A stretch of DNA of 64,000 bases from Prochlorococcus sp. AG-347-I21 (GTDB taxonomy: Bacteria; Cyanobacteriota; Cyanobacteriia; PCC-6307; Cyanobiaceae): contig QCBP01000009.1 in NCBI GenBank assembly GCA_003279055.1, positions 1-64,000 on the forward strand, written 5' to 3'. The notes beneath the pieces were generated by a model. That model did no database searches. It was not told the DNA's origin and saw only the letters and a program-made list of their open reading frames with translations. Numbering within the stretch: position 1 is the stretch's first letter; every line of letters starts with the position of its first letter. Made by a program: the position numbers and the translations under genes. Of the stretch, positions 1 to 64,000 are shown piece by piece.

Positions 1-2403
1 GGTGTTGCGGCAAAGGTTCTAAAATCACTTGGCGTTAATCTTAAAGACTCAAGAATAGAGGTAGAAAAAATAATTGGTAGAGGTTCTGGTTTTGTAGCTG
101 TAGAAATACCTTTTACCCCTAGGGCAAAAAGAGTTTTAGAATTGTCTTTAGAAGAGGCTCGCCAATTAGGTCACAACTACATAGGTACTGAACATCTCCT
201 TTTAGGATTAATTAGGGAAGGTGAGGGAGTTGCTGCAAGAGTTCTTGAAAACCTTAGTATTGACCTTGCCAAAGTAAGGACACAAGTAATAAGGATGCTA
301 GGCGAAACAGCCGAAGTTGGTAGTGGAGGGAATTCAAGTAAGAGTAATTTAAAAACTGCTACCCTCGATGAATTTGGAACAAATTTAACAAAACTAGCTA
401 GTGAATCTAAACTAGATCCAGTTGTTGGACGTTATGCTGAAATCGACCGTGTTGTTCAAATATTGGGTAGGAGGACTAAAAATAATCCTGTTCTCATAGG
501 TGAACCTGGAGTAGGTAAAACAGCTATTGCAGAGGGTCTGGCACAAAGAATAGAGCTTGGAGATATTCCTGACATACTTGAAGATAAAAGAGTTTTAACT
601 CTTGATATAGGACTTTTAGTAGCTGGAACTAAATATAGAGGAGAATTTGAAGAAAGATTAAAAAAGATAATGGAAGAAATCAAATCTGCAGGCAATGTTA
701 TCCTTGTCATCGATGAAGTTCATACTTTGATAGGCGCCGGAGCTGCTGAAGGGGCAATTGATGCAGCAAATATTCTGAAGCCTGCATTAGCGAGAGGAGA
801 ACTTCAATGTATTGGAGCAACAACTCTTGATGAGTACAGAAAACATATTGAAAGAGATGCTGCCTTAGAAAGAAGATTTCAACCTGTCATGGTAGGTGAG
901 CCATCTATCGAGGATACAATTGAAATCTTAAAAGGTCTTCGAGAACGTTATGAACAACATCATCGTCTAAAAATCACTGATGATGCATTAGAAGCTGCAG
1001 CTCACTTAGGTGACCGCTATATATCTGATAGATTTTTACCTGATAAAGCTATAGATCTTATCGATGAGGCTGGAAGTAGAGTTCGCTTGATAAATTCTAA
1101 ACTTCCACCTGAAGCTAAACAAATAGATAAAGAACTAAGACAAATTCAAAAACAAAAAGAAGAATCTGTGAGAGACCAAAACTTTGATCAAGCTGGTCAA
1201 TTAAGAGAAAAAGAGATTGAATTATCTGCAAAAATCAAAGAAGTACTAGAAAATAAAAAAGAATCCTCGACTGATGATGAATCTTTGAAAGATACAAACG
1301 CTGAGAAACTTAATTCAAAACTTTTACAAAACCCTATGGTTAGTGAAGAGGACGTTGCTCATATAGTTGCATCTTGGACTGGTGTACCTGTGCAAAAGCT
1401 AACTGAAACAGAATCAGTCAAGCTTCTCAACATGGAGGAAACACTTCACCAAAGATTAATAGGACAAGACGAAGCTGTAAAAGCTGTTTCTAAAGCTATT
1501 AGAAGAGCAAGAGTAGGTTTAAAAAATCCTAATAGACCTATTGCAAGTTTCATCTTTTCAGGACCTACTGGTGTAGGTAAAACTGAATTAACTAAATCAT
1601 TAGCTTCATATTTCTTTGGTAGCGAAGAAGCAATGATCAGGTTAGATATGTCAGAATTTATGGAAAGACATACAGTTAGTAAACTTATAGGTTCACCTCC
1701 TGGATATGTTGGTTTCAATGAAGGTGGTCAACTTACTGAGGCGGTCAGAAGAAGACCTTATACGGTTGTTTTATTCGATGAAGTAGAAAAAGCTCATCCA
1801 GATGTATTCAATTTATTATTACAACTTCTTGAGGACGGTAGACTAACAGATTCCAAGGGCAGAACTGTAGATTTTAAAAATACTTTACTTATAATGACTT
1901 CTAATATTGGTTCAAAAGTAATTGAGAAAGGTGGTGGTGGATTAGGATTTGAGTTCTCTGGTGATTCTGTTGAGGATAGTCAGTATAATAGAATTAAATC
2001 TTTGGTTAATGAAGAACTAAAGCAATACTTTAGACCTGAATTTTTAAATAGACTTGATGAAATAATTGTATTTAGGCAACTATCCAAAAATGAGGTAAAA
2101 CAAATTGCTGAAATTATGTTGCAAGAGGTTTTTGCAAGATTACAAGATAAGGGCATTAAATTAGATGTAACAGATGCTTTCAAAGAAAGACTTGTTGAAG
2201 AAGGATATAATCCTTCTTATGGGGCAAGACCCTTAAGAAGAGCTGTAATGCGCTTATTAGAGGATAGCTTGGCTGAAGAAGTTCTTTCTGGAAGAATAAA
2301 AGAAGGAGATAAGGCTTTAGTTGATATAGACGATAATAAAAAAGTTACAATAAATATTTCCTCTGAAGAATCTCCTCAAGAATTGGCAGGCGCTAACTTC
2401 TAG
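1..2403 (+). CDS. clpC: ATP-dependent Clp protease ATPase subunit ClpC (5'-truncated by window edge)
   Basis: Class I Clp/HSP100 unfoldase that feeds proteins to the ClpP protease in the cytosol. The frame is open from base 1, so the first roughly 40 codons lie outside the window; the TTG at 142 is internal and not a start. Visible in order: end of Clp N-domain repeat 1 and all of repeat 2 ([18 protein letters not shown]), first AAA+ module with Walker A GEPGVGKT and Walker B VIDEVH, a UVR-like segment ([14 protein letters not shown]), second AAA+ module with GPTGVGKTE and [11 protein letters not shown], and the C-terminal D2-small domain. About 800 residues are present, as expected for ClpC. 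The UVR segment separates it from ClpB. The next gene starts 13 nt downstream on the same strand. Confidence 0.97.
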
Positions 2404-2416
2404 TTATTTAACATAT

Positions 2417-3508
2417 ATGCAATCAATCTCTCCAGCAACTATTTTTAGGGGAAGTTATGCCTGGCAAAAATCTTTACCTCATATTATTAAATTAACTAAA
2501 AGTCCATTAATTCTAGGTAGAAGTATTCATACGAATAATTTAAGAAATAAAATTTTTATTGATTTAAAAAATTTAAACCTTAATGTTAATTCTGCTAATT
2601 TAGAGTTTGATTGTTGTTACGAAGATATTTCAAGAGTAAAGAATTTTATATTGGAGAATAATCATGATTCTGTTATTGCAGCTGGGGGCGGCAAAGTTCT
2701 AGACGCTGGGAAATATATAGCTGATTGTCTTAATATTCCCTGTATTACAGTTCCTTTTAGCGCCTCTACATGCGCAGGTTGGACAGCGTTATCGAATATT
2801 TATACAAAAAATGGCCAATTCATAAAGGATGTTGTTTTAGGAGCATGTCCAAAAATCCTAGTATATGATTATAAATTTATTCAAACAGCACCATCAAGGA
2901 CACTTGCGAGTGGCATAGCTGATGCTTTGGCAAAATGGTATGAATCCTCAATAACAAGTTCAACAATAGAAGATGGTCTTGTTCAACAAGCGATTCAGAT
3001 ATCAAGAGTTTTAAGAGATCAACTATTAATAGATGGAGAAAAAGCATTTAAGTTTGAATTTGAAGAAAATCCTTCTTGGAGAAATACTATAGAAGCTTGT
3101 GGACTTACAGCAGGTTTAGTAGGGGGTATTGGTGGAGAAAAGTGTAGGACTGCAGCAGCACACGCTATTCATAATGCAATTACTCAGATTATTACCCCAA
3201 ATAAATTCCTTCATGGTGAGATTGTTGGTGTCGGATTACTATTACAATTAAGACTAGAAGAGTTGAAAAATAATAATAAATTAGCTGATCAATCAATTAA
3301 ACAATTGTTGGTACTTATGAAAGAATTGAATTTGCCAACTACAATTGCACAACTAGGAATAAACGTTTTTGAAAATAACAATTTAGAAAAAATTGCTGAT
3401 TTTACTTGTCGAGAAAAGTCTGAGATTCACTTCTTACCTTTTAAAATTCATAAAAAGGACATAGTTGAGGTAATTGCAAATTTTGAACAACAAAAAATTA
3501 AAATATAA
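2417..3508 (+). CDS. Iron-containing alcohol dehydrogenase family, glycerol dehydrogenase-like
   Basis: 363 residues of the GldA/glycerol-1-phosphate dehydrogenase branch of metal-dependent alcohol dehydrogenases. The nucleotide-binding segment AAGGGKVLDAGKYIAD is clear. The family's metal ligands are probably D168 region (SGIADALAKWYE) and the histidines in AAAHAIHNAI and LHGEIVGVG. GldA oxidises glycerol to dihydroxyacetone with NAD in heterotrophs; the substrate in an obligate phototroph is unknown and could be another polyol or a polar-lipid precursor. ATG start 13 nt after clpC. It lies 8 nt before the downstream hydrolase, so the two are probably co-transcribed. Family assignment is firm; substrate is not. 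Confidence 0.85.
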   Translation: MQSISPATIFRGSYAWQKSLPHIIKLTKSPLILGRSIHTNNLRNKIFIDLKNLNLNVNSANLEFDCCYEDISRVKNFILENNHDSVIAAGGGKVLDAGKYIADCLNIPCITVPFSASTCAGWTALSNIYTKNGQFIKDVVLGACPKILVYDYKFIQTAPSRTLASGIADALAKWYESSITSSTIEDGLVQQAIQISRVLRDQLLIDGEKAFKFEFEENPSWRNTIEACGLTAGLVGGIGGEKCRTAAAHAIHNAITQIITPNKFLHGEIVGVGLLLQLRLEELKNNNKLADQSIKQLLVLMKELNLPTTIAQLGINVFENNNLEKIADFTCREKSEIHFLPFKIHKKDIVEVIANFEQQKIKI

Positions 3509-3516
3509 TTATCCTT

Positions 3517-4416
3517 TTGACTAAAAATCATTTTGAAAAATTTAGTGATTTAAATATTGATTTTTTTGAAACTTCCAAAATATCTCTATTAGATCCATTA
3601 GGTCTTTATTTAGCAAATGATGTTAAGTGGATAAAACTCAATCAAAAATGGAACTCTTTAAAATTCCCTGTAGTTATTGGAGGTAAAGGTCAACCCTTAC
3701 TTCTTCTTCATGGTTTTGATAGTAGTTTTTTAGAGTTTAGGAGAATATATCAATCATTAAAAAGAAATTTCCAAGTTATAGTGCCTGATCTATTAGGTTT
3801 TGGTTTTAGTCCTAGGTGCGCAACAAATGAATATAATCCTTCAAAAATAATTTCATATTTAATTGATCTCCTTAAGACCTTAAAAATAACAAAAAATCTA
3901 AAAATTATTGGAGCTTCTATGGGAGGCTCAACTGCGTTAAAGCTCGCTTTTGATATGCCCAATTCTATTGATAAAATTATGCTATTGTCTCCCGCTGGAT
4001 TGTTCGGAGAACCTAAGAGAATTCCTTTTCCTCTTAACCAAATTGGCGCTTCATTTCTTGGATTGCCCCAAGTTAGAAAAAGTCTTTGTAGGCAAGCATT
4101 TGCTTTCCCAGATGAATGTGTTGGTGAAATGGAAGAGCAAATTGCTTCAATTCATTTGGGTTGTAGAGGGTGGAGGAATGCACTCGCATCATTTGCAAAA
4201 AGTGGAGGGTTTGCAGGAACACATAAATATATTCAAAACATCCCAATTAAAACAATATGCGGAGAAAATGATCGAATTCTAGGAAAAAAAGAGATTAAAA
4301 ATATAAGTAAAATTGAAAAATTAAATTTTGTAGGGTTGCAAAATTGTGGCCATCTTCCTCATGTAGATCTACCATCATTGTCGGGTAAAATTATTCAGGA
4401 TTATTTTCTGGAATAA
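3517..4416 (+). CDS. Alpha/beta hydrolase
   Basis: 299 residues with the alpha/beta-hydrolase fold. The oxyanion segment is LLLLHGFDSSFLEF, the nucleophile elbow is GASMGGSTAL (Ser in G-x-S-x-G), a late acid is in CGENDRILG and the catalytic His is in GCGHLPHVDLP-like context (NCGHLPH). No signal peptide is seen, so it is cytosolic. The start is a TTG at 3517; no better in-frame ATG lies upstream before the preceding stop. It sits 8 nt after the GldA-like gene. The substrate cannot be read from the sequence; relatives include haloperoxidase-like esterases and C-C bond hydrolases. Confidence 0.85.
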   Translation: MTKNHFEKFSDLNIDFFETSKISLLDPLGLYLANDVKWIKLNQKWNSLKFPVVIGGKGQPLLLLHGFDSSFLEFRRIYQSLKRNFQVIVPDLLGFGFSPRCATNEYNPSKIISYLIDLLKTLKITKNLKIIGASMGGSTALKLAFDMPNSIDKIMLLSPAGLFGEPKRIPFPLNQIGASFLGLPQVRKSLCRQAFAFPDECVGEMEEQIASIHLGCRGWRNALASFAKSGGFAGTHKYIQNIPIKTICGENDRILGKKEIKNISKIEKLNFVGLQNCGHLPHVDLPSLSGKIIQDYFLE

Positions 4417-4428
4417 AAGATTTCTTTA

Positions 4429-5286
4429 TTAATTTAAGTATTTGAGAATTATAAAAATGTAATACAAAACAGATGGAGTAAAGATGTAACTGTCAATTCT
4501 GTCGAGAATACCTCCATGTCCAGGTAAGAAAGTTCCGGAATCTTTTATTTTTGCATCCCTCTTCATCATTGATTCAATTAAATCTCCAACTAATGCCATA
4601 AGAGAAATTAAAGTCCCATATAAAATTCCAACTAATAATGGATTCTCCCAATTAAGCATAAATGAGAAAAATATTGCAAGTAAAATTGAACAGATTATTC
4701 CTCCAACTAAACCTTCTATAGTTTTGCTCGGGGATATTGGAGAAAGAGATGTTTTACCAAAAGATTTCCCAATGAAATAAGAACCAATATCACTAGCTAC
4801 AATTAAGAAACAAGAGGTTAAAGTCAAATGAAGACCAGTAGTACTTGATAAGTTCTCAATAGAAATAAAAACTTGATTTGTACTTATTAGCACTGAATCT
4901 AATTCCCTTAACTTAATCCAGTAACTAGGTAAAAAACCTAAATAGAATAACCCAAAAATTGAAGCCGCAATATCTGAAATAGTTCCTGGTTTTGGTTGCA
5001 AAAGTAACCAAGTGCATATTCCAACTGAACAGATTGGAAGAATTGAATTTGATATTTCTCCTTCAAGCAAACCTATGGTTTTAAGATAAGTAGAAATTAT
5101 AATTACGAAAGATGAAAATAATGTAGTTTTTGTAGCTGGTTTTATTCCTTTAAATTCTGCCATTCTAAAAAATTCCAATAATGCTAAGTAAGAAAGTAAA
5201 GCTGTTGCTAATGTAAAAAACCATCCCCCCAACAAAACAACAATTAAACCAAAAATTCCTATAAGTAATCCGCTTCTCAATCTCAT
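4429..5286 (-). CDS. cdsA: Phosphatidate cytidylyltransferase
   Basis: Makes CDP-diacylglycerol from phosphatidic acid and CTP, the branch point for phosphatidylglycerol in the membrane. The 285-residue protein is hydrophobic throughout with about seven to eight predicted membrane segments. Near the C terminus it carries the family signature: KRDAKIKDSG followed by PGHGGILDRID, with the metal-binding Asp residues. Length matches bacterial CdsA. ATG start. It is convergent with the alpha/beta hydrolase (12 nt between stops) and lies 9 nt downstream of the PLP decarboxylase on the same strand, suggesting co-transcription. Confidence 0.95.
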   Translation of the reverse strand: MRLRSGLLIGIFGLIVVLLGGWFFTLATALLSYLALLEFFRMAEFKGIKPATKTTLFSSFVIIISTYLKTIGLLEGEISNSILPICSVGICTWLLLQPKPGTISDIAASIFGLFYLGFLPSYWIKLRELDSVLISTNQVFISIENLSSTTGLHLTLTSCFLIVASDIGSYFIGKSFGKTSLSPISPSKTIEGLVGGIICSILLAIFFSFMLNWENPLLVGILYGTLISLMALVGDLIESMMKRDAKIKDSGTFLPGHGGILDRIDSYIFTPSVLYYIFIILKYLN

Positions 5287-5295
5287 ATCAGATTT

Positions 5296-6693
5296 CTATG
5301 TTTCTATAACTCTTATATTAAAATTTATCAGATCTTTATTGCATAAACTTTGATTATTTATCCAATTAAACCTATCCAAGTCAATTTTTTCTCCAGGAAC
5401 TATAAGTGGGATTCCAGGAGGATAAGGGCAAATAATATCTCCAGATATTTTATTTAACGATTGCGAGAAAGGAATACTCTTAGTCTCACTTCTCCATGCA
5501 TTTCCAATTTCAATTTCGGGGGCTTGAACTAATTTAAAAGGGGATTGGAGCACTTCTAAACTTTTTAATTTTTTAGAATTTAAGAGTAATTTATTCCACA
5601 ACTTCTCAAATAAATTAACAAAATCTTTTTGATTAGCAAATCCTAAGCAAAAAGTTAGAGTCATCATTTCTGGTAATTCAGCAATAAGACCATTTTTATA
5701 AAAAAATTTATCAGCAGTAAAACCATCAATCCCGGCCTTAGATGTATTTACTACTATTTTTAAAGGATCTTGGGTTTCTATGAGAGGAATATTCTTTTGT
5801 ACTAATTTTTTGTAAATACTTTTTGCCTCTAAAATTCTTTTTTGATATTTAGATAAACTTTTTTTATCGAGCCAGTCTTTAATACACTCTTCACAAGAAG
5901 ACAGTAATAAAGAACTTGGACTAGTAGTTTGCAATAAATTAATGCTCTTGATTAAATTATGCTCTTTTATTAGATTCCCTTTGTACCAAAGTGCAGCCGT
6001 TTGAGTTAACCCGTTGAGAGATTTATGTAATGAGTGAACCACTAAATCAGCGTTTGATAATAAAGCAGATTTCGGTAAATTAAGGTTTTCACAAAAAAGG
6101 AAATAAGAACCGTGGGCCTCATCAATTAAAACAGGTAAATTTTTTTGATGACAAAGATCTATTAAAGGCTCTACATCTGCAGCATAACCATGATATGAGG
6201 GGCTTACAAGAATTACCCCAACAATTTTTTTCTCTTTAAAATTTAATTTTTCAAAAACATTTTCTAACCAGATTTTTGTTACCGGTTTGTAATGCCCAGT
6301 TTCTTTTGAAAATTCCAGGTCAAAGAATATTGGAAGTATGTTCTGCATCGCACAGGTTTTTATAACACTTATATGAACATTTCTTGGCATGAGAATAGTT
6401 TCTCCAGGACTAGCCATTGCAATTACAGCTGATTGTATTAATCCAGAGGCTCCATTGACTCCAAAGAAACATCCTTTCGACCTAAATCTTTCAGAGAATT
6501 CTCTTTGAGATTTGGCAATTAATCCACTATTGGATAATGGTGAGCCTATCTCAGGTAGCTCCGGTAAGTCCCAATACCCAGGATTGTGTTTTAATAATTT
6601 AACCAATTTCTTTGGTAAAGCTGCTCCTCGATTATGAGCAGGGAAGAAAAGTGACTTTAAAAACTTTTTAGTTAGAAAAGATGAAATGCTCAT
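5296..6693 (-). CDS. Orn/Lys/Arg decarboxylase family, PLP-dependent
   Basis: 465 residues of the fold-I PLP decarboxylase family (Orn/Lys/Arg decarboxylase major domain). GVNGASGLIQSAVIAM is the cofactor phosphate-binding segment, VLIDEAHGSYF contains the ring-stacking Asp and His, and SLHKSLNGLTQTA contains the Schiff-base Lys. The C-terminal domain is short, as in the Bacillus SpeA type, without the N-terminal wing of the inducible E. coli enzymes. The likely role is decarboxylation of arginine, lysine or ornithine towards polyamines; which amino acid cannot be decided from the sequence. Upstream of cdsA; start codon ATG, 56 nt from the divergent ABC1 gene. Confidence 0.85.
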   Translation of the reverse strand: MSISSFLTKKFLKSLFFPAHNRGAALPKKLVKLLKHNPGYWDLPELPEIGSPLSNSGLIAKSQREFSERFRSKGCFFGVNGASGLIQSAVIAMASPGETILMPRNVHISVIKTCAMQNILPIFFDLEFSKETGHYKPVTKIWLENVFEKLNFKEKKIVGVILVSPSYHGYAADVEPLIDLCHQKNLPVLIDEAHGSYFLFCENLNLPKSALLSNADLVVHSLHKSLNGLTQTAALWYKGNLIKEHNLIKSINLLQTTSPSSLLLSSCEECIKDWLDKKSLSKYQKRILEAKSIYKKLVQKNIPLIETQDPLKIVVNTSKAGIDGFTADKFFYKNGLIAELPEMMTLTFCLGFANQKDFVNLFEKLWNKLLLNSKKLKSLEVLQSPFKLVQAPEIEIGNAWRSETKSIPFSQSLNKISGDIICPYPPGIPLIVPGEKIDLDRFNWINNQSLCNKDLINFNIRVIET

Positions 6694-6749
6694 AAACTAT
6701 TAGTGACACATATAGAATAAGTTTGATGAAATTCTTTTTTTGATAGTTT

Positions 6750-8417
6750 TTGACTTTAATGACAGGATCTTATTCGAAGTATTCAGTAAAAGATGATTTG
6801 ATTTGGTTGATTTTGAGACCATGGATTTTTATCCCAAGAGTTTTATATATACTTTTAACTTTTATTTTTCTTTTTTTAAGAATACTTTTTCAAGGTAACA
6901 GTAAAAGTAAAAATGTACAAAAAAATCTCTCAAAATATCTTTTCGATGTAATAACAGATTTAGGACCTTGTTTTATAAAATTAGGACAGGCACTTTCAAC
7001 TAGACCAGACCTTGTTAGACAAGATTGGCTTACAGAACTTACAAACTTACAGGATAATCTCCCTGCATTTGATCATAAAATTGCTTTAAAAATTATTGAA
7101 GAGGAACTTGGGGCTCCCCCTAATGAATTATTTGATGAGTTTCCGGATAGTCCTATTGCTTCAGCAAGCTTAGGTCAGGTTTATAAAACAAAAACAAAAA
7201 ATAATACTTACGTAGCTGTAAAAGTACAAAGGCCAAATTTGTACTTTCTCATAAGAAGAGATGTTGTAATATTGAGGCTTTTATCAACTTTTTTATCTCC
7301 ATTTTTACCATTAAATATTGGTGTTGGCATTGGAGAAATAATAGATGAATTTGGTAAGGCACTTTTTGATGAAATTGACTATGAAAAAGAGGCTGAAAAT
7401 GCTTTAAAGTTTGCAGATTTATTCAAAGATAATCCAAATGTTTTTATTCCTAAATTGGAAAAAAATTTTTCAACCAAAAGAATTATTACTACCTCTTGGA
7501 TTGAGGGTGTTAAGTTAAGAGATCGTGCTTTGTTGGAGGAAAATAATTTAATACCTTCTTCTTTTATAAAAACTTGTGTGATCAGTGGTCTTCAACAATT
7601 ATTTGAATATGGATATTTTCATGCTGACCCACATCCTGGAAATATGTTTGCTCTAAAAGGAGGAAATGCAGATTTTGGATATTTAGCTTATGTGGATTTC
7701 GGAATGATGGATACAATTACAAATTCAGATAGACTTACTCTCATTAAGGCAATAGTTCACATAATAAATGAAGAATACTATCTTCTTGCAAAAGATTTTC
7801 AGAAATTAGGATTTCTAACTAAAGATCAAGATCTTCAAGAACTTGTTGAACCATTAAAACAAGTCCTCGGTGGATCTCTAAGTGCTGAGGTTGGGAATTT
7901 TAATCTTAAAAATGTAACAGATAAATTCTCAAAACTTATGTATTCTTACCCCTTTAGAGTGCCTAGTAGGTTCGCATTGATTATAAGAGCAGTTGTTAGT
8001 CAAGAAGGATTAGCATTAAGACTAGATCCTGAATTTAAAATCTTAAAGATTGCATATCCTTACATAGCAAAAAAACTACTTACTGATGATTCTGAAGAAA
8101 TTTTAGAAATTCTTTTAGAAGTTGTTTTTGATAAAAATGGCCGCATACAAACAGAAAAAGTTGAAAGCTTATTAAATATTTTATTTAAAGATTCTGAAAA
8201 TATTAATTCAGACCTTATACCGGTTGCTAATGCTGGATTGAAATTATTTATCAGTAAAAAAGGATCCGAAGTTAGAAGAAATCTTCTTTTAAGTCTTGTA
8301 AAAGATGATAAATTAGAATTAACTGAAGTAAAAAAACTCTTAGGTATAATTAGAGATACCTTTAGCCCTTTGAATATTGCTAAAGGTGCAGTTAAAAATA
8401 TTATTACTACTGTTTAG
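6750..8417 (+). CDS. ABC1/UbiB-family atypical protein kinase
   Basis: 555 residues. The family signature KLGQALSTRPDL is at residues 77-88, followed by the Ala-rich nucleotide loop ASASLGQVY, the Lys strand VAVKVQRP, the catalytic HADPHPGNM and the metal-binding YVDFGMMD. A hydrophobic segment (about residues 27-47) near the N terminus suggests membrane association. In cyanobacteria and plastids, relatives act on quinone/prenyl-lipid metabolism and stress responses; the exact target here is unknown. The start is TTG at 6750; an in-frame ATG at 6759 is an equally possible start. Divergent from the decarboxylase. Confidence 0.9.
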   Translation: MTLMTGSYSKYSVKDDLIWLILRPWIFIPRVLYILLTFIFLFLRILFQGNSKSKNVQKNLSKYLFDVITDLGPCFIKLGQALSTRPDLVRQDWLTELTNLQDNLPAFDHKIALKIIEEELGAPPNELFDEFPDSPIASASLGQVYKTKTKNNTYVAVKVQRPNLYFLIRRDVVILRLLSTFLSPFLPLNIGVGIGEIIDEFGKALFDEIDYEKEAENALKFADLFKDNPNVFIPKLEKNFSTKRIITTSWIEGVKLRDRALLEENNLIPSSFIKTCVISGLQQLFEYGYFHADPHPGNMFALKGGNADFGYLAYVDFGMMDTITNSDRLTLIKAIVHIINEEYYLLAKDFQKLGFLTKDQDLQELVEPLKQVLGGSLSAEVGNFNLKNVTDKFSKLMYSYPFRVPSRFALIIRAVVSQEGLALRLDPEFKILKIAYPYIAKKLLTDDSEEILEILLEVVFDKNGRIQTEKVESLLNILFKDSENINSDLIPVANAGLKLFISKKGSEVRRNLLLSLVKDDKLELTEVKKLLGIIRDTFSPLNIAKGAVKNIITTV

Positions 8418-8592
8418 TTTTTATATTTATTTCTAGTGATCACAAATGATTTGTAATTGTTCAAAATTAAATAAATTAAGTATTTCTAAAAAATTTGCGT
8501 ATTCAAAAAAATTAAGTCTGCTAAAGTAGACTTATTGTAATCATAGAAAATAATTTTAAATTAATTAAATATAATAATTTTGATAATATGCA

Positions 8593-9087
8593 ATGAATAT
8601 TTTGAGAAATCTATTTTTCTTTGGTAAAAAAAATGAAAATAATAAAAGTTTGAACGAAAGTGAAGTTGATCAGTTTAGAGAGATTGCAAGTTTAGTAAAA
8701 GAAGCAAGAATCCAAAAGGAACTAACAATAAAAGAATTGTCTCATCTTTCTAAAATTCCTGAACAAATAATAAATTCTATTGAAAAAAATGATAAAAAAA
8801 TTAGACCAAAATATCCATTTATAAGATCTATATTAATTAAGTTAGAGGAATGCTTAGAATTAAAAAAAAATACATTAATAAAATTTGCTATTAGAGAAAG
8901 AGAAACTTTGAAGAAAGAAAAAAAAGACTTTCTCGTTAGTAAATTCGATTTAATAAATACTTGGCAGGGAAGTTTATTGTATTTTTTTATATTACTTTTA
9001 ACTATATTTATATTGAAGAGATACTTTATTTTAAATGTAAATATTATAGAGATTCAAAATATTGAAAAAAAAATCATTGATAAATAA
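8593..9087 (+). CDS. Short RodZ-like HTH membrane protein
   Basis: 164 residues. An N-terminal cytoplasmic helix-turn-helix of the RodZ/XRE type spans about residues 28-95 (LVKEARIQKELTIKELSHLS, then a Pro after ISK). A single membrane span follows at about 118-138, with only about 25 residues beyond it. This is the RodZ arrangement (HTH, basic linker, one TM helix) without the C-terminal beta domain. RodZ bridges MreB to the membrane; a role in cell shape or division is inferred by analogy only. A 175-nt AT-rich gap separates it from the ABC1 gene, so it may have its own promoter. Convergent with malQ. Confidence 0.6.
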   Translation: MNILRNLFFFGKKNENNKSLNESEVDQFREIASLVKEARIQKELTIKELSHLSKIPEQIINSIEKNDKKIRPKYPFIRSILIKLEECLELKKNTLIKFAIRERETLKKEKKDFLVSKFDLINTWQGSLLYFFILLLTIFILKRYFILNVNIIEIQNIEKKIIDK

Positions 9088-9101
9088 TCTTAAATAAATA
9101 C

Positions 9102-10622
9102 CTAATTTCTTGTTCTTCCATAATTATTTCCTAGCTTACTAAAATTTCTAATATTGTTTTCTATTTCTTCTAAAGGTCGATTTAACTTCCATCTCCAATT
9201 ATTTTTTGTAGTGCCAGGTTTATTGAATCTGCTTGAGTCATCTAGAGATAATATATCTTGTATTGGAGCAATAAAGAGATGAGCGTTGGTTTCCATTCCA
9301 ATTTCTATCAAACTCCACGAAGGATCTTCCGAGAAATTATACTCATTTTTTATTCTTGTTTTGGAGTCAATGTTTAGACTTTCCCACCATGAGCGTGAAG
9401 TAGAGTTGTCATGAGTGCCTGTATAAACAACCCAATTTTCACCTTCAATATTCTTTGGTAAATATGGGTTATCTTCATTGCCATCAAAAGCGAATTGTAA
9501 TATTTTCATACCAGGCAGTTCAAAATTTTTCCTTAATTTTTCTACATCTGGAGTAATTACTCCAAGGTCTTCCGCAATTATTGGTAGATATTCAGTCCCT
9601 AAATCTTTTTTGAGCTTATTTAATAGTGTTTTACCTGGAGAATTTATCCATTTGCCAGAAATTGCCGTTTTAGAATCGCCACTAACTCTCCAGTAACCCG
9701 CTAAAGCCCTGAAATGATCTAATCGCAAAAAGTCAACAAGTTCAAATTGTCTTTTAAATCTTTTTCTCCACCAATCGAAGTTAGACCTCTTATGTTTTGA
9801 CCAAAAGTAAGTTGGAGTTCCCCATAATTGTCCTGTTGATGAAAAATAATCAGGTGGAACACCACTTTGAAAGATTAAATCTCCATTTTTAAAAATTGAA
9901 AATAGTGATTTATTGCTCCATACGTCTGCACTGTCCCTAGAGACATAAAAGGGTAAATCTCCTATTAGCTTAATATTACAAAATTTTGCAAGATTTTTAA
10001 TACTACGCCATTGCTTATCTAAATGCCACTGGATTAGTTTTTTTATAAGTATCTCTTCACTTTTTTCCTTAATCCATGATTTTAAAAACTTGTTATTTTT
10101 TGTTTTAAATTCTTGAGGCCATTCCCACCAAGGCAACATATTAAATTCTTCTTTGATTACAATAAATGTTGAATAATCTTCAACCCAAAAATTCTTAAGA
10201 ATCCATTTATGAAAATTAATTTTTCTCTCTTCAGATTGGGAACTCCAACCCTGCAAAAGGAGGTGACCTAATTTTTTTGTTAGATCATCTGCATCTTCAA
10301 AATCAAAATTGCTCTTTTCATGATTTGCGGGACCTAACTCTTCTTTACTAGAAATAAATATAAACCCCTTTTTGATTAAATCATCTACATCGAGAAACCA
10401 TGGGTTAAGTGCAAAACTAGATGGTGAACTATAGGGAGATCCTTTAGAGTCAGTAGGTGTAAGAGGTAAAAATTGCCAGTATTCAATTCCATGCTTGTGA
10501 AGCTTTTTTATCCACTCTTTAGCCCCTCTTCCAAAAGTTCCACATACTCTTCCTCCTGGAATACTTGAAGGATGCATGAGTACGCCTAATGATTTTTTTG
10601 TTTGAACTTTCTGTATATGCAT
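9102..10622 (-). CDS. malQ: 4-alpha-glucanotransferase (GH77)
   Basis: 506 residues of glycoside hydrolase family 77. It transfers maltooligosaccharide segments between glucans in glycogen turnover in the cytosol. FLRLDHFRALAGYW holds the catalytic nucleophile Asp, IIAEDLGVITPDV the acid/base Glu, and YTGTHDNSTSRSWW the transition-state Asp. The N-terminal substrate segment PSSIPGGRVCGTFGRGA and YWQFLPLTPTDSKGSPYSS are typical. Length matches bacterial and plastid enzymes. It complements the GH57 glucan enzyme at 26.7 kb. ATG start, with a 250-nt gap to prs on the divergent side. Confidence 0.96.
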   Translation of the reverse strand: MHIQKVQTKKSLGVLMHPSSIPGGRVCGTFGRGAKEWIKKLHKHGIEYWQFLPLTPTDSKGSPYSSPSSFALNPWFLDVDDLIKKGFIFISSKEELGPANHEKSNFDFEDADDLTKKLGHLLLQGWSSQSEERKINFHKWILKNFWVEDYSTFIVIKEEFNMLPWWEWPQEFKTKNNKFLKSWIKEKSEEILIKKLIQWHLDKQWRSIKNLAKFCNIKLIGDLPFYVSRDSADVWSNKSLFSIFKNGDLIFQSGVPPDYFSSTGQLWGTPTYFWSKHKRSNFDWWRKRFKRQFELVDFLRLDHFRALAGYWRVSGDSKTAISGKWINSPGKTLLNKLKKDLGTEYLPIIAEDLGVITPDVEKLRKNFELPGMKILQFAFDGNEDNPYLPKNIEGENWVVYTGTHDNSTSRSWWESLNIDSKTRIKNEYNFSEDPSWSLIEIGMETNAHLFIAPIQDILSLDDSSRFNKPGTTKNNWRWKLNRPLEEIENNIRNFSKLGNNYGRTRN

Positions 10623-10872
10623 ATTTTTAATTATATTTTGATACTTAACAATAAGATCGTTATTGATTCTCTAAATTCAAAGATATACAAATTTTTTTTA
10701 AATGACAAATATTGTCCAAGGTTTTTTGAAAGAATTAAAAATTAAAAATTTAAATTGAATATTTTTATAATTAGCTTTAAAAATTATGACTTTTGAAAAG
10801 ATCTATTCATTATTTTTTGCGAAATTCACATAAACGACTACGATGATAATATAGTTTCATATTGCTAATTTC

Positions 10873-11868
10873 GTGACAAGTTTTATCACGGCAGTGCAGA
10901 ATAAAGAACCTAATTTTAATCTTACCAATAGTAGATTAAGATTAGTAAGTGGAACAACAAATCCTAAATTAGCTGAAGAAATTGCAACATACTTAGGGAT
11001 TGAAAATGTACCTTTAGTATCTAAAAGATTTGCTGATGGAGAAATTTATGTTCAAATTCAACAATCTATTAGAGGTTGTGATGTATTTCTTATACAACCT
11101 ACATGTGCTCCAGTTAACGACAGTTTAATGGAACTCATGATTATGGTTGATGCTTGCAAGAGGGCATCTGCTAGGCAAATAACTGCCGTAATACCTTACT
11201 TTGGATATGCAAGAGCAGACAGAAAGACTTCTGGAAGAGAGTCTATTACTGCAAAACTTACGGCTAATTTATTAGAGAAATCAGGGGTCGATAGAGTGCT
11301 TGCTATGGATTTGCATTCTGCTCAAATACAAGGTTATTTTGATATACCATGCGATCATATTTACGGTTCACCCGTATTAATTGATTATTTAGAAACTTTA
11401 AACTTGGATGAAGTTGTAGTTGTCTCTCCCGATGTAGGTGGAGTTGCTAGAGCACGAGCATTTGCAAAATTAATGAAAGATGCACCATTGGCGATAATCG
11501 ATAAAAGGAGATCAGCTCATAATATCTCAGAAAGTTTAACAGTTATTGGTGAAGTTAAAGGTAAAACAGCTATTCTAATAGACGACATGATCGACACAGG
11601 GGGCACTATTTGTTCTGGAGCTAATTTATTAAAAAAAGAAGGAGCAAATAGAATATTTGCATGTGCTTCTCATGCTGTATTTTCTCCTCCCTCTTATGAA
11701 AGATTAAGTACTAAGGATTTATTCGAACAAGTTATTGTTACTAACAGCATACCAGTTGTTATTAAAAATAATTTCCCACAGTTAAAAGTCCTCTCTGTAG
11801 CAAATATGTTAGGGGAAGCTATTTGGAGAATTCATGAAGAAAGTTCCGTAAGTTCAATGTTTAGATAA
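10873..11868 (+). CDS. prs: Ribose-phosphate pyrophosphokinase
   Basis: Makes PRPP from ribose 5-phosphate and ATP for purine, pyrimidine, histidine and NAD synthesis. The 331-residue protein has the class I features: FADGEIYVQIQQSIRG near the N terminus, AVIPYFGYARADRKT (ATP site), RSAHNISE, and the PRPP-binding loop AILIDDMIDTGGTI. The start is GTG at 10873, which matches the usual N-terminal length for cyanobacteria. The 250-nt upstream gap is non-coding; TGATAAT at 10844-10850 is a plausible -10 element, leaving a short leader. Convergent with the next small gene. Confidence 0.97.
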   Translation: MTSFITAVQNKEPNFNLTNSRLRLVSGTTNPKLAEEIATYLGIENVPLVSKRFADGEIYVQIQQSIRGCDVFLIQPTCAPVNDSLMELMIMVDACKRASARQITAVIPYFGYARADRKTSGRESITAKLTANLLEKSGVDRVLAMDLHSAQIQGYFDIPCDHIYGSPVLIDYLETLNLDEVVVVSPDVGGVARARAFAKLMKDAPLAIIDKRRSAHNISESLTVIGEVKGKTAILIDDMIDTGGTICSGANLLKKEGANRIFACASHAVFSPPSYERLSTKDLFEQVIVTNSIPVVIKNNFPQLKVLSVANMLGEAIWRIHEESSVSSMFR

Positions 11869-11877
11869 TTAATAAAA

Positions 11878-12315
11878 TTATTTTTTGCTTTCCTTTACAA
11901 GTTGCTTTAATTTTTTTTCATAATCATTTTTTATATTCTTTGGAATGCTTTCAGGACAAATATTTAGTGCACTTCCAACAATCTGAAATGTGCCAGCGTT
12001 ATAAAGTTTTTTTTCGTCGAGTGTTTCATCTCCTAATTCTTTAATAGACCCACCATGCTTTCCAATTATAACGTTGGCAAAAGTGGCACTGGCAATGCCA
12101 AGTCCTTTTTTAAATTCTACTTGAGCTTTTGATGCTATACATAGGTAAGATGCCCCCATTTGTCTATATAAGAAAAGATCTTTTTCAGAAGCGGCAATTT
12201 TATTTTCGGCTTTAATTTGTTTATTTATTGTATTAATCTCAAAAAGTGTGAAGGGTATAATAAGAAAAGAAACCAATAAAATAAGATTTCTTTTTGTATA
12301 AAAATTAATAATCAT
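11878..12315 (-). CDS. Hypothetical exported protein
   Basis: 145 residues, not recognised. A hydrophobic segment at about residues 11-28 followed by polar sequence looks like an uncleaved signal anchor or a signal peptide. The mature part has two widely spaced Cys residues (in SYLCIASKA and LNICPESIP) that could form a disulfide in the periplasm or thylakoid lumen. It also has a basic, Lys-rich C terminus. The Gly/Ala-rich middle (GLGIASATFANVIIGKHGGS) suggests a folded domain. It is the second of two consecutive minus-strand genes and ends 9 nt from the stop of prs. Function unknown. Confidence 0.65.
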   Translation of the reverse strand: MIINFYTKRNLILLVSFLIIPFTLFEINTINKQIKAENKIAASEKDLFLYRQMGASYLCIASKAQVEFKKGLGIASATFANVIIGKHGGSIKELGDETLDEKKLYNAGTFQIVGSALNICPESIPKNIKNDYEKKLKQLVKESKK

Positions 12316-12376
12316 TAACTAAAAACATTTTATATAAGATAACATTTTTACTTTTATTGTTAATTGATAAGAGTAC

Positions 12377-12919
12377 TTAGTTAATAATTTTTATTTCGTG
12401 ATGATTCTCTACTATTTTTAGCTTATTTTTTTTCCATGAATATATGACCCTAAATCTATAATTATCTGAATCTACAAGTCTTGTATGTTCGATAATAAAC
12501 CAATCATTATAAGAAGATTCAAAAATCATTTCATGTTCATCTACCTGTTTAATATTTGAAATCCCTTCATCATTACTCAAATAAAAATTCTCTCTTATAA
12601 GTTGATGACCCTTTAAATAAGCACTCATCTCTCCTCGTTCTTTGTACTGCGGATTTTCCTCAAAAAAATTATATTTTTTTTCTGGGTACCATGTGAATTT
12701 ATAGTGTGACTCCCATTCAGATTTCTTTTCAAGAGCTTGTATATTAATATTCATGCATAAGTTATAAGTTTTTTGTATTTCATCAAGATAATATGATCTA
12801 TTAGATTTCCACTGTCCAATATTTCTTGAAAACCATCTTTTTAAATTACTATTCAAACTGATTTCTGGAGAATTATTCTCACCAAAATTTAAATCTCTCC
12901 TTTGATTAATAACAACCAT
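12377..12919 (-). CDS. CpcS/CpeS-like lipocalin-fold protein (tentative)
   Basis: 180 residues. The segment WFSRNIGQWKSNRSYYL near the N terminus and the closing strands (EHTRLVDSDNYRFRVIYSW and the IKI end) resemble the beta-barrel of phycobiliprotein lyases of the CpcS/CpeS family. Those enzymes attach bilins to Cys of phycobiliproteins. High-light Prochlorococcus keeps only remnants of phycoerythrin, so a bilin-binding or chaperone role is possible but unproven. The match is by overall pattern, not by a catalytic residue I can name. No signal peptide. It is transcribed away from sasA (106-nt gap). Confidence 0.5.
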   Translation of the reverse strand: MVVINQRRDLNFGENNSPEISLNSNLKRWFSRNIGQWKSNRSYYLDEIQKTYNLCMNINIQALEKKSEWESHYKFTWYPEKKYNFFEENPQYKERGEMSAYLKGHQLIRENFYLSNDEGISNIKQVDEHEMIFESSYNDWFIIEHTRLVDSDNYRFRVIYSWKKNKLKIVENHHEIKIIN

Positions 12920-13025
12920 TTATATATTTGTCTTATTTATTTCATAGCTTATTTGTAGAATAAAAATAAATATCTTAATGTGTTTATAAGGATTAACAGC
13001 TTTTCAACACTTCAGGGGAAATCAT

Positions 13026-14144
13026 TTGAATGATAAGAAAGAGCTAAAATTAATACTTGTAGCAGCTAGAAATCAACTTTCTAGTAGTGATATAAAGTCT
13101 CTGATCGCTTATTTAGAATCAGATGATTGTGAATTTGAGATTTCTCTTCAGATATCTGAGCCTAAAGAACAGCCTGAATTACTTGAATTACATAGATTGG
13201 TCGCTATCCCAGCTCTAATAAAAGTATCCCCTGCTCCAAAACAAATATTTGCTGGAAGTAATATTTTCGCTCAGTTGCAGAAATGGTTGCCAAGGTGGAC
13301 ACAGGAAGGCTTAACAAAAAATCTAGGGATTAATTTACAGCCATCCAAAATTGATTCAATAAGAACTCAAAAAGAATTTCTTTTGGAAGATGAACTTCTT
13401 GTTTTAAGACAAGAAAATGAGACATTAACAAAAAGAATAGAATCTCAGGAAAGATTATTAAGAATGGTAGCTCATGAATTAAGAACTCCCTTGACAGCAG
13501 CAACTTTAGCTGTTCAGAGTCAAAAACTTGGTCAAATAGATGTTTCAAAATTGCAAGATGTAATTAAAAGACGTCTAGAGGAGATTGAACTCTTATCTCA
13601 GGATCTTTTAGAAGTTGGAACAACCAAATGGGAAGCGTTATTTAATCCTCAGAAAATAGACTTAGGTAATATAAGTGCTGAAGTAATACTCGAATTAGAA
13701 AAATTTTGGAGATTAAGAAATATTGAGATTGATACGGATATCCCCTCGGATCTGCCAAATGTATTTGCAGATCAGAGGAGAATGAGGCAAGTATTTTTAA
13801 ATTTAATTGAAAATGCTATTAAATTTTCTAAAGACTCTGGATCGATAAAAATTACAATGATTCATAAGACAAATCAATGGGTAGAAATAACAATTTGTGA
13901 CAAAGGTGCAGGAATTCCTTTGAGTGAACAAAAAAGAATTTTTTTGGATAGAGTTAGGCTCCCACAGACTTCTGAAGGGACTTCAGGGTTTGGGATAGGT
14001 TTGTCTGTATGCAGGAGAATAGTAGAAGTCCATGGAGGAAGAATATGGGTTGTATCTGAAATTGGTATAGGTTCCTGCTTTCATTTTACTGTTCCTGTGT
14101 GGCAAGGACAAAATAAAGAGCAACAATACTTGACGAAAGGCTAG
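13026..14144 (+). CDS. sasA: Circadian clock output histidine kinase SasA
   Basis: 372 residues. The N-terminal 100 residues form the KaiB-like thioredoxin-fold domain that docks on KaiC ([20 protein letters not shown]). A coiled linker and the HisKA domain follow, with [12 protein letters not shown] and phospho-acceptor His150. The HATPase domain has an N box ([13 protein letters not shown]), G1 (CDKGAGIP) and G2 ([13 protein letters not shown]). SasA autophosphorylates on KaiC cue and passes phosphate to RpaA. The start is TTG at 13026, preceded by AGGGGAA, giving the expected N terminus. No kai gene is in the window. It ends 41 nt before tRNA-Glu on the same strand. Confidence 0.95.
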
Positions 14145-14185
14145 CCTTACTCTTAATTTTACTAAAGCTGTTATGCTGTTTCCTT

Positions 14186-14258
14186 GGCCCCATCGTCTAG
14201 AGGCCTAGGACACCTCCCTTTCACGGAGGCGACAGGGGTTCGAATCCCCTTGGGGCTA
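14186..14258 (+). tRNA. tRNA-Glu (UUC)
   Basis: 73-nt cloverleaf without encoded CCA. The acceptor arm is GGCCCCA/TGGGGCT with a terminal G-U pair and discriminator A. The D arm is in TCGTCTAGAGGCCTAGGA. The anticodon stem is CCTCC/GGAGG with loop CTTTCAC and anticodon TTC, and the T arm is AGGGGTTCGAATCCCCT. In cyanobacteria this tRNA serves both translation and, as glutamyl-tRNA, the first step of tetrapyrrole synthesis by GluTR. Its last base abuts the stop codon of the minus-strand gene at 14259. Confidence 0.98.
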
Positions 14259-14810
14259 TTAATTTAATTCATAAAGATCTTTTTGATTTTTTGCTTGCCT
14301 ATCCACGGCAATTAAATTCTCTGAAAGATCCTTTTTCAGTCTTTTCTCTATCATACCTATTGGCATCCATTGACATCCTTGAACAGTAAGATCATAAATT
14401 AAGGAATTTTTTGATGTATTTTTAATTCTTTGTATTTTCCAACTGCCTTCAAATTTCCTAAAATCTCCTTTTATCAAATTAAATTTTAATAGGCCAAGCT
14501 TCTTATCTTCAAATAAGTCGATAGTTACTTCAGCTGAAAATTTCATACCAAGGAAATCCTGAGCTCCAACTTGTTTAAGGTGGACGTTATTTTCATTCTG
14601 AAATATTTTTTTGCTCGATAAAAGATTTGGTATGTAGAGATTTAGCCGATCATAATCTGTTAATACATTCCACAAAGAATCAAAACTTGCAGAAGTTGTA
14701 AGCTGTGCTGCCAGTCGTCTTGTTCCGCCAGAAAGCTTTTCCATCGTCTGCTCAATTGTCCTGAAATCATTTTCTTTATAATGATTCATTGATTCTTGAG
14801 GATTGTTCAT
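14259..14810 (-). CDS. SRPBCC/START-like polyketide cyclase family protein
   Basis: 183 residues of the SRPBCC superfamily (COG2867-like cyclase/dehydrase). The pattern is clear in TTSASFDSLWNVLTDYDRLNLYIPNLLSS at the start of the domain (shown here by position, about residues 39-66), followed by the LKQVG and F-S-A-E-V-T strands and a C-terminal helix that begins after IGMIEKRLKKDL. The fold binds hydrophobic ligands. Plastid and cyanobacterial relatives are membrane-associated, but the ligand is unknown. The gene runs antisense towards tRNA-Glu with no spacer, so its transcript must end inside the tRNA region. Confidence 0.7.
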   Translation of the reverse strand: MNNPQESMNHYKENDFRTIEQTMEKLSGGTRRLAAQLTTSASFDSLWNVLTDYDRLNLYIPNLLSSKKIFQNENNVHLKQVGAQDFLGMKFSAEVTIDLFEDKKLGLLKFNLIKGDFRKFEGSWKIQRIKNTSKNSLIYDLTVQGCQWMPIGMIEKRLKKDLSENLIAVDRQAKNQKDLYELN

Positions 14811-14986
14811 ACAAGAATTTTTAATTAGATAAAAATTATTTCTGTGTAACTATACTGATAAAAACAACAATTACTGAAAAATAAAAATATTTTGATCTAT
14901 TTATTCCGATCTCAAAACGTAACCATTTTTATAAAATCACTACAAATTAAACTACAAATTGATAATCTTTTATAAAAGAAATCTAA

Positions 14987-16102
<1,116 letters not shown>

Positions 16103-16211
16103 ATATTTGATATTCACATTTAAATTTAAATGCTAAATACTTTTTGGTTTAGACACAATATGTAGCTAATCATAGAAAAAAAGAGGATTTTAAAAAAAGA
16201 ACACTAAAAAT

Positions 16212-17735
16212 ATGCCTTCAACTTTAAGTAATCCTCTAAGATTAGGTTTACGGCAGGAAAGAGTCATACCTCCACAATGCTTAGTAATATTTGGTGCTAG
16301 TGGAGACCTCACTCATAGAAAATTAATACCAGCCTTATTCGAACTCTATTTGCAAAGAAGAATTCCTAGTGAATTTGGAATAGTTGGTTGTGCGAGAAGA
16401 CCTTGGACTGATAATGAGTTTAGAGACAAGATGAAAGTAAAATTATCGAATCAAATATCTGGTAAAGAACGGGAGTGGGAAAAATTTTCTAATTATCTTT
16501 TCTACGAACCAGTTGACTTACAACAAAGTGATCATGTCCTAAGACTTTCTAAGAGATTAAATGAAATTGATAAAACACAAGCTACTCACGGGAATAGAAC
16601 ATTTTATTTATCAGTTTCTCCGAATTTCTATGCTAGCGGATGTAAAGCCCTTAAAGCAGCTGGCCTTTTAGATGACCCTAAGAAAAGTCGTTTAGTGATT
16701 GAAAAACCTTTTGGAAGAGATTATTCAAGTGCAAAAAAATTGAATAAGATCGTTCAAAGTTGTGCTAAAGAAAGTCAGATTTATAGGATTGATCATTATT
16801 TAGGCAAAGAGACAGTTCAAAATATTCTTGTTTTGAGGTTTGCTAACACTATTTTTGAACCAATCTGGAATAGAAATTATATATCAAGTGTTCAAATTAC
16901 TTCATCTGAAACTGTTGGTGTAGAAGATAGAGCAGGTTATTACGAAAGCTCTGGTGCTTTGAGAGATATGCTTCAAAATCATATGACTCAAATGCTTGCT
17001 GTTACTGCCATGGAACCTCCGGGAAAGTTTGAACCAGAAGCAATAAGAAATGAAAAAGCTAAGGTTCTTCAAGCTTCAAAACTTGCTGACGAAAATAAAC
17101 CGTGGAATTGTTGTATTAGAGGTCAATATGGAGATGGAGGAAATATCTCAAATAGACTCAAGGGATATAGGCAGGAAGATGGTGTTAATTGTAATAGCAC
17201 AACAGAAACTTATATTGCTACAAAAGTTTTCGTTGATAACTGGCGTTGGCAAGGGGTTCCTTTTTATTTGAGAACAGGTAAAAGACTCCCTAAAAGACTT
17301 GGAGAAATTGTCTTGACTTTTAAAGACGTTCCCGTTCATTTATTTGAATCGACAATTATAAATCCTGCACCAAATCAACTTATCCTTAGAATTCAGCCAA
17401 ATGAAGGAGCTACTTTTAAATTTGAGGTCAAATCTCCTGGCTCTGGGATGAAGTCAAGACCTGTTGAGATGGAATTTTCTTATGATGAATCATTTGGAGA
17501 ACCCTCAGATGAAGGCTATGTAAGATTATTAGCTGATGCAATGCTTTCTGACCCAACCTTATTTACTCGAAGTGATGAAGTTGAGGCAGCCTGGAAACTT
17601 TATACGCCAATAATAGAATTGATGGATAATTCTCCTTGGAAGTTACCTATTTATAATTATGAATCTATGACGTGGGGCCCTCCTGAGTCTGATCAATTAC
17701 TTTCAAAAGATAATATATTCTGGCGCAGACCTTAA
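16212..17735 (+). CDS. zwf: Glucose-6-phosphate 1-dehydrogenase
   Basis: 507 residues. Oxidises glucose 6-phosphate to 6-phosphogluconolactone with NADP reduction, the entry to the oxidative pentose phosphate pathway used in the dark. GASGDLTHRKLIPALFEL is the dinucleotide site, the catalytic signature is RIDHYLGKE, and the substrate segment VIEKPFGRD is present. Length matches the family. ATG start. It forms the head of a tight operon with opcA (2-nt gap) and cobB (3-nt gap). OpcA is its known activator in cyanobacteria, so the coupling is functional. Confidence 0.97.
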   Translation: MPSTLSNPLRLGLRQERVIPPQCLVIFGASGDLTHRKLIPALFELYLQRRIPSEFGIVGCARRPWTDNEFRDKMKVKLSNQISGKEREWEKFSNYLFYEPVDLQQSDHVLRLSKRLNEIDKTQATHGNRTFYLSVSPNFYASGCKALKAAGLLDDPKKSRLVIEKPFGRDYSSAKKLNKIVQSCAKESQIYRIDHYLGKETVQNILVLRFANTIFEPIWNRNYISSVQITSSETVGVEDRAGYYESSGALRDMLQNHMTQMLAVTAMEPPGKFEPEAIRNEKAKVLQASKLADENKPWNCCIRGQYGDGGNISNRLKGYRQEDGVNCNSTTETYIATKVFVDNWRWQGVPFYLRTGKRLPKRLGEIVLTFKDVPVHLFESTIINPAPNQLILRIQPNEGATFKFEVKSPGSGMKSRPVEMEFSYDESFGEPSDEGYVRLLADAMLSDPTLFTRSDEVEAAWKLYTPIIELMDNSPWKLPIYNYESMTWGPPESDQLLSKDNIFWRRP

Positions 17736-17737
17736 AA

Positions 17738-19039
17738 ATGAAACCTCAATTAACTCTCCAAACCCCATTAGAGCTTCCTTATCAGGAAATATCTAATTAC
17801 CTTAACAAGTTATGGATTTCAAAAGATAAAGATAATACGGGAGCTAATACTTTTACATTAATGGTTTGGCAGCCTGCCTGGCTTGAACAATGTTTGGTTC
17901 AAAAAGGATTAGTAAATGGACCAATTACTGGAAATTTAAGTCCAGAGATAATTGAAGTTGCTAAAAAATTTATATTAGATCAAGGACTTCCCATCAATAC
18001 TTCCCTTAATAGTGAAGATTTATTGAATTTATTGAAAGAAAATTTATGTAATAAAGACTTCGAAGACTTTAGAGGACAATTTTTTGAATCCTCCATAAGT
18101 ACATTAAATCCAAGAAGATTAATAACTCTAGCGCCAACGTTAAATAAAAATTCAGATATCAAAACTTTTGTGTCCGCTTACTGTCCATTAAGTGATACTC
18201 AAGCTATGCAACCTATATGTGGGGATTTAGTGGTTATTAGGGGGGACTCAGCCTCAATATCCAATAAAGGTTTAAAAATAATTGATGAATTATCTATTTA
18301 TGAATTACCTTCATGGTTATGGTGGAATGGAAGCTTGGATGAATCACCTGAAATCTTCGAATATTTTACTAATTATGGTCTAAGGTTAATAATTGATACT
18401 GCTCTTGGTTCGCCTAATAGATGCTTAAAAGTTTTAGATCAATTAAATAATTCAAATAAAGCTATTAATGATTTGAATTGGGTTAGGTTGAAAAATTGGA
18501 GGGAATCATTGGCGATGATTTTTGATCCGCCTTCTAGAAGACCGATTTTAGATCATATTACTGATATTGATATTGATATAGCAGGAGATCATATAATTCA
18601 AGCTTTGTTTTTGATTTCATGGATTAGCGATAAACTTGGTTGGTCTTTTCTAAGAGTTGAGAGGGATACAGAATCAACAAAAATAAAGTTTGAAAGAATT
18701 AATGGCGAAATAATTTCTGCATCAATTAATCCCCTATCTTTAGGAAATCCGAGTATTCATTTAGGACAAGTAATTGGATTGAGGTTGATTTCAAAAATTA
18801 GTGAGGTTCAAAAAAATAACACTTGTGTAATACTCGGCTGTGAGTCAGTGGAATGTATGAGACTTGAAGCAGGTGGAATGGCTAATATGGAATTAATAGA
18901 ACAAGTTGTTCCAAATTCTTTTTCGACTTCAGAGTATGATGTTAGTAAGTTATTAGGAAGTAGTAGAGGTAATACAAGTCCTCTTTTTGAAAATTCTATT
19001 AAAATAGCACTTCAAATATTTAATGGTTTTAATAACTAA
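17738..19039 (+). CDS. opcA: Glucose-6-phosphate dehydrogenase assembly/activator protein OpcA
   Basis: 433 residues. OpcA is the cyanobacterial allosteric partner that helps G6PDH oligomerise and makes it redox-responsive. The protein matches the family in length and in its central segments (LPSWLWWNGSLDE, DLNWVRLKNWRESLAMIFDP). The assignment is strengthened by its position directly after zwf with a 2-nt gap. Cys residues that could serve thioredoxin control are present (YCPLSDTQAMQPICGD, GCESVECMRL), but no specific disulfide can be assigned. No signal peptide or membrane segment; cytosolic. Confidence 0.93.
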   Translation: MKPQLTLQTPLELPYQEISNYLNKLWISKDKDNTGANTFTLMVWQPAWLEQCLVQKGLVNGPITGNLSPEIIEVAKKFILDQGLPINTSLNSEDLLNLLKENLCNKDFEDFRGQFFESSISTLNPRRLITLAPTLNKNSDIKTFVSAYCPLSDTQAMQPICGDLVVIRGDSASISNKGLKIIDELSIYELPSWLWWNGSLDESPEIFEYFTNYGLRLIIDTALGSPNRCLKVLDQLNNSNKAINDLNWVRLKNWRESLAMIFDPPSRRPILDHITDIDIDIAGDHIIQALFLISWISDKLGWSFLRVERDTESTKIKFERINGEIISASINPLSLGNPSIHLGQVIGLRLISKISEVQKNNTCVILGCESVECMRLEAGGMANMELIEQVVPNSFSTSEYDVSKLLGSSRGNTSPLFENSIKIALQIFNGFNN

Positions 19040-19042
19040 TAA

Positions 19043-20434
19043 ATGCCTTGTGTAATATCTTCTCCTTCAACTGATAGTGGCAAAACTACACTATCTCTTT
19101 TGATATCGTGTTGGGCGTTTTCAAAAGGTATAAAGATACAAACTTTCAAAGTTGGCCCAGATTATCTTGATCAACAACAACTTAGTTCAATTGGCCAACC
19201 TATTTGTAGGAATTTAGATATTTTTTTATGTGGTGAGGAATGGGTTAAAGAAAGTTTTTTTAAACATTCTTTAAAATATGAATTCTCCTTAATTGAAGGA
19301 GCAATGGGTCTTTTTGATGGATTGGGTGCCACAACTTATTCCAGTACAGCAAGTATCTCTAAACTTCTAAATGCTCCAGTAATTTTTATTATTGATGCTA
19401 GAGGTCAAGTAGCTTCTCTTTTGGCGACTGTTCGAGGCTTTAGAAATTTCGATAGTGATTTGTCAATACCAGGGATTATATTTAACAACGTTAATTCAGA
19501 TAGACATAAAAAATTAATCAAAGAAGTTTTTAAAAATGAAGAGATCGAAATTCTTGGTTTTTTACCATCTGATTCAAAAATAACTTTAAACAAAGCTAAT
19601 TTAGGTTTGATATCTCCATTGGATAATGGTAAGGAAATTGATGTTGAATATTTTGCAAATTTTGCCGAAAGAAATCTTGATGTATTTTCTCTTATTAAAT
19701 TTCTGAAATCTCCTCAAAAGAAAATATTGAATTATGTCAGTTTTGAAGTTTTTAAAATAGACAAATTTAAACCTATCGCAATTGCAGAAGATAAAATCTT
19801 TCATTTTCAATACCCTGAAACTAAGGAGTTTTTGAGTGAAATAGGCATACCATTGATTCCATGGAGTATTTATGATGATGAAGAGATACCTAATGAAGCT
19901 TCTTCTTTAATCATTCCTGGGGGGTTTCCTGAAAAATATGCTGACCATATAAGTAACTCTATAAAAAGCTTAAATTCCTTAAGGAACTTCCGCAAAAATG
20001 GATTTATATATGCAGAGTGCGGAGGGATGATGATTTTAGGAGACTTTTTAAAAGATGAAAATGGTAATAATCATAAAATGAGTGGCATTCTGCCTTTTAG
20101 ATCAAAAAAAAGTAAACTTTCAGTTGGTTATAGATACATTGAGGGTTTAAAAGATACTCCGATCATTAAACAAAAACAACTAATTAGAGGACATGAATTT
20201 CATTATTGGGAAATTGAAAATAATTTATCTGAATTTGATTTAAGAAAAGCTAAACAACAGGAGGAACTTTCTTCCCCATGGAAAATTAAATCTTGGAAAA
20301 CTGAATACAAGAATGAAGGTTTTTTTGATGAAAAATTACATGCCAGTTGGATACACTTACATTTGCCAAGTTCTCCAGAAGTCGCAAAAAACTTTATAGA
20401 TACCACCCAAATTAGTTTTTCAAGGGATTCTTAA
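19043..20434 (+). CDS. cobB: Cobyrinic acid a,c-diamide synthase
   Basis: 463 residues. Amidates side chains a and c of (hydrogeno)byrinic/cobyrinic acid with glutamine and ATP in (pseudo)cobalamin synthesis. The N-terminal ATPase half has a P-loop in SSPSTDSGKTTLSLL and VGPDYLDQQQL. The C-terminal class I glutamine amidotransferase half has IIPGGFPEKYA and the nucleophile Cys in YAECGGMMILGD, with a late His in LHASWIHLHLPSSP. Third gene of the zwf-opcA-cobB operon, 3 nt after opcA. Its TAA overlaps the TAA of the convergent minus-strand gene in one TTAA. Confidence 0.95.
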   Translation: MPCVISSPSTDSGKTTLSLLISCWAFSKGIKIQTFKVGPDYLDQQQLSSIGQPICRNLDIFLCGEEWVKESFFKHSLKYEFSLIEGAMGLFDGLGATTYSSTASISKLLNAPVIFIIDARGQVASLLATVRGFRNFDSDLSIPGIIFNNVNSDRHKKLIKEVFKNEEIEILGFLPSDSKITLNKANLGLISPLDNGKEIDVEYFANFAERNLDVFSLIKFLKSPQKKILNYVSFEVFKIDKFKPIAIAEDKIFHFQYPETKEFLSEIGIPLIPWSIYDDEEIPNEASSLIIPGGFPEKYADHISNSIKSLNSLRNFRKNGFIYAECGGMMILGDFLKDENGNNHKMSGILPFRSKKSKLSVGYRYIEGLKDTPIIKQKQLIRGHEFHYWEIENNLSEFDLRKAKQQEELSSPWKIKSWKTEYKNEGFFDEKLHASWIHLHLPSSPEVAKNFIDTTQISFSRDS

Positions 20435-20910
20435 TTTATTATCAAATTAAATATTTTGAGAGGAGAACCTAAAAAAAACATTCCAGGCAAAGTAATTAAT
20501 GGTCCTAAAAGACCTCCTACTAAGACCTCAATTTTTGTATGACCCAAGGTTTCTTTTAAAAGTAATTCAGATTGAGAGTCTAGTTTTTTTGAAAGTTTAT
20601 TAATTTCTGCAGCTTGAATCCCAGCTGATTTTCGAACACCACTAGCGTCATACATAACTATTAGTGCTATAGCAACTGATAATGCAAATATTGAGCTATC
20701 AAATCCCAATTCATAACCTATACCAGATGTCGCAGCAGTTATTAAGGCGGAATGACTTGAAGGCATACCACCCGTCTCAAAAATAATTCCAAATCTTATC
20801 TCTCCAGTTGAAAAGAAATTGAATACAATTTTAAACAATTGAGCTAGTAAACAGGATAATAAGCTCCAGAAAAGAACAGAATTATTAAAAAAGGAAAAAA
20901 ACTCAGACAT
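20431..20910 (-). CDS. Divergent PAP2 family membrane protein (DUF212)
   Basis: 159 residues, hydrophobic, about four membrane segments. It carries the DUF212/divergent-PAP2 pattern GGMPSSHSALITAATSGIGY followed by VMYDASGVRKSAGIQA and the C-terminal LGHTKIEVLVGGLLG. The PSSH histidine and the YDA-GVR segment correspond to the phosphatase-like core, suggesting a lipid or isoprenoid phosphate as substrate. It lies 13 nt downstream of crtE on the same strand, so an isoprenoid pyrophosphate is an attractive but unproven substrate. Confidence 0.85.
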   Translation of the reverse strand: MSEFFSFFNNSVLFWSLLSCLLAQLFKIVFNFFSTGEIRFGIIFETGGMPSSHSALITAATSGIGYELGFDSSIFALSVAIALIVMYDASGVRKSAGIQAAEINKLSKKLDSQSELLLKETLGHTKIEVLVGGLLGPLITLPGMFFLGSPLKIFNLIIN

Positions 20911-20923
20911 AAATTAAAACTAA

Positions 20924-21826
20924 TTATCTGTCTCTATTCGTAATAAAGTCGGCTAAAGATATTAAATACTTTGCATCTGCACCCCAAGGTTCAATTGCTT
21001 TTTTTGCTTTTTCAACTAAATCAAATGCTCTTTTCTTTGACTCCTCCATTCCAAGTAATTTAGGGTAAGTAGTCTTATCAGCTAAAAGATCTTTGCCGGC
21101 AGTTTTACCAAGTTTTTCACTGCTGGAAGTTAAATCAAGAATATCATCTATTATTTGGAAGGCTAAACCAATTCCCTCTGCATATGTTGTTAGAGCTTGT
21201 AATAGTTTTTCGTTAGCGCCTGCTATCATTGCGCCTGTTCTTACGCAAGCCTTTAATAAAGCCCCAGTTTTGTGAAGATGAATATACTCGAGAGTTTCAA
21301 GGTCTACTTCTTTGCCTTCGCATTCTAAATCGACAACTTGTCCCCCTACTAAGCCAGGTGCACCAGCAACTAGGGATAATTCGCCAACTACATTTAATAA
21401 TCTATTGGGATCTACTCCCGGGCTCCTTAAAGAAACCATTTCAAAGGCCCTAGTTAATAAAGCATCGCCTGCAAGAATAGCTATTGCATCTCCATATACT
21501 TTATGATTCGTCGGCCTACCCCTCCTCAAGTCATCATTATCCATAGCTGGCAAATCATCATGAATCAAGGACATTGTATGAATCATTTCTATTGCTACTG
21601 CAGTTGGAACAGCAAGAGAGGGTTCTCCTCCAGCCAGTGAGCAAGATGCTAAACATAAAATTGGACGTATCCTTTTTCCTCCAGCTAAAAGGGAATATCT
21701 CATCGATTCTCTTAATATTTCTGGATTCTCAGGCCCCAAGGAAAAATCAAGTGCTTCTTCTACAACCTTTTTTGTGTTTTTAAGATATTTTTCAAAATCA
21801 GAAATACTATTTATAACTTTAGTCAT
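20924..21826 (-). CDS. crtE: Geranylgeranyl diphosphate synthase
   Basis: 300 residues of the trans-prenyltransferase family. Condenses IPP with allylic diphosphates to give GGPP for carotenoids, phytyl tails of chlorophyll and quinones. The first Asp-rich motif is [19 protein letters not shown] and the second is [20 protein letters not shown] near the N terminus binds IPP. Length and motif spacing match bacterial and plastid GGPPS/FPPS. ATG start. Downstream of folD (36-nt gap) and followed by the divergent-PAP2 gene, forming a three-gene minus-strand unit. Confidence 0.95.
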
Positions 21827-21862
21827 TTTATATCTTTAGTAAAAAATTTTTCATCTTGGAGT

Positions 21863-22759
21863 TTATGGCAAAAGGTCATTAAGAGTTGATGGTAAACTAA
21901 ATTGTTTTTGCCAGCTATAAATAGTATTTACAAGTAACATTGTTACTGTCATTGGTCCAACACCTCCTGGTACAGGTGTGTAAGCAAATACTTTAGAAAT
22001 GACATCTTCTAATAATACATCGCCACATAATCTGGTTTGATTTTTATCGGAACTTTTTAATCTATGTATCCCAACATCAATAATTACTGCTCCTTCTTTC
22101 ACAAAACTCGAATCTACAAGATTGGGTTTTCCTGCAGCCGCAATTAGAATATCGGCTTCTCTACAGACTTTATTCAAATTTAATGTTTTTGAATGAGTCA
22201 TCGTGACCGTGCTATTTAGATTCAACAACATTAGTGATAGGGGTTTACCAACAAGCAAACTTCTTCCGATAACAACAATTTTCTTACCTTCAAATGTAAT
22301 ATTTTGGGATCTTAATAAATTAATAATTCCTGCTGGTGTGCATGATCTCATCGCAGGCTCATTTTTTACTAATTTGCCGATGTTTATCTCATTTAATCCA
22401 TCTACATCTTTGCTTGGATTAATATGGCTGATAAGTTTTTGCTCGTCAAACTTCTTTGGGATGGGAAGTTGTAGTAACATACCATCAATATCCTTATCAG
22501 AATTAAGTTTGATTATTAATTGTTCAACTTCTTTTTGCTCTACACTATCTTTTAGATGAAAGATAAAGCTCTTTATTCCAATTCTTGAACATGCTCTTTC
22601 CTTGTTTTTAACGTAAACTCCACTAGCAGGGTCTTCACCTATTCTTATTACAGCTAGACCTGGAGATCTTTTTGCAATCTTTTTATTACTAGAAATATAG
22701 TGGTTTAATCTTTCTTCAATTTCAAGAGATAATTTTTTACCGTCTAATTTTAATGACAT
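21863..22759 (-). CDS. folD: Methylenetetrahydrofolate dehydrogenase/cyclohydrolase
   Basis: 298 residues. Bifunctional enzyme interconverting 5,10-methylene-THF, 5,10-methenyl-THF and 10-formyl-THF with NADP, in the cytosol. [14 protein letters not shown] contains the catalytic Lys. [17 protein letters not shown], the Rossmann segment [18 protein letters not shown] and the C-terminal [17 protein letters not shown] are the family signatures. Length matches FolD. ATG start; about 75 nt separate it from the divergent HD-domain gene. Together with the 5-formyl-THF cyclo-ligase at 38.2 kb it covers part of one-carbon metabolism. Confidence 0.97.
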
Positions 22760-22833
22760 TTAGAAAAACATCTCCTTTTTACATCTAGCATGCCTATAAT
22801 TCTAAATTATTCAAATAGATTTAAATATATTCT

Positions 22834-24306
22834 GTGCAAAACATCACAACTACCTTAAAGAAATTGTTTTATCTGTGGAAGCGAAGTCAAGTTCCAGTAA
22901 AAAAACCAATTAAAATTTCAAGAATAGATAATCTCATAATTTTTTTAGTATGCGTTTTAATTTCCATAATTTCTTCTTATAAACTACTTCTTATCTCGCC
23001 TTTAAATCTCGCAGATATTTTTTCTTGGCTTTGGAACTTTACTGAAATACTTATTATTTCAGGAGTTTTGATATTAGTTTCAAAAAAAGAGAATCCCTCA
23101 ATTTCATCAAGACAGATCCTCTTGATTATTACTCTTCTTTTAGCAGTTCAAGTTACGAAATTATACTTTGCTTCATCCATTAGTCCATTATCAATGATAA
23201 TTCCTCCGGCATTAATAATATCTCAAGGAATGGGAAGTATAACAGCTTTAGCTTGGGTCTCAGTTGCAAGCTTTAGTTGGCCAGATCCAGCAGTTGCTGT
23301 AAATAATAATTTATTTTTTATTTTATTAGTTTGCTCTTCAGTAGTATCATTACTTGGAGCAAGAATAAGAAGTAGAGCACAATTACTTCAACTATCAATT
23401 TTTGTCCCAATAGGATCGTTCTTGACTCAATGGATATTGATAGGGAAAGATAAAATATCTCTCATCAATAAGCAAGATTTTGTTTTAGCTAATGGGAATA
23501 TATTCTCTGAATCCTTCCTATTAGCAATTGTAATGCTTTTTACAATTTTATTTATTCCGATTTTTGAATCGATATTCGGATTATTAACTAAAGCAAGATT
23601 ACTCGAACTGGCTGATAAGGAGAAACCTCTAATTAGAAGATTGTCTCTTGAAGCACCTGGTACTTTTGAACATACCTTACTTATATGCGGTTTGGCAGAG
23701 GAAGCAACAAGAATGATTGGTGGTGATATTGATCTAATTAAAACTGGAGCGTTATATCATGATGTTGGTAAGTTACATGCACCTAATTGGTTTATAGAAA
23801 ATCAGGATGGTTCAAAAAATCCTCACGATGAAATAGATGATCCGATTAAAAGTGCAGAAGTATTACAGGCACACGTAGATGAAGGATTGAAATTTGCAAG
23901 AAAAAATAGACTACCCAAACTGATAGCTAATTTTATCCCCGAGCATCAAGGTACTCTTAAAATGGGATATTTTTTTCAAAAAGCTAAAGAAAAAAATCTT
24001 GATATTAATGAATATTATTTTCGATACAGAGGCCCTATTCCTCAGTCAAAAGAAACAGCTATTTTAATGCTTGCTGATGGATGTGAAGCAGCACTTAGAG
24101 CTATGAACACTAAGGCATCTGATAAACAAGCTTTGGAAGTAATATCTAAAATTATCTCCTCACGTCAGAAAGATGGGCAATTAGATAATAGTAATTTATC
24201 TAAGGGAGAAATTTTTTTAATAAAAAGGGCGTTCTTGAATGTATGGAAAAGAATTAGACATAGAAGAATTCAGTATCCAACTGGCAAGAATAATACTTTT
24301 TCTTAA
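22834..24306 (+). CDS. PgpH-like membrane HD-domain phosphodiesterase
   Basis: 490 residues. The N-terminal half has about six to seven hydrophobic helices. The C-terminal half is an HDIG-type HD domain: FEHTLLICGLAEEA (first His), GALYHDVGKLHAPNWF (HD), EHQGT and ADGCEAALRAM. This is the core of the 7TMR-HD family, in which PgpH degrades cyclic di-AMP. The long extracellular domain of Listeria PgpH is missing, as in other cyanobacterial versions. A c-di-AMP role is inferred from the family. Start GTG at 22834. Convergent with the small membrane gene at 24316. Confidence 0.88.
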   Translation: MQNITTTLKKLFYLWKRSQVPVKKPIKISRIDNLIIFLVCVLISIISSYKLLLISPLNLADIFSWLWNFTEILIISGVLILVSKKENPSISSRQILLIITLLLAVQVTKLYFASSISPLSMIIPPALIISQGMGSITALAWVSVASFSWPDPAVAVNNNLFFILLVCSSVVSLLGARIRSRAQLLQLSIFVPIGSFLTQWILIGKDKISLINKQDFVLANGNIFSESFLLAIVMLFTILFIPIFESIFGLLTKARLLELADKEKPLIRRLSLEAPGTFEHTLLICGLAEEATRMIGGDIDLIKTGALYHDVGKLHAPNWFIENQDGSKNPHDEIDDPIKSAEVLQAHVDEGLKFARKNRLPKLIANFIPEHQGTLKMGYFFQKAKEKNLDINEYYFRYRGPIPQSKETAILMLADGCEAALRAMNTKASDKQALEVISKIISSRQKDGQLDNSNLSKGEIFLIKRAFLNVWKRIRHRRIQYPTGKNNTFS

Positions 24307-24315
24307 TTTTATAAT

Positions 24316-24708
24316 TTACAGCCTAATACTTCTTCGATGTTTTGGATTACACCAATATAGAAGAGCTAAAATGCTTAATAATGTGGTTAAAAGAGTAAAA
24401 CCACCAATTCCAAAGATGTCTTTAAGAGTTATTAGTCTTACAACAGAATAAGGAGCCATACCAGAAATTACCATTGATAGAGATACTAGAGTCAAAGTTA
24501 CTCCCCATTTTCTCTCTGCTAAAAGAGCTGCTGAAGAAACTATTCCAACTATCGCAGCAGGCCAACCAAGACTTATCGCAAGAGTTATGTTCGCAACTTT
24601 AAGAGGAGGTCCAAAACTTATTATTAGTGCGATTATAGGAAGTGCAATTATATTGCTGATTAACCCAACCCAGGAAAGTGCCCAATATCCTAGTAACCTT
24701 TCTCTCAT
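24316..24708 (-). CDS. Hypothetical membrane protein
   Basis: 130 residues with four predicted membrane segments and few charged residues. I do not recognise the family. The pattern GWPAAIVGIVSSAALLAERKWGV and the basic C terminus (CNPKHRRSIRL) are consistent with an inner- or thylakoid-membrane protein with its C terminus in the cytosol. It stands alone on the minus strand between the HD-domain gene and leuA, 83 nt from the leuA stop. Confidence 0.7.
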   Translation of the reverse strand: MRERLLGYWALSWVGLISNIIALPIIALIISFGPPLKVANITLAISLGWPAAIVGIVSSAALLAERKWGVTLTLVSLSMVISGMAPYSVVRLITLKDIFGIGGFTLLTTLLSILALLYWCNPKHRRSIRL

Positions 24709-24791
24709 TATTTACTGCTTTAACTACATATTTCAATCTACATTATTGTAGAGACTATTTTAAATTCAACTTAATAATCCTAAGAAATAAT

Positions 24792-26432
24792 CTAATTTGC
24801 AGGATTAGATAGAAATCTTGTCTCAGGGTTTTCTAAATTATCAAATTGTGGGTGAATTGAATTTTTTTTCTCAGAAAATACAAGTCTATTTAGAGCATTA
24901 ACGTAAGCATTAGCTGCAGCAACTACAACATCGGTGTCGGCAGAATGACCTGAATATATCTTGTTATCACTTCTTATTCTTATCGTTACTTCTCCCAAAG
25001 CATCAATCCCTTCTGTTACTGACTTTACCGAAAATTCAATTAATTCATTAGGAACTTTAGCTAATTTATTTAAAGCCTCGCATACAGCATCAACTGGTCC
25101 AGTCCCTATTGATACAGCAGTATCCTCAGAATTATCTTCTGTATTTATAAGCGTAATAGTGGCGGTAGGTTTAGATGCGTTACCGCAACTTACTTGTACC
25201 AGACTTAATTGAAATTTAGCTTCCGGAAGCTGTACTTGTTCACTAACAATTGCTTCTAAGTCTCTATCAGTAATTTCTCTTTTCCTATCAGCTAAATCCT
25301 TAAAACGAGCAAAAGCATCATTTAGGTCTTCACGACTTAAGTCATAACCCATCTCTTCTAACCTTGCTCTTACTGCACTTCTTCCACTAAGTTTTCCTAA
25401 CGATATTTTGTTGTCACTCAAACCAACAGTTTTTGCATCGATAATTTCATAAGTTAATCTATTTTTTAATACCCCATCCTGATGAATGCCTGACTCATGT
25501 GCAAAAGCGTTAGCTCCCACAATTGCTTTATTAGGTTGAACTGTCATTCCAGTTAGGTTGGAAACAAGTCTGGAGGTTTTTGTAATTTCTTCTGTTCTAA
25601 TAGCGGTAAGAGGAGTTGGTGAATCTGGATTTCTGTTGAAAAAACTATTAAAAAAACTTTTCCTAACATGCAATGACATAACTAATTCTTCTAGAGAGGC
25701 ATTTCCTGCTCTTTCTCCAATTCCATTTATCGTACATTCCAGTTGTCTCGCTCCATTTTTTACTGCTTCTAAAAAATTGGCAACTGCCAAACCTAAATCA
25801 TTATGACCATGAACCGAGATAACTGCTTCATCAATATTTGGAACATTTTTATTTATATCTGCAATTAATTTTCCGAATTCACTAGGAGTTGTAAATCCAA
25901 CAGTATCAGGGATATTTATCGTTGTCGCTCCTGAAGAAATTGCTAATTGAATTACTTCGTATAAAAAATCAGGGTCGCTTCTTGAGGCATCTTCACAAGA
26001 AAATTCAATATCATCTACCAATGATTTTGCATAATTAACCATTTCTGGAACTATTTCCAGAACATCTTTTCTGGATTTCTTAAGTTTATGTTTAAGGTGA
26101 ATGTCGCTTGTTGCGATAAAAGTATGTATTCTTTTCTTGGGAGCTGGACTTACTGCTTCATAACAAGCTTTTATATCACCTCGGGAAGCCCTCGCTAAAC
26201 CACAAATTATAGGACCATTTTCTTTACCTACGGCAGTTGCAATTTTATTAACAGCTTTAAAATCTCCTGGACTTGCGAAAGGGAATCCAGCCTCAATAAC
26301 ATCTACTCCTAATCTTGCTAATTGATGTGCGATAGCAAGCTTTTCTTCAAGATTTAGACTGGCACCAGGAGATTGCTCTCCATCTCGAAGAGTTGTATCA
26401 AATATCAAAATTCTTCCAGGATCTTTTGACAT
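24792..26432 (-). CDS. leuA: 2-isopropylmalate synthase
   Basis: 546 residues. Condenses 2-oxoisovalerate with acetyl-CoA in the first committed step of leucine synthesis. [19 protein letters not shown] is the catalytic N terminus, [18 protein letters not shown] is the metal-binding signature, and [14 protein letters not shown] follows. The C-terminal LeuA dimer domain, which binds leucine for feedback inhibition, covers about residues 410-525. Full length for the bacterial enzyme. ATG start. The 227-nt region upstream is non-coding on both strands and probably holds the divergent promoters for leuA and the GH57 gene. Confidence 0.97.
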
Positions 26433-26659
26433 AAGATGGAATAACCTAGTCTTATAGTAAGCTAATTAAAAAAAATTGACTAGACTTAGTTCAAAAAAAT
26501 TTTTGATGCATATTCATAACTTAAACAATATTGGTTAAAATTCTGAAGAAAAAAATGAAATCCTTTAATTATTAAAGTATTCTTTTAGGATCAAAGCTTC
26601 CTTATAGAAAGGTTAAGTTTGATTTTTTACAGAATTTCAGGCATAAATTATAAAAAAGT

Positions 26660-28240
26660 ATGAATGGGCTATACCCTCAAAAAAATGTTTTAGGTCAGTT
26701 AGCGATAGTTCTACATGCTCATCTACCTTATGTCAGAAAAAATGAAAAAAACTCCTTAGAAGAGGATTGGTTATTTCAGGCGATTTTAGAATGTTATATA
26801 CCACTACTACAATCAATAGAATCTTCCAAAAATGAAAATCCTGAAAATACAAAACTTACTATTAGTTTGTCTCCAACATTATTATCACTTCTAAATAATA
26901 CACAAATTCAAGAAACTTTCCCAAGCTGGATTAAAACAAGGAATGATTTCCTAAACGAACTTCCACTAGAAGAAAAAAATGCATCTGCATTTTTAACGAA
27001 AAGCCTTAATGATAAATACCTATATTGGCAAAATTGTTCTGGAAATTTAATTGAGAAGTTTAGAGTATTGAATAACTCTGGAAATTTGGATATTCTCACT
27101 TGTGCTGCTACTCATGGATATTTACCAATTCTTAGGGAGAATCCTGAAACTATTAAAGGACAAATTAATACAGCCATTAGGAGCCATGAAAATATTTTTG
27201 AAACAAAGCCTTTAGGTATTTGGTTACCTGAATGCGCATATTATGAGGGTTTAGATGAGATATTATTTAATTCTGGAATTAGATATACAATCTTAGACGG
27301 ACACGGGATTCTAAACTCAACACCAAGGCCTAGGTATGGTGTATACGCTCCAATATGCTCGAAAAAAGGAGTGGCATTTTTTGGAAGAGATAGTGAGTCA
27401 ACCTTGCCCGTTTGGTCTGCTAAGGATGGATTCCCGGGCGACAAAGTCTATAGGGAATTTCATAAAGATTTGGGGTGGGAATTACCTCTCTCAAAGCTCC
27501 AAAAGAAGGGTATTTCAACAAAAAGACCTTTGGGTTTAAAGTTTCATAAGATTACAGATGAAAACATTTCTTTAGGGAAAAAAGAGTTTTACGTCGAAAA
27601 TGAAGCCAAAAATAAGGCGGCAGAACATGCTGATGCCTATCTTCTAGCGAGATCCAAACAACTAGAAAAATTGACTTTATCCTCTTCCTTTAAGCCTTTA
27701 TTGGTAGCTCCATTTGATGCAGAGTTATTTGGTCATTGGTGGTATGAGGGACCTTTTTTTATTGAAAATATACTAAAGAACTCTAGTAAATATGCAATTA
27801 AGCTTACAAATTTAAAAGAATTCCTAATGCAAAAACCAAATCTTCAGATTTGTGATCCATCGCCATCAAGCTGGGGGCAAGGTGGTTACCATAATTACTG
27901 GATTAATGATGCAAATGCATGGATCGTTCCAGAAATCACAAAGGCAGGCTCAACATTTGTAGATTTGTGCTTGGAAAATTTTAATAATGATTTATCTCTA
28001 AGGCTCTTCAAACAAGCTGCAAGAGAACTACTTCTTTCTGAATCTTCTGATTGGAGTTTTATTCTAAAAGCTGGAACCACAACTGAGCTCGCAAGAGAGA
28101 GAATAGAGAGACACTTATTCAGGTTCTGGAAATTGGTTGAAATGATTAAAAATCATTCTAATATCAATTTAAGATTTCTTGAAGAGATTGAGGAAGAGGA
28201 TAAAGTCTTCCCAAATATAAATATTGATGATTGGCGATAA
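26660..28240 (+). CDS. Glycoside hydrolase family 57 protein (1,4-alpha-glucan branching type)
   Basis: 526 residues of GH57 with a C-terminal DUF1957-type helical domain. AIVLHAHLPYVRKNE is motif 1, TCAATHGYLPIL motif 2, GIWLPECAYYEGLDEIL motif 3 with the Glu nucleophile, and PFDAELFGHWWYEGP motif 4 with the catalytic Asp. This architecture matches the thermophilic GH57 branching enzymes, which form alpha-1,6 branches in glycogen. Branching rather than amylase activity is inferred from length and the C-terminal domain. Acts with malQ in glycogen metabolism. Convergent with crtL (8 nt between stops). Confidence 0.9.
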   Translation: MNGLYPQKNVLGQLAIVLHAHLPYVRKNEKNSLEEDWLFQAILECYIPLLQSIESSKNENPENTKLTISLSPTLLSLLNNTQIQETFPSWIKTRNDFLNELPLEEKNASAFLTKSLNDKYLYWQNCSGNLIEKFRVLNNSGNLDILTCAATHGYLPILRENPETIKGQINTAIRSHENIFETKPLGIWLPECAYYEGLDEILFNSGIRYTILDGHGILNSTPRPRYGVYAPICSKKGVAFFGRDSESTLPVWSAKDGFPGDKVYREFHKDLGWELPLSKLQKKGISTKRPLGLKFHKITDENISLGKKEFYVENEAKNKAAEHADAYLLARSKQLEKLTLSSSFKPLLVAPFDAELFGHWWYEGPFFIENILKNSSKYAIKLTNLKEFLMQKPNLQICDPSPSSWGQGGYHNYWINDANAWIVPEITKAGSTFVDLCLENFNNDLSLRLFKQAARELLLSESSDWSFILKAGTTTELARERIERHLFRFWKLVEMIKNHSNINLRFLEEIEEEDKVFPNINIDDWR

Positions 28241-28248
28241 TAAAAATA

Positions 28249-29460
28249 CTAATTTAATTTGAGCATTCCTAGTTTTACTTTTAGAGGTGAATTTATAAAC
28301 ATCTTACTCATCACGTAAATTAGTTTTGGAAGTGGAAGTGTATTAGTGAGAAAACCTACCCATTCATTAGTTGATAATCTAAAGAAATTTGAGAAAAAGC
28401 TTCTTAATCTACTTTCGTCAAAGCTCATCAATCTTCTTAGACCGTATTGGTAAAGTTTATGCCTTTGTGTTAATTCGTAAGGCCATAGGATTTCCCAACC
28501 TTTTGAAGCTAACTCTCGTGAACTTAGATGAGGTTCTTTTAAAAAGATTGCTAATTTTTGTGCAAGGAGTGGAGCCCTTCTTAATAAAGATCCAACCATG
28601 TACCCTGATGCAGGATGAACCATACTTGCAGCCCCTCCGAAACCAAGTACAAATTGTTTCTTAAATGGGAGGGGTAAATTCATAGGGAAAAGGCAATTCT
28701 CTTCATGAAAAATTTCACTTACCTTAATACCCTTACTATTAAGTCTTTTATAAAGTCTTTTTTTAAGATTTTCTTGGGATAATGCAGGATAACTAGCTAA
28801 TGAAGTTTCTTCAACAAAAAAAGTGTCGTTGCCAAGATCCATTGCATAAAGAAAGGAAGGAGATGATAACTTTTCTTCATTGTTTAAATGATTTGGACGA
28901 AAATCCATTAGAACAAATTGTTCTTTATTTACAGGTGGAGATGTAAATTTACCTACAATTCCGTAAGCAGCTTGTTGAGCGATTTCATTTTGAATGGGTC
29001 TTTTTACAAAATTACTTTTATGACCACTTGCGTCAATAACTAATCTCGCCTTTATTTTGAGACCTGAAAAACAAACTACCTCAGATAGTTTATTTTTTTC
29101 TTTAATGTCTTTTGCTGTTTCATTCAACCATTCAATCCCTTTACATTTTTTTAAAAGCTCATTTTGAAAGGCTTCTTGATTTATTAAACCATAATCGTAG
29201 TTGTGTTTTGTCGGAGTATCCCCTGTTTTATTTTCCCCATCTCCAAAAAAACTAACAGTTTTACACCATCGATGCGATAACAAGGACTCTAACCCTAATT
29301 CTTCTAATTCAGATGCCCAGATACCATATGTATTCTCCCATTTTTCGTTTGGAGATTTTGTTGATATTCCCTTAATATTTAGATCTTGCTTGGCTAATTC
29401 TGAAGCTAAACATAGTGCTGCAGGACCTGAACCTAAAATTAAAATATCCAGTATTTCCAT
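28249..29460 (-). CDS. crtL: Lycopene cyclase
   Basis: 403 residues of the plant-type CrtL flavoprotein family. The N-terminal dinucleotide-binding segment is ILGSGPAALCLASELAK. Conserved downstream blocks include TYGIWASELEELGL, VIDASGHKS, LMDFRP, FVEETSLA and the FGGAASMVHPASGYMVG motif. It cyclises the ends of lycopene at the thylakoid membrane. Prochlorococcus carries two paralogues, beta (CrtL-b) and one making epsilon and beta rings (CrtL-e). I favour the beta type here, but ring specificity cannot be proved by reading. 24 nt downstream of gyrA on the same strand. Confidence 0.9.
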   Translation of the reverse strand: MEILDILILGSGPAALCLASELAKQDLNIKGISTKSPNEKWENTYGIWASELEELGLESLLSHRWCKTVSFFGDGENKTGDTPTKHNYDYGLINQEAFQNELLKKCKGIEWLNETAKDIKEKNKLSEVVCFSGLKIKARLVIDASGHKSNFVKRPIQNEIAQQAAYGIVGKFTSPPVNKEQFVLMDFRPNHLNNEEKLSSPSFLYAMDLGNDTFFVEETSLASYPALSQENLKKRLYKRLNSKGIKVSEIFHEENCLFPMNLPLPFKKQFVLGFGGAASMVHPASGYMVGSLLRRAPLLAQKLAIFLKEPHLSSRELASKGWEILWPYELTQRHKLYQYGLRRLMSFDESRLRSFFSNFFRLSTNEWVGFLTNTLPLPKLIYVMSKMFINSPLKVKLGMLKLN

Positions 29461-29484
29461 ATTATTTAGCTAACCATAAGGCTC

Positions 29485-32082
29485 TTAATTTTGTTCAAGT
29501 AAGCTAGGTTGGTCTTTCCCCTCTATTTGTTCACGAGGTACCAATACTACTTCAGATAAATGATCACCGTCATCTAATCTTTGTAATTTTACTCCTGTAG
29601 CTGCCCTAGATTGCTGAGAGATTTTATCTGCGTTTGTTCTTACTATTACGCCTTTTTCGGTTACAAGTAGTAATTCTTCTCCTTCGCCAAGTACCTTCAA
29701 ACAAACTAGCTGATCATCTTTAATTCTAAATTTTATTGCTCTCAAACCCATGCCTGCTCTTTTTTGTAATCTAAACTGAGCCACAGGGACTCTCTTCCCT
29801 AGTCCAAATGCACTGGCTATTAATACCCAGGGACCATCTGAAGAGCTTTCCTCAACATTATCATCAAGACCTTCTTTGAGATCCTCAATTTTAGCCAATT
29901 GATCAACCAAATTAGATGTTAAAACATCCATAGAAACTAAATTGTCGCCTTCTCTCAAGTTCATTGATTTAACCCCTCTTGCCGTTCTGCCAAGTGGCCT
30001 TAATTCATTGATATCTAGTCTGAAATGAATCGCCATTCCTGTTTTAGATCCTATTAAAACACTATCACCTTCTTTTGATAATCTGACCCATGTTAGAGCG
30101 TCTCCAACCTCAAGATTAATTGCTATTAGTCCATTTGAGCGAATTTTTGAGAAAGCGGAAAGTGCAGTTCTTTTTATAAAGCCAGCTTTGGTTAGCATTA
30201 ATAAATAACAATCGTCAACAAAAGAATCTACAGCAACTAGTGAAGTTATTTTTTCTTCTCTTGGAATTGGTAGAAGTTGAACTGATGGAGTCCCTTTTGC
30301 TGTTCTGCTACTCATAGGAACTCTATATGCTGGGAGAGCATAAGCAACTCCTCTATCACTGAAAAGCAAGAGAGTATCATGATCGTTACAGCTTATAAAT
30401 AATTTCACGTCATCATCTTCTTTGGTTTTTGTACCAGCTTTACCCCTTGAACCACGACTGGTAGACTCAAAATCATTAACAGGCATTCTTTTTAAATAAC
30501 CTGCCTCAGTTAAAAGAACTACGGATCTGTCATTAGCTATTAGATCGATATCATCTAAGCCGCCGCCTAAATCTAGTATTTCTGTTTTCCTAGGAGAAGA
30601 GAATCTTTCATCAATTTTATTAATTTCTTCAAGAATAATTTCAAAAATTCTTTCTTTACTATTTAATATTTGCTTATAAAGGTTGATTTTTCGGGTTAAC
30701 TCATTATGTTCTCCTTTGATTTTATCTGCTTCAAGCGCTGTTAATCTCCTTAATTGCATTTGTAGAATTGCATCTGCCTGTATTGAAGATAATTTATGGT
30801 CGTTTTGTAATTTTTCTCGAGCTGATATTGAATCTTTCGCTGATCTTATTAGATTTATAATGTCGTCCATAGCATCTAAGGCCAATAAAAGACCCTTTAC
30901 AATATGATCTCTTTCTTCTGCCTTTTTTAATAAAAATGCTGTTCTTCGCCTTATTGTCTCAACCCTAAAATCCAGAAAAACGTCTAACATTTTCCTGAGT
31001 GAAAGTGTTGTGGGCTCTCCTTTTACTAAAGCAAGGATATTTGCACTAAAGTTATTTTGTAGAGGTGTTAACTTGAATAAATTATTTAAAACTACTTGTG
31101 GGTAGGCATCTCTTTTTAGTTCAATAACAATCCTCATCCCATCTCGATCACTTTCATCTCTAATATCAGAAATACCTTCTAATTTTTTTTCATTAACAAG
31201 GTCAGCAATTCTTTCTATCAATGCCGCTTTATTGGTTTGAAATGGAAGCTCTGTAATTATTACAGCATCTTTCTCTGCTCTGCCAATGGATTTAATTTGC
31301 TCAATATTTGCCACCCCTCTCATGGTTATTGACCCCCTTCCTGTTTTGAAAGTTTCTCTAATACCGTCTCTTCCTAAGATTTGACCACCTGTGGGAAAAT
31401 CAGGACCTTTAATTATTCCAAAAAGTTCATTATCTTCAATTGAAGGGTTTTTGATTATTGCTTTAAGACCATTAATTAATTCTCCTAAGTTATGAGGTGG
31501 AATATTAGTTGCCATTCCTACTGCTATTCCAGATGAACCATTTAAAAGTAGTTGAGGGATCCTAGCAGGTAAAACTGTTGGCTCTTGCTGAGAACCGTCA
31601 AAATTATCAGCGAAATCTACAGTTTCAGATTCAATATCCTCTAATAAACTTTCATCCGTAAGAGACTGCAAACGAGATTCTGTATATCTCATTGCTGCTG
31701 GAGGGTCGTTATCAACAGAACCAAAGTTTCCATGGCCATCTATCAGTGGCATCCTCATAGAGAAATCCTGGGCCATCCTAACCAAAGCATCATAGACAGC
31801 CGTATCGCCATGAGGGTGGTATTTACCAAGTACTTCTCCTACAACTCTTGCACATTTTCTGTATGGTCTACCGCTAGTCAAACCAAGTTCGTACATTGCA
31901 TAAAGAATTCTTCTGTGTACTGGTTTTAATCCATCTCTTGCATCTGGAAGAGCACGACCAACTATAACGCTCATTGCATACTCAAGGTATGAACGAGACA
32001 TCTCATTTCTTAGGTCAGTCTGAATAATTCGGTCGTTATCTTCGCTTAATCCTGAGTTATCGGAATCTAGAATATCAGACAT
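29485..32082 (-). CDS. gyrA: DNA gyrase subunit A
   Basis: 865 residues. Breakage-reunion subunit of gyrase, introducing negative supercoils with GyrB. The N-terminal region has [20 protein letters not shown], the [18 protein letters not shown] quinolone-region helix and the active-site Tyr in [20 protein letters not shown] and repeated beta-pinwheel blades ([40 protein letters not shown]) form the C-terminal DNA-wrapping domain. A GyrA-box-like [12 protein letters not shown] lies in the first blade region. Full length. ATG start; a 179-nt gap separates it from the divergent guaB-type gene. Confidence 0.98.
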
Positions 32083-32261
32083 ACAAAAATCCTTTCTTTA
32101 ATAATAATCGCTGATTGTCATAATGAATAAAAAAAAAGATTTATTTAATTCCCAAATACTCACATTTACACACAAATCAAAATAAAACCTGTTGTTTTTG
32201 AATAAACCTTGGCTTATTACCCCTTTAGTTGTTAATTTAATCAGAATAAAAGAAAATTACC

Positions 32262-33425
32262 GTGAATATTGAACTTGGTTTAAATAAAAAAGTCAGACGG
32301 GCTTATGGCATCGATGAAATAGCTTTAGTCCCTGGTAGTAGGACACTTGATTACGATTTGACTGATCCTTCTTGGTCAATAGGTGATATCAAAAGAGAAG
32401 TCCCAATCGTAGCAAGTGCAATGGACAGTGTTGTCGATGTTAATACGGCTGTAGAGCTCACAAAATTAGGTTCCCTTGGGGTTATTAATATGGAGGGTAT
32501 ACAAACACGCTATGAAAATCCAGATGAAATTTTAAATCAAATAGCATCAGTCGGGAAGAATGATTTTGTGCCATTAATGCAGAAAATATACAGTGAACCT
32601 GTCAAGGAGGGGTTGATTGTTCAAAGAATAAATGAGGTGAAAGAAAGAGGAGGTATAGCAGCTTTTAGTGGGACTCCTCAGGCTGCCATTAAGTTTAAAG
32701 AAACACTTAATAATTCCAAAATAGATTTGTTTTTTCTTCAAGGAACAGTTGTTTCCACTGAACATCTTGGTATGGAAGGTAAGGAAACCTTAAATATAAA
32801 AGATCTCTGTCAATCTATGAATGTCCCAGTTGTGGCAGGGAATTGTGTTACTTACGAAGTTGCAAAACTTCTTATGGATGCAGGAGTTGCAGGTTTGATG
32901 GTTGGGATAGGACCTGGAGCGGCATGTACATCAAGAGGAGTATTGGGAATTGGAATCCCTCAAGCAACTGCAATTGCTGATTGTAGTGCGGCCAGAAATG
33001 ATTACTTTAAAGAAAATGGTCGTTATATTCCTATTATTGGTGATGGAGGAATTGTTACTGGCGGAGATATCTGTAAATGTTTAGCATGTGGAGCAGATGC
33101 TGTAATGATTGGATCCCCTATAGCTAAATCTTCAAACGCTCCAGGTAAAGGATTTCACTGGGGTATGGCTACTCCAAGTCAAGTATTGCCAAGGGGCACA
33201 AGAATTGAAGTTGGTTCTACAGGATCCTTAGAAAGAATAATTAAAGGACCTGCTTTACTTGATGATGGGACACATAACTTATTAGGAGCCATTAGGACAT
33301 CAATGAGTACTCTTGGGGCAAAAAACATTAAAGAAATGCAAGAAGTTGAAATAGTTATCGCACCATCGCTTCTTACAGAAGGTAAGGTTTATCAAAAAGC
33401 TCAGCAGCTTGGTATGGGTAAGTAG
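32262..33425 (+). CDS. guaB: GuaB3-type IMP dehydrogenase family protein
   Basis: 387 residues, shorter than classical IMP dehydrogenase because the CBS-domain pair is absent. This fits the GuaB3 group found in cyanobacteria and actinobacteria. The catalytic loop GPGAACTSRGVLGIGIPQ contains the active-site Cys. Other conserved segments are VPIVASAMDSVVDVN at the N terminus, GDGGIVTGGDICKCLACGAD for phosphate binding, and the IRTSMSTLGA C-terminal block. IMPDH activity (IMP to XMP) is expected from the family; GMP reductase is a weaker alternative. Start GTG at 32262. Its position before Yfr1 and trxA is the known Prochlorococcus order. Confidence 0.92.
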   Translation: MNIELGLNKKVRRAYGIDEIALVPGSRTLDYDLTDPSWSIGDIKREVPIVASAMDSVVDVNTAVELTKLGSLGVINMEGIQTRYENPDEILNQIASVGKNDFVPLMQKIYSEPVKEGLIVQRINEVKERGGIAAFSGTPQAAIKFKETLNNSKIDLFFLQGTVVSTEHLGMEGKETLNIKDLCQSMNVPVVAGNCVTYEVAKLLMDAGVAGLMVGIGPGAACTSRGVLGIGIPQATAIADCSAARNDYFKENGRYIPIIGDGGIVTGGDICKCLACGADAVMIGSPIAKSSNAPGKGFHWGMATPSQVLPRGTRIEVGSTGSLERIIKGPALLDDGTHNLLGAIRTSMSTLGAKNIKEMQEVEIVIAPSLLTEGKVYQKAQQLGMGK

Positions 33426-33499
33426 TTCACTTAGATCGATCAAAATTATAAATCCTTAGTGAATTAAGTATTAATTTGAAAAATTTTCTAATTAGGAGT

Positions 33500-33505
33500 T
33501 ATTAT
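33500..33505 (+). promoter_or_regulatory. Candidate -10 element of Yfr1
   Basis: TATTAT lies 6 nt upstream of the predicted first base of Yfr1 at 33511. No clear -35 is seen, which is common in Prochlorococcus. The assignment depends on the inferred RNA start. Confidence 0.45.
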
Positions 33506-33510
33506 TAAAT

Positions 33511-33569
33511 GATGAGGGAAACCTCATACTCCTCACACACTAAATCGCCCGATTAATCGGGCTTTTTTT
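33511..33569 (+). ncRNA. yfr1: Yfr1 small RNA
   Basis: A 59-nt element in the guaB-trxA gap with the full Yfr1 layout. The 5' hairpin is ATGAGG-GAAA-CCTCAT (33512-33527), followed at once by the conserved unpaired core ACTCCTCACAC (33528-33538). A short single-stranded stretch follows, then the terminator palindrome GCCCGATTAATCGGGC (33547-33562) with seven T. Yfr1 is an abundant, Hfq-independent cyanobacterial RNA whose CU-rich core pairs with target mRNAs such as those of outer-membrane proteins. Both sequence and location match what is known for Prochlorococcus. Confidence 0.95.
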
Positions 33570-33660
33570 AGATATTTTGTTACTTATATTGTTTAATCTG
33601 TAATGAAATCATCACTTAAAAGAATTGCCTGCTAAATTTTCAAAAAGGAATACTTAAATT

Positions 33661-33984
33661 ATGTCATCAGCTCCAGCCGTAACTGATTCTTCATTTGACA
33701 AAGATGTACTGCAAAGTGATCTACCAGTATTGGTTGATTTTTGGGCACCATGGTGCGGTCCATGTAGGATGGTTGCACCAGTTGTAGAAGAAATCTCAAA
33801 AGACTTTGAAGGTAAAATTAAAGTTTTTAAATTAAACACAGATGAGAATCCAAATGTAGCCAGTCAATATGGAATTAGAAGTATTCCAACATTAATGATC
33901 TTTAAAGGAGGTCAAAAAGTTGATACCGTTGTTGGGGCTGTACCAAAAGCAACTCTTTCTAGCACTTTAACTAAGCATCTATAA
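33661..33984 (+). CDS. trxA: Thioredoxin (m-type)
   Basis: 107 residues, the size of a single thioredoxin domain. The active site is [10 protein letters not shown], preceded by LVDFW and followed by the cis-Pro loop [14 protein letters not shown]. Reduced through ferredoxin- or NADPH-thioredoxin reductase, it controls Calvin-cycle and other enzymes by disulfide exchange. ATG start 92 nt after the Yfr1 terminator, so trxA must use its own promoter in that gap. hisH follows after 11 nt. Confidence 0.97.
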
Positions 33985-33995
33985 AATAAATAGCT

Positions 33996-34613
33996 TTGTA
34001 TAAAATTGGACTTATAGACTATGGGATGGGGAACATCCATTCAGTAACAAAATCTCTAGAAAGTCTTGGAGAAGAAATATTATTAATAAAAAGCTTTAAT
34101 CAATCAAAGGCTTGTAAAGCGATAATACTTCCAGGAGTTGGTGCATTTGATCCTGCAATGACTAACCTCATAAATACGGAGTTGATAACAGATCTGAAAA
34201 ATTGGATTAAAAGTGGGAAATCCTTTTTTGGGATATGTTTAGGTCTCCAACTCCTTTTCGAATCTAGTGATGAAGGAAAAGTTCAAGGACTGGGAATTTT
34301 AAAAGGAAAAATAAAAAAAATACCTAATATTGTTAACCAAAGGATCCCCCACATGGGGTGGTGCCAACTTTTACCTACCAAGAAAAATACCTTATTTGGG
34401 ATTGAAGAATTTAATAATTGGGTCTATTTTGTACATTCCTATCATGCAATCCCAGATGACTCAAATATTATTGCAGCTCAGGTTGATTATGGCCCTGAAA
34501 AATTAACGGCAATGATTGAGAATGATAATTTATTGGCCTGTCAATTTCATCCAGAAAAGTCTGGAAAAACCGGCGAAAAACTTTTGAGAAGATGGCTTAG
34601 TAATATTCAATAA
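33996..34613 (+). CDS. hisH: Imidazole glycerol phosphate synthase subunit HisH
   Basis: 205 residues. Glutaminase subunit that supplies ammonia to HisF in histidine synthesis. The class I glutamine amidotransferase triad is visible: Cys in FFGICLGLQLLFESS, and His and Glu in CQFHPEKSGKTG. The N terminus IGLIDYGMGNIHSV and ILPGVGAFDPAM are typical HisH. The start is TTG at 33996, giving the standard N terminus. 11 nt downstream of trxA and 13 nt before rsmD; probably one transcription unit. HisF is not in the window. Confidence 0.96.
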   Translation: MYKIGLIDYGMGNIHSVTKSLESLGEEILLIKSFNQSKACKAIILPGVGAFDPAMTNLINTELITDLKNWIKSGKSFFGICLGLQLLFESSDEGKVQGLGILKGKIKKIPNIVNQRIPHMGWCQLLPTKKNTLFGIEEFNNWVYFVHSYHAIPDDSNIIAAQVDYGPEKLTAMIENDNLLACQFHPEKSGKTGEKLLRRWLSNIQ

Positions 34614-34626
34614 CAGATTCTTTGGG

Positions 34627-35226
34627 ATGAAGACTAACTTAAGATTAATAGGTGGAAAGAAACTCCAAAGTCCAAATAATTCTTTTACCAGACCTACAAC
34701 TTTGAGAGTGAGAGAGGCCATATTTAATATATTGAACAAAAGAGTTGAAAATAGTAACTGGTTAGATTTATTTAGTGGAACAGGGGCTATATCATGTGAA
34801 GCTTATAATCACGGGGCAAGCAAAATAATTGCAATTGAAAAAAACAAAATCAACTCAAAAATTTGCTTAGAAAATTTACTCTCGTTGGAGAATATAGAGG
34901 ATAGGAGAAATGATATCGAAGTAATTTGTAAAGACGTTTTGAAATGGACAAAACCTAATTATGAGAGAAACTTATCATCTAGAAATATGGATTTAAACAA
35001 ATTAAAATTTGATTTTGTTTATCTAGATCCTCCATATGAAGTTGATTTCCATGAATTAGTTTTAAATCAATTATTTAATTGTAATCTTTTAAAAAAAAAT
35101 TCAACAGTTATTTGTGAACATTCTCCAAACCTTTTTATTAAAAAAAGTACTTTGTGGGAAACTATAGATGTAAGAAATTATGGGCAGTCAAAATTAACAT
35201 TTTTAATCAATGTCCAGCATTCCTGA
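34627..35226 (+). CDS. rsmD: 16S rRNA (guanine966-N2)-methyltransferase RsmD
   Basis: 199 residues. Rossmann-fold methyltransferase modifying G966 of 16S r[18 protein letters not shown] is the N-terminal RsmD block, [20 protein letters not shown] is the SAM-binding motif I, and [12 protein letters not shown] holds the catalytic DPPY motif. Slightly longer than E. coli RsmD. ATG start, 13 nt after hisH. Its last 24 nt overlap the 3' end of petG on the opposite strand. Confidence 0.93.
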
Positions 35227-35322
35227 ACCTCTTCTGTATTGATTCCATGCACTTACGAATAATCCAAGAAGAGTTATTGGAACTAAACCTAAAACAATTC
35301 CACATAGAAGAGGCTCGATCAT
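35203..35322 (-). CDS. petG: Cytochrome b6f complex subunit PetG
   Basis: 39 codons, ATG at 35322 to TAA at 35203. The product begins [20 protein letters not shown] and continues with a Trp-Asn-Gln-Tyr-Arg-Arg-Gly segment. This is the conserved single-span PetG subunit, essential for assembly and stability of the cytochrome b6f dimer in the thylakoid. Length (37-39) matches other cyanobacteria. It is antisense to and overlaps the last 24 nt of rsmD, and its start is 55 nt from the divergent cytM start. Too short for most gene finders. Confidence 0.95.
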
Positions 35323-35377
35323 TTTTTTGCCTTTTTTGAATTTCTTAATCACAATTGTTACATAGAGACTATTTTTT

Positions 35378-35764
35378 GTGTCAACATCTTCATCAACTGC
35401 AGCAGAAAGAGATTTTAAGAGAGATTTCTTAAAAATTGTTTTTGTGGTATTTGGAGTTTTATTGATTTGTTTTTCAATATTTTTCGTAAATCATCATGAA
35501 AATAACAAATATATTATTGAAACTCTTGGGCTTAAGGGCTCTGCTGAGGAAGGAGATGCTCTTTTTAAGATAAATTGTGTTGGATGTCATGGAATTACAG
35601 CAAGAGGATTAGTGGGGCCAGACTTACACTCAATAACTCAACGTTTGACTGATAAAGAGATAATTAAACAAGTTACTGGAGGGCTGACTCCTCCTATGCC
35701 AAGTTTTGAAATTGATCCTGTAAATATGTCCAATTTATTGAAATATCTTCATAGCCTTGAATGA
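35378..35764 (+). CDS. cytM: Cytochrome c, CytM-type
   Basis: 128 residues. One N-terminal hydrophobic segment (about residues 17-38) acts as anchor or signal peptide. A class I cytochrome c domain follows with one haem site, CVGCH, and a late axial Met in [10 protein letters not shown]. Spacing and size match cytochrome cM, a low-abundance c-type cytochrome of cyanobacteria linked to respiration, stress and suppression of photosynthesis in heterotrophy. Start GTG at 35378. The stop overlaps the next ATG (ATGA), so the two genes are translationally coupled. Divergent from petG. Confidence 0.9.
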
Positions 35765-36513
35765 TTTTGGGGAAAAATTTTTCTAATTTAAAGGTAATAT
35801 TAGTTGAACCAAATGGTCCTTTAAATGTAGGGAGCGTTGCTAGATTATGCAGTAATTTTGAAGTTGATGAGTTAAGAATTGTTTCTCCGAAATGCGATAT
35901 ATTTTCTCTAGAAGCAAAAAAAATGGCCCTCAAAGGTCATAAATTTCTTGAAAATTGTAAGATTTTTGATGATCTTCAAAAAGCAATTTTTGATTGTGAT
36001 TTAGTTCTAGCATCTTGTGGAAGAATTGATGTAAATAAAAATTCATTTTTTGGATCTTCTGTAGATATATTTGATTGGACTTTATCCTTTGAAAAGATAA
36101 ATAATTTAGCAATTATATTTGGAAGAGAAGATAGAGGTTTAACTAACAGTGAATTGCTTCTGGCAAATAAAACTTTTAATATCCCAACTTCTCAGAATAA
36201 TCCTTCGTTAAATCTTTCTCACGCAGTTTCAATAGCCTTGTATGAGTTAACTAAGTCTTCAAAAGGAAACTTTGATCAAGAACTAAAAGTTTTTAATCTT
36301 GCATCATCAAAACAAGTTCATGACTCATTTTTGGAGATAGAGGAATTACTTTTGAAGGTTGGATACCTTTTGAAACATACTTCTAGGGCAAAAATCAGTA
36401 AATTTAAGAATTTTATTTTGAGGGCAAATACATCAATGCACGAAATAAATGTTTTAAGAGGAATCGTCCATCAAATAAATTGGTTTTTGAATAATTCAAA
36501 AAATAATAAGTAA
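35761..36513 (+). CDS. TrmJ-like SpoU-family RNA 2'-O-methyltransferase
   Basis: 250 residues of the SPOUT superfamily. VILVEPNGPLNVGSVARLC is motif 1, LAIIFGREDRGLTNSELLLA motif 2, and SQNNPSLNLSHAVSIALYEL motif 3 of the knotted SAM-binding site. A helical C-terminal extension like that of TrmJ is present. TrmJ methylates the ribose at position 32 of tRNAs; that target is inferred, and an rRNA target is possible. The ATG overlaps the cytM stop by 4 nt. Confidence 0.88.
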   Translation: MILGKNFSNLKVILVEPNGPLNVGSVARLCSNFEVDELRIVSPKCDIFSLEAKKMALKGHKFLENCKIFDDLQKAIFDCDLVLASCGRIDVNKNSFFGSSVDIFDWTLSFEKINNLAIIFGREDRGLTNSELLLANKTFNIPTSQNNPSLNLSHAVSIALYELTKSSKGNFDQELKVFNLASSKQVHDSFLEIEELLLKVGYLLKHTSRAKISKFKNFILRANTSMHEINVLRGIVHQINWFLNNSKNNK

Positions 36514-36629
36514 GTATAAATTTGATTAGTATTATTCACTTCTTGTTTTAATTTGATAGGGATATTTACTAAAAACATTTTCTGAAGTAGCATCTATTGA
36601 TTATTTGAATATTTAAGAAAACTAAAACT

Positions 36630-37718
36630 GTGCCTACAACAAAGAAAAGAAGAGTTTTTCCTTTTACAGCAGTAATTGGTCAAGAAGAAATGAAATTGGC
36701 TCTATTGTTAAATGTTATTGATCCAAGAATTGGAGGAGTGATGATAATGGGTGATAGAGGGACTGGAAAGTCTACTACAATCAGAGCCTTGGCTGATTTG
36801 TTGCCTGCAATCGATGTTGTTAAAGACGATCCATACAATAGTTCACTAGTCGATCCTGATTTGCAAAGTAAAGAAGTTTTGGAAAAAATTACTCAAGGAG
36901 AAAATCTAGAGAGTATTAAAAAACAAGTACCTATGGTTGACTTGCCTTTAGGGGCTACTGAAGACAGGCTTTGTGGAACGATTGATATTGAGAAGGCTTT
37001 GAGTGAAGGTGTTAAGGCATTCGAACCAGGTCTATTGGCAAAAGCCAATAGGGGTTTACTATATGTTGATGAAGTGAATTTACTTGATGATCATTTAGTT
37101 GATGTACTTTTAGATTCGGCCGCTTCTGGATGGAATACAGTTGAAAGGGAGGGGGTCTCAGTTCGACATCCTGCGAGGTTTGTCCTTATTGGGTCAGGAA
37201 ATCCAGAAGAAGGTGAATTAAGGCCTCAATTATTGGACAGGTTTGGAATGAGTGTTGAAGTTAAGACAGTTAGAGATGCTGAATTAAGAGTTCAAGTAGT
37301 TGATCAAAGAACTTCTTTTGATGATAATCCTGATGAGTTTTCATTGAGTGTTGAGAAACAACAGGATGAACTTCAACAAAAAGTTATTAAAGCACAAGAA
37401 ATATTAAATTCTGTTCAAATGGATGATGACTTAAGATTGAATATTTCTGCAATCTGCGGTGAACTAGATGTTGATGGTTTACGTGGAGATATTGTTACAA
37501 ATAGGTCTGCAAGAGCAATTGCAGCATTTGAGGGTAGAACTGAAGTTCAAGAAGATGACATAGCAAGGGTTATTTCTTGTTCTTTAAGACATAGACTTAG
37601 AAAAGATCCCTTAGAACAAGTTGATTCAGGTGAAAGAGTTATTCAAGCTTTTTGTAAAGTATTTGATTTAGATGAAAAAGAGAATCTTTCAAAATTTCAA
37701 TTGTCTGCTGAAGCTTAA
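36630..37718 (+). CDS. chlI: Magnesium chelatase subunit ChlI
   Basis: 362 residues. AAA+ subunit that drives insertion of Mg into protoporphyrin IX with ChlD and ChlH, the first committed step of chlorophyll synthesis. [15 protein letters not shown] is the Walker [17 protein letters not shown] the Walker B, and [22 protein letters not shown] contains sensor 1 and the arginine finger region. Length matches cyanobacterial ChlI. Start GTG at 36630. A 116-nt gap upstream is non-coding. ruvC begins 5 nt after the stop. Confidence 0.97.
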
Positions 37719-37723
37719 TAACA

Positions 37724-38197
37724 GTGAGAATAATTGGGATTGACCCTGGATTAGCTAGAGTTGGTTATGGAATAATTGAGATAGAAAGTGAAAGAAAGAT
37801 ATTATTAGATTGCGGCGTTATTGAGACAGGTAAAGATAAAAAAGAAGAAGATAGACTTTATGAGATATTCCAAGATCTTAATGAATTAATAAATCATTGG
37901 AACCCAACTGCAGCGGCAGTAGAAAAATTTTTCTTTTATAGGTCGAGTACTACCATTAGCGTGGTGCAGGCCAGAGGCGTGATTATGATGGTATTGGCCT
38001 CTAAAAAAATTCATGTTAGTGAGTATTCACCAGCGCAGATAAAATTAACAATTGCTGGGTCTGGAAAGGCCTCTAAGAAAGATATTCTTCATGCTGTTAT
38101 GTATGACTTAGATCTTAATGAACCTCCAAAACCTGATGATTCAGCAGATGCATTGGCTATAGCACTCACAAAACTAAATGAGGATGGCTTTAACTGA
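37724..38197 (+). CDS. ruvC: Crossover junction endodeoxyribonuclease RuvC
   Basis: 157 residues. Holliday junction resolvase with RNase H fold. The catalytic acids are visible: Asp7 in [14 protein letters not shown], Glu in [12 protein letters not shown], and Asp residues in [13 protein letters not shown]. Length matches RuvC. Start GTG at 37724, 5 nt after chlI, so it is probably co-transcribed with a chlorophyll gene; there is no obvious functional link. Followed after 9 nt by the 5-FCL gene. Confidence 0.96.
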
Positions 38198-38206
38198 AAA
38201 TTTAAT

Positions 38207-38764
38207 ATGACGATCTTTGAAAATAAGAAATTGGAGAGGGATCTGTTTAGAAAACTAAGAGATGAGATTTCTCTTAATCAAAGAGAAAATGTAGAAAAGA
38301 ATGTAAGATTATATATTGATTCATTTGTTAAGGGATATAAAAATATTGGGTATATAGCCATATATTGGCCTCTAAAAAATGAAGTTGATATAAGAAGTCT
38401 CAAGAAAAAATTTACTTTAGCTTTGCCTAGATGTAAAGATAAAAAAGAGTTGTTATTTTATCCATGGGACGAAAAACCTCTTACCAAAGATTCTGAGGGG
38501 ATACTAAGTCCAAATAAAACTTCTCCATTAAGTTATTTGCAGATAAGCATGATATTTGTACCATGCCTTTCCGTTGATAAAAATTTAATAAGATTAGGTT
38601 ATGGAGGAGGTTATTTTGATAAATTAAGGAGAGATAATAATTGGAGAAATATTCCATGCATTGGAGTATTAACTTCTAATTGTGTAAGTACGATTCCATT
38701 AACCAGAGCTGAGTGGGATATTCCTTTATCGGGCTTTATCACAGAAAAAGAAATATTTGTATAA
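38207..38764 (+). CDS. 5-formyltetrahydrofolate cyclo-ligase family protein
   Basis: 185 residues of the MTHFS/YgfA family. It uses ATP to convert 5-formyl-THF to 5,10-methenyl-THF, recovering folate from a dead-end form. RLGYGGGYFDKLRRD is the family signature near the C terminus, IAIYWPLKNEVDIR binds substrate, and the early Arg/Lys-rich helix (ERDLFRKLRDEISL) fits. Length is normal. ATG start, 9 nt after ruvC. Confidence 0.92.
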   Translation: MTIFENKKLERDLFRKLRDEISLNQRENVEKNVRLYIDSFVKGYKNIGYIAIYWPLKNEVDIRSLKKKFTLALPRCKDKKELLFYPWDEKPLTKDSEGILSPNKTSPLSYLQISMIFVPCLSVDKNLIRLGYGGGYFDKLRRDNNWRNIPCIGVLTSNCVSTIPLTRAEWDIPLSGFITEKEIFV

Positions 38765-38803
38765 TAGAAGATTAATAAAATGATTAATTTATAGTTTTAA
38801 AAA

Positions 38804-39223
38804 ATGGAAAATCAGGAAAAATACAATAATTTATCAAAATTAGTAGAAAAGTTGAAGAAATCAGAAGATCCAAAAAGAAAATATGAATACATTTTGTGGT
38901 TAGGCAAAAAATTGAAAGAACCAGATAGAGAAATCCTTGTTGAAGAAAATAAAGTTAAGGGATGCGTTTCAGAAGTTTTTGTTAAGGCAACTATTAAAGC
39001 AGGTAAATTATTTTGGGAAGGATATTCTGATGCTCTCATAACAAAGGGTTTGTTGGCATTTTTAATAAGTGGATTAAATGAGTTAACACCAAATGAAGTT
39101 GTTGAAATAGATAAGAAATTTATAGAAGATACTGGTTTGAAAGCAAGTTTAACCCCTTCACGATCAAATGGTTTTTTAAATATTTTATTGAAAATGCAGT
39201 CTCAAGCATGTGAATTTTTGTAG
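38804..39223 (+). CDS. sufE: Cysteine desulfuration protein SufE
   Basis: 139 residues. Sulfur acceptor that takes persulfide from the cysteine desulfurase SufS for iron-sulfur cluster assembly. The active Cys is in KVKGCVSEVFV, and the family features YEYILWLGKKL upstream and GLKASLTPSRSNGFLNIL downstream are clear. Length matches E. coli SufE. ATG start, 39 nt after the 5-FCL gene and 44 nt before hom. Confidence 0.95.
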   Translation: MENQEKYNNLSKLVEKLKKSEDPKRKYEYILWLGKKLKEPDREILVEENKVKGCVSEVFVKATIKAGKLFWEGYSDALITKGLLAFLISGLNELTPNEVVEIDKKFIEDTGLKASLTPSRSNGFLNILLKMQSQACEFL

Positions 39224-39267
39224 GCCTAATAATATAAAATTAAATTCAAAGTTAAAAGAAATAAAAA

Positions 39268-40569
39268 ATGAAAAAATGCAAAATTGGGATTATAGGTTTT
39301 GGAACTGTAGGTTCAGGGATTTATAAAATATTAAGTTCTGATGTTGATTCACATCCAATTCTAAAAGAAATAGAAATTGCAAAAATAGCAGTTAAAGATC
39401 TTAATAAAAAAAGGGATATTAAGCTAGATAATAATTTATTAACTGATGATCCATTTAAATTAATTAATGACCCCTCTATAGATGTAATTGTAGAAGTTAT
39501 GGGTGGGGTTGATTTAGCTAAAGATATTATTCTGCAATCGTTAAAATTAGGTAAATCTGTTGTTACAGCAAATAAAGCAGTCATTGCAAGATATGGAGAA
39601 GAAATATATAAAACTGCTTCTAAAGAGGGAGTTTATATATTGTCAGAGGCCGCAGTTTGCGGGGGTATTCCAATAATTGAACCCTTAAAAAGATCCTTAA
39701 AAAGTAACAGTATTAAAAAAATGATTGGGATAATAAATGGCACAACAAATTTTATTCTTTCAAAGATGACAAATGAAAAAGCTGATTACAAGGAGACCTT
39801 AAAATTGGCCCAAAGCCTTGGTTATGCAGAATTTGATCCAACTGCGGATGTTGAGGGCCATGATGCTGCTGATAAGATTTCAATTCTTAGTGAACTTGCA
39901 TTTGGAGGGAAAATTAAAAGAGAGGAGATTTATTCTGAGGGCATTAGTAAAATTAATCTAAAGGATATAGAATATGCCAATAAATTAGGGTTTGAAATAA
40001 AACTTTTAGCGCTCTCCGAAAGGGGACAAATTAATGATGATAATTCACTTGCTTTAAATATTTGGGTAGGACCTTCTTTGATTCCGAAATCTCATCCATT
40101 GGCAACAGTTAAGGGAGTTAACAATGCTTTATTGATAGAGGCTGATCCTCTTGGAGAGATCATGTTGTATGGTCCTGGTGCAGGGAGTGGTCCAACAGCT
40201 GCATCAGTAGTTTCAGATATATTAAATCTGCATGCCGCTTCATTAAAAAATAATAATTCAATAGATCCATTATTATCTTTTGATTTCTGGAGAAACTGTC
40301 ATATCATAGGATCTTCAAAAATAAATAAGAAAAATTACCTTAGAATTATTTGTCTTGATAGTCCAGGTGTAATAGGAAAGATTGGAGATATTTTTGGAAA
40401 AAATAATGTATCCATCGAATCAATTGTTCAATTAGATGCAAGTGAAGACAAAGCTGAAATTGTTGTTATTACTCATGAGGTGAATAATGGAGATTTTGAG
40501 AAATCTAAAGATGAAATAAATTCGCTAAATGAAGTTAAAATTATTGCAAGTCAATTAAGTTGCATTTAA
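39268..40569 (+). CDS. hom: Homoserine dehydrogenase
   Basis: 433 residues. NADPH-dependent reduction of aspartate semialdehyde to homoserine, on the way to threonine and methionine. GIIGFGTVGSGIYKIL is the N-terminal Rossmann motif, VTANKAVIARYGEE the nucleotide segment, and GTTNFILSKM with EFDPTADVEGHDAADKISIL the catalytic signature. A C-terminal ACT domain (residues about 350-430) is the likely threonine-feedback site. Full length for the monofunctional enzyme. ATG start. Confidence 0.97.
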   Translation: MKKCKIGIIGFGTVGSGIYKILSSDVDSHPILKEIEIAKIAVKDLNKKRDIKLDNNLLTDDPFKLINDPSIDVIVEVMGGVDLAKDIILQSLKLGKSVVTANKAVIARYGEEIYKTASKEGVYILSEAAVCGGIPIIEPLKRSLKSNSIKKMIGIINGTTNFILSKMTNEKADYKETLKLAQSLGYAEFDPTADVEGHDAADKISILSELAFGGKIKREEIYSEGISKINLKDIEYANKLGFEIKLLALSERGQINDDNSLALNIWVGPSLIPKSHPLATVKGVNNALLIEADPLGEIMLYGPGAGSGPTAASVVSDILNLHAASLKNNNSIDPLLSFDFWRNCHIIGSSKINKKNYLRIICLDSPGVIGKIGDIFGKNNVSIESIVQLDASEDKAEIVVITHEVNNGDFEKSKDEINSLNEVKIIASQLSCI

Positions 40570-40619
40570 AAAAAATAGTTTGCAAATTTCTTTATGGCTT
40601 GTTAAACCGAAAGAAGTAA

Positions 40620-40892
40620 GTGTTTGGTTTTAGCAACTTAATGATTCATTCAAAACTATTAGACAATAAAAAGGAAAATAATAATTTAATTCTCTCTGAA
40701 AACCTTTATAAAGGTGTTTGTGTAAAAATTAAAAATAGCAATAAGACTTTTCAAGTAATTGGTATAAATAAAGATAAAAAAATTTGCTGGGTTAGAGAGT
40801 GGCCTTTTGCTTATAATTCTAAAAAAACATTTGCTTTAGAAATAAGTCAAATAACATTACAAATTTTTTGTTCAAATAATTCTTCAGAATAA
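40620..40892 (+). CDS. Conserved-looking hypothetical protein
   Basis: 90 codons from a GTG at 40620; an ATG at 40641 (codon 8) would give 83 residues and is an alternative start. The product is short and basic with beta-rich sequence (GVCVKIKNSNKTFQVIGI, then CWVREWPFAY). It has no membrane segment and two to three Cys residues. The VKIKNSNKTFQVIGINKDKK pattern resembles a small SH3-like beta-barrel, but I do not recognise a family. It lies 18 nt before the substrate-binding protein gene on the same strand. Confidence 0.55.
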   Translation: MFGFSNLMIHSKLLDNKKENNNLILSENLYKGVCVKIKNSNKTFQVIGINKDKKICWVREWPFAYNSKKTFALEISQITLQIFCSNNSSE

Positions 40893-40909
40893 TTAAGTAA
40901 TAAGGGAAT

Positions 40910-42481
40910 ATGAAAAAAAAAGTTGTTTTATCAATTCTTATAATTTTAATTTCTTTTTTACAGAATTCTTGCGGCTCAAAAAGAATATCTAAAAAAATCA
41001 TAGTAGCAAGTTCTGGGAAAATTGAATCTTTAGATCCAGCGAGAGCAAATACTCTTAAAGCAATTCAATTAATCAGTTCTCTAGGAGACACATTATATGA
41101 ATTAAATTCTGATGGTGAGTTAATCCCTCTATTGGCCTCGGGGATGCCAATTATTTCAAAGGATAGACTTCAAATAACTATCAATTTAAGAAAGAATGTT
41201 TTTTTTCACGATGGAACTGTATTTAACTCAAATGCTATAAAGTTTACCTTTGATAGATTCAAAAGAATTGGAACGATGAATTATATTTTAGGAAATAAGA
41301 TTAAATCTATAGATACGCCAAGTGAATATTCAGTCATAATAAATTTGAATAAACCAACAAGTTCTTTAAATGGTTTACTCACATCGGTAAATTTGACTCC
41401 AATATCTCCCACCTTTTATAAACAATATTCTGATAAGTTTCTAAATGAAAAATTCGTTGGTACTGGCAAGTATCTACTGACGAGTTTTTCTAATGAAGTG
41501 CAATCAATTGATCCATATTTGAATTATTGGGGTGAAAAGCCCTTAAATAAGGGTGTTAATTTTGTGGGATATTCAAATTCATCTTCTCTTTTTGGGGCTT
41601 TAAAAAGTAAACAAATTGACGTGCTATTATCAAATTCAATTGATGATAGTCAGAGAAAAAGTTTAAATAATTTAAGTAAAAATAAACAGTTTAATGAAGG
41701 TAATAGCCCTTTCACTGAATTAAGTTTTATAAGCCTTAAAACTAGTTCTTATCCCTTAAGTAATCTTAATTTAAGACTTGCTTTGGCAAAAAGCCTTAAT
41801 AGAAAATTGATTAGTGAGAAAGTAAGTTATGGATTAAGAAAGCCATCTAGATCAATTATTCCTCCTATATTAAAAAAAGATAATCAAGAGCTGTGGCCTA
41901 AATATAATTATTTAGAAGCGAGGAGGTTATTGCAAAAAGAAAATTATTGCAATGGAAATATTCTAAAAATACCCCTTACTTATAGATCTAATGTACCTGC
42001 TGACAAGCTTATTGCACTGACATGGCAAGAAGAAATTAAAAATTCTTTGAAAGATTGTATTGATATCGAACTTAATGGAGTTGAATCTACAACAGTTTAC
42101 AAGAATCTAAGTTTAGGAATTTATACAGCAGTTATTCTCGATTGGACTGGAGCTTATTCAGATCCAGAAGCATATCTCACCCCTCTTTTAAGTTGTAATG
42201 AAATAATTGATGGCATATGTAAAAAAGGAGAATCAGTGTACAGCGGTAGTTTTTGGGGATCCAATAAAGTGGAAAGTTTATTTCTTGAGAGTGAAAAAAT
42301 AAGTGGAATTAAAAGATTAGAAAAACTTGTTGAAATTGAAAAAATAGCAGCAAATTCAATCCCTTATATTCCTATTTGGATATCCTCTCAAAAAGCATGG
42401 TCTCAAAATAAAATATCAAAACCTATTTTTAATGGTGCAGGAATAATTTCATTGAGTGATCTAGAGTTAATTGATGAGTAG
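40910..42481 (+). CDS. ABC transporter substrate-binding protein, oligopeptide/nickel (SBP_bac_5) type
   Basis: 523 residues. An N-terminal hydrophobic leader ends in SFLQNSCGS, an imperfect lipobox, so it is probably a lipoprotein facing the periplasm. The mature protein is a cluster C periplasmic binding protein: GKIESLDPARANTLKAIQL, LYELNSDGELIPLLA, ITINLRKNVFFHDGT and FTFDRFK are standard. Typical ligands are di/oligopeptides, but related proteins bind nickel or opines; specificity is not readable. It overlaps the permease gene by 11 nt. Confidence 0.9.
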   Translation: MKKKVVLSILIILISFLQNSCGSKRISKKIIVASSGKIESLDPARANTLKAIQLISSLGDTLYELNSDGELIPLLASGMPIISKDRLQITINLRKNVFFHDGTVFNSNAIKFTFDRFKRIGTMNYILGNKIKSIDTPSEYSVIINLNKPTSSLNGLLTSVNLTPISPTFYKQYSDKFLNEKFVGTGKYLLTSFSNEVQSIDPYLNYWGEKPLNKGVNFVGYSNSSSLFGALKSKQIDVLLSNSIDDSQRKSLNNLSKNKQFNEGNSPFTELSFISLKTSSYPLSNLNLRLALAKSLNRKLISEKVSYGLRKPSRSIIPPILKKDNQELWPKYNYLEARRLLQKENYCNGNILKIPLTYRSNVPADKLIALTWQEEIKNSLKDCIDIELNGVESTTVYKNLSLGIYTAVILDWTGAYSDPEAYLTPLLSCNEIIDGICKKGESVYSGSFWGSNKVESLFLESEKISGIKRLEKLVEIEKIAANSIPYIPIWISSQKAWSQNKISKPIFNGAGIISLSDLELIDE

Positions 42482-43496
42482 AAATTTAAATAAACTACTA
42501 AATTATTACTTACTAAAAATTTCATTAATACCGATAATGCTATGGATAATTTCTTCATTAGTATTTATTTTATTGAGAGTTGCCCCAGGCGATCCTGTCG
42601 ATGCCATACTTGGATCTGGTGCAGATGAGGTTTCAAGGGAATTTCTAAGAAATAAATTGGGGCTAAATGAACCTTTGATTAGTCAATATTTTTCATATAT
42701 TAAAAATATATTACACTTAGATTTTGGCCAATCTCTTAGTACCCAGGAGCCAGTCCTAAATATTATTATTAAGTCATTGCCTGCGAGTCTTGAGCTTGGC
42801 TTCTTTTCAATATTAAGTGCCACAATAATAGGCTTCCCATTGGGATTAATTGGCTTAAGAAATAGAGGTAAAAAGACTGATTATATTACGAGAATATTAG
42901 GAATTGCTACTTATGCTATCCCTCCTTTTTGGGGTGCAATGTTAGCGCAATTATTATTTTCTGTATTCTTTAATATTTTCCCAATTGGAGGTAGATTTCC
43001 AATATTTCAGCAACAACCTCAAATTACAGGTTTTCTAGTTTTAGATAGTATTCTTTCAAATAATATTATTGCTTTGAAAGATAGTCTTTATCATCTCGCA
43101 CTTCCTTCAATTACCCTTGGCTTTTTATTAAGTGGTATATTCAGCCGCTCATTAAGAGTAAATTTGGATAAGACTTTTAAAAGTGATTATGTAAATGCTG
43201 CTATATGTAGAGGAATATCAAGGAAAAAAATATTTATAAACCATGCATTGCCTAACGCTCTATTGCCAATAGTCACTATTTCTGGCTTGACTATTGCTTC
43301 ATTAGCTGGAGGTGCTTTATTGTTCGAGGTAACTTTTTCATGGCCAGGTATAGCTTTAAGATTACATGAAGCTATTTCTCAAAGAGACTATACCTTGGTT
43401 CAAGGAATTGTAATTTTTACCTCTATGCTCATAGTTTCTTTAAATCTCTTCGTGGATATTTTAATAGCATATTTAGATCCACGAATAGAATACTAA
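42471..43496 (+). CDS. ABC transporter permease, DppB/OppB type
   Basis: 341 residues. Six predicted membrane helices. The N-terminal segment FILLRVAPGDPVDAILG is the hallmark of DppB/OppB permeases, and the EAA loop is in VNAAICRGISRKKIFINHALPNALLPIV, where the cytosolic helix contacts the ATPase (given by its key residues). It overlaps the binding-protein gene by 11 nt, so the two are coupled. The second permease (DppC type) and the ATPases that normally follow are not in this window; the next gene is on the opposite strand. Confidence 0.92.
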   Translation: MMSRNLNKLLNYYLLKISLIPIMLWIISSLVFILLRVAPGDPVDAILGSGADEVSREFLRNKLGLNEPLISQYFSYIKNILHLDFGQSLSTQEPVLNIIIKSLPASLELGFFSILSATIIGFPLGLIGLRNRGKKTDYITRILGIATYAIPPFWGAMLAQLLFSVFFNIFPIGGRFPIFQQQPQITGFLVLDSILSNNIIALKDSLYHLALPSITLGFLLSGIFSRSLRVNLDKTFKSDYVNAAICRGISRKKIFINHALPNALLPIVTISGLTIASLAGGALLFEVTFSWPGIALRLHEAISQRDYTLVQGIVIFTSMLIVSLNLFVDILIAYLDPRIEY

Positions 43497-45043
43497 TTTT
43501 CGGAAATTTCTTTTATTGTTTCAAGATCTAAAAGATGGAAATCAAGTCCCAAATCTCTTTGATTTTTAACTACTATAGGGATCTTTTGGTCTTTAATATT
43601 TTTTAAAAATTCAATTATAAATTTTGTAGATAAATCTTGTACCAATATTGGCTCTGAACCAATAAAAGTTTCACTTATTTTGAATACGTCATTATTTTCT
43701 TCATAGCTTTTATTAATTCTTATTGGAGAGAAATGACTTGCCCCTTCAATGATTAAAAATCTATTTGATGGATTATTTAAAGCAGAAAAAACTCTAAATT
43801 GTTCATTCATTAATGGCGTAATAAGGTCATAAGTACCACCTATTAGAAGAGTTGGTGTTTTAATGCCTGTACTATTTTCTTTTGGCCATACTAAACTGCC
43901 AAACGAATTAAAACCTATAATAGCACTCGCCTTATTAGAGTTATTTTTCTTAGGAAATGGTATTTCGCTCAACTGACATTGAAGTAATTTAGATAAATTT
44001 GTTACCGCAAAGTCTTTTAATGCTGAATCACATTTGCTATCTAGTTGATCAGTAGGTTTATTTCCTTCATATAAAAGTGCTATTAAAGCACCAAGTGAAT
44101 GCCCCATTAAAATATAAGAATCATTAGGTAAACCAAATTCTCCATTTTCATGAGCTTTTAATACAGCATCTAAATCTTTAATTCTATATAAGAAAAAGTC
44201 TGCACTTCCTGGTAATGTTTTCTTGCCTTCGAGTACTTCTATAAGTGACTCCAAATTACTTCCTATATGATCTATGAATAATATTGGCCAACCTCTTTTA
44301 GCCAATTCGTTGCCTATCCATTTGAAATTACTAATTTCGCCTCCAAGTCCTGGCATGAAAATTATCAGTTCTCTATCTTCATTTGTTTTTTTGCTTTTCC
44401 ATATTTCAATTTCAAAAGGTTTCACTCGGTGAGGAGCATAAATTTTTTTATCAATTTTTATAAGATCTTGAGTTAATTTTTTTTCAGTATTTTTGAAGGA
44501 ATTTTGGGTCGTTATTTCAAGTTTATTTAATTTGGATAAAAGTTCTTGTTGCATTGATAATTCATTTTTCCAAGATGAAATTATTAAAATTAAATTATCA
44601 ATATCAAGTGAAATTTCTTCTGATGGTAATGCCTTTATGATTTCTAAAGTTGAAACTTCTTTTTTTTGATCTAATAAATTTTCTATAGTGTTATAAATTT
44701 CTGTTCCATTATTGTCATTTGGAACTTTAATGCTTTTGCTTAATTCTGTAAGAATTTTACGCCCTATCCAACTTCTTAATATTTCTCTATTTAATCCCTC
44801 TTCCTTGAAAACTGGAAATTCTAAAAATTTTGATAATTCAAAAAATCTTATTAATCCATTTTTTTTTAACCAATCTATTAATTCTGTTGAATCATCTTTG
44901 TATTTTTCTAATTTTGATAATTGTTCTATAGTAAGGGGGATTTCCATCTCTTCAAATTTAATATTTATCTTTTCAGCAGCCTTTAAACCATTATTTAAAA
45001 ATAAACCATAAAAACCAAAAAAAATTATAAAAATGTATTTCAC
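43493..45043 (-). CDS. Secreted DUF1400-type alpha/beta hydrolase
   Basis: 516 residues. Signal peptide at about residues 1-22. The next roughly 150 residues resemble the DUF1400 helical domain found in front of cyanobacterial hydrolases (IPLTIEQLSKLEKYKDDS). An alpha/beta-hydrolase domain follows: FMPGLGGEISNFKWIGNEL, the nucleophile elbow LMGHSLGALIALLYEG, an acid near GTYDLITPLMNEQF, and His in IEGASHFSPIR. Probably a periplasmic lipase or esterase. Start GTG at 45043, two bases from the GTG of the divergent MFS gene. Its stop overlaps the permease stop by 4 nt (CTAA). Confidence 0.82.
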   Translation of the reverse strand: MKYIFIIFFGFYGLFLNNGLKAAEKINIKFEEMEIPLTIEQLSKLEKYKDDSTELIDWLKKNGLIRFFELSKFLEFPVFKEEGLNREILRSWIGRKILTELSKSIKVPNDNNGTEIYNTIENLLDQKKEVSTLEIIKALPSEEISLDIDNLILIISSWKNELSMQQELLSKLNKLEITTQNSFKNTEKKLTQDLIKIDKKIYAPHRVKPFEIEIWKSKKTNEDRELIIFMPGLGGEISNFKWIGNELAKRGWPILFIDHIGSNLESLIEVLEGKKTLPGSADFFLYRIKDLDAVLKAHENGEFGLPNDSYILMGHSLGALIALLYEGNKPTDQLDSKCDSALKDFAVTNLSKLLQCQLSEIPFPKKNNSNKASAIIGFNSFGSLVWPKENSTGIKTPTLLIGGTYDLITPLMNEQFRVFSALNNPSNRFLIIEGASHFSPIRINKSYEENNDVFKISETFIGSEPILVQDLSTKFIIEFLKNIKDQKIPIVVKNQRDLGLDFHLLDLETIKEISEN

Positions 45044-45045
45044 TT

Positions 45046-46275
45046 GTGATTAGTCCAAATAGTTTACAAATTAGCAAAAATTGGTGGATTCAATTTCCAT
45101 ATCATTTAAGGTTAATAACCAAGATAAGATTTTACGCTGCATTTGGAGCAGGAGGTGTTATTTATTTAACATCACTTATTTTTAATAACATAGGATTATC
45201 GGCAACAGATATTGGCTTAGGGTTTACCATTTCAGCAATAATTGGAACCGTAACAAGACTCTTTACAGGTAATTATCTTAATAAAACAGGAAAAATTCAA
45301 TTTCCAATAGTTACTTCTTCAATACTGAGTATTGCCGCTAGCTTATGCCTCATTCTTTCAAGAGATACTTTTTTATACTTAATTGGACAATCATTTGTTG
45401 GGGCTGCTGCAGGAATATATTGGCCTGCTGCCGAGCTTGGGGTGCCCTATTTTTGCCATCCTATCGAAACACGAAAAGCTTATGCTCTTGTTAGAAGTTC
45501 GGAGGCTTTAGGAATATTTCTAGGGGTATTCTTAGGGGGTTATATGACGAATTTTTTGTATTCAAAATCAGTTTTTTTTAATGATATATTTTGCATGTTA
45601 GTTATCACATATTTAATATCTAGAAATAGTTCTTCTATTAAAAAAAAACTAGAAAATTTCCAAAAAAAATTTGTAGATCCAATTAATCAGCGTCAATTGA
45701 AATGGAATAATAATTCAATAATAATAATATTATCTATTTTATTGATAACTACCTCTTTAGCTTTGATTCAAGTAACTTTGCCTCTGGATCTTGTTAAAGG
45801 TGGAGTATATCGCAATGCATTAAGCCAAGAAATTATTAGTCTTATAATTTCTATTCAGTTAATTTTATTGTTGTTTTTACAATGGCCTATAGGTTCTTGG
45901 ATTTCTAAGAAAGAAAGACTATTTGGCTTGAAATTTAGTTTAATAAATTTCTCTTTCGCTTCATTTTTATTATTTATTTCTAGTTATTTAAATATCCCCG
46001 CTTTTTATTTAATTTCTTTTTCATTAATTTTAGTAAGTTTAGGGACTGCTTCATTTCTTCCAACATCAACAGATATCGTTTTCAGAATAGCTCCTTCAAA
46101 TAAAAAAGGTTTTGCACTTGCTCTACTATCACAATGTTTCGCTATGGGGTATTTTTTTGGACCATTTATTTCAGGACGCATATTAGATCTATTTGGTTAT
46201 GCTTCAATAATCTGGCTTTCAATTTCATGTTGTTGCTTTATTGTATTTGTAATTCTATTTAAGAGATTATTTTAA
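45046..46275 (+). CDS. Major facilitator superfamily transporter
   Basis: 409 residues with about 12 predicted membrane helices and the MFS pattern (GLGFTISAIIGTVTRLFTG between helices 2 and 3; GAAAGIYWPAAELG in helix 4). The substrate is unknown; drug or sugar exporters have similar patterns. Start GTG at 45046. No ATG or TTG occurs downstream until well inside helix 1, and a stop lies at 45028, so this start is forced. Its ribosome-binding site and promoter must overlap the divergent hydrolase gene. Convergent 4-nt stop overlap (TTAA) with the DUF2834 gene. Confidence 0.88.
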   Translation: MISPNSLQISKNWWIQFPYHLRLITKIRFYAAFGAGGVIYLTSLIFNNIGLSATDIGLGFTISAIIGTVTRLFTGNYLNKTGKIQFPIVTSSILSIAASLCLILSRDTFLYLIGQSFVGAAAGIYWPAAELGVPYFCHPIETRKAYALVRSSEALGIFLGVFLGGYMTNFLYSKSVFFNDIFCMLVITYLISRNSSSIKKKLENFQKKFVDPINQRQLKWNNNSIIIILSILLITTSLALIQVTLPLDLVKGGVYRNALSQEIISLIISIQLILLLFLQWPIGSWISKKERLFGLKFSLINFSFASFLLFISSYLNIPAFYLISFSLILVSLGTASFLPTSTDIVFRIAPSNKKGFALALLSQCFAMGYFFGPFISGRILDLFGYASIIWLSISCCCFIVFVILFKRLF

Positions 46276-46643
46276 TTAATCTTTTCTAATTCAATAATTC
46301 TTCTCTCTCTTAGAAATAAGAAAAAAGGTGCAGAGAATGCGAAGGCTATAAGAAAAGTTCCAGTGTATACAACCCACATATTCTTTATGTTTAGTTTTTT
46401 TGATTCATTTACTATCCATATAAAAATAGCGCTTGCACCTATTAATAAGTCTCTAGAAATTGACTGCGCTGCAGGGTTCGCATTCGCTAAAGAAATGAAG
46501 TTATTTATATCAAAGCTGTTTCCATATTCCCTAGCAAATTGGAAATTTGCCATCATTGGCAGGACAGCACCCAAAATTGATAGAAAAAGGTAAAGATAAG
46601 ATAGTATCTGTTTATTATCTTTTAAAATGTTAAATGAATTCAC
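46272..46643 (-). CDS. DUF2834 membrane protein
   Basis: 123 residues. Three predicted membrane segments, matching the small DUF2834 family in the layout: helix 1 with ILGAVLPMMANFQFAREYG, a soluble loop with ISLANANPAAQSISRDLL, helix 2 with IGASAIFIWIVNESKKL, and helix 3 with TFLIAFAFSAPFFLFLRER. Function unknown. Start GTG at 46643, 41 nt from the divergent PfkB kinase. Confidence 0.78.
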   Translation of the reverse strand: MNSFNILKDNKQILSYLYLFLSILGAVLPMMANFQFAREYGNSFDINNFISLANANPAAQSISRDLLIGASAIFIWIVNESKKLNIKNMWVVYTGTFLIAFAFSAPFFLFLRERRIIELEKIN

Positions 46644-46684
46644 TTGCCAAAAATATTTCTTTTAATAATAGTATTTAAAAGCTT

Positions 46685-47554
46685 ATGGTTGTTGAAAAGA
46701 ATAAAAAAGTTGAAGACTATAAATTTAAAAAAGGAAATTTAAATTTTGCTGTTGTTGGTCATGTTGAGTGGATAAATTTCTTAAAGGTAGATCAATTACC
46801 AAAACACGGAGTTATTTCTCATTCTACAAATTCCCTTGAGTATCCAGCTGGTGGTGGCTCAATTATTTCTAAAATACTTTCTGATTTAACTTTAAATCAA
46901 ATTCATTTTTTTACGTCATTAGGTAATGATGATTATGGAGATAAATGTTTCAATATTCTCTCAAATATGGGAATTAAGTTACATGTAGCTTGGCGCGATA
47001 AACCAACTAGAAGAGGATTTAGCTTAATTGACTCTCAAGGTGAAAGAGCAATTACAGTAATTGGAGAAAGGTTAGCTCCAAATTGTAAAGACAATTTAGA
47101 CTGGAGCATTTTAAAAAAAATGGACGGAATTTTTATTACAGCATCTGATTCAGAGGTTTTTAAAATGGCTAGATCAGCTTCAGTACTTTGCACAACTCCA
47201 AGAGTGGGGTTGAATACAATTAATAAATCAAATGTGCTTCTGGATGGATTAATAGGCAGTAATCTTGATCCTGGTGAAGTTTTTTCTTTTTCTGAATTAT
47301 CGTTAAAACCAAAATATACTATTAAAACGGAGGGAGAGAAGGGAGGCATAATATTTCCTGGGGGAAGATATAAAGCTCTTAAAAACAAAAAATTAAAGGT
47401 TGATTCTTATGGATGTGGCGATTCTTTTGCCGCTGGTATTCTTTATGGAATGGCATCTAAATGGGATATAGATAAAAGTTTAAATCTTGCTAAAGTAATG
47501 GGAAGAGACGCGAGTGAGTTTTTCGGCCCATATGCAAATAATGATGACAAATAA
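46685..47554 (+). CDS. PfkB-family carbohydrate kinase
   Basis: 289 residues of the ribokinase/PfkB fold. The N-terminal AVVGHVEWINFL and YPAGGGSIISKIL are the sugar-binding strands. DSYGCGDSFAAGILYGMA is the PfkB signature 2 with the catalytic Asp and the anion hole, and IKTEGEKGGIIFPGG is the ATP lid. The phosphoryl acceptor is probably a sugar or nucleoside; it cannot be chosen from sequence. No membrane segment. ATG start. Two small unidentified genes follow on the same strand. Confidence 0.88.
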   Translation: MVVEKNKKVEDYKFKKGNLNFAVVGHVEWINFLKVDQLPKHGVISHSTNSLEYPAGGGSIISKILSDLTLNQIHFFTSLGNDDYGDKCFNILSNMGIKLHVAWRDKPTRRGFSLIDSQGERAITVIGERLAPNCKDNLDWSILKKMDGIFITASDSEVFKMARSASVLCTTPRVGLNTINKSNVLLDGLIGSNLDPGEVFSFSELSLKPKYTIKTEGEKGGIIFPGGRYKALKNKKLKVDSYGCGDSFAAGILYGMASKWDIDKSLNLAKVMGRDASEFFGPYANNDDK

Positions 47555-47570
47555 TTGAATTAATAATTTC

Positions 47571-47762
47571 ATGAGCAATTTAGAAAATAAAAATAAAAAC
47601 GTTCTTGTAGAAAACCTTATTGTTCTCTTCTTATTTACTGTCTTTTTGGTTTTTAAATCTTTGAAAACCTTATCAAAAATTTTTACTTATGGAATCTTAA
47701 AAAAAGAAATATTAACTACCAAAAGTAACTTAGGCGTTGATATAAAGATAAAAATTAAATAG
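47571..47762 (+). CDS. Hypothetical small membrane protein
   Basis: 63 codons, ATG at 47571, 16 nt after the PfkB gene. One hydrophobic segment at about residues 13-33 (ENLIVLFLFTVFLVF) followed by a Lys-rich tail. Not recognised. Its tight packing between two same-strand genes (3-nt gap to the next) supports it being real. Likely a single-span membrane protein. Confidence 0.55.
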   Translation: MSNLENKNKNVLVENLIVLFLFTVFLVFKSLKTLSKIFTYGILKKEILTTKSNLGVDIKIKIK

Positions 47763-47765
47763 ATA

Positions 47766-48119
47766 ATGAATATATTTGTAGTTTTTCTGATTTTAGGAGT
47801 TATTTTTTTGGTCTACAAAAAAATTAAATCTAAAAAACCAAAGAACTCAAAATTAGACAAATTTAAAAATAAACTGAAGAGCACTCAAACAAATATTGAA
47901 AGAATATATTTAAGGGAGGAAGAAAAAACCTTCTCAAATCCCAATATTAATATTTATATTGGAATTTACGATAATGAAGAAAATATAAATAGAAAATCCA
48001 ATATACACAGAGCAAGACTTTCAAAATTTAAGAAATCCAAATTAAATGGCGAAATGATATTTCAAGACGATGAACAAAGGATTTATAAATTTAATAATGG
48101 TAAGAAAGTTTACTTATAA
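47766..48119 (+). CDS. Hypothetical membrane-anchored basic protein
   Basis: 117 codons, ATG at 47766. One N-terminal membrane span (residues 2-18) is followed by a strongly basic, polar domain (KKIKSKKPKNSKLDKFK) and a C-terminal part with a plausible beta pair (NGEMIFQDDEQRIYKF). Not recognised. It follows the 63-aa gene by 3 nt, so PfkB and the two small genes look like one operon. It ends 9 nt from the convergent pentapeptide-repeat gene. Confidence 0.55.
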   Translation: MNIFVVFLILGVIFLVYKKIKSKKPKNSKLDKFKNKLKSTQTNIERIYLREEEKTFSNPNINIYIGIYDNEENINRKSNIHRARLSKFKKSKLNGEMIFQDDEQRIYKFNNGKKVYL

Positions 48120-48128
48120 TTTTTATTG

Positions 48129-48653
48129 CTAACTACACTCAAGACTTTCTCTTGTTGAAACTCCCGTAGTTGGATTGATTCCATCCGCAATTTCACAAAG
48201 ATTTCTTTGGTCTTCGCTGTCAAGAATAGCGTAAGAAAAATCTGCTCCTTCTATTTGAGCTCCTGCAAAACTACTGCCTGATGCGATCATATTTATTAAA
48301 ACAGCATTTCTAAGATCTGTTTTTTGGAAATTAACTCGATCAGAAAGAGTATCGGTCAAGTCGATTCCATTTAAATTAGAACCTTTTAAATCCGATAGGG
48401 TTAATGTAGTTCCATGTAAATCAACATCACTAAAATCTGCGTCTCTCGCAACAGCTCCAGCTATAGAAGACAAATGAAGATCCTCTCCATGGAAATCAAA
48501 TCCTGTAATATTAGCTCTAACATAACTTGGAACTTCATCTCCCTCGCCCTTAACAGCTACATTAGCCCCAGCAAAAACTGGAGAGGATAAAACTAAGAAA
48601 GAAAAAGTTATACATAAAAAATATTTTAAAAAACTAAAAAATTTCATACCCAA
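48129..48653 (-). CDS. Lumenal pentapeptide-repeat protein
   Basis: 174 residues. Signal peptide at about residues 1-28 ending near PVFAGA. The mature part has consecutive A(D/N)L/F-x-x pentapeptide repeats ([49 protein letters not shown]), predicting a right-handed quadrilateral beta helix of about 80 residues. A C-terminal tail with two Cys (NLCEIADG and LECS at the end) could form a disulfide. This plan matches thylakoid-lumen pentapeptide proteins of plants and cyanobacteria, whose function is not established. Confidence 0.85.
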
Positions 48654-48731
48654 AAAAATCCAATATTTTTATTTTATAACAATTAGATAATTTTTTAAAT
48701 TGATGTGTAAATTTGGAACTCCTTTTTAAGA

Positions 48732-49244
48732 TTATTTAACACTGAAAATTTTAAATCTAGGTTCTAGATTTGTTATGCAATCAAGAAGTTTTTTGTTATC
48801 TTTGCTATTTATGACCTTGAATTCAGATTCAACTGTGCCATCTTTATCTCTTATGGCTTGATTTAAAACTATAGAACCGTTTTCGTCAGATACAGATCTA
48901 TGAAAAGTTCCTCTAGGTATCCTTAAAATATATCCACAAGATTCTAATCTAACTTTATAAAAAGGATAATCCCACCCAAAATTAACAAGAAAAAATGTTC
49001 TACCCCCAGAGATAGCCAATAGATTATCTTCTTGATTGTGATGTATGTAAAATTGCCAATTATTAAATTGCTCTGCATTTGGCGGACTAACTGCAGGACC
49101 ACTATGAATAACTAGATCTCTGAAATTTGATTCATTGATACTAATATCAAAAAATCTGACATCTTTTGTATCACGAAATTTTTCATAGCTTATCAATTCA
49201 AACATTTTTGATTTGATAACTGGAATTTCTAAACTTGAGTTCAA
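48732..49244 (-). CDS. Cupin-like hypothetical protein
   Basis: 170 residues, no signal peptide. The order of strands with WQFYIHHNQEDNLLAISGGR, then a turn and LRIPRGTFHRSVSDENG, resembles the two cupin motifs, with His residues (HH and FH) that could bind a metal. I cannot place it in a named family. It stands alone between the pentapeptide-repeat and transglutaminase genes, with a 126-nt gap upstream. Confidence 0.55.
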   Translation of the reverse strand: MNSSLEIPVIKSKMFELISYEKFRDTKDVRFFDISINESNFRDLVIHSGPAVSPPNAEQFNNWQFYIHHNQEDNLLAISGGRTFFLVNFGWDYPFYKVRLESCGYILRIPRGTFHRSVSDENGSIVLNQAIRDKDGTVESEFKVINSKDNKKLLDCITNLEPRFKIFSVK

Positions 49245-49370
49245 TTTTCTTCAAAGGTTACACAAATGAAAACAGATATATTTCTCTAAGAACGTATCAA
49301 TTAACACTAAAAAAGAAACACATTTTTATTTATTATTTTCGCTTGTTTTAAAAGATAAAAAATTTAGTTT

Positions 49371-50228
49371 TTATTTAATTTTAAGAGGTTTGATTTCCCA
49401 GGATAAAGTATTTTCTAGATTATTTTTTCCTATGAAGTTACCTGTAATTACAGAGGTTAAATTAGATTTGGAAGAGGATACCAATGTTAAATATCTTTCG
49501 TCTATTAATCCTTTCCCGCTTGGATCAAAACCTCTCCAACCAGCCCCCGGAATATATAACTCAGCCCAAGCATGTAAATCTAACTCAGTAGGTAATGGAT
49601 CTTCAAAATGATAACCACTTACAAACCTACTTGGGATTCCAATAGACCTACAAGCTTCAACCATTAGCATTGCTAAATCTCTGCATGAACCAATACGTTC
49701 TCTAAGTGTTCTGCTAGCCGGCCATGCTGGACCTGTATGTCTTTTGGTATATTTAACCCGATCTTGAATAATCTCTATCAACTGGTAGGTAAATGATAAT
49801 GCATTATTAATGCTTCCTGCTAAAGCTTCTTGGGCAAGTTCTACGGCAGAGGGATCATGCTGTCCATTGGGCATCCACCCCTCTAATGCTCCCTGTAAAT
49901 CTCTATTAATAATGCTTCTACAAAAAGGTAATGTTAAATCTCTATTTTTAACCCCTTCAATAATGTTTGGATGTTTAATTGTTTCAACTTCGCTAATTGA
50001 TTCAATAATTAAATTATCTGTTAATCCATTGAATCTGATTCTATTAATCTCTTCTCCGCTTGCGGCAAGTAATGGATAGATAATGTCTGGTTCTGGGGTT
50101 ATTTTTAGTTCAAAATTCTTTAGCTTTTGGAATCCATTTGACCTTGGCTTTATACATAATCTATGCTCCCCTAATTGAACAGGTTCTTCATATTTATATT
50201 CAAGCTTGTGAATGTATTTAATTCTCAT
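49371..50228 (-). CDS. Transglutaminase-like cysteine peptidase family protein
   Basis: 285 residues. The N-terminal bacterial transglutaminase-like beta domain starts IKYIHKLEYKYEEPVQLGEH. The C-terminal core has the triad Cys182 (RIGSCRDLAMLMVEACR), His219 (LDLHAWAELYIPGAG) and Asp235 (GFDPSGKG). Enzymes of this type hydrolyse or form isopeptide/amide bonds. It is the last gene of a minus-strand trio with the alpha-E and circularly permuted ATP-grasp genes, a conserved bacterial neighbourhood suggested to make and process a peptide-like product. Product unknown. Confidence 0.9.
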   Translation of the reverse strand: MRIKYIHKLEYKYEEPVQLGEHRLCIKPRSNGFQKLKNFELKITPEPDIIYPLLAASGEEINRIRFNGLTDNLIIESISEVETIKHPNIIEGVKNRDLTLPFCRSIINRDLQGALEGWMPNGQHDPSAVELAQEALAGSINNALSFTYQLIEIIQDRVKYTKRHTGPAWPASRTLRERIGSCRDLAMLMVEACRSIGIPSRFVSGYHFEDPLPTELDLHAWAELYIPGAGWRGFDPSGKGLIDERYLTLVSSSKSNLTSVITGNFIGKNNLENTLSWEIKPLKIK

Positions 50229-50240
50229 TGAATAAACTTT

Positions 50241-51182
50241 TTAATTAATAAAATATTTTTCTTGAATAAGATCATTTAATTTATTCAAATCTATTTGCAA
50301 TGAATCGATTGCTTCATGTAAACCATGGTTGATTATATCTTCAATTCTGATATAACTCCACTTTGCTTGAAGCAAACCTCTCATGCATTCTAATTCTGAA
50401 GGATTTTCTGTAGATGGAGCGGTATCTATCGTTTTAAGTGTATTACTTATTCCATCAAGACAGTATCTTACTGATCTCGGAAAAATTGGATCAAGTAAAA
50501 GAAATCTCGCAACTGAATTAGGCTTTATAGAATTTTGTACTGCTTTCCTAAACATTTGATAGGCTCCAGCTGAACGTAAAAGAGCAATCCATTGCAACTC
50601 ATCAAGAACTCCTCCAAGTTCATCTAAGCTGGGTAGGAGTAAGTAATATTTAACATCTAAAATTCTTGATGTTTTGTCAGCTCTTTCGATTAATCTACCA
50701 AGAATGCTGAATCTCCAAGCAAGATCTTTGCTTAGAGTCGCATCTGTAATTCCATAAAAAAGCTGACATTCCCTCCTTATTTCACTTAATTGTTCTTGTC
50801 TTGGTTTATTCCATATTGCTTCTCCTTCTTGCATATTCCAATATAAAATATTAATTTGTTCCCACATCTCTGTGGTCATGACATCTCTGATTTGGCGTGC
50901 ATTTTCTCTTGCCATTTGAATGCAAGAAATTATACTGTTTGGGTTTAAACGATCTCTTATTAAAAAATTAATAACGTCATCAGGTTTTTTCTCAGGGAAT
51001 CTTTTATCAAAAGATTCTCTGTCACTTGAAGCTTCAATTAATGGGAGCCAAGGTTCCGCACTTCCTGGTGGACAATCTAAAGACATTGCTTCACTTACTT
51101 CCACGAAACGAGATATATTTTCCGCGCGTTCTAGATAACGATTGATCCAATAAAGAGATTCTGCTACACGACTTAAAAGCAT
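50241..51182 (-). CDS. Alpha-E domain protein (DUF403)
   Basis: 313 residues, all-helical prediction. The N terminus MLLSRVAESLYWINRYLERAEN and RADKTSRILDVKYYLLLPS are the hallmarks of the alpha-E/DUF403 family. The family is found almost only next to circularly permuted ATP-grasp and transglutaminase genes; biochemical activity is not established. It starts 1 nt after the ATP-grasp stop, so the genes are translationally coupled, and lies 12 nt before the transglutaminase gene. Confidence 0.92.
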   Translation of the reverse strand: MLLSRVAESLYWINRYLERAENISRFVEVSEAMSLDCPPGSAEPWLPLIEASSDRESFDKRFPEKKPDDVINFLIRDRLNPNSIISCIQMARENARQIRDVMTTEMWEQINILYWNMQEGEAIWNKPRQEQLSEIRRECQLFYGITDATLSKDLAWRFSILGRLIERADKTSRILDVKYYLLLPSLDELGGVLDELQWIALLRSAGAYQMFRKAVQNSIKPNSVARFLLLDPIFPRSVRYCLDGISNTLKTIDTAPSTENPSELECMRGLLQAKWSYIRIEDIINHGLHEAIDSLQIDLNKLNDLIQEKYFIN

Positions 51183-51183
51183 A

Positions 51184-52626
51184 TTATTTACCTACAACCC
51201 ATGTATCTTTGCATCCACCACCTTGAGAAGAATTGACGACTAATGATCCTTTTTTTAATGCTACCCTCGTAAGCCCACCAGGGCTAACCCATGAATCTTT
51301 CCCTCTCAAGATATAAGGCCTTAAATCAACGTGACATGGATATAGTTCTCCATCACATAACGATGGCACAGTAGATAATTCTAACGTTGGTTGTGCTATG
51401 AAATTTCTTGGATTTTTTTTAATTTTATTAGCGAATTCTTCTATTTCGCTGGTTGTTGAGTGAGGTCCAATTAGCATTCCATAACCCCCGGCTTCTGCCA
51501 CAGACTTAACAACAAGTTTTGGTAAATTTTCTAGAACATATTCTCGATCCTTTTTGTAATGACAAATATACGTTTCTACATTTTTAATAATAATTTCTTC
51601 ATCAAGATAATATTTAATCATTTTTGGAACAAAAGAATAAATCATTTTGTCATCTGCTATTCCAGTCCCAGGTGCATTGGCTAAAGCAACATGACCTGCC
51701 TTAAAAACATCAAGTAATCCGCTAACACCAAGGCAGGAATCTTTTCTGAAATTGAGAGGATCTAAGAAATCATCATCAATTCGTCTGTAAATTACATCTA
51801 CTCTTTTTAATCCAGAGGTGGTTTTTAAATACACATAATCATCATTACAAACTAAGTCATGACCTTGAACTAGTTGGATTCCCATTTCTTGAGCTAAATA
51901 ACTATGTTCAAAATAAGCACTATTAAAAATTCCTGGAGTTAGTAGAACTATCTTGGGAGTATCTGTCCAAACAGCAAGGTCTTGAAGCGTTTTTAAAAGA
52001 TATGATGGATATTCATCAATTGGTTTTACTATTCTGCCAGAGAAAAGATTAGGAAAAATATTCTTCATAACTAATCTATTTTCTAAAAAATAAGCAACCC
52101 CAGAAGGGCATCTTAAATTATCTTCTAAAACATGCCAATCTCCTTTTCTATCCCTTATTAAATCAAGTCCTGAAATTTGACACCATTTATTTAGTGGAGG
52201 TTTGAAACCTATCATCTGAGGTCTCCAACCTTCTGAACTCTCTATTAATTCTCTTGGAATTATTCCATCATTTATTATTTTTTGAGAATTATAAATATCA
52301 TCTAGAAATAAATCTATTGCCTCAAGCCTTTGTTTTAGGCCTTTTTCTAACGTTACCCAATCATCTTTACTAATTATTCTGGGAAGTGGATCAAAAGGTA
52401 ATATTCTCTCAGTACCTTTTAAACCAGTATCGTTTAATCTAAAAGTTGCACCATGTCTTAGTAATAATTTTTTTGCGGCAGAGTGATTCCTGTTTAATTC
52501 TTCAAGTCCCATATTATCTAAAGATGAAAGAAGTGGAATTAATATTTCTCTAGCAGAGTTAACATTATCCTTAAAGTATTCATCAAAACTATTTTTAGGC
52601 TGATAACTTGAAAACATATATTTCAT
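51184..52626 (-). CDS. Circularly permuted ATP-grasp protein (DUF404/DUF407)
   Basis: 480 residues. Matches the CP_ATPgrasp family: IGFKPPLNKWCQISGLDLIRD, VLEDNLRCPSGVAYFLENR, a late nucleotide-binding part with LVVKSVAEAGGYGMLIGPH, and FIAQPTLELSTVPS followed by VDLRPYILRG. ATP-grasp enzymes join an amine to an acyl phosphate, so a peptide or amide ligase activity is expected. First gene of the trio with alpha-E and transglutaminase. ATG start. The substrate is unknown. Confidence 0.93.
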   Translation of the reverse strand: MKYMFSSYQPKNSFDEYFKDNVNSAREILIPLLSSLDNMGLEELNRNHSAAKKLLLRHGATFRLNDTGLKGTERILPFDPLPRIISKDDWVTLEKGLKQRLEAIDLFLDDIYNSQKIINDGIIPRELIESSEGWRPQMIGFKPPLNKWCQISGLDLIRDRKGDWHVLEDNLRCPSGVAYFLENRLVMKNIFPNLFSGRIVKPIDEYPSYLLKTLQDLAVWTDTPKIVLLTPGIFNSAYFEHSYLAQEMGIQLVQGHDLVCNDDYVYLKTTSGLKRVDVIYRRIDDDFLDPLNFRKDSCLGVSGLLDVFKAGHVALANAPGTGIADDKMIYSFVPKMIKYYLDEEIIIKNVETYICHYKKDREYVLENLPKLVVKSVAEAGGYGMLIGPHSTTSEIEEFANKIKKNPRNFIAQPTLELSTVPSLCDGELYPCHVDLRPYILRGKDSWVSPGGLTRVALKKGSLVVNSSQGGGCKDTWVVGK

Positions 52627-52754
52627 CGTTTAGTAACTTTTACTTTAGCTTTATATCTTTATTCGTATTTATGGCTACCAAAAATAATATCTCTTGACTC
52701 GATCTATATCATTATTTTGATCATTGAAGTATATTTCTTAAAAATCTAAAAGGC

Positions 52755-52991
52755 ATGAGTTCTAGTAATTGGCAATTTGTTTTTTTTAGATATTTCGCAA
52801 GCTTTCTTTTTATCCTCTCTCATAGTTTGCTGGTTCTTGATCATCTACCAGTAGGGGCGGCACTTCACGGACTTGGGGAAGTTTTTATTGCTCCTTGGGC
52901 TTTTAGGGAAAGAGCATGGGATCTTGTTGTTATTGCAGTTTTATTTTTCTTCTTCGATATCTGGGGACTTATAAACACTCCTTGGAATTAA
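52755..52991 (+). CDS. Hypothetical small membrane protein
   Basis: 78 codons, ATG at 52755. Two hydrophobic segments (about residues 8-28 and 57-72) flank a loop with LPVGAALHGLGEVFIAPWAF and RERAWD. The sequence is Trp- and Phe-rich and looks like a conserved membrane protein of photosynthetic bacteria, but I do not recognise a named family. It stands alone after a 128-nt gap. Confidence 0.65.
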   Translation: MSSSNWQFVFFRYFASFLFILSHSLLVLDHLPVGAALHGLGEVFIAPWAFRERAWDLVVIAVLFFFFDIWGLINTPWN

Positions 52992-53035
52992 CTGATATTA
53001 TTTATTTACTAATTCTGGGAAAATCATAAAATAAA

Positions 53036-53257
53036 ATGAATTCTTATTTTAATCAAATTTATAAAATAATTTTTCTTTTATTACTTACGAATAGTTCCAG
53101 TTTATATGCACATAATTTATCTAATGGTGGTTGTAAAGAACATTGTGGGCAAAAAGTTAAAGCAATAAGTAATAAAAACAAATTAAAAAATATTAATGAT
53201 CAAATAAATATTGAAAGTAAAAATTCTTGTTTAAATAAATCACTTTGTAGAGGTTGA
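53036..53257 (+). CDS. Small exported four-cysteine protein
   Basis: 73 codons, ATG at 53036. A signal peptide at about residues 8-25 ends near LYAHN. The mature part is about 48 residues with Cys33 and Cys37 (GGCKEHCGQK) and Cys65 and Cys71 near the C terminus. Two pairs could form disulfides or bind metal in the periplasm. Not recognised. Its position next to other small Cys proteins and the zinc locus is suggestive only. Confidence 0.55.
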   Translation: MNSYFNQIYKIIFLLLLTNSSSLYAHNLSNGGCKEHCGQKVKAISNKNKLKNINDQINIESKNSCLNKSLCRG

Positions 53258-53290
53258 GCTCTTGAGATTTTTTTAATTGTTTTATGAAGT

Positions 53291-53557
53291 TTATTCTTTG
53301 ATAATTATCATTAAATTACCATTTGCTTGATAATTTTTATTAGGAGGATTTATTTGATTTTTAATTAAAAAAATAAAAGTATAAATCAATGGTAGAAGTA
53401 ATGATGAAGCAGCAACTAAAGCGATTATCTGGTTTAACCTAATATATGGTTTTTTTACGAGATTCTCTCCGCATAATCCACAAATCAAATTACCTTTTAA
53501 GGATTGTTTCTGAAATTGATATTTAGGATTGCAATATGGGCAATAATATCGAACCAT
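53291..53557 (-). CDS. Small zinc-ribbon membrane protein
   Basis: 88 codons, ATG at 53557. An N-terminal zinc ribbon is formed by CPYC (residues 6-9) and CGLC (32-35), followed by a linker and one membrane span at about residues 48-68. The C terminus is short. The ribbon predicts Zn binding and a structural or nucleic-acid-contact role on the cytosolic side. No named family recognised. Confidence 0.7.
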   Translation of the reverse strand: MVRYYCPYCNPKYQFQKQSLKGNLICGLCGENLVKKPYIRLNQIIALVAASSLLLPLIYTFIFLIKNQINPPNKNYQANGNLMIIIKE

Positions 53558-53620
53558 TTTTAAATGTTATTGTTTTAATCATTATCTATAAAACTAGAAG
53601 AAAGTCATCTTATTAAAAAA

Positions 53621-53642
53621 AGAGGGCTAATTTAAGCCCTCT
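53621..53642 (-). terminator. Intrinsic terminator, strongest on the minus strand
   Basis: AGAGGGCT and AGCCCTCT pair perfectly around an AATTTA loop. Read on the minus strand it is followed by seven T; read on the plus strand by only four T. It therefore ends a minus-strand transcript arriving from 53.65-54.1 kb, where no ordinary minus-strand gene exists. Confidence 0.85.
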
Positions 53643-53923
53643 TTTATCTCTTACTTATATTTTTTACTGAAGTTAATAACGCACCTAAATCATGGATCCT
53701 TGTTGCTAACTTCTATTAAGCTAATACTCACCAAAATTAACTAATTGTCTTTAACTGGGGCAAAAACTCTAGAATTAAGCTTGTTTCTTAAAGGGCACCT
53801 AAACGATGCAGAAGAAGGAAGCTTAGACATTAATAAAAAATAATTGGAGCAGTTAATTAAATTAGTTCGGTTTATTCCGAAATTTCAGGCAGGCTATCGA
53901 TCATTTTGAAAGACCTCCTAGAA
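53621..53923 (-). ncRNA. Candidate minus-strand small RNA or leader transcript
   Basis: The 558-nt stretch 53558-54115 has no ordinary gene. On the minus strand it offers a TATATT -10 candidate (53930-53935), a perfect Shine-Dalgarno AGGAGGT (53913-53919), an ATG 8 nt later at 53904, and a 10-codon ORF (MIDSLPEISE) ending at 53872. About 230 nt of non-coding sequence then leads to the strong terminator at 53642-53621. This would be a transcript of about 300 nt. A decayed gene remnant is the main alternative. The rest of the gap, 53936-54100, shows no further structure beyond AT-rich sequence. Confidence 0.4.
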
Positions 53924-54115
53924 CTCAACAATATAAAATTAGGAAAATATTTCTCTAAAGACAATCCGTTTTTATACGCATTGCTTTTTAATTAAAAATG
54001 TCCGAGAGTAGTAATCAATCGTGCTAATTTTTTGAGATATTTTTAGTAAGTTTTGCTTATTTCTTTTGATATTTAATTCGTCTATCTTAATTTTAAATAA
54101 TTGAGGAAATCATTT

Positions 54116-54271
54116 ATGAATCATTCGAAAGAAGTTAGTAAAGCTGATCAATCTAATCCTATAGACGAATATTTTCAATGTCTCTCATATTGCGATATTC
54201 ACCCAAAAGGTATAGATAATGACTGTGAAGTCATCTGCATGGAAAGACATTTAAAAGCTAACTATTGGTAG
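54116..54271 (+). CDS. Micro-protein with paired CX3C motifs
   Basis: 51 codons, ATG at 54116, with a good ribosome-binding site (GAGGAAAT at 54102). The product has no membrane segment and carries four Cys in two CX3C motifs, YFQCLSYCDI and DCEVICMER, about 11 residues apart. This spacing predicts a helical hairpin held by two disulfides or a metal, as in CHCH-like peptides. Similar short acidic 4-Cys proteins occur in marine picocyanobacteria; function is unknown. The stop is 34 nt from the end of the convergent WD40 gene. Confidence 0.7.
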   Translation: MNHSKEVSKADQSNPIDEYFQCLSYCDIHPKGIDNDCEVICMERHLKANYW

Positions 54272-54304
54272 TTTGAATTATTTTATTTTCTTGCTTAAAT
54301 TCCT

Positions 54305-55363
54305 TCAAAAAGAATTAGTACGAACTTTAAATTTCCAAACATTTACTACACCTTTTGCGTTAACTGCAGCTAGTGCACAATCATCAGGTCTCCACGAAAG
54401 TGCACCCACTAAATCGCCTGCGAATGCAGCCCCAACTGGGTCACCATTACCGTCTTTTTTTAGAAAACTTGCGACAACAGAACCATCTCTAGATCCGGAA
54501 GCTACAAGCATGCCTTTATTTGAAAAGGCTAGGCTAGAAATAGGTTCGGTATGGTGCCATAGCTCTCCCGGCATAGTTCCCTCGGGACCGTCACCTATAA
54601 AGCTCCACACTGTAATTCTTTCACTGCCACTAGTTGCTAATAATTTTCCACTATCGTCAAAAGAAAGGTGACTAGGTTTTCCTGGGTATCCTGTCATTTC
54701 AGCATCCATTCCAGTTGATCTTCTCCAAAAATGAACTGAATTGTCTTGACTCCCGCAAGCGACTATATCACCATCAGGACTTAATTCCATTGAGACTAAT
54801 GATCCTTGCCACTCGAGCTTTTGATTCGTTTTATTATTTACTATGTCAAAGAATGTTACTCTCCCGTAGCAGGCTGTAGCTAGCTCATTATTATTTGACC
54901 ATTTTATTGCACTCACTGTGCTTGGATGATCATCTGATACCCATTTTTCTTCACCAATTTCATTAAAAACATATACTTTTTTTGAAGAAGCTGCTGCAAG
55001 AAATAAGCCATCATTTGACCACTTAAGATGCTCTACCCAAGCCTTGCCAAGATCGAGAGTTTTAATTACTTTACCTTCGTGACAATTATATATTTGAATA
55101 TTTCCATCTTGACCGGAAGTTGCAAAAATCTCTCCTTCTGGATGAATGGACATTGCTAATAGACCACCAGAGTGAGTATTTTCTTTTTTCCAAATAATTT
55201 TCCCAGTATCTCCTTCAAAGGCAAAAATACCTCCTGCTACATCCCCAACAATGAATAACTTTCCTTTAGTAGCCCAACCACAAACTATGGCATAATCATT
55301 AACTTCAGCTGTCCATCCCTCGTGGAACATGCCTCTTGGGCTAAATGATTCTATATCAGGCAT
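54305..55363 (-). CDS. WD40-repeat beta-propeller protein
   Basis: 352 residues. About seven WD40-like blades, e.g. LAMSIHPEGEIFATSGQDGN, VSMELSPDGDIVACGSQDNS, LSFDDSGKLLATSGSERITV and LAFSNKGMLVASGSRDGSV. It predicts one closed propeller and no catalytic domain, so it is probably a protein-interaction scaffold in the cytosol. The gene overlaps the end of the CobW GTPase gene by 13 nt, which indicates translational coupling and a shared task, presumably in the zinc locus. WD40 proteins are rare in such small genomes. Confidence 0.9.
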   Translation of the reverse strand: MPDIESFSPRGMFHEGWTAEVNDYAIVCGWATKGKLFIVGDVAGGIFAFEGDTGKIIWKKENTHSGGLLAMSIHPEGEIFATSGQDGNIQIYNCHEGKVIKTLDLGKAWVEHLKWSNDGLFLAAASSKKVYVFNEIGEEKWVSDDHPSTVSAIKWSNNNELATACYGRVTFFDIVNNKTNQKLEWQGSLVSMELSPDGDIVACGSQDNSVHFWRRSTGMDAEMTGYPGKPSHLSFDDSGKLLATSGSERITVWSFIGDGPEGTMPGELWHHTEPISSLAFSNKGMLVASGSRDGSVVASFLKKDGNGDPVGAAFAGDLVGALSWRPDDCALAAVNAKGVVNVWKFKVRTNSF

Positions 55364-56700
55364 TTATCAAAACCTTCTTTCATCTCTTTCTCGTCCAAAT
55401 TTCTACCTATAAAAACAAGTTGGTTTCTACGAGGTTCGTTACCCCATTCCTTATCAGGTTGCGCTGTAAATAACATATGTACTCCTTGGAAAACTATTCT
55501 CTGTGGGTTGCCTGAGTAGCTAATGAAACCTTTAGTTCTAAATATATCCACCCCTTTTTCAGAAAGAAGTCTGCCCAACCAAGTATTAAGTTTTTCTGGA
55601 TCAACATCTCCAAATCGTTCAATTGCAATGGACGTTACTTCATCATCGTGCTCGTGCTCGGCTTGCCAGAACCTTTCAGTATTAAATGGAATCTCTTTAT
55701 TTTCCTCACTTTTAATGACTTTCATATTGAATTCTTCAGCAGTGTGCTGTGTAAACAAACCTATTTTTGTTGGTTTTTCTATGTTTAGGATGAAGGATTT
55801 ATTTCCTTTATCCTCCAATTTGAGATTTATATGTTCTCCATATGGAATAGTATTTCCAGGTTCTAAAGTATTAGCTTTTTCTGCATAAAGTCTTACGGAG
55901 GATTCAGCACCATCTTTTAGTTCCTCCTCATTCTCACCTTGGTTAACGAGGGCTACTAGGGACATTTCTGGATCGGGTCCTTCTTCTAGCATTAATTCAT
56001 ATTTACCTGCATCAAGATCGTAAACACCTGTCCATTCAAAAGGATATTCTGGTTCAAGAAATGTTGGTCTGCGTTTAAGGATCTGATCAAGATCAAATGC
56101 ACTTAGATTTAAGACTGTTTCAATGGGTACTTTGGCATTCTCGGCTCTAATAATTCGAGTCATTCGGTTCATATCTCTCAATCTCGATTCAAGAGTATCT
56201 AGTGCATCATCAGAGACTAAATCGGTTTTATTAAGGACAAGAACATCTGCAAATGCCACTTGTTCTGAACTTTCATCACTCCTACCTAGTTGTTGATCAA
56301 TATGAGCAGCATCAACTAAAGTTACAATTCCATCAAGAGTAAATTCAGAACTAATTTCTTCATCCATGAAAAATGTCTGCGCGACTGGCCCAGGATCTGC
56401 TAATCCGGTCGTTTCTACTAAAACATAGTCAAACTTATCTCTTCTTTTCATAAGGTTGCCAAGGACTCTTATTAAATCACCGCGAACAGTACAACAAATG
56501 CACCCGTTTGACATCTCAAACACTTCTTCATCGGCATTAATTACGAGCCCTTGATCTATCCCTACTTCACCGTATTCATTCTCAATTACGGCTATTCTTT
56601 TCCCGTGCTCTTCACTTAGTATTCTATTAAGTAAAGTAGTTTTCCCTGAACCTAGAAATCCAGTGAGAATAGTAACTGGAACTTTATCTTTGATGCTCAT
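55351..56700 (-). CDS. CobW/COG0523 family metal-chaperone GTPase with inserted domain
   Basis: 449 residues; simple COG0523 proteins are about 320-350. G domain: Walker A GFLGSGKTTLLN, the metal-binding NGCICCTVRGDL (CxCC), VETTGLADPGP, and NKTD at 157-160. Between G domain and CobW_C domain lies an insert, residues 221-324, starting FEWTGVYDL and ending FTQHTAEEF, which aligns with a segment of the neighbouring ZnuA. A His/Asp/Glu run (EHEHDDE) follows, then the C-terminal domain with IFRTKGFISYSG. COG0523 members under Zur deliver zinc to client enzymes. Its order after znuA and before the WD40 gene supports that role. Confidence 0.93.
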   Translation of the reverse strand: MSIKDKVPVTILTGFLGSGKTTLLNRILSEEHGKRIAVIENEYGEVGIDQGLVINADEEVFEMSNGCICCTVRGDLIRVLGNLMKRRDKFDYVLVETTGLADPGPVAQTFFMDEEISSEFTLDGIVTLVDAAHIDQQLGRSDESSEQVAFADVLVLNKTDLVSDDALDTLESRLRDMNRMTRIIRAENAKVPIETVLNLSAFDLDQILKRRPTFLEPEYPFEWTGVYDLDAGKYELMLEEGPDPEMSLVALVNQGENEEELKDGAESSVRLYAEKANTLEPGNTIPYGEHINLKLEDKGNKSFILNIEKPTKIGLFTQHTAEEFNMKVIKSEENKEIPFNTERFWQAEHEHDDEVTSIAIERFGDVDPEKLNTWLGRLLSEKGVDIFRTKGFISYSGNPQRIVFQGVHMLFTAQPDKEWGNEPRRNQLVFIGRNLDEKEMKEGFDKCLI

Positions 56701-56777
56701 TTAATGATTTTTACCAAATAAACAATAGCTTAATAATAGTAATAATAAGAAATGAAAACCGTTTTTATTAGAAAAAT

Positions 56778-58319
56778 TTAATCTGAAAGTTTGTACCATT
56801 CAGACTCAAGATTGGAGCCAGATTCTTTATCACAGCTTCCACCTAATGAATCAACAATTGTACAAGTGTTGTGTACGGCTACTGAAACCGTATTACCATC
56901 CATCATCAATCCATCAACGAATATTTGATTAGAAGCTAAAGGAACTGAACTTTGTCTACTTAAGTTCCTTAATAACTTAGATGCTGGAATTTGTTCAGGA
57001 AATATTGCCTGAACACTCTCTTCATCTAACATTTTTAAAGTAGAACTTATGTTGTCTGGCCTTAAGCTTGAGGAGTCTCCAAGAAAGTCAAGTAAACTAA
57101 TGGTTTCAAAACCAAATGCATCCCCGTAGTATTCCATTGCTTTGTGTTTAGAGACAATTACTCTGTTTTCCTCAGGAATAGAGCTTACTTGTTCGACGAT
57201 CCAACTATCTAAGCCTTCTAAGAGAGAATCAGCTTTTTCGAATCTTTCATTAATTAGTTTTCTGTCACCTCTATTAAAAACTGAAATATCTTTCTTTAAA
57301 CTTTTGCTTATAAGATCTCCCATCTTTATGATGTTATGTGGATCATGCCATACATGTGGATCTAGACCTCCATGGTCATGATGGTGATGCCCCTCTCCTT
57401 CGTCTGGAACTTGTGCTATTGGTTCTACATCACTATTTGAAACGTCTTTAAAAAAGTGTTGAGTTGCTTCAAACTCAAAAGGCATGTGTTCAGTAAAAAA
57501 TATATATTCTCCATCTTCTTTGATATCCACGTTAAAAACAGTACTTTCTTTTCTTTGATCAAAGTTAAGAACAAAAGCTTTATTACTTGCTATCAAAGTT
57601 CCATCATTTTTTCTGCTTATTGAGTCTTTAGATCCTAATAATTCTTTGGCTAAATCTTCAGACCCTTCTATGTCATTAGATTTGAGAATCACCATCTTCA
57701 TTGCAGGATCTGCATATTCGCCATCGACTTTTTCAAATGACCATTTGTATGAACCCTTAGAAAGCTGGAATTTACCTGCCCATTCGAAAGCACCCTCGGC
57801 ATGATCATCATGTCCACCATGGTCTGAATGATCATCATGACCTCCGTGATCAGAATGATCATCTACCTTAGCTGAATGTTCAGCATGATCGTCATGTCCG
57901 CCATGGTCTGAGTGGTCATCGTGGCCTTCATGATCAGAATGATCATCTACGTCTATTGCACTAACACCTACAACAACAGTATTCTTTTTACTTTCCCAAT
58001 TTCTCATACTTGGAGTCATTTCTTTGCCAAGAGTGAATACTTTGTCTGCGCTATTTAGTAATTGAGCTTGTCTTGGATTGATCTTTAAGTCATGAACATC
58101 CTGTTTTCTATCTACTAAGCATGTAACTTCGTCAGATGGTAACGCAATTGATTTAACTAAATCACAAACTAGTGGTTCTACTGCTACGTATGACTTCCCT
58201 TTAGCCATTACATCCTGCCCAAAACCAGAAAATATAATCGTTCCAGCGATTACGGAATTTTTAATAATTGACTTACTCGAACCTTTTTTATTTGTTAAAA
58301 GTCTTTTAAAAATTGACAT
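56778..58319 (-). CDS. znuA: Zinc ABC transporter substrate-binding protein ZnuA with inserted domain and His-rich linker
   Basis: 513 residues, against about 310 in E. coli. An N-terminal hydrophobic leader (about 18-38, ending VMAKG) is followed by the cluster A-I metal-binding protein: LVDRKQDVHDLKI with the first His, LDPHVWHDPHNIIKMG with the second, VSKHKAMEYYG with the third, and a late FPEQIPASKLL with Glu. The His-rich loop is expanded (residues 125-174) into repeated DDHSDHGGH units. An inserted domain of about 105 residues (178-283) follows, then a second HHHHDHGG patch. It captures periplasmic zinc for ZnuB/ZnuC. Divergent from znuC across a Zur-box-like site. Confidence 0.94.
   Translation of the reverse strand: MSIFKRLLTNKKGSSKSIIKNSVIAGTIIFSGFGQDVMAKGKSYVAVEPLVCDLVKSIALPSDEVTCLVDRKQDVHDLKINPRQAQLLNSADKVFTLGKEMTPSMRNWESKKNTVVVGVSAIDVDDHSDHEGHDDHSDHGGHDDHAEHSAKVDDHSDHGGHDDHSDHGGHDDHAEGAFEWAGKFQLSKGSYKWSFEKVDGEYADPAMKMVILKSNDIEGSEDLAKELLGSKDSISRKNDGTLIASNKAFVLNFDQRKESTVFNVDIKEDGEYIFFTEHMPFEFEATQHFFKDVSNSDVEPIAQVPDEGEGHHHHDHGGLDPHVWHDPHNIIKMGDLISKSLKKDISVFNRGDRKLINERFEKADSLLEGLDSWIVEQVSSIPEENRVIVSKHKAMEYYGDAFGFETISLLDFLGDSSSLRPDNISSTLKMLDEESVQAIFPEQIPASKLLRNLSRQSSVPLASNQIFVDGLMMDGNTVSVAVHNTCTIVDSLGGSCDKESGSNLESEWYKLSD
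57795..57947 (-). repeat. Coding tandem repeat in the ZnuA His-rich loop
   Basis: The segment encodes two successive copies of a unit of about 25 residues, each made of DDHSDHxGH/DDHSDHGGH/DDHAE subunits. It repeats at DNA level on the plus strand as variants of tcatgaccnccgtgatc-like words. Such in-frame repeats can expand or contract by slippage. It offers about 17 His plus many Asp for weak zinc binding. Confidence 0.9.
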
Positions 58320-58344
58320 AAAAAAATTATTAAATACTTAAAAA

Positions 58345-58359
58345 TGATAATCATTTTCA
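58345..58359. promoter_or_regulatory. Zur-box-like palindrome between znuA and znuC
   Basis: TGATAATCATTTTCA is a 7-1-7 inverted repeat with one mismatch (TGATAAT / ATTTTCA; the perfect partner would be ATTATCA). It matches the general TGATAATnATTATCA pattern of Zur/Fur-type operators. It lies 26 nt upstream of the znuA start and 100 nt upstream of znuC, so it could control both directions. zur is encoded 0.9 kb away. Fur binding is the alternative. Confidence 0.7.
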
Positions 58360-58458
58360 TTACACCTGACAAGAAAAGGTATCAAATGTTATGAAAATAA
58401 TACGCAGCTTATATTATTGGTAAGCTTGTAAAGTGACTTTTTTCATGAAGATTAATTA

Positions 58459-59229
58459 ATGGCTACTTTAGTCGCTGAAAATTTAACATTTGCATACACA
58501 GAAAAAAGTAAGCCAGCTTTAAATAAGGTATCGGTTGAGATTAAACCTGGAACTCTAACAGCGCTAGTAGGTCCAAATGGTGCCGGTAAATCCACTCTTT
58601 TGAGGATATTGCAAGGACAAAATACTCCAGATAAAGGCGAAATAAAAATTGATGGTGAAAATTTATATAAATCTAGAGCTCTAGTGGCACTTATGCCTCA
58701 AAGAAGTTCTATGAATTGGAAGTTTCCCATTACAGTTGAAAAATTGGTATCTCTTGGTCAAATAAAGTATTCAAAATCAAGAAGTAATAACCCCTTTCAA
58801 ATCAAGGCTCTTCTAGAATATCCTAATTCTTGGATTAATAAATGTTGTGAATTAGAAGCGACAATGCAAAGAGTAGGAATTGCTAATTTGGCTAATAGAA
58901 GACTCGATTCTCTTTCAGGAGGACAGCAACAAAGAGCTCTATTAGCAAAAACTCTTATGTCCCCTGCAAAAATATTTCTTCTGGATGAACCTTGTGCGGC
59001 ATTGGATCCCCCCGCAAAAGAGGACTTCCTGAAAATTGTTCGTCAACTCGCAGATGCGGGACTTTCTTTGCTAGTAAGTAGCCATGATTGGGGCGAGTCT
59101 CTAAATAACTACGATCAAGTAATCGTTCTTGATAAAAGTGTTTTAGCAGTTGGTAGTCCTGATCAAATAAAAGATAAATTAGATGCTATAAACATAAGCT
59201 CTATAAGGGAAAATAATTTCTGTGATTAG
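58459..59229 (+). CDS. znuC: Zinc ABC transporter ATP-binding protein ZnuC
   Basis: 256 residues. Walker A VGPNGAGKSTLLRILQG, Q-loop in ALMPQRSSMNW, ABC signature DSLSGGQQQRALLAKTLM, Walker B IFLLDEPCAALDPP, and the H-loop in LLVSSHDWGE are complete. It is of the metal-type (cluster with ZnuA/ZnuB) and energises zinc uptake. ATG start. Divergent from znuA. The usual znuCB pairing is interrupted by zur on the opposite strand before znuB. Confidence 0.94.
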   Translation: MATLVAENLTFAYTEKSKPALNKVSVEIKPGTLTALVGPNGAGKSTLLRILQGQNTPDKGEIKIDGENLYKSRALVALMPQRSSMNWKFPITVEKLVSLGQIKYSKSRSNNPFQIKALLEYPNSWINKCCELEATMQRVGIANLANRRLDSLSGGQQQRALLAKTLMSPAKIFLLDEPCAALDPPAKEDFLKIVRQLADAGLSLLVSSHDWGESLNNYDQVIVLDKSVLAVGSPDQIKDKLDAINISSIRENNFCD

Positions 59230-59242
59230 AAAATGTTCCTTA

Positions 59243-59677
59243 TTAATTTTGAGCTTGATAACAGTTTTGGCAAAGTCCGAAATATTCGAGTGTATGAAAC
59301 AAAAGTTGAAACTTTCTTGGATTTTTTTTAGGGGCATGAATATCTTTAACAGGACAACCTTCCATTTTCGACGTCTCTCCGCATTGAACGCAGGTCAAAT
59401 GATGAATGTCTCTATCTACGGGAGTGTAAAGAACCTCTCCTGTTGGGAGATGTCTAGAACGAATTAAACCATGCTTTATAAGAACTTGAAGATTCCTGTA
59501 AACAGTTGTCAGTCCCATAACCTTTCCGCTTTCAATCAATTGTCTATGCAACTCTTGACCGCTCAGTTCATCCTCGCATTTATTAAGTTCTTCAAGAAGT
59601 TGTTCTTGTCTTTTGGTAATGTCAGACTTAGTTACCATTGTTTTCAAAATCTTTTTTTGCTTCGTATTTTTGATCAT
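59243..59677 (-). CDS. zur: Fur-family zinc uptake regulator Zur
   Basis: 144 residues from the ATG at 59677. An internal ATG at 59638 (MVTKSDITKRQEQLLEELN) would give 131 residues and fits the family start better. Winged helix: GQELHRQLIESGKVMGLTTVYRNLQVLIKHGLI. Dimer domain with HHLTCVQCGETSKMEGCP and the C-terminal GLCQNCYQ, i.e. two CxxC pairs that make the structural zinc site. The Zur identity (rather than Fur or PerR) rests on the location between znuC and znuB. Regulatory zinc ligands (His/Asp) are present in the DRDIHH segment. Confidence 0.9.
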   Translation of the reverse strand: MIKNTKQKKILKTMVTKSDITKRQEQLLEELNKCEDELSGQELHRQLIESGKVMGLTTVYRNLQVLIKHGLIRSRHLPTGEVLYTPVDRDIHHLTCVQCGETSKMEGCPVKDIHAPKKNPRKFQLLFHTLEYFGLCQNCYQAQN

Positions 59678-59694
59678 ACCGAATCTTTCGAATA

Positions 59695-60480
59695 ATGTCT
59701 TTTATTAATAACAACTGGTGGCTGGTTCCATTAATAATAACTATATTCTCTGGGATTTTATGCCCAGCTATGGGAACTGTATTAATCACTCATAAGAGAT
59801 TATTACAAGTTAATTTAATCTCTCATTGTGTGTTGCCTGGACTTGCTCTCGCATTAGCGCTTGGAATTCACCCCTCAATTGGTGGTGTTATAAGTGGTCT
59901 TCTGGGCTCAGTAATTGCGGAAAGTTTAACTAATAGAAAAAGTGAAAATTATGAAGCAGTTATGAATACTATTCTCGCTGGAATGCTTGGATTTGGGGTC
60001 CTTATAATCCCTTTACTCGGAATAAGGATTGATTTGGAGGCAGTATTATTTGGCGATTTATTGACAGCAAATTTTGGAGATTTACTTAGAACAATAATTG
60101 CTTTTTTAGTATTTATACTTTTAATGACTTTTGGATATGAAAAGGTTGTTTATGTGGGATTGGATCCAGAAGGTGCATCCGCGAGCGGTATAAACGTTTC
60201 TTTATTAAATCTCGCTTTGAGTTTTACGACGGCATTAGTAATTGTTAGTTCAATGTCAGCAGTGGGAGTGATTCTTGTAATTGCTCTTCTTTCTACGCCA
60301 ACTTTGTTAGGGCTAAATAAGGCTCATAGTTTAAGAATTGCAATGATGAGGTCTTCATTTTTTGGATTATGCATTTCACTTCTTGGATTTATTCTTTCTA
60401 TAGTCTTTAATCTTTCGCCCGGGCCTGCAATTAGTGTTATTTGTGTTGCATCTCTTTTAATTCCTAAGCTTCGCAAATAG
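59695..60480 (+). CDS. znuB: Zinc ABC transporter permease ZnuB
   Basis: 261 residues with about eight predicted membrane helices of the ABC-3 family. LITHKRLLQVNLISHCVLPGLALAL opens the family signature and YVGLDPEGASASGINVSLLN contains the cytosolic coupling region. Forms the zinc channel with ZnuC and ZnuA. ATG at 59695, only 17 nt from the first zur start (56 nt if zur starts at 59638), so its promoter must lie in or near the zur 5' end. Short palindrome CGAATCTTTCG at 59680-59690. Confidence 0.93.
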   Translation: MSFINNNWWLVPLIITIFSGILCPAMGTVLITHKRLLQVNLISHCVLPGLALALALGIHPSIGGVISGLLGSVIAESLTNRKSENYEAVMNTILAGMLGFGVLIIPLLGIRIDLEAVLFGDLLTANFGDLLRTIIAFLVFILLMTFGYEKVVYVGLDPEGASASGINVSLLNLALSFTTALVIVSSMSAVGVILVIALLSTPTLLGLNKAHSLRIAMMRSSFFGLCISLLGFILSIVFNLSPGPAISVICVASLLIPKLRK

Positions 60481-60627
60481 TTAAATCTTAAATGTCCAAT
60501 CAGAGTTTAATGCTTGAGCTTCTGGATTGTTTTTTAAAGCTAATTCCATAGCCTCTTTTTTATTATTAGCTATAACAACTTCATCAAATTCCTTTCCATT
60601 TTTTTTGAGACTTACTTTGAAACGCAT
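60481..60627 (-). CDS. Micro-protein, 48 aa
   Basis: ATG at 60627 to TAA at 60481, 49 codons. The product starts MRFKVSLKKNGKEFDEVVIA and continues with ANNKKEAMELALKNNPEAQA and a Trp near the end. It reads as a compact beta-beta-alpha domain, with codon use like its neighbours and no membrane segment. Not recognised. The stop abuts the znuB stop (convergent). Confidence 0.65.
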   Translation of the reverse strand: MRFKVSLKKNGKEFDEVVIANNKKEAMELALKNNPEAQALNSDWTFKI

Positions 60628-60712
60628 AAAAAAATTTTTTAATTAATCAAAAGTTAACCACTAAGCAACTAGATTTAAATACTATTAAGAGTTAATTGAT
60701 GAAATAGAAACT

Positions 60713-60961
60713 TTAATTATTTTGAAGTTTTTCTACTACAGATTCTTTCTCAATCTTAGCTACATCCTGTAATCCATTAGCATCAAACCATGGAGCGTTT
60801 TCCCAATTAAATCCTTCCCCAAACGTATTATCGGGAGCAGCTACGTACCAGTGACATGATGTATCGGGAACATCTACAGCACATTTTGACCAGTCAGCTT
60901 CCCACTGTGGAACTTGTACCCACATCACAGATGCTAATAAAAAAGAAAAAATAAAATTCAT
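60713..60961 (-). CDS. Small exported protein
   Basis: 82 codons, ATG at 60961. A signal peptide (residues 1-15) is followed by a Trp-rich mature part: WVQVPQWEADWSKCAVDVPD, then SCHWYVAAPDNTFGEGFNW. Two Cys (KCAV and SCHW) may form a disulfide. The C-terminal tail is charged. Not recognised. It faces the periplasm or lumen. Minus-strand run of small genes with 60971-61114 just upstream. Confidence 0.65.
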   Translation of the reverse strand: MNFIFSFLLASVMWVQVPQWEADWSKCAVDVPDTSCHWYVAAPDNTFGEGFNWENAPWFDANGLQDVAKIEKESVVEKLQNN

Positions 60962-60970
60962 AATTATCGT

Positions 60971-61114
60971 TTAGCAAAATTTTGAAAGGTTTTTTTCGCA
61001 TTCTTTCTTTCTTTTCTTCCAGTAATTCTCAAGTATTTGATATTTATGCTTATTCTTAAATTGACTTTTATGAATATTATTCTGATTAAGAACTGAAGTA
61101 TTTTTGATTTTCAT
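60971..61114 (-). CDS. Basic micro-protein, 47 aa
   Basis: ATG at 61114 to TAA at 60971. Lys-rich: HKSQFKNKHKYQILENYWKK then RKKECEKNLSKFC at the end. Two Cys, no membrane segment. Likely helical in its second half (NYWKKRKKECEKNL). It is 10 nt upstream of the exported protein gene, on the same strand. Not recognised; could be a nucleic-acid or ribosome contact protein, but that is a guess. Confidence 0.5.
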   Translation of the reverse strand: MKIKNTSVLNQNNIHKSQFKNKHKYQILENYWKKRKKECEKNLSKFC

Positions 61115-61191
61115 GACTCAACTTGGCTATTTAGAACATATTTAAGACACTTTATAGATTTTTTGAAGTGAATTTATACTTAATTTTTGTC

Positions 61192-61323
61192 TTACTTTGT
61201 TGGTAAGTATTTTTCGGGATTATTTTCAATATAAGTAAGTGAATATTTAACTACTCCTACTATTACTGAAAAAAGAGCAATTGCCGAAATAATAAAAATA
61301 ATTTTTTTGTAAATGCTTTTCAT
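61192..61323 (-). CDS. Single-span micro-protein, 43 aa
   Basis: ATG at 61323 to TAA at 61192. One membrane span at about residues 8-26 followed by a short polar tail ending NNPEKYLPTK. The frame is open upstream without stop to about 61395. An in-frame TTG at 61365 would add a charged N terminus of 14 residues (starting GVNEKDDQKHKKF), which looks coding. So the true start may be upstream of the ATG. Not recognised. Confidence 0.5.
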   Translation of the reverse strand: MKSIYKKIIFIISAIALFSVIVGVVKYSLTYIENNPEKYLPTK

Positions 61324-61592
61324 GAATTTTTTATGTTTTTGATCATCTTTTTCATTAACGCCCAATTTTTCTGAAAGATTTAAATAATTAGTAATTTATA
61401 CTTTACCCTTTTAAATTACTTACGGAGTAGATTGAATATATCAGAAACTCCTCATACATCTTTTTCTGTTAACTTTAAAAGTACTCCACCGAAATGTCTG
61501 TATATTTTTTTGTATTTTTTAGGATGTGACAGTTAAGATAGAGGTCTATTAGGTATTACATATTTTAAATTTAAGTGTGATATTAAGGTTGT

Positions 61593-61687
61593 GTGTAGGA
61601 GGAATTGATTTATTTCAGTGGAAACAAGGAAACACTTGATATAAATCAATTTTTAAAAGATCTCTCTCTGAGGGATCTTTTTTTTTT
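61593..61687 (+). ncRNA. Yfr2-family small RNA
   Basis: About 95 nt. A stem TTGATTTAT/ATAAATCAA (61605-61613 with 61641-61649) and an inner AGTG/CACT pair close a large loop holding the tandem motif GGAAACAAGGAAACA (61620-61634), the hallmark of the Yfr2 family. The 3' end is an intrinsic terminator, AAGATCTCTC/GAGGGATCTT with a TCT loop (61657-61679), then a T run. A TATTAA at 61581-61586 is a fitting -10 with start near 61593. Targets of this family are not settled. The upstream stretch 61324-61580 shows no other gene. Confidence 0.85.
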
Positions 61688-61815
61688 GATTATTAGGAAT
61701 ATATATTAAATCAGGAATATAAAAACTTATTTGCTTTCCTTAAAAATAATGAGAGTAGTCCTTCCAAATTAGTAATTTGATTCGTTAGATTATGAGTCGT
61801 TAAATTCTTCTGTTA

Positions 61816-62199
61816 ATGCAAATACTTTTTTTAGCAATTTTAATTTGTTCAAGCTTTTTATTCCCTTCTTCATCATTTGCCTCACATATAGAACTAAAAC
61901 CTTGTGTAGAGATTGCTCATTGTGTACGAGAAGAATGGGAGGTAAACAATATTGATAAACCTTTTGAAGAGATTAAAACATTTATCGAAAACACTCCAAG
62001 AACTGAGATTGTAGAAATTGATGGTGATTATCTTCATGCTGAAGCAACAAGTAAATGGATGAAGTATGTAGACGACTTAGAAGTATCCTTTCTACCTGAA
62101 TCAAACATCTTATCAATAAGATCAGAATCAAGAGTTGGAGAAAGTGATTTGGGAGTGAATCAAAAAAGAGTTAATTTATTAAAATCCCAGATGTTTTAA
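61816..62199 (+). CDS. DUF1499 family exported protein
   Basis: 127 codons, ATG at 61816. A signal peptide at about residues 1-22 ends near SSFASH. The mature domain has the DUF1499 pattern with FIENTPRTEIVEIDGDYLHA, EATSKWMKYVDDLEVSF and the end SRVGESDLGVNQKRVNLL. Function unknown; the family is common in cyanobacteria and plastids. It follows the Yfr2-type terminator by about 130 nt. Confidence 0.8.
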   Translation: MQILFLAILICSSFLFPSSSFASHIELKPCVEIAHCVREEWEVNNIDKPFEEIKTFIENTPRTEIVEIDGDYLHAEATSKWMKYVDDLEVSFLPESNILSIRSESRVGESDLGVNQKRVNLLKSQMF

Positions 62200-62338
62200 G
62201 ATAAAAAGTAAATAAAATATTTTGTTTTTATTGTTTTTTGTATAATTTTTCCATTTAAAAAAAAAATTAGCAGATAAAAAAGTAATAATTATCATCATGC
62301 CTCGATAATGGCAAATTTATTAGATTTTCTCTGAAAAG

Positions 62339-62623
62339 ATGATCATAAATTTTATATATTTATTGTTATCTAGTTTTGTTTTTTTCTGGTTTTATATAAA
62401 CATTAAAAAATATGGACTTAAATGGATAATAAAAGGTTTTTTTCAAATTGGAATATTGGTATTATTCATTGGAGGGTTTTTCAAAATATTTTTCACCTTA
62501 CCCCCTAATTTATTTATAAAAATATTTTTTCTTATTATTTATACATGGTGCACTGTTGGAATAAATGTAAATTTCATGATCCCTTTGATTAGTTTGATTG
62601 ACCAAAAAATAGTGAAAAAATAA
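62339..62623 (+). CDS. Hypothetical membrane protein, 94 aa
   Basis: ATG at 62339. Three membrane segments (about 2-20, 33-53, 58-80) make up most of the chain. Not recognised. The 139-nt gap upstream is AT-rich and non-coding on both strands. Confidence 0.55.
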   Translation: MIINFIYLLLSSFVFFWFYINIKKYGLKWIIKGFFQIGILVLFIGGFFKIFFTLPPNLFIKIFFLIIYTWCTVGINVNFMIPLISLIDQKIVKK

Positions 62624-62698
62624 AACTAAAATATGCCTTAATTGTCAGTACAAAAATAAATCTATTTCCTTAATCTGCAATATTAAAATTTATAAGAT

Positions 62699-62809
62699 TT
62701 ATTTTTTTCCTTTTGAAAGTCTTTTTCTTGTATACCTAGTTTTTAATGCCAAGTCTGTCATTATAAATATTCCAAATAAAAGAATGATTATTCCAATAAA
62801 GTATTTCAT
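62699..62809 (-). CDS. Single-span micro-protein, 36 aa
   Basis: ATG at 62809 to TAA at 62699. One membrane span from residue 3 to 17 (YFIGIIILLFGIFIM), then a short basic tail ending RKRLSKGKK. It has the size and form of the accessory peptides of photosynthetic complexes, but matches no named one that I recognise. Confidence 0.5.
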   Translation of the reverse strand: MKYFIGIIILLFGIFIMTDLALKTRYTRKRLSKGKK

Positions 62810-62839
62810 TATTTTTTATGTAATTACTATGTTTGAGAT

Positions 62840-63247
62840 TTATTCATTATGCCAACTAATTTTAATATCTATTTCTTGAGATAAATTTCTTGTAACTGGA
62901 CATTCTTTTGAAGCTTTTTTCAAAAAATCAATAGTTTCATTAGAAGTGCTCTCTGGAATAAAAATATCTATTATTAGTTCTTTTATCTTCCTCTCGCTAT
63001 TTTGTGTCATTACTTTTTCAATATTTAAAAATATACCTTTCAAATCAAATCCTTTCGATTTAGCTTTAATTGCCATAATGGTTAGCAGGCAAGTACCTAG
63101 AGATGTTGCTAATAAATCAGTTGGAGAAAAACTTTCACCTTTGCCGCAGTGATCTAAAGGTGCATCAGTTCTAATAAGACTTCCAGATTGTAGATGAATA
63201 GCCTCACAGTTTAAATTCCCTAAATAAGAACATTTAACTTTAGTCAT
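62840..63247 (-). CDS. OsmC/Ohr family protein
   Basis: 135 residues. The two redox Cys of the family are present: LGTCLLTIMAIKAKSKGF after SFSPTDLLATS, and KECPVTRNLSQEI near the C terminus. The family reduces organic hydroperoxides with thiols. The spacing fits the YhfA/OsmC-like branch better than classical Ohr. ATG start, no signal peptide; cytosolic. Confidence 0.88.
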   Translation of the reverse strand: MTKVKCSYLGNLNCEAIHLQSGSLIRTDAPLDHCGKGESFSPTDLLATSLGTCLLTIMAIKAKSKGFDLKGIFLNIEKVMTQNSERKIKELIIDIFIPESTSNETIDFLKKASKECPVTRNLSQEIDIKISWHNE

Positions 63248-63375
63248 TTTAAAAAATTAAATTAGGAAAATATTATTAGTAAAAAAATTATGGAACATAA
63301 AAATATTATTGATGAGAAATTTTTTATTTGCATATTACTGGAGTATTAAAGAAATTTATCATTCAAGTTTTGAAA

Positions 63376-63615
63376 TCAGTTTTTATATCCATATTCCTCT
63401 AAGCAATATTCAATTAATTCAATTGATTTATTAAGAGTTCTTTTATTTTTATTTTCTAGATCGAAGCATTCATTTAAAACACGTATAGATTCATTTAAGA
63501 ATGCTTCTTTATTTTTTAAATCTTTAACTTGATTTATGTAAATTAATTTTTTAATCCCAATAAGGGAAAATATGATTATTGATATTGTAAAAATTGCTAT
63601 TTTTAATTTATTCAT
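63376..63615 (-). CDS. Hypothetical membrane-anchored protein, 79 aa
   Basis: ATG at 63615. One N-terminal membrane span at about residues 6-24 is followed by a charged helical segment (KDLKNKEAFLNESIRVL) and two Cys (NECFDLEN and IEYCLEEYG). Probably a coiled coil on one side of the membrane. Not recognised. Confidence 0.55.
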   Translation of the reverse strand: MNKLKIAIFTISIIIFSLIGIKKLIYINQVKDLKNKEAFLNESIRVLNECFDLENKNKRTLNKSIELIEYCLEEYGYKN

Positions 63616-63679
63616 ACAATTAGTTATTATAAATATTTTAATTTACTTAGTATCTGAAAACTTTACATAGCTTATAAAA

Positions 63680-63781
63680 CTAAGTAATTACATATGTAGC
63701 TGCTGTTATTGCTATGGCAGTAATTGAAATGAAGATGTATGGAACAACCTTTAAAGGTATATATAGATTATTTTTAGACAT
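63680..63781 (-). CDS. Single-span micro-protein, 33 aa
   Basis: ATG at 63781 to TAG at 63680. Almost wholly one membrane span (YIFISITAIAITAATYVIT), with a short polar start. Similar in build to small photosystem or NDH subunits, but not one that I recognise. Downstream of it in genome order, 63782-64000 holds no gene I can support. Confidence 0.45.
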   Translation of the reverse strand: MSKNNLYIPLKVVPYIFISITAIAITAATYVIT

Positions 63782-64000
63782 AACTAAACTTTTATACAAA
63801 TAATTACATTCCCTTTAAACTTTATAAGTCTTCAAATATACAAATTAATTTTCTTTGTATAAATTCAATCCTTTTAAAGATTAACAATTTATATTCATTG
63901 AATTTTCATTAAATAAAGTATCTCTAAATCTTGTCTTGAGTTCGATATTTTTCTTTTTAAAAAGATTAATTCTTCTTGGCTCATTTTTGATTCTTTTATC

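Follow-up and report, generated by a model that had tools for sequence, protein, structure and literature searches.

An inserted domain common to the zinc receptor ZnuA and the adjacent CobW GTPase of Prochlorococcus, a candidate accessory metal-binding module

The znuA and cobW genes of Prochlorococcus sp. AG-347-I21 lie side by side and encode two proteins of different compartments, each of which carries an insert of about 110 residues. Are the two inserts one domain and, if so, what would such a domain do in both a zinc receptor and a GTPase? We addressed these questions starting from a stretch of 64,000 nucleotides (positions 1 to 64,000 of contig QCBP01000009.1, hereinafter the window), which contains the following features.

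54305..55363, minus strand: WD40 protein gene, 352 aa (PF00400)
55351..56700, minus strand: cobW, COG0523/CobW GTPase, 449 aa, metal motif NGCICCTVR (PF02492 and PF07683)
55648..55722, minus strand: shared module of CobW continued C-terminally as far as the HEH(DD) cluster, residues 327-351 (hhalign of longer rows)
55723..56049, minus strand: CobW insert, residues 218-326, between the GTPase and CobW_C domains; invariant E222, G225, D243, H319, E323
56778..58319, minus strand: znuA, cluster A-I zinc substrate-binding protein with a His-rich loop, 513 aa (PF01297, 141.9 bits, cut-off 29)
57381..57464, minus strand: shared module of ZnuA continued C-terminally up to and into the HHHHDH cluster, residues 286-313 (hhalign of longer rows)
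57465..57797, minus strand: ZnuA insert, residues 175-285; invariant E179, G182, D204, H278, E282
58341..58357, no strand: Zur/Fur-type palindrome AAAATGATAATCATTTT between znuA and znuC (sequence match)
58459..59229, plus strand: znuC, ABC ATPase (PF00005)
59243..59677, minus strand: Fur-family regulator gene, candidate Zur (PF01475)
59695..60480, plus strand: znuB, ABC-3 permease (PF00950)

ZnuA combines a PF01297 match above the cut-off with a His-rich loop, as in cluster A-I receptors, and appears to be extracytoplasmic, judging from its family and, by eye, its signal-peptide-like N-terminus. CobW, with a GTPase domain, a CobW_C domain and the CxCC motif (GCICC), is cytosolic. The WD40 gene shares 13 bases with the end of cobW, and its product has no obvious signal peptide by eye. 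Subfamily 5 of COG0523 has been described as having WD40 and znuABC genes as neighbours, with Zur sites (Haas et al. 2009, PMC2770081); the window CobW, a candidate member, resembles it in its WD40 and znu neighbours and differs in the inserted domain and the ZnuA relative, which the main text of that paper, so far as accessible, does not mention.

A zinc link, as suggested in the original prediction, is supported by this context, namely the znu genes, the Fur-family gene and the Zur-like box. The box occurs in perfect form only once in the 1.56 Mb genome, and one other site has a single mismatch; the chance expectation for up to two mismatches is 0.54 in the window alone. Among 47 orthologous regions, the window's included, 38 contain a perfect match, five a site with one mismatch, two with two and two with three, compared with 8 perfect matches (which may include the box itself), none with one or two and 13 with three mismatches among 235 control stretches drawn at random from these loci.

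By sequence comparison, CobW residues 218-326 and ZnuA residues 175-285 are homologous. The FEW motif starts at residue 221 in CobW and 178 in ZnuA, as originally placed, and the conserved first block of 31 aligned positions stands as well, with 14 identities instead of the 13 counted before. Direct BLASTP comparison gives an E-value of 3e-5, or 1.1e-4 when composition is corrected for, at 28% identity over 113 columns, and the local alignment score is 75 against 28.8 +/- 5.0 in 5000 shuffles, of which the largest is 59. The profile-profile comparison proposed as a check in the original prediction, made here with separate profiles of 30 ZnuA-type and 43 CobW-type rows, is strongly positive (hhalign probability 99.0, E-value 7e-18), so that the case for a domain common to both proteins is now stronger than first reported. 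With longer rows (48 CobW and 17 extracytoplasmic), the E-value falls to 7.5e-34 over 132 columns, and the homologous stretch extends past the earlier limits to a His cluster, up to about residue 351 in CobW and 313 in ZnuA. The pairwise identity of just 27-28% might suggest chance or convergent similarity of low-complexity inserts, an explanation with practically no remaining probability because it is refuted by the two profile E-values, by five positions that are invariant in all 67 rows of the domain alignment and by the same strand order in the two structural models discussed below.

The Pfam and NCBIfam searches over the insert yielded nothing above the cut-offs (the best Pfam match is at chance level, E-value 0.059), and no sequence relatives were detected in the PDB (best E-values 6.3 and 0.36). 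The ZinT family, compared by sequence only, is absent among the Pfam matches at E-values up to 1; the NCBIfam AdcA model matches only ZnuA residues 307-407, at 37.8 bits against a cut-off of 700. Another zinc-uptake family of NCBIfam, ZrgA, matches ZnuA residues 86-179, before the insert (E-value 1e-6; 28.6 bits, the cut-off being 185), which we take for His-rich similarity. In the open-access literature covered, we recognised no paper describing this so far unnamed domain of about 110 residues, which we denote here the FEWxG domain.

The original prediction that the domain is an insertion lengthening both proteins holds for ZnuA and CobW alike: the Pfam ZnuA matches are interrupted around it, the same genus harbours orthologous ZnuAs that lack it and have a bare His-loop, and two other COG0523 genes of this genome are open frames of 355 and 357 aa. 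In Prochlorococcus ZnuA, the domain is present in zero, one or two copies, placed inside the His-loop; given the alleles without it in the same operon, it is dispensable there, a point against the metal-module reading. The 40 residues on each side of 48 distinct cyanobacterial ZnuA copies have mean His fractions of 0.199 and 0.190; the corresponding values for the CobW copies, 0.003 upstream and 0.049 downstream, count against a metal-binding module. Among 55 open frames with both anchor motifs (some orthologues, such as the two-copy L043, are missing, and L217, which contains a run of unknown bases, was excluded), the ZnuA loop outside the domain contains on average 18.2 His without the domain (n=5), 19.5 with one (n=42) and 11.9 with two (n=8). 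A simple replacement of histidines by the domain is thus rejected: their number does not fall from zero to one copy and is lower only in the two-copy alleles, with no general trade-off. One picocyanobacterial ZnuA cluster has been reported as almost absent from Prochlorococcus (PMC8786288); either the ZnuA analysed here is outside that cluster, or that statement, as given in the accessible part of the source, does not extend to the present genomes.

The domain is not specific to the ZnuA-CobW pair. COG0523 GTPases from several phyla carry it, and extracytoplasmic copies occur in ZnuA of Prochlorococcus and haloarchaea, in small lipoprotein-like proteins of haloarchaea and in one membrane protein of Alicyclobacillus. 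Matches were detected in 31 of 386 genomes sampled from the phylum of the window and, for the phyla of the starting genomes G386, G388, G389, G387 and G390, in 3 of 398 (one of these being a weak partial match with an E-value of 0.004, which we discount), 12 of 201, 12 of 199, 17 of 282 (one being a broken CobW) and 1 of 198 (the starting genome itself), respectively; each sample includes its starting genome, and alignment A4 was used for the last two phyla and A1 for the others. The hosts at the best loci taken are all CobW (six sets of loci, with 30, 11, 1, 11, 11 and 16); the ZnuA matches from the window's phylum, except for fragments and regions taken later, are among the rows without a locus. 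Phages yielded no match to the domain, and the 35 pattern matches in viral contigs include no relative.

All named hosts are metal proteins (CobW and ZnuA), and the others are His-flanked; one small haloarchaeal host is encoded directly behind a urease operon and the Alicyclobacillus protein within a metal-regulator cluster. Against the metal-module reading, no metal gene is annotated in the neighbourhood of two of the three small haloarchaeal proteins. Across 80 CobW loci, 49 domain-bearing ZnuA open frames were found, all in Prochlorococcus-type loci and none elsewhere; in haloarchaea, the domain-bearing ZnuA adjoins CobW genes, and the single one examined, at two loci, has no such domain. 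Docking of ZnuA and CobW on a shared partner, or zinc hand-off between them, as suggested originally, is therefore rejected, because the two proteins are in different compartments and the pairing is not seen outside Prochlorococcus.

The adjacency of the two genes also raises the possibility that the CobW insert was recently duplicated into ZnuA. In the unconstrained tree of 67 rows, 49 CobW domains fall on one side and 18 extracytoplasmic ones on the other (support 91/88), which speaks against this scenario; the tree is built on only 110 columns and has long branches and compositional oddities in four rows. The rows comprise 43 representatives (140 copies from the first 82 loci, clustered at 85%) and 24 from later loci, excluding partial copies at contig ends. 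Constraining the ZnuA and CobW copies of Prochlorococcus to a single clade, a group chosen after the tree was seen, lowers the log-likelihood by 24.8, and is not rejected at 0.05 (AU p 0.064). Recent copying between the neighbour genes thus appears disfavoured by the sequences, and we deem it very improbable.

AlphaFold2 models made from separate alignments show the same order of strands and helix in the ZnuA and CobW inserts, and their best structural neighbours overlap; in the order of elements and in the nearest folds, the structural check proposed originally thus agrees with the sequence comparison. The fold matches are weak: the best Z-scores, 4.7 and 6.2, with many ties, are below the level at which the tool indicates more than a common arrangement, no Foldseek E-value is under 0.001, and the true relative may be a family outside those listed. 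GOLD and CBM35 are among the best neighbours of both models, but jelly rolls of ephrin receptors and virus capsids also score within 1 Z. The domain is modelled as a jelly-roll-like beta sandwich of about 110 residues with one helix and a His cluster behind, a prediction that we consider fairly probable jointly with metal binding.

At a mean identity of 0.28 across the branches, the only invariant residues are E, G, D, H and E. Four of these five are of ligand type, a modest enrichment (hypergeometric p 0.011, computed post hoc), and they include the histidine (319 in CobW, 278 in ZnuA) put forward earlier as a candidate ligand. The weak structural neighbours, which include CBM35 and further carbohydrate modules, would also fit a jelly roll that is structural or binds sugar or cell wall, with at most a structural calcium ion and no relation to zinc. 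An invariant His is unusual at calcium sites, the hosts that have a name are metal proteins, on either side of the membrane, and no sugar polymer is evident as a ligand for a cytosolic GTPase; all this makes such a role improbable.

A WD40 gene is located directly downstream of the insert-bearing CobW at 79 of 80 loci and is paired with it in all 16 genomes examined in detail; WD40 matches were also found near all 15 CxCC-bearing CobWs of the G387 phylum sample and at all three plasmid CobW loci. The 16 genomes contain 51 CobW-family matches, namely 16 insert-bearing, 25 insert-less with CxCC, four without a clear CxCC and six unfetched, the last ten being excluded from the count; only one of the 25 insert-less CxCC genes has a WD40 gene in range. 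That single gene directly follows an insert-bearing CobW and, among the excluded ten, L209 has the WD40 gene of the G391 insert-bearing cluster in range. This pairing favours a protein-docking domain, with structural invariant residues, that recruits the WD40 protein in CobW and another zinc protein or the permease in ZnuA. However, the WD40 match is absent from the eight haloarchaeal and Alicyclobacillus loci scanned, four of the five invariant residues are of ligand type, and the association may be plain inheritance within one subfamily. We regard a docking role as credible but rather unlikely; docking and metal binding are compatible, not exclusive.

Altogether, the two inserts belong to one movable family, probably of accessory modules that would bind a divalent metal, presumably zinc. 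The Glu-Asp-His-Glu set may cluster in space to form one metal site at the edge of the sandwich. Within its His-rich loop, the ZnuA domain would help to capture the very dilute zinc of sea water and pass it on to the binding cleft, as do the His-loop and the added domain of AdcA, which we take to be ZinT-like; the module could thus help to concentrate or gate zinc. AdcA is itself a ZnuA-type receptor in which an added metal-handling domain and a His-loop jointly aid zinc recruitment under restriction (PMC7858048), and ZnuA resembles it in having a His-loop and an added domain that is a candidate for metal handling. In AdcA the addition is C-terminal, whereas the FEWxG domain interrupts the His-loop and matches no ZinT family in Pfam.

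Among other known systems, the Arabidopsis ZNG2 GTPases have long His runs between the GTPase and C-terminal domains (PMC10642216), the position of the candidate metal-binding insert in CobW, which is instead a predicted folded domain; the accessible part of PMC13368412 describes no insert in algal ZNG3. AztD, a beta-propeller that gives zinc to the ZnuA-type receptor AztC, often with CobW genes nearby (PMC6689063), is periplasmic or on the cell surface, unlike the WD40 protein here, which is encoded with a cytosolic GTPase. ZepA of Anabaena is a zinc-handling protein with a beta-sandwich domain, and in several phyla its genes lie close to those of ZnuA and COG0523 proteins (PMC10957091); like it, ZnuA and CobW are cyanobacterial proteins of zinc context with a (predicted) beta sandwich, whereas the H-X2-9-H-F/Y-H site and PEP-CTERM described for ZepA are, by eye, absent from the FEWxG domain.

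The occurrence of the family in bacteria and archaea, on both sides of the membrane, suggests a broader and more speculative possibility, for which we see some chance: a general metal-binding plug-in that is inserted, outside the cytosol, into His-rich loops of zinc receptors and of transporters and, in the cytosol, marks out a CobW-WD40 zinc-delivery machine in which the Glu-Asp-His-Glu metal site gates the GTPase. To our knowledge, the proteins served by COG0523 GTPases have yet to be identified in most bacteria, and the way in which oceanic picocyanobacteria obtain such scarce zinc is an open question (see also PMC9337993). The presence of one domain family both in the receptor that first captures zinc and in a GTPase presumed to handle its delivery provides a testable candidate metal site, along with natural zero-, one- and two-copy ZnuA alleles and, on the GTPase side, a WD40 gene as conserved partner.

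The resemblance between the inserts of the neighbouring CobW and ZnuA proteins is real: pairwise BLASTP gives an E value of 3e-5 (1.1e-4 corrected), and the alignment score of 75 exceeds every one of 5000 shuffles. Comparison of a ZnuA-only profile (30 rows) with a CobW-only profile (43 rows) bears out the original observation of a shared domain (probability 99.0, E 7e-18). With longer, more varied profiles (48 CobW and 17 extracytoplasmic rows, 38 residues appended behind the domain), the E value reaches 7.5e-34 over 132 columns, and the match ends in a His-rich cluster of both proteins; the boundary originally drawn was about 27-30 residues too short. A tree of 67 representative rows separates the 49 CobW copies from the 18 extracytoplasmic ones (support 91/88), and forcing the Prochlorococcus ZnuA and CobW copies into a clade is 24.8 log-likelihood units worse (AU p 0.064, short of formal rejection), so that the inserts of the neighbouring znuA and cobW most likely belong to two separate, old branches of a single family.

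The genes concerned form a minus-strand run:

56778-58319, minus strand: znuA, first gene of the run
55351-56700, minus strand: cobW, 77 bases from znuA
54305-55363, minus strand: WD40 gene, overlapping cobW by 13 bases

The znuC and znuB genes are divergent from znuA, with a Fur-family gene between the two on the opposite strand. The znuA-znuC gap contains a perfect Zur/Fur-type palindrome, the sole perfect match in the 1.56 Mb genome. Among 47 orthologous regions, the palindrome is perfect in 38 and has at most two mismatches in 45; 235 random stretches of the same loci gave 8 perfect matches, which may include the box itself, none with 1 or 2 mismatches and 13 with 3. For Synechococcus WH8102, where znuA and znuC are likewise divergent, a Zur box in the gap between them has been described and tested (PMC9337993). 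Given the znu gene context, the palindrome and this precedent, zinc is the likely metal at the locus.

The window CobW is 94-98% identical to the CobW of many Prochlorococcus genomes. All 80 fetched CobW loci, which come from several phyla and were the 80 top-ranking among 587 relatives of the window's own CobW, encode a CobW with the domain, and in 79 of them the WD40 gene begins where cobW ends (the exception has a WD40 gene on the other strand). In 16 genomes, the WD40 gene accompanies 16 of the 16 insert-bearing CobWs and lies within 1.5-2.5 kb of 1 of the 25 insert-less CxCC genes, a count that omits 10 CobW-family matches without a clear CxCC or not fetched; the single case belongs to a neighbouring insert-bearing CobW. 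The CobW-WD40-znuABC neighbourhood is known as COG0523 subfamily 5 (PMC2770081); no account tying this subfamily to the insert was found in the open-access literature. Six genomes (G026, G393, G390, G395 and G392, loci L210-L214, and G396) have a second, insert-less COG0523 gene of the NGCICCTLR type, at most about 10 kb away from the CobW-WD40 pair that bears the insert.

The window's genome contains exactly two domain copies, those of CobW and ZnuA. The domain is uncommon across phylum samples, each of which contains the genome it was started from: 31 of 386 genomes in the window's phylum, 3 of 398 in the sample started from G386 (one a weak match, not counted), 17 of 282 from G387 (one a broken gene), 12 of 201 from G388, 12 of 199 from G389 and 1 of 198 from G390. 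Beyond picocyanobacteria, every classified host in these samples is a CobW. One CobW gene of the G387 sample (L241:1132-1959) is a decaying copy: the greater part of its GTPase and the N-terminal half of its domain are missing, and Arg replaces the invariant His.

A search of 72,556 plasmid records found the domain in 11, of which 10 were examined. The hosts include ZnuA-type proteins from three haloarchaea and small proteins, also from three haloarchaea, that have His-rich flanks and an N-terminus which by eye resembles that of a lipoprotein; one of the small proteins is encoded directly behind a urease operon, and two have no annotated metal genes nearby, which counts against a metal-binding reading. 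Three further plasmid hosts are CobW genes, whole or in pieces, that are followed by WD40 matches. An Alicyclobacillus membrane protein (L128:4788-5696) carries the domain in its own His-rich loop, and its gene clusters with cation transporters and metal-type regulators; by eye, from a sequence motif, it resembles a NicO/UreH-type transporter, and a Pfam search gave no match. The haloarchaeal genes for domain-bearing ZnuA (loci L127, L161 and L164) adjoin genes for two GTP-binding proteins of CobW type, for a cobalt-factor methyltransferase and for an iron-sulfur scaffold, with cobalamin-transport genes close by in L164; the metal there may be cobalt. A Haloarcula halophila plasmid record (L126) ends within a second copy of the L161 operon, with identical protein accessions for the GTP-binding genes and a broken ZnuA frame.

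Copy number varies in ZnuA, and exactly one copy was seen in CobW. Among the 52 of 80 loci with an orthologous ZnuA, it has one domain in 40, two in 9 and none in 3 (one of these being truncated by the end of its contig); where the insert is missing, the His-rich loop stands bare at that position. One genome of the window's genus (G294; L220, L221) encodes two ZnuAs: the one in its znu-cobW operon lacks the insert, and the other, at a different location, carries the domain. An 873-residue ZnuA frame (L217:3227-5845), with two near-identical stretches and a run of unknown bases inside, is probably an assembly artefact.

AlphaFold2 models of the two inserts, each from its own alignment (mean pLDDT 83.6 and 94.8, pTM 0.77 and 0.86), agree in the succession of their elements, in which three strands are followed by one helix and this by more strands, short and long. 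Foldseek returned no match with E < 0.001 for either model. With a second structural aligner, the top row for each model was the C-terminal part of SEC14-like proteins, their GOLD domain (Z 4.7 and 6.2); CBM35 modules were also among the rows, and many unrelated rows tied. These matches point to a jelly-roll-like beta sandwich and to nothing more specific. Across the 67 rows, of all host types, CobW copies have a mean identity of 0.28 to the extracytoplasmic ones, yet five columns are invariant (E222, G225, D243, H319 and E323 in CobW; E179, G182, D204, H278 and E282 in ZnuA). Four of the five could serve as metal ligands (p 0.011, a modest, post hoc value), and, judging from strand order, all should lie at one end of the sandwich.

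We read the domain as a candidate accessory module that would bind metal. The weak fold matches, the few histidines around CobW copies and the absence of a His trade-off between ZnuA alleles with no and one domain count against this reading. The nearest working analogue of domain-bearing ZnuA is AdcA, in which the second domain and His-loop jointly aid zinc recruitment under restriction, and loss of either singly has no significant growth effect (PMC7858048). The CobW insert fills the linker position where plant ZNG2 proteins have His runs (PMC10642216). Across the domain, Pfam and NCBIfam gave no match over cut-off and PDB no sequence match; no description was found in the open-access literature. 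The hand-off of zinc between ZnuA and CobW originally envisaged is unlikely as a direct exchange because the two proteins lie on opposite sides of the membrane, one outside and one inside the cell. Accessory domains on zinc receptors are already known; what is unusual is one domain common to proteins on both sides of the membrane.
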